Origin: a virus
Virus record (IMG/VR): IMGVR_UViG_3300006810_000434
Span: 1 to 22,635 of that record
Strand: one strand, 5' to 3'
Length of the DNA: 22,635 nt
Shown here: one piece after another, positions 1 through 22,635 of the stretch
Layout of the letters: every line of letters starts with the position of its first letter
Numbering within the stretch: the stretch's first letter is position 1
Position numbers and translations under genes: made by a program
Notes under the pieces: model-generated
Databases searched by the model: none
The model's input: only the letters and a program-made list of their open reading frames with translations
What the model was told of the DNA's origin: nothing

Positions 1-1
1 A

Positions 2-328
2 TATGAAGATACTATGAATCAAGCGGATTTTAAACTTGAAAAGAGTGCAACGGGTGTCAGCTATACAGATTATGATACAGCGACATCTAATCAGCCGTAT
101 CATTGGTCTACAGGAACACACGGAGCAAATCAGACAGGTGCTTTAAATGACTTGGTGGTTTTAAAATATAAGCTTGCTTCTTGGGGCACAACGCAACAAT
201 ATATGCAAATTTCTTTTAAGTCGAGAACAGGAAGACCATCCCGATCAAGACTTCATGTGACTGAATATCCGTCTAATCCGGGTTCGCTCTATTATTATAA
301 CGCTTTTGTTATGTGTTACGAGGTGTGA
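2..328 (+). CDS. Putative tail/tail-fibre protein, C-terminal part (5'-partial)
   Basis: The reading frame is open to the left edge of the window, so this is probably the C-terminal end of a longer protein. The first in-frame ATG (position 14) has only a weak GAAG upstream and may be internal. The visible part, about 105 residues, is rich in Tyr, Thr, Ser, Asn and Gly with alternating polar and aromatic residues (for example YQISFKSR-like strands and SLYYYNAF near the end), as in beta-rich distal tail or fibre domains. No family is recognised. The stop codon lies 4 nt before the next start, so it is co-transcribed with two similar genes. The structural role is inferred from composition and from the position at the end of a tail block. 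Confidence 0.6.
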   Translation, partial: YEDTMNQADFKLEKSATGVSYTDYDTATSNQPYHWSTGTHGANQTGALNDLVVLKYKLASWGTTQQYMQISFKSRTGRPSRSRLHVTEYPSNPGSLYYYNAFVMCYEV

Positions 329-332
329 AGAA

Positions 333-869
333 ATGTCATATTTATTGAGTAGTCGTGTTGAAGAAGATGTGCGAATAGAAGTAGAGAGTAATCCTTCTGT
401 CCAAATCTTAAGTTCGGCAGCAAATACTACATTTACAAGTATTAACTATACAACAGTTAGATATAAGCCTTTGCGGTACATTGATGGGAGCTTTGCTGAT
501 AAAGTGATTTATAGCTCTTCTTTCCTAGTTAATGCAAATTCGAGTACTAACGACTCAGGAGCAACGTTTAGACTTGTATATAGTACTGATAATGGTGCAA
601 CTTGGTCAGCATGGGGAGATAATACCAAGTTTAACTTTGGTAGCTGGGAACAAGCCCAGCTTCGTGGAACTACACTTGACATTAATTTCTGTTTAGATAC
701 AACAAACTGGTCAGAAGAAAGACTGTTAAAACTGGAAGGTGAATGTTGGGGGCCTGCAGGGTTTCAAGTGCAATTACATCACAATGTTCATTTTTATGAC
801 AATAACGGATTAGTAACGGGAACATCTCGTTACTTACCGAAAGTTTCATGTAGGAGTATTAAGCAATGA
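333..869 (+). CDS. Putative tail/receptor-binding structural protein
   Basis: A 178-residue protein not assigned to a family. I chose the ATG at 333 because a good Shine-Dalgarno (GAGGTG, 320-325) lies 7 nt upstream; an in-frame TTG at 306 would overlap the previous gene and has no ribosome site. The sequence is beta-rich and aromatic. The central segment contains VYSTDNGATWSAWGD, which recalls Asp-box-like turns (S-x-D-x-G-x-T-W) found in sialidases and many phage tail or carbohydrate-binding proteins. That motif is visible in the sequence; carbohydrate binding is an inference. It sits between two other tail-like genes and overlaps the next by 4 nt (ATGA), suggesting translational coupling. 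Confidence 0.75.
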   Translation: MSYLLSSRVEEDVRIEVESNPSVQILSSAANTTFTSINYTTVRYKPLRYIDGSFADKVIYSSSFLVNANSSTNDSGATFRLVYSTDNGATWSAWGDNTKFNFGSWEQAQLRGTTLDINFCLDTTNWSEERLLKLEGECWGPAGFQVQLHHNVHFYDNNGLVTGTSRYLPKVSCRSIKQ

Positions 870-1357
870 CTTATATTAGACCAACTGATGAAAGAGGGTA
901 TGCTTTTGAAGAAATCCCTTATACTTCGGCAGCTATTCAAAGAATGGTAAACACTCAACAGCTTGATATAAATGGAACAGAAGTATTGTATAATAGTACA
1001 ACAAATAATTTGAACTTCGGTCGTTATATCGTCTACGAATATATGATCATGACGTACTGGAATCCAACACAACCATTAGTTGATTTATCGTTGGAACTAT
1101 GGGAAGAAGACGTCACCAATTCCATCCCGTACGCACCAAAAGGAGCAGATTACAGACAGCTTGAACAGTGGAACGAGTGGCAACAGTCTGTAGTTTTTGG
1201 GAAGTTTTTTTTGCCTGTATATGAAGGCAGTAGACGATACAAATTGAGAGGCAGGACAAAAAGCGCGGTTGAAGATTGTAGACTTCATAGAGCAACTATT
1301 GATGCAGGTCTAGAAATACAAGCGCGACCCCCATTAATCAAAATGTACACAATATAG
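866..1357 (+). CDS. Putative tail-associated structural protein
   Basis: A 163-residue protein of unknown family. Its ATG overlaps the preceding stop (ATGA at 866-869), with AGGAG about 9 nt upstream in the end of the previous gene. It is rich in Tyr and Trp with a mixed beta-like pattern, no membrane segment and no catalytic motif that I recognise. Its place as third gene in a compact run of tail-like genes, and directly before two membrane-anchored coiled-coil proteins, suggests a distal tail or fibre-associated protein made late in infection. No more specific role can be supported. Confidence 0.7.
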   Translation: MTYIRPTDERGYAFEEIPYTSAAIQRMVNTQQLDINGTEVLYNSTTNNLNFGRYIVYEYMIMTYWNPTQPLVDLSLELWEEDVTNSIPYAPKGADYRQLEQWNEWQQSVVFGKFFLPVYEGSRRYKLRGRTKSAVEDCRLHRATIDAGLEIQARPPLIKMYTI

Positions 1358-1364
1358 AGTTTTC

Positions 1365-1709
1365 ATGTTTAATATTAATTTAGATTTGCAGAATGCAAAT
1401 GAACTTTTTAAAGGTCCACTCGGTTTATTCATCATTTACGTTGCTTCAATGATTTTGGTTTTGTTTCTTGGCATGTCTCTTGGATCGAACAGCAAAGAAG
1501 AAGTATGCAAAGAAGAATTAAAACTGATCGTTGTGCAACGTGATCAAATCAGTTCATTAGAAGTTGAAAAAGCACAAGCTGTTTCAAAGCATCAAACACA
1601 ATGCATTGAAAGAGAACGTGAAATATGCAGAAAAGAAAAAGAAGCAATCAAGATCAATTGCAATGAATTAGTGAATAGATTGTTTCCACATCAGGAGCCA
1701 ACGCCATGA
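1365..1709 (+). CDS. Small membrane-anchored coiled-coil protein (spanin-like candidate)
   Basis: A 114-residue protein with one strong hydrophobic segment (about residues 18-38) near the N-terminus, followed by a highly charged, helical Glu/Lys/Gln-rich stretch (about 44-100) typical of a coiled coil. Four cysteines (48, 80, 88, 99) lie in the predicted extracytoplasmic part. A short N-terminus, one transmembrane helix and a periplasmic coiled coil is the layout of phage inner-membrane spanins (i-spanins, Rz type). The gene ends inside the start of the next gene (4-nt ATGA overlap), which also encodes a coiled-coil membrane protein; spanin genes often overlap. However, the partner lacks a lipobox and no endolysin or holin is seen nearby, so the lysis role is only a hypothesis. 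Confidence 0.7.
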   Translation: MFNINLDLQNANELFKGPLGLFIIYVASMILVLFLGMSLGSNSKEEVCKEELKLIVVQRDQISSLEVEKAQAVSKHQTQCIEREREICRKEKEAIKINCNELVNRLFPHQEPTP

Positions 1710-2125
1710 TTTCCACAATGATTCCACTTTTGATTATGCAGCTTGGTTTTGCACCTTTACACTTGGATGATGGACACATGATCAAAGCCAAATTTGTGCA
1801 AGCTGGAACTATTGCACCGTTCAGTGGATGGATGGTACAAACCGGAGATATTGCAGATATTCAGGCAAGTTTAACAGGCAACAGCTGTTTAATCAGATTA
1901 AGTGAAATCAAAAAAGATTTTGAAGATGAAATTAGATTAACACAATCAAGATGTGCTGAACGCATGAAAATCATACAAGATTCACTTGACGAATCAAAAA
2001 AGCTCAATGAAACTTTAAAACAGCAACTTGAATCTGAAAAACAATATTCTAATAGATTGTTAATTGGTTCGGTTGCAACCGGTGCGGTTTTAACAGCTGC
2101 AACTTTGTTTTTTAGTTTTAAGTAG
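1706..2125 (+). CDS. Coiled-coil protein with N-terminal signal-like and C-terminal membrane segments
   Basis: A 139-residue protein. Residues 1-17 are hydrophobic and signal-like, followed by a short module with the motif GTIAPFSGWMVQ (about 34-45), a charged coiled coil (about 64-115) and a C-terminal transmembrane helix (about 117-136) ending in a Lys. I recall a similar order (signal, an AP-[FY]-x-G-W/V-[LM] motif, coil, terminal helix) in unassigned phage proteins, but I cannot verify homology here. There is no lipobox cysteine, so a classical o-spanin or unimolecular spanin is not supported. AGGAG lies 8 nt before the ATG, which overlaps the previous stop by 4 nt. The most likely reading is a periplasm-exposed membrane protein acting with the preceding one, possibly in lysis or envelope alteration. 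Confidence 0.7.
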   Translation: MISTMIPLLIMQLGFAPLHLDDGHMIKAKFVQAGTIAPFSGWMVQTGDIADIQASLTGNSCLIRLSEIKKDFEDEIRLTQSRCAERMKIIQDSLDESKKLNETLKQQLESEKQYSNRLLIGSVATGAVLTAATLFFSFK

Positions 2126-2133
2126 AGTGATAA

Positions 2134-4176
2134 ATGCAAAACGAGATTTTGGGAAAAGTGGCTTTTGCTGCACAATATGCAAGACCCACAGAATCAGGAC
2201 GTGAATCTTGGTTGGATGCTGTTGAACGTGTTTGCAACATGCATTGTGAAAAGTATCCATCCATCCATGAAGAAATAAAAGACGCATTTGAATTGGTCAA
2301 AGAACAACGCATTGTTCCAAGTCAAAGGTCGATGCAGTTTGCAGGTGATGCAATTAAGAAACACAATATGCGCATGTACAATTGCACATATTCACCAGTT
2401 GATCGAAAAGAGTTTTTTAGTGAAATGCTTTGGTTGCTATTGTGTGGATGTGGAACAGGTTTTTCAGTTCGATCAAAGGACATTGTTAAACTTCCACGGG
2501 TAATCAATGCAGATCAACATTCAAAGCGTGATTCAATGATCCATATTGTTGCAGATTCCATTGAAGGTTGGTGTGCAGCTGTTCAAGCTCTACTTGATTC
2601 ATATTTCTTCACTGATTATTTTGATCATTCCATTGATTATGAAATCTATTATGACTTTTCAAAGGTTCGTCCAAAAGGTTCACTTATTGCATCAGGTGGA
2701 ATTGCACCGGGTTATAAACCACTTGAAGTTTGTTTGAATCAAATACGAGATATTTTAAACACTCGACTTGGAAAGAAATTAAGATCAATTGATGTGTTTG
2801 ATATTTGCATGTCCTTGTCTGCTTGTGTTTTAGCCGGTGGTGTAAGACGTTCAGCTTCAATCTGTTTGTTTGATAAAGAAGATCCATTGATGCTGAAAGC
2901 CAAGACAGGTGAATGGTATAAAACACATCCAAATAGAGCATACGCAAATATCAGTGCAACAATCGTGACTGATGGTTCTGAAGATGTGCGTGATGTGAAA
3001 AAGGTGGTTAATCTAAATTCACAGTTTGGTGAACCCGGTGTTTTCTTTTCAGAGTGTGAAGACTTTGGAACAAATCCATGTTGTGAAATTGGATTATATC
3101 CATTTTGGATTCAATCACCATCAGGTCAAAGTGTTGAATACGTTTCTTTGGAAATGGCTAAAGATCGAACACGACTTGAACAGATTGGATGGATGTGGAG
3201 AACGGGTTGGAGTGTTTGCAATTTAACTGAAGTAAACATGCAAAAGAATCCAACGGTGGAAATGTTTTGGCAAGCATGCAAAGCAGCTGCATTCATTGGA
3301 ACATTACAAGCCGGATACACAAACACCGGTTTTCTTGGACCGGTAACAAAACACATCATTGAAAATGAAGCATTGATTGGTGTTTCTTTGACAGGTATGT
3401 ATGCAAACTTTGATGTTTCATTTAGTGCCAAGGTGCTTGAACACGGTGCAAAGATTGTTGTGGATGAAAACAAACGAGTTGCTGAACTGATTGGAATCAA
3501 TCACGCTTCACGCACAACCTGCATCAAGCCAAGTGGAAACACATCAACCGTACTTGGAACATGTGCAGGTATCCATGCATTTCATGCTGAACGCTACATT
3601 AGAACAATGCGAATCAATAAAACCAATCCTGTTTGGAAAGAGATTAAAGAAAAGATTCCTGAAGTCACTATTGATTTAGATGGTGAAACTGGAATCATTG
3701 AATTTGCATGTGAAGCATCCAACGGTGGGTGGACTCGAAAAGAAGTGAATGCAAAAGATCACTTGGACCGGGTTGCATTTGTCCAAAAACATTGGGTTTA
3801 CCCCGGTTCAAAGCAAAGCAGGGTTGCAGGATTATCACACAACGTTTCAAACACTTGCACTGTGAAAGACCATGAATGGAACATGGTTGGTGATTGGCTT
3901 TGGAAGAATAGACACAATGTGCGTGGTGTTGCTATGCTTTCAGACTATGGTGATTTTGTTTACCAGAATGCACCGTACCAAACGGTTTTGGATGGATCGA
4001 CCACTGAAGCCCGGTGGAGAATCTTGAATGATGTTGATTGGTCGAAAGTTGATTTAACATCCATCCACGGAGGAAATGATGCACAATACACAAGCGGATG
4101 TGATGGACTAAAGTGTGAAATTAAAGCTGTGGAAGTTCAGCAATCATTTGGTGATAAACTTTCCAGTTCCACATAA
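2134..4176 (+). CDS. nrdJ: Adenosylcobalamin-dependent (class II) ribonucleoside-triphosphate reductase
   Basis: A 680-residue reductase that would make deoxynucleotides from ribonucleotides for phage replication, using a B12-derived radical and so independent of oxygen. Visible motifs in order: VPSQRSMQFAG (61-71); YNC with C84, matching the redox cysteine of the N-terminal strand; CGCGTGFSV (104-112); VRPKGS (178-183); GGVRRSA (235-241); the active-site loop NPCCEIGLYP (314-323), where C316 is the expected thiyl-radical cysteine with N314 and E318; VCNLTEVN (361-368) with C362 as second redox cysteine; and a C-terminal pair C656-x4-C661, as used for re-reduction by thioredoxin-like partners. 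The length fits monomeric RTPR-type enzymes (about 700 residues). The residue after the radical cysteine is Cys rather than the common Gly/Val/Ala. The 3' end overlaps the convergent recT gene by 56 bp. Confidence 0.93.
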   Translation: MQNEILGKVAFAAQYARPTESGRESWLDAVERVCNMHCEKYPSIHEEIKDAFELVKEQRIVPSQRSMQFAGDAIKKHNMRMYNCTYSPVDRKEFFSEMLWLLLCGCGTGFSVRSKDIVKLPRVINADQHSKRDSMIHIVADSIEGWCAAVQALLDSYFFTDYFDHSIDYEIYYDFSKVRPKGSLIASGGIAPGYKPLEVCLNQIRDILNTRLGKKLRSIDVFDICMSLSACVLAGGVRRSASICLFDKEDPLMLKAKTGEWYKTHPNRAYANISATIVTDGSEDVRDVKKVVNLNSQFGEPGVFFSECEDFGTNPCCEIGLYPFWIQSPSGQSVEYVSLEMAKDRTRLEQIGWMWRTGWSVCNLTEVNMQKNPTVEMFWQACKAAAFIGTLQAGYTNTGFLGPVTKHIIENEALIGVSLTGMYANFDVSFSAKVLEHGAKIVVDENKRVAELIGINHASRTTCIKPSGNTSTVLGTCAGIHAFHAERYIRTMRINKTNPVWKEIKEKIPEVTIDLDGETGIIEFACEASNGGWTRKEVNAKDHLDRVAFVQKHWVYPGSKQSRVAGLSHNVSNTCTVKDHEWNMVGDWLWKNRHNVRGVAMLSDYGDFVYQNAPYQTVLDGSTTEARWRILNDVDWSKVDLTSIHGGNDAQYTSGCDGLKCEIKAVEVQQSFGDKLSSST

Positions 4177-5332
4177 ATTTGTGATCTGAAATAATGCGTG
4201 AATATTGTGATTGTGTTTCTTCGTTAATCAGATCTTTAGCCAATAGTTTTTGAAGATGTCTGTGGATTTCAGACCAAATTGGACTATGTGAAGAGTTCAA
4301 CACCCAATTCACATAATTGTATAGATCACCATCACGTTTTTGATTGAATGATGTTCCATAGAACGCATCCAATGCAATTGCAACAGCATTCACATCAACA
4401 TTTGCTTTTTTGAGTCCTTCACAATTTAGACTTGCAAGCCGCCCGTCTTTTAAAAACGTGCGAATTGGTGAGAATGCAACCGGGTAAAAAGTTCTTTTGA
4501 AATCATCGAAGTTGCATTGATTGAGTGGTTTATCATGGTAATGTTCCAACGCTTGCACTGCATCATCCACATTGATGTTTTCTTCTTTTAGTGCTTCAAT
4601 CACATTTTGGATTGTGTTTATGTTTCTAGCACCAATATCTTGTGTTGCAACCGGTTGCCATTTGTTTTCTAGTGTTTCAGTTTTTTTTTTAGCAGGTTGT
4701 TCAGTCAATTGGTTTTGAATATCGTATGGAATTTGTTCACCAGTGGACGCATACATGATTGCATCAGCTTCAGGTCCATCCAACATCATTTCAGCAAGTT
4801 CATCAGGACTGCACGCTGTTCCAATCACATCAGGAAACACAGCACGACACAAAGCAGTCAATGCACGTTTTTGACACATCACCAAAGGCATTTGTTGCCA
4901 AATTCGTTTTTTATGCGCGCCACGTTGATGTGCGTCTTGCATTGTATAAGACCATGTATGCACTGGAACTTCCAAACCAAAGTCTTTTGAAATTTGCAGT
5001 TCATCAAGACGAATTGCTTTGTATACAACACCAACTGTGTGTGGAAGTGGATTATTGTTTGAATCATATTGCTTTGGTATGAACTCGCATTTCATCATTG
5101 CACATACACGTTTCTTTGTTTTTGGATCAATCCATTTCCGGACGATGCCACCCATTGCATCAGCATTTAGTGCAGGTTTACCGAGCATACAGTATGTTTG
5201 TGAAAGACAAGAGTTCACATCAAAGTTGAACAGATGACCAAAGGCTTGAAAGCATGCAATGTTGTCATCATAGTTTTGTTGTGAGTTTGAAAGTTGTTTG
5301 ATGTAGTTAAGTTTTTCTTGTGAAATTTGCAT
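4121..5332 (-). CDS. recT: RecT-family single-strand annealing protein
   Basis: A 403-residue protein. Residues about 1-190 carry RecT/Bet-like family features: a conserved YKAIRLDE strand region (104-111), then K-x-x-W145-x-x-M-P149 leading to a helix with R156 and R163 and the sequence AVFPDVIG (164-171), matching the W..MP..M...RA....R..PDV pattern of phage annealing proteins. It would coat and anneal complementary single strands during recombination or replication repair. The C-terminal half (about 220-403) is not recognised and is longer than in typical RecT (about 270-300 residues). The ribosome site AAGGAC lies 6-7 nt upstream on the minus strand. Directly before it sit four tandem copies of an 8-bp repeat also found before the nuclease candidate at 9299. 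It is the last gene of the minus-strand operon; its end runs into nrdJ with no terminator between. Confidence 0.85.
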   Translation of the reverse strand: MQISQEKLNYIKQLSNSQQNYDDNIACFQAFGHLFNFDVNSCLSQTYCMLGKPALNADAMGGIVRKWIDPKTKKRVCAMMKCEFIPKQYDSNNNPLPHTVGVVYKAIRLDELQISKDFGLEVPVHTWSYTMQDAHQRGAHKKRIWQQMPLVMCQKRALTALCRAVFPDVIGTACSPDELAEMMLDGPEADAIMYASTGEQIPYDIQNQLTEQPAKKKTETLENKWQPVATQDIGARNINTIQNVIEALKEENINVDDAVQALEHYHDKPLNQCNFDDFKRTFYPVAFSPIRTFLKDGRLASLNCEGLKKANVDVNAVAIALDAFYGTSFNQKRDGDLYNYVNWVLNSSHSPIWSEIHRHLQKLLAKDLINEETQSQYSRIISDHKFMWNWKVYHQMIAELPQL

Positions 5333-5350
5333 AATAAAGTCCTTATTATT

Positions 5351-5382
5351 GAGTAGTTAAGTAGTTAAGTAGTTAAGTAGTT
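5351..5382 (-). repeat. Four tandem 8-bp repeats in the recT leader
   Basis: Read on the minus strand, the unit AACTACT[T/C] occurs four times head to tail (three AACTACTT, then AACTACTC), then AATAATAAGGA containing the recT ribosome site. On the plus strand the units are GAGTAGTT at 5351-5358 and AAGTAGTT at 5359, 5367 and 5375. The array fills almost all of the space between the stop of the small gene upstream and the recT leader. Three copies of the same unit precede the gene at 9299. A binding site or a slippage-prone expression switch are both possible. Confidence 0.85.
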
Positions 5383-5383
5383 T

Positions 5384-5623
5384 TTAGTGTTGAAATAAAT
5401 CTTTGTAAGCTGATTCAATACAAGAGATGATCATATATCTGTTTTGATCAGAACAAAGATAGAAATATGCGTTATCATTTAGTTCATAAAGCTCATTGGT
5501 TGATAGATTGATTCTAAAAGGTGGATCAACAAAGTAATCCATCAGGTTGTCAAGATGGTTTAAAAGTCGTTTACCGTTGTATGCTTTCAAAGTACTTATT
5601 TTCAGTTTGCGTGGTTTTCTCAT
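5384..5623 (-). CDS. Small conserved-context hypothetical protein
   Basis: A 79-residue protein with no recognised family. The N-terminus is basic (MRKPRKLK...), and the rest is mixed with several Tyr and Asn residues and no membrane segment. A clear ribosome site (AAGGA on the minus strand) precedes the ATG. The gene starts 12 bp after the stop of the XRE-type regulator and ends just before the repeat array in the recT leader, so it is the middle gene of the minus-strand operon. In such early operons this place is often taken by regulators or recombination accessories, but nothing in the sequence decides this. Confidence 0.65.
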   Translation of the reverse strand: MRKPRKLKISTLKAYNGKRLLNHLDNLMDYFVDPPFRINLSTNELYELNDNAYFYLCSDQNRYMIISCIESAYKDLFQH

Positions 5624-5635
5624 AGTTGATTTTCC

Positions 5636-5869
5636 TTAATGGTTTGTGTCATTGGCAAGTTCGAGTAAATAAGGCACTTGATAATCTTCACCAGTTAGTT
5701 CAGACAATGCCTTGCAACATGCAACAAGGAATGAAAGTTGCATTGGTCGTTTTTCATTTAGAACTGCACTGATGTAATTGTAAGAATATCCGGACTTGTC
5801 AGATAGATCTTGCAAAGTCAGACTATGCATTTTGAGTGCAGCTTTGATTTGTGCTTTTAACAATCGCAT
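5636..5869 (-). CDS. XRE/Cro-type helix-turn-helix DNA-binding protein
   Basis: A 77-residue protein whose first about 60 residues follow the XRE/Cro HTH pattern: a helix (LKAQIKAALKMHSLT), the turn-linked pair LQDLSDKSGYSYNYISAVLNE (about 18-38) with the scaffold helix and recognition helix, then a closing helix (FLVACCKALSEL). AAGGAG lies about 6 nt before the ATG on the minus strand. It is the first gene of the minus-strand operon and faces the replication operon across a divergent control region, the classic Cro/CI-like arrangement. It may therefore repress one or both promoters there, the direct repeats at 5944-5981 being candidate operators. It is too short to carry a CI-type cleavable domain. 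Confidence 0.8.
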   Translation of the reverse strand: MRLLKAQIKAALKMHSLTLQDLSDKSGYSYNYISAVLNEKRPMQLSFLVACCKALSELTGEDYQVPYLLELANDTNH

Positions 5870-5902
5870 TTAAATCTCCTTGTGTTGCGTTGTATGGTTA
5901 TA

Positions 5903-5931
5903 CATTTACGTGATTGTTTTTCACTTGTCAA
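5903..5931 (-). promoter_or_regulatory. Predicted sigma70-like promoter of the minus-strand (XRE-recT) operon
   Basis: On the minus strand a perfect -35 box TTGACA (plus positions 5926-5931) is followed after 17 nt by TAAATG (5903-5908), a moderate -10 box. It would start transcripts roughly 25 nt upstream of the XRE-type gene. The -35 is convincing and the -10 is weak, so either regulated or modest activity is likely. Confidence 0.5.
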
Positions 5932-5943
5932 CAAAAAAGATAA

Positions 5944-5981
5944 AAAAAGAAAGAAAAGCGTTGAAAAAGAAAGAAAAGCGT
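5944..5981 (+). repeat. Two 18-bp direct repeats, 20 bp apart, overlapping the replication promoter
   Basis: The sequence AAAAAGAAAGAAAAGCGT is present exactly twice, at 5944-5961 and 5964-5981, so equivalent bases are 20 bp (about two helical turns) apart. The second copy covers the -35 to -10 spacer of the predicted replication promoter. Placement and phasing fit a pair of operator sites for one regulator bound on the same DNA face, most simply the XRE-type protein encoded next door. That assignment is inference. Confidence 0.7.
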
Positions 5982-5989
5982 AATATAAA
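5961..5989 (+). promoter_or_regulatory. Predicted promoter of the replication operon
   Basis: TTGAAA (5961-5966), a 17-nt spacer and TATAAA (5984-5989) match a sigma70-type promoter closely. The start point would fall near 5996, giving a leader of about 25 nt before the ATG at 6022, which has AAGGAG 5 nt upstream. The direct repeats at 5944-5981 overlap it, suggesting repression. Confidence 0.6.
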
Positions 5990-6021
5990 ATATTCATGTT
6001 CATTTCACAAAAGGAGTCATT

Positions 6022-6570
6022 ATGAAAGAACATGAATTGCGTTTATATATCTTAAAATCAGATCTAACATCAACCGAGAAACTTGTTTTGCTTGGAATAT
6101 GTTTGCGTTTGGATTGGTCGACATGGAAAGGTCAAATCAGTGCAAAACAGATTTCCGGATTGGTCAACATCACATTAAGAACATCCAAACGAACTATAAA
6201 AGCATTGATTGATAAGAAAGTCATAAAGCGTTCATCAACTCGAATTGGTGAACATATGAACACAGCTGCTTTCACAGAAATCAATTTAAGCTATTTTACC
6301 AAAAAAGACACTAGTGTCATCTATGACACTAGTGCTATGAATGACACTAGTGTCAATAATGGTGATTACATAACCAAAAATGACACTACCCCCGTGTCAT
6401 CTATGGTCAATGATAGTGTCATTAATGACACCCGTAACAATAGTAACAATATAAATACAACCTTTAATCAATTAGAAAAACCAAGATTCACAATTCATGA
6501 AGATGGTTTTAGGTGGGGTGTTGGTACACAATACCCTGATTTTGATCCAAACAGAGACTATAAGCATTAA
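6022..6570 (+). CDS. Winged-helix-like replication initiator candidate carrying its own repeat cluster
   Basis: A 182-residue protein. Residues about 1-90 look like a winged-helix domain of the phage replication-protein type: a helical start (LRLYILKSDLTSTEKLVLL), then ISAKQISGLVNITLRTSKRTIKALIDKKVIKR (39-70) as helix-turn-helix and wing. The middle (about 95-145) is a low-complexity Asp/Thr/Ser/Asn/Val linker encoded by repeated TGACAC/GTGTCA palindromes. The C-terminus (about 150-182) is a short conserved-looking tail, perhaps contacting the helicase loader encoded next. This is the lambda O layout: DNA-binding N-terminus, repeats within the gene, partner-binding C-terminus. It is followed 11 nt later by a DnaC-like gene. 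The initiator function is inferred from layout rather than from a family match. Confidence 0.75.
   Translation: MKEHELRLYILKSDLTSTEKLVLLGICLRLDWSTWKGQISAKQISGLVNITLRTSKRTIKALIDKKVIKRSSTRIGEHMNTAAFTEINLSYFTKKDTSVIYDTSAMNDTSVNNGDYITKNDTTPVSSMVNDSVINDTRNNSNNINTTFNQLEKPRFTIHEDGFRWGVGTQYPDFDPNRDYKH
6307..6431 (+). repeat. Cluster of TGACAC/GTGTCA palindromes: candidate replication origin
   Basis: Five inverted-repeat sites lie inside the initiator gene. GACACTAGTGTC is at 6307-6318; TGACACTAGTG (one arm incomplete) at 6324-6334; TGACACTAGTGTCA at 6342-6355; TGACAC and GTGTCA separated by 7 nt at 6381-6399; and GTGTCATTAATGACAC at 6416-6431. The first three share exact 18-bp spacing. An AT-rich stretch (about 6436-6480) follows. 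Iteron-like sites inside an initiator gene next to a helicase-loader gene are the hallmark of lambda-type origins, so this is the best origin candidate in the window. Confidence 0.75.
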
Positions 6571-6581
6571 GGGGTGTAAAT

Positions 6582-7451
6582 ATGAAATCGTTTACTGAAT
6601 TGGAAGGTTTTCAAGATTGGATCGAATCTTTAAAGCAGAATGTTCAACCAACTAATATAAAACAACCCACTTTGACACATCATTGGCATTTAGAAGAAAA
6701 GGGGTTGTTAGAACGTGAAGTTGTGAAAGGGATTCCACAAATCAAAGTCAACCTGATGAAGTCGTGCAATTGGGAAGGCTGCATTGAATCACATTCAGGT
6801 ATTCACACCAGAATCAAAGTCAAAGATATAGATGGACTTCCACATTCTTTTGGTGTTCCATGTGAATACTGTGGATTAACTAACAAGTATTTAATGCGAT
6901 TCAAAGCAAGTGGATTAACAGCTGATGCAATTGGAAAGCATGTTGGAAACTATGATTTTGATCCAATCTTAGAAAAGAAAACCAAATCATTTGTTTTTGG
7001 TGAAATCCGGGGTGGATTGTTGTATGGAAACACAGGAAATGGAAAGACACATTTATTGTGTGGAGTTGCAAGGGAACTGATTTGGACAGGAAAAAAAGTT
7101 AGATATGTTTCACACCAATCATTGCTTGAACAAATTAAACAATCTTTTGATAAGAACAGTGATGTGGATGATCCACGCTATTCATGGCTTGATGGTGTTG
7201 ATGCTGTTGTATTCGATGAATTGGGTTTCTTCAGAATAAATGAATGGAGTAAACAAACAACCAATGAATTGATTCATGCAATCTATTCAGCAAACATTCA
7301 AGTTCTATTTGCATCAAATATGCAACCAAGGGAAATGATGCACAAGTTTCTTGATATGCGTTCAGTTTCCAGAATTGGTGAAATGTGTACTGATTTCAGA
7401 TATGAAATGAAAGGTGTTGATAGACGTGGAAGTGGTGATTTCTGGAAATAA
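6582..7451 (+). CDS. DnaC/IstB-like AAA+ ATPase, probable helicase loader
   Basis: A 289-residue protein with a clear AAA+ core: Walker A GNTGNGKT (149-156), Walker B VVFDE (209-213), sensor 1 FASN (243-246, N246) and an arginine-finger-like RSVSRIGE (260-267), the pattern of DnaC-type loaders. Before the ATPase lies a cysteine quartet C62-x4-C67 and C94-x2-C97, probably a small zinc-binding module; N-terminal zinc or helicase-contact modules are known in some DnaI/DnaC proteins. It would load the host or phage replicative helicase at the origin through the initiator encoded upstream. A strong ribosome site (GGGGTG) precedes the ATG, 11 nt after the initiator stop. A hairpin terminator lies directly after the stop codon. 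Confidence 0.87.
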   Translation: MKSFTELEGFQDWIESLKQNVQPTNIKQPTLTHHWHLEEKGLLEREVVKGIPQIKVNLMKSCNWEGCIESHSGIHTRIKVKDIDGLPHSFGVPCEYCGLTNKYLMRFKASGLTADAIGKHVGNYDFDPILEKKTKSFVFGEIRGGLLYGNTGNGKTHLLCGVARELIWTGKKVRYVSHQSLLEQIKQSFDKNSDVDDPRYSWLDGVDAVVFDELGFFRINEWSKQTTNELIHAIYSANIQVLFASNMQPREMMHKFLDMRSVSRIGEMCTDFRYEMKGVDRRGSGDFWK

Positions 7452-7490
7452 AAAAAGGCTAGCTTTTTGAAAACTAACCTTCTTTATATG
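7452..7490 (+). terminator. Hairpin terminator A (bidirectional), after the helicase-loader gene
   Basis: Stem AAGGCTAG (7455-7462) pairs with CTAACCTT (7474-7481) with one C/A mismatch. It is preceded by an A-run and followed by TTCTTTATATG and a run of seven T (7491-7497). The A-run makes it an intrinsic terminator on the minus strand too. About 50 bp around it are nearly identical to the hairpin at 7650-7678. Confidence 0.7.
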
Positions 7491-7497
7491 TTTTTTT

Positions 7498-7640
7498 CAA
7501 TCGGTCTTAATATCTGTTTTATTGAAATGAATTGAGCCGCGGATCAATAAAACCAAAACAAAACCGTGCAGCTTGATAAAAACAGTTTTAGCAATAAAGA
7601 CAGTTTATCAATAAACATAATTTAGTCAACTAAATTTCTA
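7498..7640. other. Non-coding block with three inverted repeats between duplicated terminators
   Basis: No coding region is seen. Three palindromic elements occur. GTTTTATTGA (7516-7525) pairs perfectly with TCAATAAAAC (7544-7553) across 18 nt, and this loop plus arm contains the near-palindrome TTGAGCCGCGGATCAA (7532-7547), GC-rich in an AT-rich setting. TTGATAAA (7573-7580) pairs with TTTATCAA (7604-7611). AATTTAGT-CA-ACTAAATT lies at 7619-7636. These could be protein-binding or recombination sites or a structured RNA; no promoter was found that would decide. Confidence 0.6.
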
Positions 7641-7641
7641 T

Positions 7642-7690
7642 AAATAAAAAAAGGTTAGCTTGTCGAGAACTAACCTTTCTTTATGTGTTT
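7642..7690 (-). terminator. Hairpin terminator B (bidirectional), after the minus-strand membrane-protein gene
   Basis: A perfect 9-bp stem AAAGGTTAG (7650-7658)/CTAACCTTT (7670-7678) with an 11-nt loop. On the minus strand it is followed by seven T, an excellent intrinsic terminator for the gene at 7761-8039. In the plus direction the T-run is poorer. From the A-run onward it is a near copy of terminator A at an offset of 196 bp. Confidence 0.75.
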
Positions 7691-7760
7691 TCTTCAAGAG
7701 ACTAGAGAAACACAATCTATGAACCATATCAATCATAAAGATATTTATATTTTATTCAAG

Positions 7761-8039
7761 TCAATTCGTTTTTGTTTGTTGTGCTTGGTGCTGTTGTAAA
7801 ACTTCCACTTTTGCAAGTCTTTCCCTAAATGCATTGATTTCCGTCCAAATATCAACACGTCCTTCACGGCATGATGTATGTTGCATTTCCAAGTTCTTTT
7901 GCAATGTATCAATTGCCAATTGAAGTCTTTCTATTTGTTCAACAGTCTTTCCAAGTGTTCGAGCTGCATAAAAGATCAATGAACCAACGGATGCAAGCAA
8001 ACCAACAATGTGCCAAAATGAATTGAAATCAATAGTCAT
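7761..8039 (-). CDS. Small membrane protein with coiled-coil tail
   Basis: A 92-residue protein with one hydrophobic segment near the N-terminus (about residues 8-27) and then a heptad-like helical region (about 32-85) rich in Glu, Gln, Leu and Lys. One cysteine (C57) lies in HTSCREG. The ribosome site AAAGGG lies 6-7 nt upstream on the minus strand. It stands alone, between terminator B and a divergent promoter pair, so it is a single-gene unit. The layout resembles many short phage membrane proteins (holin-associated, superinfection exclusion or spanin-like); the sequence does not choose between them. I saw nothing coding between its stop and terminator B. Confidence 0.7.
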   Translation of the reverse strand: MTIDFNSFWHIVGLLASVGSLIFYAARTLGKTVEQIERLQLAIDTLQKNLEMQHTSCREGRVDIWTEINAFRERLAKVEVLQQHQAQQTKTN

Positions 8040-8070
8040 AATAAACCCTTTCTTTTTTTAACCTTTTTTT

Positions 8071-8098
8071 ATTATCTCATCTTTTACGGTTGACTCAA
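8071..8098 (-). promoter_or_regulatory. Predicted promoter of the small membrane-protein gene
   Basis: On the minus strand TTGAGT (plus 8093-8098) is followed after 16 nt by GATAAT (8071-8076). The -35 box shares the 9-bp palindrome TTGACTCAA (8090-8098) with the promoter of the divergent gene, so the two polymerase sites overlap back to back. Confidence 0.5.
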
Positions 8099-8117
8099 TA
8101 AGAAATCAATGTACTAT
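8090..8117 (+). promoter_or_regulatory. Predicted promoter of the RHH-SSB-terminase operon
   Basis: TTGACT (8090-8095), a 16-nt spacer and TACTAT (8112-8117) form a plausible sigma70-like promoter upstream of the RHH gene at 8159. It overlaps the divergent minus-strand promoter and abuts a 16-bp palindrome at 8116-8131. Confidence 0.5.
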
Positions 8118-8131
8118 GTATATATATACAT
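8116..8131. promoter_or_regulatory. 16-bp perfect palindrome, candidate operator
   Basis: ATGTATATATATACAT is a perfect palindrome starting at the end of the -10 box and reaching to about the transcription start of the plus-strand promoter. This is the usual place for an autoregulatory operator. The first gene downstream encodes a ribbon-helix-helix protein, a family that binds such sites as dimers or tetramers. Binding is inference. Confidence 0.5.
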
Positions 8132-8158
8132 ATATGTATGGAAAGAAGGTTTAATTAA

Positions 8159-8314
8159 ATGTCTAACAAACTTGTACATTTAAATCTAAATATCACTATG
8201 ATTCAAGCATTGGATAAGATTGCAAAACGTGAAAACAAACCACGTTCTTATGTCATCCGTGAAATGCTTGAATCCGGCATTGAACAAAGAAAGAAGAAAA
8301 GCAATGCTAAATAA
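8159..8314 (+). CDS. Ribbon-helix-helix (Arc/CopG-like) DNA-binding protein
   Basis: A 51-residue protein. It matches the ribbon-helix-helix plan: an N-terminal strand with alternating residues KLVHLNLNIT (4-13), helix A IQALDKIAKREN (15-26), a turn, and helix B RSYVIREMLESGIEQRKKK (29-47), with the family-typical Arg-Ser at the start of helix B. AAGG lies about 9 nt before the ATG. It heads the operon containing ssb and the small terminase gene, and its end overlaps the ssb start by 11 nt. It probably regulates its own promoter through the palindrome at 8116-8131. The fold assignment is fairly firm; the target is not shown. Confidence 0.82.
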   Translation: MSNKLVHLNLNITMIQALDKIAKRENKPRSYVIREMLESGIEQRKKKSNAK

Positions 8315-8612
8315 AACCATGTTCCTTGGCAACCTTGGAAAAGATCCTGAAGAATACAAAACCGAATCAACTACAATTGCAAAGTTTTCAGTTGGTGTGA
8401 ATGAAAAGCTAAAAGGCGAAATCAAAACACAATGGTTCAATTGCATATCCTTTGGAAAACAAGCTGAATTTGTTTTGCGAAATTGCAAGAAGGGAACAGC
8501 TGTATATGTGGAAGGTGCAATGCGTTCTGAAACGTACAATGAAAAATTAAGATGGACTTTATACACAACACAAATTCTTCCATATTCAAACAAGGTGCAA
8601 AATGAAAACTAA
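8304..8612 (+). CDS. ssb: Single-stranded DNA-binding protein (short form)
   Basis: A 102-residue OB-fold SSB. The start MLNKTMFLGNLGKDPE (1-16) matches the universal opening of bacterial-type SSBs, and WFNCISFGKQAEFV (43-56), the KKGTAVYVEGAM segment (63-74) and a following WTLYTTQILPYS strand complete the OB fold. I chose the ATG at 8304 because it gives exactly this family start; it overlaps the RHH gene by 11 nt and has only a weak purine-rich ribosome site, suggesting coupled translation. The protein stops right after the OB fold and lacks the acidic tail ending in a conserved Phe that recruits partners in cellular SSBs, so protein recruitment may be reduced or differ. It would protect single strands during replication and RecT-mediated annealing. 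Confidence 0.92.
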   Translation: MLNKTMFLGNLGKDPEEYKTESTTIAKFSVGVNEKLKGEIKTQWFNCISFGKQAEFVLRNCKKGTAVYVEGAMRSETYNEKLRWTLYTTQILPYSNKVQNEN

Positions 8613-8781
8613 TGGAAAAGCAACCAAGATTCATGAAATTGAATTAGTTTTGCGTATAGCAGTGGAAATCCTGCGATCATCTCCAGAAGTCTTTCATGAT
8701 TTGGAAAGATTATTAAATGCACATATCGACCGGGTGGAAGATCCAACAATTGAAATTCAAATTGGAAAGGCTATCAAATGA
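8602..8781 (+). CDS. Small hypothetical protein (59 aa)
   Basis: A 59-residue protein not recognised as any family. It is mostly helical in appearance (IHEIELVLRIAVEILRSS, then VFHDLERLLNAHID) with an acidic middle. It is supported by a good ribosome site (AAGGTG, 5 nt before the ATG), an 11-nt overlap with the end of ssb, and a 4-nt ATGA overlap with the small terminase gene, so it closes an otherwise unexplained gap in a tightly coupled operon. The function is unknown. Confidence 0.72.
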   Translation: MKTNGKATKIHEIELVLRIAVEILRSSPEVFHDLERLLNAHIDRVEDPTIEIQIGKAIK

Positions 8782-9263
8782 GCGGTAAAGATTTAGAAGG
8801 ATTAGCAGCGCGTGAAGTATTCATTGATAGTATGAATAAAAGTGATAAGAGCATTTCACACACGCAAGGAAAATATAAATACACAGAAATACGCGCACAT
8901 AATATCTGTAATAATATTAGTCAAGGTATGCCCTTGCGTGTTGCAGCTGTTGCAGAAGGAATCAGTGAAGCAAGCTTGCACCGATGGAGAAAAGAAATCC
9001 CTGAATTTGCTGAAATGGTTGAACAAGCCATTGCAGTCAGTGAAGCAAAATTGATTCAAAAGCTTTCCACCAATGAAGATTGGCGTGCAGCTGCATGGAT
9101 ACTTGAACGCAGGTTTCCAGAACATTGGACTAAGAAAGAACACATTGACATGAATGTTTCAAGATCAGAAGGATTGGATGAAATCAAGATGATGATTGAA
9201 CAGACTGACCATTTGCTTGGTGTTGATCGAACTATTGAAGAAGAAGATCAAGATCAAGATTAA
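8778..9263 (+). CDS. terS: Terminase small subunit (HTH type)
   Basis: A 161-residue protein. A helix-turn-helix occurs at about residues 50-72 (GMPLRVAAVAEGISEASLHRW), followed by EIPEFAEMVEQAIAVSEAKL and the segment DWRAAAWILERRFPEHWTKK (101-120), a pattern typical of phage small terminase or terminase-associated HTH proteins. The C-terminus is acidic. It would recognise the packaging site on phage DNA and hand it to the large subunit. The ATG overlaps the previous stop (ATGA), with AAAGG 7 nt upstream. Unusually, two other genes separate it from the large subunit. Confidence 0.82.
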   Translation: MSGKDLEGLAAREVFIDSMNKSDKSISHTQGKYKYTEIRAHNICNNISQGMPLRVAAVAEGISEASLHRWRKEIPEFAEMVEQAIAVSEAKLIQKLSTNEDWRAAAWILERRFPEHWTKKEHIDMNVSRSEGLDEIKMMIEQTDHLLGVDRTIEEEDQDQD

Positions 9264-9286
9264 ACTACTTAACTACTCAACTACTC
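9263..9286 (+). repeat. Three tandem 8-bp repeats in the leader of the nuclease candidate
   Basis: The unit AACTACT[T/C] is repeated three times: AACTACTT (9263-9270), AACTACTC (9271-9278) and AACTACTC (9279-9286), running directly into the ribosome site AAGG before the ATG at 9299. It is the same unit, with the same orientation relative to the downstream gene, as the four-copy array before recT. Confidence 0.88.
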
Positions 9287-9298
9287 AAGGATGAAACA

Positions 9299-10072
9299 AT
9301 GCCTGAAAGATACTACACAGACAAATTCGGACAAACCGTTGATAATTGCAAAACACAACTTGGACAAGCTTTTGAAAGCTATGCTTCCACATCATTCAAA
9401 TCAAGTATGATGAACAACTTCACATTCTTACGTTCACACTTTAACAACGAAAAGATTTATTGTGATTTTCAGCACGGTGGAAAACAAATATGTGATGTTG
9501 TTTACAGAACCAACTTTGATGTGGATCGACAAAAGCCACTGACAAAATATGGACATCCACATGAATATGATCGAATGTACATTGAATTTAAATGTGCGTA
9601 TGTTAGAGAATATCAAACAGTTGATGAACAATTTGAAGCATTCTTTAATAACAAGTTTTCAAAGATCACAGTTCCAAAGGCACGTCTATTCATTGAACGT
9701 GCATTTCATTCAAAAGCAGTTGTTCCACATGTCTTGATCATGGGATTTTATAATGATGATCCTGAATGCATTCTGGAACACTTAAGTTTTAAACACTTCC
9801 ACATGATCAGAGTTTTACTATACAAACCAACCAAGTTTGATAATGAAACACAACTATCCAAAGCACACTTTGCAATTGTCGATTATGAAAACTTTGATGA
9901 TTATCATAAAGATATTATTCATTGCACAAGTCCACTTCAATATGCTGATTTGATGATTTCAAAATCTAATCCACAGCATACTGCACACAAATTCCATGCA
10001 TTCAATCTTCCACAAGAATGCGAGTGTTCCAAGTATCGTGATTATTATAAATGGGGGAATGTAAGAAAATGA
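9299..10072 (+). CDS. Putative PD-(D/E)XK-type nuclease
   Basis: A 257-residue protein without a confident family match. The N-terminal half shows the spacing of a PD-(D/E)XK nuclease core: a helix with LGQAFESY (21-28, E26), a strand ICDVVYR (64-70) with D66, then after a loop the strand YIEFKCAY (94-101) giving E96-x-K98. Conserved-looking aromatic and basic residues follow, and two Cys occur near the end (CECSK). Such nucleases include recombination exonucleases, restriction enzymes and Holliday resolvases. It lies between the small terminase gene and a sigma-like gene, but shares its repeat-bearing leader with recT, which suggests a nuclease-annealing partnership like lambda Exo-Bet. Both the nuclease assignment and the partnership are inferences. 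Confidence 0.6.
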   Translation: MPERYYTDKFGQTVDNCKTQLGQAFESYASTSFKSSMMNNFTFLRSHFNNEKIYCDFQHGGKQICDVVYRTNFDVDRQKPLTKYGHPHEYDRMYIEFKCAYVREYQTVDEQFEAFFNNKFSKITVPKARLFIERAFHSKAVVPHVLIMGFYNDDPECILEHLSFKHFHMIRVLLYKPTKFDNETQLSKAHFAIVDYENFDDYHKDIIHCTSPLQYADLMISKSNPQHTAHKFHAFNLPQECECSKYRDYYKWGNVRK

Positions 10073-10599
10073 GCTGTTTCTGTGAACAATGTATGGAAGT
10101 CCGGTCAATGTTGGATGAAGTCTTGGAAACAAGATATAATCTTTTGATGAAGATTGCATATGAAACAAGACCTGAAAGACATGAAGACTTGTTGCATGAT
10201 GCTATTGTGAAGCTATTAGCAAAACACCGTGGTTTGGTCTTTCCACATGCTAATCATTTAACCAAGTATCTTGAAAGGTCTATGTACCGTTTATCATACA
10301 ACATTGGACGAACTGCACACAGATATATCAAATATCAGCAAGACGTTCATGAAAGCCAAACGTACTATGATGGTGAAATTGGTGAAGTGGAAACCCGGCT
10401 TTGTCTTGATCAGCTTGTTGATTTACTTCCAAATCCAATCCACAAGCAAGTTCTTTCATATAAAAGAAAAGGATACATATTCAAAGAAATCCATCAAAAA
10501 ACAAAGGTAAGTCAGAACACTTTAATGGGTAGATTCTTTCAAGCAAAAAACTATTTAAATGAAACACTTGGAGATGAAACAAATGCTTTCATTGAATGA
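10069..10599 (+). CDS. ECF sigma-factor-like protein, candidate late-gene regulator
   Basis: A 176-residue protein with both sigma domains. Region 2-like: a helix YNLLMKIAYE, then HEDLLHDAIVKLLAKHRG (about 39-56) and LTKYLERSMYRLSYNIGR, the D-L-x-x-D-[AT]-x-x-K-L pattern of ECF sigmas. Region 4-like: LLPNPIHKQVLSYKRKGYIFKEIHQKTKVSQNTLMGRFFQAKNYL, matching the LP...R.V......G...KEI....VS.NT...R...A helix-turn-helix. The N-terminus has C3-x-C5-x2-C8. I chose the ATG at 10069 (ATGA overlap with the previous stop) over 10051, which lacks a ribosome site. Sigma-like late activators such as the ArpU/RinA group are known next to phage terminase genes, so a late-transcription role fits; it could alternatively act in packaging. 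Confidence 0.72.
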   Translation: MSCFCEQCMEVRSMLDEVLETRYNLLMKIAYETRPERHEDLLHDAIVKLLAKHRGLVFPHANHLTKYLERSMYRLSYNIGRTAHRYIKYQQDVHESQTYYDGEIGEVETRLCLDQLVDLLPNPIHKQVLSYKRKGYIFKEIHQKTKVSQNTLMGRFFQAKNYLNETLGDETNAFIE

Positions 10600-11947
10600 A
10601 TTGCAGCAAAACATTGTTGCACGAATCAGAAGACAAGATAAAGTGATTAGCGCGCGGTGTGGATGGGGTAGTGGAAAGACAAGTGGATTGGTGTTTGCTT
10701 TATGGTTCATCAGTCGAATCCGTCCCGGTACTTCCAGTTTACTGATTACAGATACTTCACCAAGATATAGAAGTGTGCTTGGTCCTGAGTTGGAAAAATG
10801 GCTTGGTCCAATTGGGTGGACGTTCAACGCACTTGAATCCAAATGGACTGATTCAATTACAGGTTCATCCATTTGGTGCAGGTCATACTTTAGACCGGGC
10901 ACGCGTGAAGCAACCCACAATCCATTGGAAGGTTTGAATATCACAAGCGGTGTTGCATTGATCGATGAATGCCAAACATTCAAGGATGATGAAGTTGCAC
11001 AAAAAGCATTGGGACGTTTACGCAGTGGTCCAAGTCCAATCTTGATCCTTGTTGGATTGCCTGTTGCTGATGCTTGGTGGTGTTCACTTGCTGAAAAAGC
11101 CGGATATGATCCACTGCTGTTCACTTCGTATGTAAATCAAGACAACTTGTCTGATGAATGGTTTGAAGCAACCAAACTTCTTCCTGAAGAAGAAAGACAA
11201 GCAATGGTGATGAACAAGCCAAGGCCACCAAGCGGTTTGATTTATAATGAATGGACTGAAAGCCATGTGATTGACGATTTTAAATATGATCCATCCATGA
11301 CTGGAAGAATAGCAATAGATTGGGGATTTAGAAAACCAAGTGTATTGATTATGGTCTATGATGAAGAGCGTGAAGCAACAATCATTGTTCATGAAATCAA
11401 TCCACAGGAAGTGACCATTTCAGAACTTGCACAAATGATCTTGCGTGTTGCATATCCACGTTCCATGAAGGACCAAGCACCCGGTCCAAGGATTTGGTTG
11501 GATTCAGGTGTTGCAGATAAAGCAGGAGCTGCACGCAATGATCAAACAGGAAGAAGTGCATTTAGAGAAATGAAAAAACATCCTGATCAAGGTGGAATTG
11601 GATTACCATTGCGATTCACAACAGATCCAATCTTGACCAATGTGCTAAACGGAATCCAAAAAGTGAAGCGTGCTTTTTCAAGACGAAAGTATTTATGCAC
11701 CCGTGAAGTTTGGATGCGTGGTGAACGTGCAATTGGTAATTCATTCAGGAAGGCTATTCTTTCATATGGATGGACTGCAACAAAAGACGAACCAAAGAAA
11801 GATGGACGTGAAGACCCACTTGATGCACTTCGATATGATTGTATCATCCATCATTGGTCTGATTTGAATGTTCCAAGCTACACACCACGCAAATCCAATT
11901 CAGATAATTCTTTAAAACGTAGACACAAAAGATTCAGAAGTTTTTAA
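10583..11947 (+). CDS. terL: Terminase large subunit (packaging ATPase-nuclease)
   Basis: A 454-residue packaging motor. Walker A GWGSGKT (27-33), Walker B GVALIDECQ (123-131, D128/E129) and coupling-motif-like VGLP (157-160) form the ATPase. The nuclease domain begins with AIDWGFRKPS (244-253, D246), then WLDSG (305-309, D307) and the C-terminal REDPLDALRYD (409-419), the expected acidic triad of an RNase H-type headful nuclease. I chose the ATG at 10583 because GGAG lies 9 nt upstream; in-frame ATGs at 10559 and 10574 lack a proper site. It overlaps the sigma-like gene by 17 nt. It pumps DNA into the prohead through the portal and cuts it. Confidence 0.92.
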   Translation: MLSLNELQQNIVARIRRQDKVISARCGWGSGKTSGLVFALWFISRIRPGTSSLLITDTSPRYRSVLGPELEKWLGPIGWTFNALESKWTDSITGSSIWCRSYFRPGTREATHNPLEGLNITSGVALIDECQTFKDDEVAQKALGRLRSGPSPILILVGLPVADAWWCSLAEKAGYDPLLFTSYVNQDNLSDEWFEATKLLPEEERQAMVMNKPRPPSGLIYNEWTESHVIDDFKYDPSMTGRIAIDWGFRKPSVLIMVYDEEREATIIVHEINPQEVTISELAQMILRVAYPRSMKDQAPGPRIWLDSGVADKAGAARNDQTGRSAFREMKKHPDQGGIGLPLRFTTDPILTNVLNGIQKVKRAFSRRKYLCTREVWMRGERAIGNSFRKAILSYGWTATKDEPKKDGREDPLDALRYDCIIHHWSDLNVPSYTPRKSNSDNSLKRRHKRFRSF

Positions 11948-11956
11948 GGTAATACT

Positions 11957-12667
11957 ATGAACCATTTATATTTTATTCAGGATCAACAATCATTGGAAAT
12001 CAAGATTGGAAGAACTAAAGATTTAAATAGAAGATTAAGAGAAATTCGAACTGGAACAAACAGGAAATACAAATTGCTACATGGTTTTAAAAACTATGGA
12101 TATGTTGAAAAAGAATTGCATCAACATTTGGCAGCTTTCCATGTTCAATATGAATGGTTCAAAGAAACTTGCTTACCATATGCATACAACTATTTAAATC
12201 TTCATGGCATTAGTCACAGCATGATTGAATCCAGCGTGACAGCTGTTTGTGATTTCAAAAGATGGAATCCAACGGAAAAACCTGAATTGTTTGAAATCAT
12301 CAAATTATTTTTGATCTTGTCTGTTTCATTTGGAAAAGAATGGACTTTAAACGAAATCGAACGTGTTTTTAAATTATCAAATATTGATTCAATTGATCTT
12401 GTGTTGCAAATCCAAAAGAAAGATCAAGTGCAACCTGTGATCTTTTGGATTGCTGAATTGATCAAAGAAGATGAATTGAAGAATGATTTTATTTGCGTGC
12501 AAGATATATATGAAAAACCTTTGTTTGATTTAACATCCATTCTTTCTATATCCAAACCACTTCCAATCAACAGTGCAATCCAACGTTCATTGCACGAACT
12601 GCAATATCAAATTTGCTTATTGATAGATGATTTGATCAACCCATCAGGACAAGTCAGTTTATTTTAA
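11957..12667 (+). CDS. T5orf172/GIY-YIG-like protein
   Basis: A 236-residue protein. Residues 3-70 match the T5orf172 (MUG113-like) branch of the GIY-YIG fold: a strand LYFIQD in place of GIY, IKIGRTKDLNRRLREI (15-30) giving the K-I-G-R-T...R core with R19 and R25, and EKELHQHLAAF...YEWF (51-68) with E51 and H55. The remaining 165 residues are helical and unrecognised. GIY-YIG proteins in phages include homing endonucleases and other DNA-cleaving or repair nucleases. It sits as an extra gene between the large terminase and portal genes, with AAGG about 8 nt before the ATG and its own long-loop terminator after it, as expected for an inserted gene. Confidence 0.75.
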   Translation: MNHLYFIQDQQSLEIKIGRTKDLNRRLREIRTGTNRKYKLLHGFKNYGYVEKELHQHLAAFHVQYEWFKETCLPYAYNYLNLHGISHSMIESSVTAVCDFKRWNPTEKPELFEIIKLFLILSVSFGKEWTLNEIERVFKLSNIDSIDLVLQIQKKDQVQPVIFWIAELIKEDELKNDFICVQDIYEKPLFDLTSILSISKPLPINSAIQRSLHELQYQICLLIDDLINPSGQVSLF

Positions 12668-12670
12668 GCA

Positions 12671-12752
12671 AAAAAAATCCTTAACGTTCTAAGCCCCATC
12701 AAATCATCATATTAAATAAAATGTTTTGAAAATATCGTTAAGGATTCTTTTT
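12671..12752 (+). terminator. Long-loop hairpin terminator after the GIY-YIG-like gene
   Basis: AATCCTTAACG (12676-12686) pairs perfectly with CGTTAAGGATT (12736-12746), an 11-bp stem, followed by CTTTTT. The A-run before it makes it usable on both strands. The 49-nt loop is unusually long for an intrinsic terminator; a weaker inner pairing (ATATT with AATAT) could shorten it. Confidence 0.6.
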
Positions 12753-12978
12753 GAATTGATCATGTTCAAAATATCCACTCCCCTATTTATACAATCTTCT
12801 TCACCATCAAAGGTGGTCAATTTTGTTTTAAATAAAGAAAAAATGATCAATTCGAGTGCAAGATAATTTCTTTTTATTTGCAAGTCAATATGATTTATTG
12901 TTTTTTTGCATAACGGTTGTTATAAAATAAATTGACATGTTCATATAAGTGAATCATGATGAAAATATTGGAGTTCAC
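12753..12978 (+). promoter_or_regulatory. Control region before the head operon, with inverted repeat and promoter candidate
   Basis: No gene is seen here. An 11-bp inverted repeat GAATTGATCAT (12753-12763)/ATGATCAATTC (12843-12853) has arms 79 nt apart. A weak promoter candidate is TTGTTT (12898-12903), a 17-nt spacer and TATAAA (12921-12926); a TTGACA at 12932-12937 with CATGAT (12955-12960) is an alternative but would leave a very short leader. GGAG at 12970-12973 is the portal ribosome site. If the sigma-like protein drives late genes, its target may lie here. Confidence 0.4.
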
Positions 12979-14382
12979 ATGATTGAAGACAACAAACGTG
13001 ATGAAAAGCACATGAAACAACTGTTTCCTTCCTTCCAAACAAGGGGAATTAGTGGCACACAATTATCCGGTGGCAAGATCATTGGAAAAGAACGCAATCC
13101 AAAATTAACGGGTATTAATTGGATTCGTGAAGCTGAAGACATGCTGCAAACAGATCCTGTTGTTAGACGTTCATGGCACATGTTGAGACAAACACTTTTA
13201 TCAGCAACATGGCGATTTGTGCCGGGTGTTGAAAATGATCCTGCAGCTGAAGAACTTGCAAGGTTTGCAAATGAAGCGTTTGGATTCGATGGATACGCCG
13301 GGCAAATGTCAGCACCGTTTGAAGAACAACTTTCTTATTTGTGGGAGTTTGTGCCATACGGATACAGATATGCTGAAGAAATCTATAAGGTCGGACCTGA
13401 TGCAAATGGAAAGATCAAAGTTTGGTTGGACTATTATGCAGACAGAGAACCATCAGCACATAACCGTTGGTTGAGTCGTGATGGTCAGCATTTGGATGGA
13501 GTGTTGCAAAATGTGGTTGGATACACATACACACCAGAGCCAATTCCAGCAAACAAACTTTTATTGCTTACACTAAATAGAACAGGATCGAACTTTGAAG
13601 GCATTGGCATGCTAAGACCTGTTTGGTGGTGGTGGAGAACAAAACAACGTGTTTCCAATTTAATGTGCGTTGGTTTGGAGCGTTGGGCGATTCCAACACC
13701 AAAAGTGAAAGTGGACCGTTCACAAGCTGAAATGCAAGGCTTAACTGATGCTGATTTGTCTGCAATGATTGATGAAGCAGCTGACCAAGCTGAAGCATTT
13801 CTTTCAACTGAATTATCATACTTGGTGGAATCACCTGTGATTCAATTTGATTCGTATGGAATGACACCCAATTTATATTCACAAGGTCCACTAGACATCA
13901 TCAAAGAATGTGATAATCAAATTTCACAAGCTTTTCTTGCACAATTTGCTAATCTTGGGATTAGTGATACCGGTGCAAGATCAGTTGGAGAAGTCCATCT
14001 TTCAGTGTTTAGACGTGCAGCAATCAACCTGTGTGATATTGTTGCAGGACAAATCAGTGGTGTTGATAGACGCGGCGGTGGAACAATTGGACGTTTGATA
14101 CGTTGGAACTATGGTTATGTAGATCCATCCAAACTTCCACGGTTGACACACACCGGACTTGATACTGATGATTTAGCTGAATCACTTGGAATGTTGCCCG
14201 GTCTTGTTCAATCAGGATTGTTGACACCTGATGATGAATTGGAAAGAGCAATTCGTGAAAGACTTGGTGCGGGTGATCTTCCAGAAATTGCAGAACGCAC
14301 GCCAATTGATCGAACTGCAAAAAACGGTGGTGTTGCTGCACTTGCTGAAACTCTAATTAGAAGGAAGAAAGCCAATGGTTAA
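12979..14382 (+). CDS. Portal protein (DUF935/Mu gp29-like)
   Basis: A 467-residue portal subunit; twelve copies would form the channel at the head vertex for DNA entry and tail joining. Features of the DUF935/Mu-like family are seen in order: an N-terminal helical segment with DPVVRRSWHMLRQTLLSATW, a core strand-rich part with EFVPYGYRYAEEIYK, the basic NRTGSNFEGIGMLRPVWWWW segment, a long helical stretch, and the C-terminal FLAQFANLG...GARSVGEVH region. I chose the ATG at 12979 because GGAG lies 5 nt upstream; an in-frame GTG at 12949 has no such site. It is the first gene of the late head operon and overlaps the next gene by 8 nt. Confidence 0.87.
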   Translation: MIEDNKRDEKHMKQLFPSFQTRGISGTQLSGGKIIGKERNPKLTGINWIREAEDMLQTDPVVRRSWHMLRQTLLSATWRFVPGVENDPAAEELARFANEAFGFDGYAGQMSAPFEEQLSYLWEFVPYGYRYAEEIYKVGPDANGKIKVWLDYYADREPSAHNRWLSRDGQHLDGVLQNVVGYTYTPEPIPANKLLLLTLNRTGSNFEGIGMLRPVWWWWRTKQRVSNLMCVGLERWAIPTPKVKVDRSQAEMQGLTDADLSAMIDEAADQAEAFLSTELSYLVESPVIQFDSYGMTPNLYSQGPLDIIKECDNQISQAFLAQFANLGISDTGARSVGEVHLSVFRRAAINLCDIVAGQISGVDRRGGGTIGRLIRWNYGYVDPSKLPRLTHTGLDTDDLAESLGMLPGLVQSGLLTPDDELERAIRERLGAGDLPEIAERTPIDRTAKNGGVAALAETLIRRKKANG

Positions 14383-15097
14383 GAAGATTAGAAAGAAACG
14401 CACACAAGCACAAACACCCGCACCACCAAAAGACAGAATCACAGGATCAAAGAAGAATCCAAAAGGATCAGCAAGTGGATCAAGGGGTGGAATTGAAATA
14501 AGTGATGCAGCTGTAAAAACACTAGAAAAGTATCGTGATGAACACAATGAAAAATACACAGCTAAATCCAAGCGTGTTGATCTTGGCACATTGAAAGCCG
14601 TGTTCAGACGTGGAGCTGGTGCATTCAGTGCTTCACATCGACCACAGGTGACAAGCCGGACGCAATGGGCCTTGGCAAGAGTCAAAGCTTTTTTGAAGTT
14701 AGTTGGAACAGGTGAAAGAAAGAAATCATATACAACTGATCTTGATTTACTTCCAAAAGGACAGCCACAGCGAACAGAAAAGAAAAGTGAAACACTAGCC
14801 ATTCCAAAGAAATATGATCACATTGATTTTGTTCCACCAAAGGGAGTCCAAGACGCTGCAAAGCGTGGTTTGGAAATACGAAAGACCAAGCCACCAAGCC
14901 AACGTGGTGGAACTGAAGTTGGACTTGCACGCGGGCGTGATCTTGCAAACGGTGTTCAATTAAGTCCTGAAACTGTGAAAAGAATGCTTGCATATTTCAC
15001 AAGGCATGAAGTTGATAAAAAAGGTTCTACATGGAAAGATCAAGGCAAAGGCTATCAAGCATGGTTGCTTTGGGGTGGTGATCCCGGTTTTTCATAG
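14375..15097 (+). CDS. Putative head-associated protein with two conserved-looking modules
   Basis: A 240-residue, very basic protein. It opens with a Lys/Arg/Pro-rich stretch (1-40), then a module with DLGTLKAVFRRGAGAFSASHRP and RTQWALARVKAFLKL (about 69-107). A second module (about 148-240) has FVPPKGVQDAAKRGLEI, GLARGRDLANGVQLSPETVKRM and GYQAWLLWGGDPGF. I recall such modules in phage head or protease-neighbouring proteins but cannot name the family with certainty. It overlaps the portal gene by 8 nt, with AAGGAAG as ribosome site, and precedes the protease-scaffold gene. The basic N-terminus might bind DNA. A head or morphogenesis role comes from the position; the mechanism is unknown. 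Confidence 0.7.
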   Translation: MVKKIRKKRTQAQTPAPPKDRITGSKKNPKGSASGSRGGIEISDAAVKTLEKYRDEHNEKYTAKSKRVDLGTLKAVFRRGAGAFSASHRPQVTSRTQWALARVKAFLKLVGTGERKKSYTTDLDLLPKGQPQRTEKKSETLAIPKKYDHIDFVPPKGVQDAAKRGLEIRKTKPPSQRGGTEVGLARGRDLANGVQLSPETVKRMLAYFTRHEVDKKGSTWKDQGKGYQAWLLWGGDPGFS

Positions 15098-15118
15098 TCA
15101 AGAAAGGTTGTCAAACAA

Positions 15119-16387
15119 ATGAAAGCAGCTGATTCAAAAGCACAAACTTTACGGGCATATGCTGAAGCTAATCTATTAAACGAGATCAAAGCATATGATA
15201 TTCCTGATGGTTTAACCGTTGGAAAGCCATTCAAAACACTTTCACTTGGTCAAGTATCTTCCAGAATGAATGGATCAAATATTGGACAAGCCATTGATGA
15301 AGAATTGCTACAAGAAATGGTTCGAGTGTTCAAAGAACGTCAAAAGGAAGATCCTGTAATTATTGATTGGCAACATGCAACAAGTCCATTTCAAGATGGA
15401 GTTGCACCACCTGAATCAGGAAACGCACTTGGAATCATTATTGATTTGGAAATGCGTGACGGTGGATTGTATGCCATTCCTGCATACAATGAACGTGGTT
15501 TAAAAGTTGTTCGTGAAGCCGGTGGAATACTTTGGAGTTCTCCAGAGTATTTGCATGGTGAAATTTACACCCGTGACGGTGGTGATAAAGTTGGTGATGC
15601 TCAATTGTTAGCAATCACATTGACTCCACGACCTGCACAACAATCTGACAAAATCGACAGAATTACACTAAAGGAGAATCTTATGTATTCAGCTGAACAA
15701 TTGAATGCAATGTCTCATGATGATCTTGTTGGTTATGCTGCTAAGGAGCAAGAATTGAATCGTGAAAAAGACGAAATCATTTCTAAGCTTGAAGCACAAA
15801 TCAAAGACATGAATGAAGACAGTGATGCACAAATTGCAAAAGAGCAAACTGAAGAAGAAATGAAGGGTGAACATTATGAAGACAAGGAAGAAAAACTTGC
15901 TGAACATGATGAACACAAAAAAATGAAAGAAGATGAAGAAGACGAAAAGAAAAAGATGAAAGAGCATCAAAAGATGAATGAAAAACTTTCAACTGATCAT
16001 CAACTTCTTTCAGAACTTCAAGCATTGCGTGAGCAAGTCTTGCAACTCCAACACGAAAAGATTGAAGCTGAAAAAACACAAGCTGTGAATCAATTGCTAA
16101 GTGAAGGAAAGATCAGCCCGGCTGAAGAGTCCGTATGTCGTGAAGCGTATGATCTTAAGCTTTCAGGACGTGATTCATTTTGGAACATGTTCAGTGAAAG
16201 ACAATCCAACAGTGTTGTACCCATGACACAAATTGGACACGGTGCAAGTGGTGAAGAAATCAATAAAGAAACTCTTCATTTGAAAGTCAAAAAACTTTCG
16301 GAAGAAAAGAGCATTCCATATTCACAAGCTTTAAGTGAATATCGACTATCAAATCCTGATCAATACAATCAAGCATACGGAGTTTAA
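15119..16387 (+). CDS. Prohead protease with C-terminal scaffold domain (Mu gpI-like)
   Basis: A 422-residue fusion. Residues about 20-185 form a Mu I-like prohead protease: DPVIIDWQHAT (78-88, candidate catalytic H86), GNALGIIIDLEMRDGGLYAIPAY, ILWSSPEYL (137-145, candidate Ser at 140/141) and LLAITLTPRPAQ (163-174). Residues 189-422 are a highly charged Glu/Lys/His-rich coiled coil, typical of a scaffold that is removed during head maturation. Met189 has a perfect ribosome site upstream, so a separate scaffold protein is probably made too (see the entry at 15683). It stands directly upstream of the decoration and capsid genes, in the order expected for Mu- and lambda-type heads. Confidence 0.87.
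   Translation: MKAADSKAQTLRAYAEANLLNEIKAYDIPDGLTVGKPFKTLSLGQVSSRMNGSNIGQAIDEELLQEMVRVFKERQKEDPVIIDWQHATSPFQDGVAPPESGNALGIIIDLEMRDGGLYAIPAYNERGLKVVREAGGILWSSPEYLHGEIYTRDGGDKVGDAQLLAITLTPRPAQQSDKIDRITLKENLMYSAEQLNAMSHDDLVGYAAKEQELNREKDEIISKLEAQIKDMNEDSDAQIAKEQTEEEMKGEHYEDKEEKLAEHDEHKKMKEDEEDEKKKMKEHQKMNEKLSTDHQLLSELQALREQVLQLQHEKIEAEKTQAVNQLLSEGKISPAEESVCREAYDLKLSGRDSFWNMFSERQSNSVVPMTQIGHGASGEEINKETLHLKVKKLSEEKSIPYSQALSEYRLSNPDQYNQAYGV
15683..16387 (+). CDS. Nested scaffold protein from an internal in-frame start (gpZ/Nu3-like)
   Basis: Inside the protease-scaffold gene the sequence AAGGAG (15671-15676) stands 6 nt before an in-frame ATG (15683), exactly at the junction between the protease domain and the charged coiled coil. 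It would give a 234-residue protein starting MYSAEQLNAMSHDDLVGYAA, containing only the scaffold domain. Mu (I/Z) and lambda (C/Nu3) use the same nested arrangement to make excess scaffold. The site is seen directly; the product is predicted. Confidence 0.75.
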   Translation: MYSAEQLNAMSHDDLVGYAAKEQELNREKDEIISKLEAQIKDMNEDSDAQIAKEQTEEEMKGEHYEDKEEKLAEHDEHKKMKEDEEDEKKKMKEHQKMNEKLSTDHQLLSELQALREQVLQLQHEKIEAEKTQAVNQLLSEGKISPAEESVCREAYDLKLSGRDSFWNMFSERQSNSVVPMTQIGHGASGEEINKETLHLKVKKLSEEKSIPYSQALSEYRLSNPDQYNQAYGV

Positions 16388-16390
16388 ACC

Positions 16391-16786
16391 ATGTTAACTC
16401 AAAATATCGTTGTTTCTTATGTTGCAGCATCAACCATTTCAGAGTTCGATCTTGTGAAATTTGATGCTGATGGAAAAATTGCACAATGTGGTGCAGCTGA
16501 TTCCACTTCTGCTTTAATCCTTGGAATTGCACAGCGCGGTGGAAGTGCTGGAGATTCTATTGATGTTTTAGTGCATGGTGTGAGTCGTGCAAAACTTGGA
16601 CTAATTGCAGCTTTTGAAAACAGTGCTGATTGTCTTTTGACAGCAGCGGCAAGTGGAAAATTAGATTCTGCAACATCAGGTGATTATGTTGTTGCACGCG
16701 TTCTTCCAAATATCAATTCAACCGCTTCAGCTGATAATGACCAAGCACAAGTTTTGTTTGTTGGTCCATCAATCGTTGTTGCTTAA
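16391..16786 (+). CDS. Capsid decoration/stabilisation protein (DUF2190-like)
   Basis: A 131-residue small beta-rich protein with Ala/Gly-rich segments and motifs typical of DUF2190-type head proteins: an N-terminal strand and FDLVKFDADGKIAQCG (about 19-34), ALILGIAQRGGSAGDSIDVLVHGV (41-64, the usual G-[IV]-A-x-x-x-G-x-x-G-[DE] core), and GDYVVARVLPNIN (97-109). It would bind the outside of the capsid. It lies between the scaffold and major capsid genes, the common place for this family. A GGAG ribosome site lies in the last codons of the previous gene. Confidence 0.8.
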   Translation: MLTQNIVVSYVAASTISEFDLVKFDADGKIAQCGAADSTSALILGIAQRGGSAGDSIDVLVHGVSRAKLGLIAAFENSADCLLTAAASGKLDSATSGDYVVARVLPNINSTASADNDQAQVLFVGPSIVVA

Positions 16787-16804
16787 TTTAAAGGGGTTTA
16801 AAAA

Positions 16805-17815
16805 ATGGCTTCATCATATAGTAATCGACATCCGGTAGATTCGGTCTTAACAAGTCTTGCAATTGAAGCAATTCCAAGTGACGACCAACTTATTGCAGAC
16901 AAAATCTTTGAAAAAGTGAACATTCCTGAAAGATCAGGAACTTTACTTGTTGAAAACACACGCAACTTTATGGGTGCAACTGATCTTGATTTAGAGCGTG
17001 CCCCCGGTGCAAGTCGTGCAATGATTGGTTCTTTCGATCGATCAAGCATTGTATACAAAGCACTTATCTATTCAGCAAGTGATTCAATTGCTTTTGAAGA
17101 TATTGAAGATTCACAATATCCGGGTTCTGAAGAAGCACGCATCATCAAAAAAGTTGCACGAACTTTGAAGCTTGCTAAAGAGAAACGTGCGGCTGATTTA
17201 CTTTTTGACAACACTGTTTTTACAAACACATCAACTGTTGCAGCTCTATCAGGTGGAACAGGAAACAAATTCAATGCAGCAGGTGGTGAACCACTTCATG
17301 ATTTGCATGTAATGAAAGATCTTGTTTTTGCAAACAGTCATGGAATCAATCCTGATACTTTAGTTTTGGGTCGTGATGTGTTCCGTGAAATTGCACGAAA
17401 TCCAGAAGTTCGTGGATTCGCTGGAACAATTGGAAGTGGATTTGCAAGTGGAAATCGTATCTTAAATGATGCTGTTGTACTTGAAGTTCTCAAAGATGTT
17501 CTTGGTATTCCAAATGTTTTGGTTGGTGCTGCACGCCGTGAAACTGCTAACCCCGGACAAACTTCAAGTGAAGGATACATCTGGACCGGTGACAGTATCT
17601 TCATGGGAATCATGAAAGGTTCTGATGCTATCGTTTCTAAATCAGGAAACGTTAAAGCAATGCCTGTTGCTGCACTTGACTTTGAATATAAAGACATGAT
17701 TGCAGGACAATATGATTCACCTGACATGGTACGCCGTTTTGTTTGGGGTGAGCAAGTCAACTTATTCAAGAAAGTTGATGAAAGCTTTGCTTATCTTTTA
17801 ACTGATTGTCTATAA
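16805..17815 (+). CDS. Major capsid protein (HK97 fold, Mu-like head lineage)
   Basis: A 336-residue major head protein, inferred from its place after protease/scaffold and decoration genes, its size, and features of the HK97-fold family: a helical N-terminal arm, an E-loop-like region (about 60-85, with ERAPGASRAMIGSF), the long spine helix region ARIIKKVARTLKLAKEKRAADLLF (about 111-134), a central A-domain-like part (NPDTLVLGRDVFREIARNPEVR, about 178-199) and a beta-rich C-terminus. A strong ribosome site (AAAGGGG) stands 8 nt before the ATG, as expected for a highly expressed gene. It assembles into the icosahedral shell around the scaffold. Confidence 0.85.
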   Translation: MASSYSNRHPVDSVLTSLAIEAIPSDDQLIADKIFEKVNIPERSGTLLVENTRNFMGATDLDLERAPGASRAMIGSFDRSSIVYKALIYSASDSIAFEDIEDSQYPGSEEARIIKKVARTLKLAKEKRAADLLFDNTVFTNTSTVAALSGGTGNKFNAAGGEPLHDLHVMKDLVFANSHGINPDTLVLGRDVFREIARNPEVRGFAGTIGSGFASGNRILNDAVVLEVLKDVLGIPNVLVGAARRETANPGQTSSEGYIWTGDSIFMGIMKGSDAIVSKSGNVKAMPVAALDFEYKDMIAGQYDSPDMVRRFVWGEQVNLFKKVDESFAYLLTDCL

Positions 17816-17827
17816 GATGATTAGACC

Positions 17828-18784
17828 ATGTTCAATTGCTTGTCTGAATATGATCACGTTCTTTTAAGTGAACGCATTGATGCTGATGAAAAAGCAATTC
17901 AGGATCTTCAAAAACAAGTGAAAGATCTTGAAAAACGCACAAAAGATCATGCATTGAACATAATCAACAAGCAATTGGCAGGAATTACCAAAGGCAAGAT
18001 CAAAGAATTGAAAGCTGAAAAATTTGCAGCTGATCAATTTGGATATGTCTATGTAAAGGCAAGTAAGCGTTTGGTCAATTCGCTTCAAGATATTCTTCAA
18101 GATGTTGATCCATCCACATTGTTGGATCTTCCAAGAGATCAATTGATTGACGTTATCTTGAGCGGTGGATTTGCTGATTCAGTGGAAGATTTCATTGAAC
18201 AGCAAGACAAGATTTTGGAAGCAATCAATGCTTCAATCAAAATTGTTGATCCAACTTGGAACATGTTCTTAGTGGATCAAGAAGTGGAAGCAATCAAAAC
18301 TTTGACTGTTCAAAATGTATTTGATGATATTGTTGTTCCAACGGTTCAAAAGAATGTGCGTGATGCATTGCTTTCAATCGTTGTGGACACACCCATTGAT
18401 CAAGCCATGTCAAATTTGGCAATGAGTCTTGAACGTGGAGCTGGAACACTTCAAACAGAAATAAGAACAAAGATTAGTCAGTTTGGAAGATCTGTGAACA
18501 TGATTGCAGCTGATGCGGTCGGTATAGATCAATATTTATACACAGGTCCAAAAGACGGAATCACAAGACCATTTTGCAGAGCATTGATCAACAAAGTTGT
18601 TTCAAAAGAGCAAATGGATAAACTAAATAATGGTCAAGGGTTGTCAGTGCAATCATCAGGCGGTGGATATAATTGCAGACATTCATGGAGTCCGGTGACG
18701 TCTGCATTTGTGGATGCAGCAGGATTGAACAAAGCAACAGGTTCTGATATTTCCAAAGCAAACAGTGGAGCTAAAAAGAAATGA
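17828..18784 (+). CDS. Mu F-like minor head protein
   Basis: A 318-residue protein with an N-terminal coiled coil (about 15-60, DEKAIQDLQKQVKDLEKRTKDH) and a C-terminal domain of the Mu F/SPP1 gp7 type: SLERGAGTLQTEIRT, then YTGPKDGITRPFCRALINKV (about 237-256) and GGGYNCRHSWSPV (about 280-292), where the R-P-F-C and N-C-R-H motifs are the family signature. Such proteins are head morphogenesis factors found in a few copies near the portal; some family members are fused to toxin-like domains, which is not the case here. In this phage it stands after the capsid gene rather than right after the portal. The ribosome site is weak. Confidence 0.82.
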   Translation: MFNCLSEYDHVLLSERIDADEKAIQDLQKQVKDLEKRTKDHALNIINKQLAGITKGKIKELKAEKFAADQFGYVYVKASKRLVNSLQDILQDVDPSTLLDLPRDQLIDVILSGGFADSVEDFIEQQDKILEAINASIKIVDPTWNMFLVDQEVEAIKTLTVQNVFDDIVVPTVQKNVRDALLSIVVDTPIDQAMSNLAMSLERGAGTLQTEIRTKISQFGRSVNMIAADAVGIDQYLYTGPKDGITRPFCRALINKVVSKEQMDKLNNGQGLSVQSSGGGYNCRHSWSPVTSAFVDAAGLNKATGSDISKANSGAKKK

Positions 18785-19728
18785 GAAAAGCAGTTTTAAA
18801 CAAAGATTATCTTTTTGAGTGGAATGCACCCACACCCATCAATGGAGCTCCAACATTCACAATCAATTCCAACACTTTGAATCTAAGTCAATCACGTTCA
18901 AGTGCAACTGTTTCAGCAATTGCAAATGATAGAAGAACATTGACAGTGGATTCACAAGTCACAGGATTGCAGAATGATCAAATCAAAGCGTTTCTAATCA
19001 CAAATGGTGATACGTTTTACAGTGTCACTGTTGTTCGAGTGGTTGGAACAACTGCAATACTTGCTGAAAGCTTGCCAAGAGAAATTGATTTATCCACCAG
19101 TGCAACACTTGAATTTGCATTGTGGACATATACACTTTTAAGTAGTGATCCAATCTTGACCACTGCAAACACATATCCATATCAAGTTGATTTCGTTTCA
19201 GACGTTGGAGCAAACACAGCACCACAGCAAGAAAAAGGTTTGATCAAATCCACACCACGTCCATTTGAAACAGGATTATCACATGATGACTTGGTTGCAA
19301 CTTTTGCACAACTTGCTGATATGATTCCAAGAAGACAAAGTGATTTCAATCAACAAATAGCAGCTGCACAAGATGAAATCATTTTGGAAGTTCGTGATGT
19401 GGTTTTAGCTGAAGACGCAACCGAAGATGAAGTGTTTAATCCTGAATCCTTCAAGCTTGCACATGCATATTGCACCGCTGCAATGATTTATGAACAAAAC
19501 TTACAATTGGATGTTGCTGATGCAATGCGTACACGTTGCCATGACTTAATGCAAAAAGCTTTCAGGACATTGGCATTGGATTTGGATGGTGATGGTGTAG
19601 TTGATGAAGGTGAACTTGATAGACGTGAAACCGGTGGAAAGCAAACTGACTTTCGTGCATCTTGGAAGAACTATACAAGATCAAGCAATGATTCATTCTT
19701 CACAGCAACCCGTGGAATGAGACACTAA
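18781..19728 (+). CDS. Putative head-tail connector protein with EF-hand-like loop
   Basis: A 315-residue protein. The N-terminal part (1-160) is beta-rich and Thr/Ser-heavy; the C-terminal part (165-265) is helical (LVATFAQLADMIPRRQSDFNQQI...FKLAHAYCTAAMIYEQNL...MRTRCHDLM), the helical-bundle type seen in gp6-like connectors, which join portal and tail. Between residues 267 and 278 it has DLDGDGVVDEGE, a complete EF-hand/dockerin loop pattern (Asp 1, 3, 5, Gly 6, hydrophobic 8, Asp 9, Glu 12), suggesting a calcium site. The ATG overlaps the previous stop (ATGA). The connector role rests on gene order and helical character. Confidence 0.65.
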   Translation: MRKAVLNKDYLFEWNAPTPINGAPTFTINSNTLNLSQSRSSATVSAIANDRRTLTVDSQVTGLQNDQIKAFLITNGDTFYSVTVVRVVGTTAILAESLPREIDLSTSATLEFALWTYTLLSSDPILTTANTYPYQVDFVSDVGANTAPQQEKGLIKSTPRPFETGLSHDDLVATFAQLADMIPRRQSDFNQQIAAAQDEIILEVRDVVLAEDATEDEVFNPESFKLAHAYCTAAMIYEQNLQLDVADAMRTRCHDLMQKAFRTLALDLDGDGVVDEGELDRRETGGKQTDFRASWKNYTRSSNDSFFTATRGMRH

Positions 19729-20252
19729 TGCCAGCTAAGTTTAAACTAAAACTACCCAAGCATTTATGGACGAAAGTGGACACATTGCGACTTGCACAAG
19801 ATACGCTTGCATCCATCAAACTAAGAACAAGCAAAGGTCTTGATGCTGATGGAATACCATTTGATGACTATTCCACCAAAAAAATATATATTCCATTGGA
19901 TCGTGGAACAGGTGCAAGACTAAAACCAAAAGGTGGTGTGATTAGTCGAACCGGTGACACCATGCGTTTTGATGGTGGATATAAAGAATACAAAAAGAAA
20001 TCAAGAAAACGTGGAAGTGCTTTTGATTCAGCTGAAGTTGATTTGGTTCTTTCAGGTGCTTTGATGAACAACTTGATTGTATTAAGAGCAACACAAAATC
20101 AATTTGTGATTGGCTTGACAAATCATGTGAAGTACTATGGATATAGAGTGAACGCAGAACGTGAATTTATTGGCTTATCAGATCGTGATGTCAAAATTTT
20201 AGTAGCAACTGCACAAGCTATCATCAAAAGCAAGATTGGAAGGACATCATGA
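19728..20252 (+). CDS. Phage virion morphogenesis/tail-completion protein (Mu gpG-like)
   Basis: A 174-residue basic protein. Motifs of the virion-morphogenesis (tail-completion) family are visible: TSKGLDADGIPFDDYSTKK (about 34-52), a linker GGYKEYKKKSRKRG, then DLVLSGALMNNL (the S-G-x-[LM]-x-x-x-[LI] helix), FVIGLTNHVKYYGYRVN and REFIGLSDRD near the end (the R-x-F-[IL]-G-L-[ST] motif). These proteins act at the head-tail interface. The start shares the TAATG with the previous stop and the end overlaps the next gene by 4 nt, so the whole connector set is translationally coupled. Confidence 0.78.
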   Translation: MPAKFKLKLPKHLWTKVDTLRLAQDTLASIKLRTSKGLDADGIPFDDYSTKKIYIPLDRGTGARLKPKGGVISRTGDTMRFDGGYKEYKKKSRKRGSAFDSAEVDLVLSGALMNNLIVLRATQNQFVIGLTNHVKYYGYRVNAEREFIGLSDRDVKILVATAQAIIKSKIGRTS

Positions 20253-20713
20253 CTCAAGGCATATTTGCAGCAACTGAAAAACTTGAAGACATGATTGAAA
20301 GCATCACACCCAAAACTGATGCACATCATGGTTTTGTTGCAATATCCACAGGCAATGGACGAACACAACCACTTGAACTTCGTCCACATTCCACCCGATA
20401 CTTTGAAATCATTCCTGTTTCACTAGCATCAGATGATGGTGAAGCCGGGTTGAGTGGACGCAAAAGAAGTTCAATGGAAGTTCGTGTGCGTTATGATATA
20501 CCTGATGATCTTGGTTTTCTTAGAAGACAAATAAATGAAGACGCTGCAAAGTTAATTGATACTTTGAAAGGTCCTGATTATGACTTAGTGAACACAGGCA
20601 TTGTTTCACTAATTCCTGATATACCCACAACAGAACCAATTCAAGATATAAATGGCGTTATTCAAGCCATTATCTTAATAGTTCCATTTGATTTATTATA
20701 CTTGGAGGAATAA
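20249..20713 (+). CDS. Putative tail terminator/head-tail joining protein
   Basis: A 154-residue protein of mixed alpha/beta character with an N-terminal helix (ATEKLEDMIESI), a strand-turn region with RYFEIIPVSL, MEVRVRYDIP and a long helix (DLGFLRRQINEDAAKLIDTL), ending in the strand VIQAIILIVPFDLLYLEE. Helix plus beta-sheet of this size between a tail-completion gene and the tube gene is the usual place of tail terminators (lambda gpU-like), which cap the tube and bind the connector. No specific motif proves it. AAGGA precedes the ATG, which overlaps the previous stop by 4 nt. Confidence 0.65.
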   Translation: MTQGIFAATEKLEDMIESITPKTDAHHGFVAISTGNGRTQPLELRPHSTRYFEIIPVSLASDDGEAGLSGRKRSSMEVRVRYDIPDDLGFLRRQINEDAAKLIDTLKGPDYDLVNTGIVSLIPDIPTTEPIQDINGVIQAIILIVPFDLLYLEE

Positions 20714-22017
20714 TGAGTGTTACACATAGATCAATCAGTGTTGCAACTGAATCAAGCAATTTCGGTTCGTTGGATGCCGACGGACTTCCATCAACTCTTG
20801 GACTTAATTTCATTTCAATACCATGTGAACGTGATCCAATCATTATCTATGGTGAACCCGTTGCAAGTGAAAGAAACGATGCACGTGACGGAAGTTATGG
20901 TTTACCACCTGAACCCGATACTGTTTGGAGTGGCAGTAGTCGTGTACGCCGTCGGACTGGGCAAGTTACTATTAGACTAGATTTAACTACAGTTGGAACA
21001 AGTGCAAGCAACTATGACACAAACTACCTTGGCTTGTTGCTTGGTGCAGGATTTAAAACAGCAAAGCACACAATAACAGATGACACACCAAGCGCGGTTG
21101 CAAGCAACAATGTTTTCACTTCCACAGCATCAAACACAAGTTATTCAACGGGTGCTTTGCTTGGATGCAATATTGCAGGGCGTGCAGAATATACAGCGGT
21201 GACAAGCAATGATGATTCATCGAGTGGAACAGATATTTCAATTTCACCTGCATTATCCAACTTGACCCCTTCCACAACCTTGCGAGCATTACAAACTTGG
21301 TATCCCGGCAGCCGAACAAATACAGGTGAAAAAGTCAGTTCCATTGCTTTCCAAGTGGAAGGGGTAGATTTCAAATCAAACTGCTTTGGTTGTGTGCTTG
21401 AATCCATTTCAATCAGTTTAGATAATGGACGTGTGATGGCTGATATGGTTTTTCAATCAGCTTGTATTCAAGATGATCATGGAACAGCATCAGGTCCAGT
21501 TGAACCATCTTACAATGATGGATCACCACCTTTTTTCCGTGGATCGTATGTTGTGATTTCTTCTGATTCACCAACATCTTTGACTGATGCAACCACCGGC
21601 AATGGTGATCAACTTGGACGAACTGCACTTGATTGTGAAGACTTCACATTGACCATCACAAACACATTGACACCACTTGGTCATTCAAACTCCATTTTGG
21701 CAATGTCAGGAATGGAAATTTCTGATGTGGATGTTGAATTGACTTTGACACTTTCCACAGTCAACACATCCATCAACAGTGATTATTTCAACCGAAAATT
21801 AAGACAAGTTTTGGTTGGAACAGGTCCGGTTGCTCAAGGAAAAGGATGTGCATTCATGATTCCTGCTGCATATTTAACCAATGATCCAAGCACATATGAT
21901 GTAAGTGGAAACGATATTGTCAGACAAACACTTGTTTATAAACAAAGTCGGTTTGGTGGTGATGATGTCAACAGCAATGCTGCAAATAGTCCGGTTAGAA
22001 TTGGACTTGGAGTGTAA
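20713..22017 (+). CDS. Major tail tube protein
   Basis: A 434-residue protein, almost entirely beta-strand and turn in character, rich in Ser, Thr, Asp, Asn and Gly. The pattern RRRTGQVTIRLDLTTVG (about 79-95), DNGRVMADMVFQ (about 237-248) and repeated TLTITNTL / VELTLTLST strands fits tube or tube-like proteins with extra surface domains; plain tube proteins are usually shorter. A strong GGAGG stands 4-5 nt before the ATG, fitting high expression. It lies between the terminator candidate and the frameshifting chaperone gene, which is where the tube gene stands in siphoviruses. Its length leaves open that it is a tube-plus-decoration fusion. Confidence 0.75.
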   Translation: MSVTHRSISVATESSNFGSLDADGLPSTLGLNFISIPCERDPIIIYGEPVASERNDARDGSYGLPPEPDTVWSGSSRVRRRTGQVTIRLDLTTVGTSASNYDTNYLGLLLGAGFKTAKHTITDDTPSAVASNNVFTSTASNTSYSTGALLGCNIAGRAEYTAVTSNDDSSSGTDISISPALSNLTPSTTLRALQTWYPGSRTNTGEKVSSIAFQVEGVDFKSNCFGCVLESISISLDNGRVMADMVFQSACIQDDHGTASGPVEPSYNDGSPPFFRGSYVVISSDSPTSLTDATTGNGDQLGRTALDCEDFTLTITNTLTPLGHSNSILAMSGMEISDVDVELTLTLSTVNTSINSDYFNRKLRQVLVGTGPVAQGKGCAFMIPAAYLTNDPSTYDVSGNDIVRQTLVYKQSRFGGDDVNSNAANSPVRIGLGV

Positions 22018-22019
22018 AC

Positions 22020-22526
22020 ATGGCAATTTCTTTTTTGACTGATGCAAATTCAACCGTTGATGTTTATCTTTCTTTTGATCCATCCATCGAACTAAGTGAT
22101 GAACAAAGGGCTGCATATTTAAGCAAAGGCATATTCAATGGAACATCCAAAGATGATGCAACCAAGTTCACTTTAAAAGCATTATCACCAAGTGAAAGAG
22201 AACAAGCTGAAATCATGGCAGGTTCTTTCACTCGTTCTGAATTTGGACGTTTACTTTGGATTGAAGCACCATCAGACGAAAAAGAAAAAGCCAAGTGGCA
22301 ACACAATCTTTCAATAGAAGAAAAAGAAGCTTTTGCAAGCTATCAAGCATACATCAACCGAGTCTATTTAGAAATGATCCGTGCAAGCTTGGTTTCTATT
22401 GATGGAAATCCTGCAAGCTTGGATGATGTTCAAAACATAAGACCTGAAAGCCACCGGGTGCAAGCAATCACTGAATTGGTCTTGCACATCCAAAGAATTT
22501 CCTTGGTGGGTGATCAGGGAAAATAG
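22020..22526 (+). CDS. Tail assembly chaperone, short form (gpG-like)
   Basis: A 168-residue mostly helical, acidic protein located directly after the tail tube gene, 2 nt from its stop, with GGAG 7 nt before the ATG. It matches the position and character of the lambda gpG class, which binds the tape measure protein and guides tube assembly. The best support is recoding: its last sense codons carry GGGAAAA in the right phase immediately before the TAG stop, from which a -1 shift opens a frame running off the window (next entries). SLTDANSTVDVYLSFD-like N-terminal strands and a helical middle (IEEKEAFASYQAYINRVYLEMIRA) are also usual for these proteins. Confidence 0.82.
   Translation: MAISFLTDANSTVDVYLSFDPSIELSDEQRAAYLSKGIFNGTSKDDATKFTLKALSPSEREQAEIMAGSFTRSEFGRLLWIEAPSDEKEKAKWQHNLSIEEKEAFASYQAYINRVYLEMIRASLVSIDGNPASLDDVQNIRPESHRVQAITELVLHIQRISLVGDQGK
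22517..22523 (+). other. Programmed -1 ribosomal frameshift site (GGGAAAA)
   Basis: In the zero frame the codons read CAG GGA AAA TAG, giving the canonical slippery phase G GGA AAA (X XXY YYZ) right before the stop. The -1 frame has a TGA at 22511-22513, so only about ten nucleotides allow the switch, and the heptamer sits inside them. Lambda G/GT uses GGGAAAG at the same point. Confidence 0.8.
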
Positions 22527-22635
22527 CATTGGCTTCAAGTGTGTGGATACCGTTCAGCGGTGGACGTGCTTGGAGCTGTGAACAGTGTAAAAACAAAAAA
22601 GGTTTGCGTGCATTGCGTGGAAATTGCGGTGGACC
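22523..22635 (+). CDS. Tail assembly chaperone frameshift extension (gpT-like, 3'-partial)
   Basis: After a -1 shift at 22517-22523 the frame continues without a stop to the window edge, about 37 residues: IALASSVWIPFSGGRAWSC and then C-x2-C (SCEQC) with a later cysteine in RGNCGG. It has no ATG or convincing ribosome site of its own; a TTG at 22529 is the only alternative. In lambda the T part of gpGT contacts the tube protein. The cysteines could bind zinc. The 3' end and full length lie outside the window. Confidence 0.7.
   Translation, partial: MALASSVWIPFSGGRAWSCEQCKNKKGLRALRGNCGG

Follow-up and report, generated by a model that had tools for sequence, protein, structure and literature searches.

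Gene map of the phage record and its two octamer arrays

The DNA analysed here (the window, 22,635 bases) is a complete IMG/VR entry and covers part of a tailed-phage genome, that of an uncultured and probably marine phage. Its gene content, based on the list of open reading frames and on Pfam and PHROG matches, includes genes for the small and large terminase subunits (terS and terL), RecT, SSB and a B12-type ribonucleotide reductase-like protein. No nucleotide match to the record was found among known phages, and the sole cellular record matched by a related terminase, a 15-kb contig of a Rhodospirillaceae MAG, is a weak pointer to the host. The genes and features considered below are as follows.

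4121-5332, minus strand: recT, RecT-family single-stranded DNA-annealing protein, 403 aa (Pfam RecT, 2.3e-6; PHROG RecT-like, 2.5e-7)
5340-5344, minus strand: Shine-Dalgarno sequence of recT, AAGGA, 7 nt before the ATG
5351-5382, minus strand: tandem array of three AACTACTT and one AACTACTC, within the 51-nt gap ahead of recT
5384-5623, minus strand: ORF79 (79 aa, no function assigned), the gene upstream of recT, with homologues in contigs L012 and L021
5636-5869, minus strand: hth, HTH_3 (Cro/CI-like) regulator (Pfam HTH_3, 5.7e-6)
5944-5981: direct repeat of 20 bp (AAAAAGAAAGAAAAGCGT..) where hth and repO diverge, a possible operator for the HTH regulator
6307-6361: palindromic repeats GACACTAGTGTC, spaced by about 18 bp, within the repO-like replication gene
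8778-9263, plus strand: terS, terminase small subunit (PHROG 4102, 1.7e-20)
9263-9286, plus strand: tandem array of one AACTACTT and two AACTACTC, overlapping the terS stop codon
9287-9291, plus strand: Shine-Dalgarno sequence of ORF 9299, AAGGA, 7 nt before the ATG and directly abutted by the array
9299-10072, plus strand: the slot gene (nuclease-like, "nuc"), 257 aa, between terS and terL, a probable diverged PD-(D/E)XK nuclease
10559-11947, plus strand: terL, terminase large subunit (PHROG 2, 4.3e-15)
11957-12667: T5orf172 / GIY-YIG-type protein, just 3' of terL

The recT reading frame matched the RecT profile PF03837 with 27.7 bits against a curated cut-off of 24, and the leftward group reads hth first, followed by ORF79 and recT. 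The palindromic repeats within the repO-like gene look like origin iterons located in an initiator gene, as in lambda O.

An earlier note on this DNA had placed four copies of AACTACT[T/C] before recT and three before ORF 9299, and a sequence scan confirmed these positions exactly. All copies are perfect, with the last base of the successive units being T, T, T and C on the recT side and T, C and C on the nuc side. When both strands of the 22,635 bases were searched no further AACTACTY was found, which bears out the claim that the arrays are specific to the two leaders. The seven copies compare with a mean of 0.73 and a maximum of 3 in 100 dinucleotide shuffles. The recT array starts 1 nt past the ORF79 stop codon (5384-5386) and ends 6 nt short of the Shine-Dalgarno sequence, the nuc array overlaps the terS stop codon at 9261-9263, and both Shine-Dalgarno sequences share the layout AAGGA, 7 nt, ATG. 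Given that each array follows a stop codon and precedes the AAGGA of the next gene, the arrays are probably parts of internal leaders of multigene mRNAs.

The probability that two octamer units agree by chance, up to rotation, was estimated by simulation at leader composition (p about 5e-4). Independent chance acquisition of the same unit at both sites is thus unlikely, and the common unit needs either a shared origin or a shared constraint. A sister contig (L006), 99.94% identical over 4,908 bases, also has three copies before nuc, which indicated that the nuc array is no assembly error; this support covers the nuc array, the recT array being seen in the source record only. In the literature covered, mostly without subscription papers, no account of the exact repeat was found.

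Folding gave no stable structure for either leader, with a minimum free energy (MFE) of 0 kcal/mol for the 54-nt recT leader and of -1.0 kcal/mol for the 38-nt nuc leader, and no conserved RNA structure was seen in the leaders. The openness of the arrays does not exceed that of their own dinucleotide shuffles and therefore comes from composition alone, the repeat adding nothing measurable. The stop-codon cassette was dropped as a candidate since the recT array has stop codons in all three frames and the nuc leader does not, so that such a cassette fails to account for both arrays.

The earlier note had left open whether control would act at the RNA or the DNA level. In the array region 19 promoter-like sites were found and 27 were expected by chance; a promoter inside the arrays was dropped on this ground, and the arrays appear to belong to the RNA leader. 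A DNA-level element, whether as operator repeats for the HTH regulator, as a promoter, or as inverted copies flipping the 3.9-kb segment, possibly by annealing, is very unlikely. The two arrays are indeed inverted relative to each other and an HTH_3 regulator is encoded nearby, but the divergent hth/repO region is without the octamer and has its own 20-bp repeat, a period of 8 bp leaves one face of the helix, promoter-like sites are no more frequent than chance, and the relatives and L006 have the same order of genes around terS and terL.

Across all of IMG/VR, three tandem copies of the octamer were found in only four other contigs, L006 among them. An unrelated phage contig (L009) has 14 perfect copies (4714-4825, reverse-strand count) between the genes for the HigB toxin and the HigA antitoxin, ahead of the higA ribosome site, and in another contig (L008) a ribosome site is preceded by the octamer in inverted orientation. 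The octamer thus also arises elsewhere in spacers ahead of ribosome sites, and its neighbours in these two contigs are genes without any tie to recombination. A match to phage D6 was confined to the coding part of higA, and HigBA-associated arrays were not found in plasmids. A scan for two copies followed by GGA returned, besides the sister contig, one locus only, seemingly inside coding sequence. The reading as a host-wide repeat was dropped after 385 genomes from the taxonomic class to which the Rhodospirillaceae MAG belongs gave no three-copy array, although that MAG is weak evidence for the host.

The slot gene and its relation to RecT

The earlier note had described the product of ORF 9299-10072 as PD-(D/E)XK-like, and this is plausible. 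In an alignment with 8 homologues that are about 21-26% identical to the protein of the source record, E26, D66 and E96-x-K98 are invariant. An AlphaFold model (pLDDT 72.8) gave matches of intermediate quality, among which restriction-endonuclease-like folds are frequent, with Z scores of 4.5-5.8 to EcoRV, Hjc, SfiI and SPARDA chains, which is below the level clear of chance, and the best Foldseek E value (5.5e-3) was to an unrelated chain. Given that no structural match is clear of background, a restriction-endonuclease-like fold is probable rather than shown. No Pfam or PHROG family was matched, a search of solved structures by sequence gave nothing significant, and no protein match was found in known phages. 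Alignment and model together suggest that the protein is probably a diverged PD-(D/E)XK protein.

The gene occupies a fixed slot between terS and terL (8778-11947 and homologous regions), in which most relatives with both terminase genes resolved have a protein of about 240-350 aa. These slot proteins are fast-diverging and look unrelated in sequence between lineages. Several of the others show D...E-x-K-like patterns by eye, and since five of them gave no match to Pfam, their PD-(D/E)XK label is based on these by-eye patterns. The conserved slot ties the gene to the packaging genes rather than to RecT.

As in lambda Exo-Bet and RecE-RecT, a RecT-family protein and a probable PD-(D/E)XK protein occur in one phage. 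Unlike in those systems the genes are not adjacent, recT running leftward at 4121 and the nuclease-like gene rightward at 9299 in the terminase operon, and no YqaJ / lambda-Exo type protein (PF09588) was matched in any of 19 records, the source record and 18 related ones, of which some are fragments. The proposal that the two proteins form a nuclease-annealing pair split across the genome does not hold up as an argument from the leaders, given that the slot gene sits between terS and terL and that leader sharing joins other gene pairs too (see below). A partnership of RecT and the slot protein is conceivable; the leader does not argue for the pairing.

recT leaders in related phages

The relatives comprised the best 80 of 150 terminase-related IMG/VR stretches, to which the results of capsid, RecT and slot-gene searches were added. 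The octamer was found in none of the 64 other distinct recT leaders (65 including that of the source record) and in none of six leaders of diverged slot-gene homologues. A conserved regulon motif was dropped as an explanation on these counts. The earlier note had proposed common control of recT and nuc, and had named absence of the unit from relatives with the same genes as an outcome that would speak against it; this absence is what was found.

A trans-acting factor could read the octamer in both mRNAs and coordinate RecT with the nuclease-like protein; an antisense RNA or an RNA-binding protein of phage or host origin would be examples. Such a factor would fit an octamer that lies just upstream of the Shine-Dalgarno sequence of exactly two genes, with no other copy in the record and a low chance of agreement. 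We consider it unlikely, however, given that the same genes in relatives lack the octamer, that no complementary copy was found elsewhere on either strand of the record, that the shared leaders of other lineages differ in sequence and join other gene pairs, and that ORF 9299-10072 sits in the slot among the packaging genes. A version in which the octamer is recognised by a factor made in infected cells, so that RecT and the slot nuclease are timed together, with leader codes private to each lineage and with array length as the tuning device, is a shade more doubtful still.

The recT leaders of the relatives have traits in common that do not depend on the octamer. Among nine gene leaders compared they are the most open and the poorest in G (median MFE -5.2 kcal/mol, 68% unpaired, 7.4% G). 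The corresponding values were -9.4 kcal/mol, 56% and 14.8% for repO leaders, -8.8 kcal/mol, 50% and 13.4% for hth leaders, and -8.2 kcal/mol, 59% and 18% for dnaC leaders. Given that hth is on the same strand as recT in the source record and is less G-poor, a simple strand skew is argued against. The slot-gene leaders of the relatives (median -7.3 kcal/mol, n = 7) are not clearly more open than others.

Short tandem arrays (p<0.01 against shuffles) were present in 9 of 62 recT leaders, a count that ignores shared ancestry and involves about seven independent recT arrays or lineages. At the same threshold the numbers were 0/56 for repO, 0/21 for hth, 1/50 for dnaC and 0/36 for portal leaders. 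The repeat units in recT leaders vary by lineage, with ACAT, AAAC and a 7-mer in L159 as examples, and the members of two close pairs differ by exactly one unit (L158 and L159 by 7 nt, L066 and L064 by 4 nt). Slippage, which the earlier note had invoked as a possible means of tuning expression, is therefore seen directly in recT leaders of relatives and need not be assumed. The differences in copy number concern these other units; the octamer array before nuc has three copies in the source record and three in L006, the one sister contig compared.

Under neutral slippage, G-poor spacers would drift, their short repeats would gain and lose units with no consequence, and recombination would have duplicated one array. 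Because the repeat adds no openness beyond composition, a neutral origin stays a serious rival, and it agrees with the lineage-private units and with their differing copy numbers in close relatives. We nevertheless regard it as possible rather than probable, since the G-poverty and openness of recT leaders recur in very diverged relatives, which points to a constraint on the leader and not on the repeat, and since arrays are rare in other leaders: 286 same-strand intergenic leaders included 5 with arrays, of which two are those of the source record itself and two come from a closely related pair.

Shared leaders and a possible ribosome-loading spacer

Leaders are shared between unrelated genes in several relatives. 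In L127 a 34-nt leader is identical before two unrelated genes (2325 and 3325), with near-identical sequence further upstream, and in L190 about 50 nt of leader is identical or near-identical before unrelated genes. In L012 the sequence TCATGCAAAGGAGAACAC stands before both dnaC and the slot gene, and in L190 CAACTCAAACA.GCAGG stands before both recT and the slot gene. Over all contigs, 2.8% of leader pairs within contigs shared at least 11 nt, versus 1.7% between contigs; this excess is small, and leader sharing is thus occasional and not a rule. The duplicated leaders give a plain route, the copying of a leader, by which the source record could have come to share the octamer. Pairs such as dnaC and the slot gene are also joined in this way, so a shared leader is no sign that two genes work together.

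The explanation towards which we lean, with modest confidence, is that the arrays are open ribosome-loading spacers grown by slippage, and that they are the same at both sites through one copied leader. Each array would act as spacer in a ribosome-binding leader lying inside the mRNA, between co-transcribed genes (ORF79 and recT; terS and the nuclease-like gene). An array without G that folds poorly would keep the RNA just ahead of the Shine-Dalgarno sequence single-stranded and accessible, so that ribosomes could load on the second gene of each pair whether or not the first is being translated. Selection would act on openness and composition rather than on the octamer, and replication slippage would create and resize the repeat. 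One leader copied to the other site would place the octamer before both genes, as seemingly happened with other leaders in the family. Co-transcription, ribosome loading, a benefit for translation and copying as the cause of the sharing are steps that we infer. The comparison of leader sequences suggests a lineage-private, slippage-built form of an open spacer, rather than a conserved code that would tie the regulation of recT to that of the slot gene.

Standby sites are the nearest known parallel, in that the single-stranded surface upstream of the Shine-Dalgarno sequence can alter initiation rates more than 100-fold (PMC3936740). The likeness lies in a single-stranded stretch of low structure directly upstream of the Shine-Dalgarno sequence, the surface area of which is expected to set the initiation rate. 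Here, in contrast, the stretch is a perfect tandem octamer, is intergenic and is probably internal to a multigene mRNA, and a standby role is putative. The T7 gene 10 leader likewise has a short A/U-rich element upstream of the Shine-Dalgarno sequence of a phage gene; the likeness is one of sequence, and the T7 element is single copy whereas the arrays are tandem. We take the T7 element to be UUAACUUUA, in which case UUAACU would be common to it and the octamer repeat, a lead only. The A/U-rich 9-nt enhancer stimulates translation and has been proposed to bind ribosomal protein S1, and in the alphaproteobacterium tested it had little effect and was dispensable (PMC8748333). Given that the sole cellular match is to a Rhodospirillaceae MAG, this counts against the ribosome-loading reading. 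Phase-variable short sequence repeats, which change by slipped-strand mispairing, are also short, perfect, copy-number-prone tandem units near gene starts. The present arrays differ from them in having only 3-4 copies, in showing no variation between the source record and one sister contig, and in lying in a spacer close to the Shine-Dalgarno sequence rather than in a coding frame or promoter spacer.

If ribosome loading is the right reading, tandem slippage gives a phage the means to create an open spacer and adjust its length, and the spacer can be carried from gene to gene; different lineages would then arrive at one physical property with unrelated sequences. That recT leaders are open throughout the family is a testable statement on the expression of annealing proteins in these phages. 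The case also illustrates that a shared repeat in a single genome does not establish a regulon.

Tandem arrays of the TATACATA type occur in several relatives upstream of a small ribbon-helix-helix-like gene (8100-8158; L010, L012 and L025), which shows that recT is not the only gene preceded by arrays. These arrays could be the gene's own operator, since direct repeats are often bound by ribbon-helix-helix proteins.

Follow-up and report, generated by a model that had tools for sequence, protein, structure and literature searches.

Does a cluster of TGACAC/GTGTCA palindromes inside a predicted initiator gene mark the replication origin of an uncultured phage, or do the repeats serve the encoded protein or a nearby regulator? 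The question arises in an IMG/VR virus record of 22,635 bases, analysed here in its entirety (the window). We consider it very probable that the segment is a lambda-type replication origin lying within its own initiator gene, with an activity predicted from its sequence. This reading draws jointly on the families of the initiator and its loader, clustering of the repeats beyond that of shuffled genes, their conservation in relatives, scans made with the DNA word alone and a natural swap between two related phages.

The gene carrying the repeats was initially annotated as an O-like initiator with iteron-like repeats in its own sequence, and matches to two replication-initiation families bear this out (Table 1), with a similarity to the Pfam family Phage_rep_O (PF04492; E = 5e-4, 20.9 bits) that stays under the 28.7 cut-off. 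A Pfam search at E 0.1 found no Rep_3 or RepA_N domain, so the protein does not qualify as an iteron plasmid Rep. AlphaFold2 predicts a confident winged helix (wHTH) at residues 1-90, where pLDDT is mostly 85-98, and a disordered remainder, with pLDDT of about 50 past residue 100; by Foldseek the fold is MarR/TFE-like (best match 3r0a, E = 6.5e-4). The arginine R57 of the putative recognition helix is the sole invariant column in an alignment of 22 proteins. Direct searches with the initiator yielded no relatives among named phages or in IMG/VR.

Eight exact TGACAC/GTGTCA words occur in this gene (at 6314, 6324, 6342, 6350, 6381, 6394, 6416 and 6426), within the coordinates initially given, and all of them fall within codons 98-137, which encode the linker of the initiator. 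Counted over all 22,635 bases, the word shows no enrichment (22 matches vs 20.4 expected), so the signal lies in its clustering within the initiator gene. This cluster is real and not a product of chance: synonymous-codon shuffles of the gene contained a mean of 1.93 words and dinucleotide shuffles a mean of 0.57, and the observed eight were reached in 0/2000 shuffles of either kind.

Judged from the sequences compared here, the natural unit of the array is GTGTCA-N4-TGACAC, 16 bp long, with its arms in the order that the initial annotation had called opposite and had ascribed to a single odd site. The unit is present in two exact copies and one with 10/12 matches (Table 1). Scored with a weight matrix derived from other phages, these three outrank every other plus-strand site in the whole 22.6 kb (scores of 23.3, 21.5 and 12.3; the next site scores 11.1). 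The 18-bp spacing described earlier holds (6306, imperfect, 6324 and 6342), as do the arm gaps of 7 nt (6381/6394) and 4 nt (6416/6426); the palindrome to which a 0-nt gap had been assigned, TGACACTAGTGTCA, has a 2-nt gap when its arms are taken as 6 nt. The TGACAC-TA-GTGTCA palindrome is the joint between adjoining units rather than a unit itself, and the remaining palindromes mostly result from abutting 16-bp units, the other arrangements being adjoining units and lone half-sites. A second binding mode, once suggested by the mixed arm order and spacing, is therefore not needed, and the supposedly opposite order is canonical elsewhere. The array of the window is a poor one, with exact units at 2 of 7 positions, and its unit phase of 18 bp (6306-6347) is unusual beside the 22-27 bp of most initiator genes, with 17 bp seen in the Ensifer loci L067 and L070.

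Table 1. Features of the candidate origin region, in window coordinates.
Feature	Position	Strand	Evidence
O-like replication initiator gene, 182 aa	6022-6570	+	phrog_270 replication initiation protein, E 9e-8; phrog_678 O-like, E 4e-7
Winged-helix (wHTH) DNA-binding domain, aa 1-92	6022-6297	+	AlphaFold2, Foldseek
Putative recognition helix, aa 52-64, contains R57	6175-6213	+	Helix H52-64 in AlphaFold2 model
Iteron unit, exact GTGTCA-TCTA-TGACAC	6314-6329		Word positions, weight matrix
Iteron unit, 10/12 matches, 18 bp past first unit	6332-6347		Weight matrix
Degenerate units or half-sites starting at 6350, 6371 and 6394, 8/12 matches each	6350-6409		Weight matrix
Iteron unit, exact GTGTCA-TTAA-TGACAC	6416-6431		Word positions, weight matrix
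AT-rich tract, 73% AT, candidate unwinding element	6432-6491		AT content, DNA alignment
DnaC-like helicase loader gene	6582-7451	+	phrog_50, E 9e-32; homologues in L003 (56% identical) and L004 (62%)
Divergent XRE-type HTH gene, probably an early regulator; iterons not assigned to it	5636-5869	-	HTH_3, E 6e-6

Most copies in the window are read as Asp-Thr-Ser-Val (DTSV), as would be expected if the repeats were a by-product of protein-level selection for a repetitive linker. We find this explanation extremely improbable, since shuffles that preserve the peptide give 1.9 words and not 8, the word is translated as VSPMT or GVTHDT in relatives, and the arrays of L043, L048, L054 and L056 all start downstream of the stop codon, behind a wHTH-only gene; two further arrays (L073 and L085) span the stop codon. 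GTGTCA-N4-TGACAC is readable in two frames, the third meeting a TGA stop, and both TGA-avoiding frames are used in 11/13 genes compared, the window included, such that one DNA word yields VSPMT-like and GVTHDT-like peptides side by side. The use of two frames, together with the six arrays past or across a stop codon, argues that selection acts on the DNA rather than on the peptide. Codon conservation at identical residues (23/34 in the iteron region vs 51/123 in the wHTH) agrees with this, on few sites. Relatives that keep the linker peptide and lack the repeats, which the initial annotation had named as evidence against an origin, were looked for; what we found instead were DNA words kept in two frames with differing peptides, or swapped for another 6-4-6 word.

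The palindromes had been expected to recur in homologous genes of related phages, and they do: L003 and L004, two phages found through their loaders, carry nine words each at the same place in the initiator gene. The clearest form of the unit is seen in L004 (four exact GTGTCA-N4-TGACAC units at 22-24 bp intervals), for whose initiator no relatives were found in named phages. Like the window, these two and five other IMG/VR phages (L005 and L007-L010) have the initiator followed by a DnaC-like loader, 56-62% identical. L007-L010 differ from the window in their iteron word, GTATCA-N4-TGATAC, with 9 or 10 GTATCA/TGATAC words and four exact 6-4-6 units each; L005 has five GTGTCA/TGACAC words and zero exact units.

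Alignment of L005 with L007 points to a natural swap. DNA identity is 33-68% across the wHTH and iterons; at nt 396 of the gene, immediately beyond the iterons, it rises to 95-100% and holds that level across the C-terminus and the loader. On this alignment, the two phages differ by exchange of a block with the wHTH and iterons, their C-terminus and loader being nearly identical, and the position of the break indicates that the word moved with the wHTH and not with the loader. Work with hybrid lambdoid phages assigned origin specificity to the first half of O and specificity for P to its second half, a division that fits this break point.

Because the exchanged block begins upstream of the initiator start and also takes in DNA where the XRE gene lies, the swap on its own does not point specifically to the initiator. 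XRE proteins bind palindromes, and the repeats might instead be operators of the divergent XRE regulator, which would then control early transcription from within the initiator gene. However, the intergenic region between the two genes (5870-6021), the expected place for operators, contains no exact word and has a repeat pair of its own, two exact 18-bp direct copies of AAAAAGAAAGAAAAGCGT (5944-5961 and 5964-5981) that are possible operators or a purine-rich tract; moreover, in unrelated loci the word is found behind the wHTH initiator. The absence of the word from the intergenic region and the wider survey described below make the operator reading very unlikely.

Past the array, an AT-rich stretch and a DnaC-like gene follow as initially described. 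The contrast in AT content is modest (73% vs 66% for the gene), with only 5% of the 60-nt windows of the gene being richer, and AGTAACAATATAAATACAA of the tract is nearly identical in L003 and L004. Searching bacterial genomes with a loader profile revealed no relative, and no GC-skew switch, proposed as a further sign of an origin, was seen at 6.3 kb. Two similar hairpin-like stretches with ggctagc/ggttagc arms, resembling paired terminators, lie past the loader (7452-7680). Elsewhere in the window, 2134-4176 holds a B12-type ribonucleotide reductase-like gene (Pfam RNR-II insertion domain, E = 3e-8), with similar ORFs in L003 and L004.

MarR-type wHTH proteins, the nearest folds to the initiator, are mostly repressors, and the sites lie downstream of the gene start, where a roadblock could act. 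The wHTH might thus mainly repress its own gene or block the loader gene, the true origin being elsewhere. To this we give very little credence, as the PHROG families matched are those of replication initiators, the loader gene comes next, the 60 nt past the array are clearly AT-richer than the gene in 7/11 genes examined, and the layout equals that of oriLambda (PMC7466680).

In oriLambda and its Stx phage relatives, the O gene carries 4-6 iterons near its middle, each an imperfect inverted repeat of 18-19 bp; the minimal site for O is an imperfect inverted repeat of 19 bp, and unwinding depends on an AT-rich tract (PMC7466680). The window has the same elements, namely an N-terminal DNA-binding domain (the wHTH), inverted-repeat iterons in mid-gene, an adjoining AT-rich tract and a loader gene directly downstream. 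It is unlike lambda in its half-site word, its DnaC/IstB-like loader in place of P, its 182-aa initiator and its 18-bp unit spacing. The annotated 18-bp iterons of lambda start at 39034, 39054, 39078 and 39101 inside O, with P next, and their intervals of 20, 24 and 23 bp resemble the spacing in L004.

For a survey that starts from the DNA word and not from the gene, we scanned for two GTGTCA-NNNA-TGACAC units within 24 nt; a first, longer search pattern had given 0 matches. IMG/VR viral contigs contained 20 stretches with the GTGTCA pair and 26 with a GTGACA-NNNA-TGTCAC pair, and the bacterial-genome scan gave 20. GTGACA, intended as a control, turned out to be a sister iteron, and two scrambled words of the same base make-up took its place; these, the only true controls, gave 0 and 0 matches in the viral contigs, the set they cover. 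The array lay in an ORF matching replication-initiation PHROGs in 11/20 (GTGTCA), 13/26 (GTGACA) and 8/20 (bacterial genomes) stretches; in a further 4/26 and 2/20 of the latter two sets it straddled or closely followed the stop codon of a wHTH ORF. Altogether, 38/66 stretches, a set that includes near copies (e.g. L019/L027, L022/L026 and L039/L051) and the L004 phage itself (as L016), are inside or directly 3' of wHTH initiator genes.

A less circular test applied an HMM built from one word class to the loci of the other. An array within 400 bp 3' of a wHTH was found in 9/20, 15/26 and 9/20 stretches, as compared with 0.51, 0.80 and 0.59 for random places. In these sequences, the same short word accompanies related genes in phages and in bacterial genomes of several phyla, the wHTH-tied genome matches being in Ensifer, Rhizobium, Nocardia, Streptomyces, Cutibacterium, Luteimonas, Planctomycetota and Vicinamibacterales records. 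The other 28/66 matches are not tied to an initiator, and the word alone is therefore not proof of one; most of these are intergenic or in other ORFs, of which only part were scanned, and among them L021 is cut by the contig end and L029 has its words in an ORF without a PHROG match.

Some of these matches have features of their own. The unit pair of L029 (7698-7735) is encoded ahead of, not after, an HTH-like segment. In four Streptomyces genomes (L069, L075, L079 and L081) a GTGTCA-N4-TGACAC pair at 26-bp spacing recurs in GC-rich surroundings that lack a wHTH initiator; it is likely to be an operator of the chromosome. Seven viral contigs (L034, L038, L042, L045, L046, L049 and L057) have a pair of TGTGACATGCATGTCAC palindromes 37-38 bp apart that is not tied to an initiator.

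We looked for a helix code that would match the word class. An Arg four residues before the invariant Arg is present in 16/16 aligned GTGACA initiators vs 13/21 GTGTCA initiators (Fisher p = 0.006, relatedness ignored; the GTGTCA proteins L013 and L071 did not align). In the GTATCA proteins, L007-L010, a Pro replaces this Arg; the HMM alignment places the Pro of L008-L010 in an insertion, and along the sequence itself it stands four before the Arg in all four. A clean helix code for the word class was rejected, SERT(V/I)QR being present in both classes.

Eight O-like genes of named phages, chosen by protein similarity and not by repeats, were also examined. In five, those of Bifidobacterium phage PMBT6, Psychrobacter phage Y8A, Vibrio phage D67 and phages C72C1 and ctCJ8213, GTGWCA/TGWCAC words exceed synonymous shuffles (at most 1/1000 reach the count) and lie, as in the window, in the linker past the wHTH, although these genes are not close homologues of the window's and mostly have the GTGACA form or a mixture. 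The initiators of Decurro, mEp021 and Cumys contain 0 such words. GTGWCA was the top word in none of twelve further named initiators, several of which have other repeated words past the wHTH. Taken together, these results suggest that in-gene iterons are common and GTGWCA is one frequent choice. Top 6-mer counts determined de novo were matched by at most 5/200 shuffles in 9/20 named initiator genes, by a method whose power is low, since it missed lambda's own iterons.

No report of the GTGTCA word as a shared phage iteron was found in the parts of the open-access literature covered. The TGACACC repeats of pWTY27, considered as a related system, were set aside as unrelated, since they form a conjugation clt site.

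The repeats, their 6-4-6 geometry, their constant position downstream of the wHTH-coding segment and the joint exchange of wHTH and word can be read directly from the loci compared, and most likely it is the initiator itself that recognises its intragenic repeats. In the mechanism that we propose, the O-like protein would bind as a dimer, through its N-terminal winged helix, to the 16-bp GTGTCA-N4-TGACAC iterons that lie in the coding sequence of its disordered linker. With several dimers in place, the adjoining AT-rich tract would be opened, and there the DnaC-like protein of the next gene may load the host helicase.

We lean, by a little, towards a broader view, in which a large class of O-like initiators, in phages with hosts of several phyla, would read one iteron code of 16-bp 6-4-6 repeats with the half-site GT(G/A)(T/A)CA, placed directly 3' of the wHTH part whether that DNA is coding or not, the wHTH and iterons forming a specificity cassette that is exchanged independently of the loader. 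The natural swap, in which the same loader and C-terminus are joined to another wHTH and another word, makes the DNA-recognition code of a phage initiator directly testable. The origins of uncultured phages are seldom known; if the shared code is true, they would be predictable from sequence by a simple rule, whereby the origin is located by searching the DNA immediately 3' of the wHTH-coding segment in an O-like gene for inverted repeats of 6-4-6 form, which often read GTGWCA-N4-TGWCAC.
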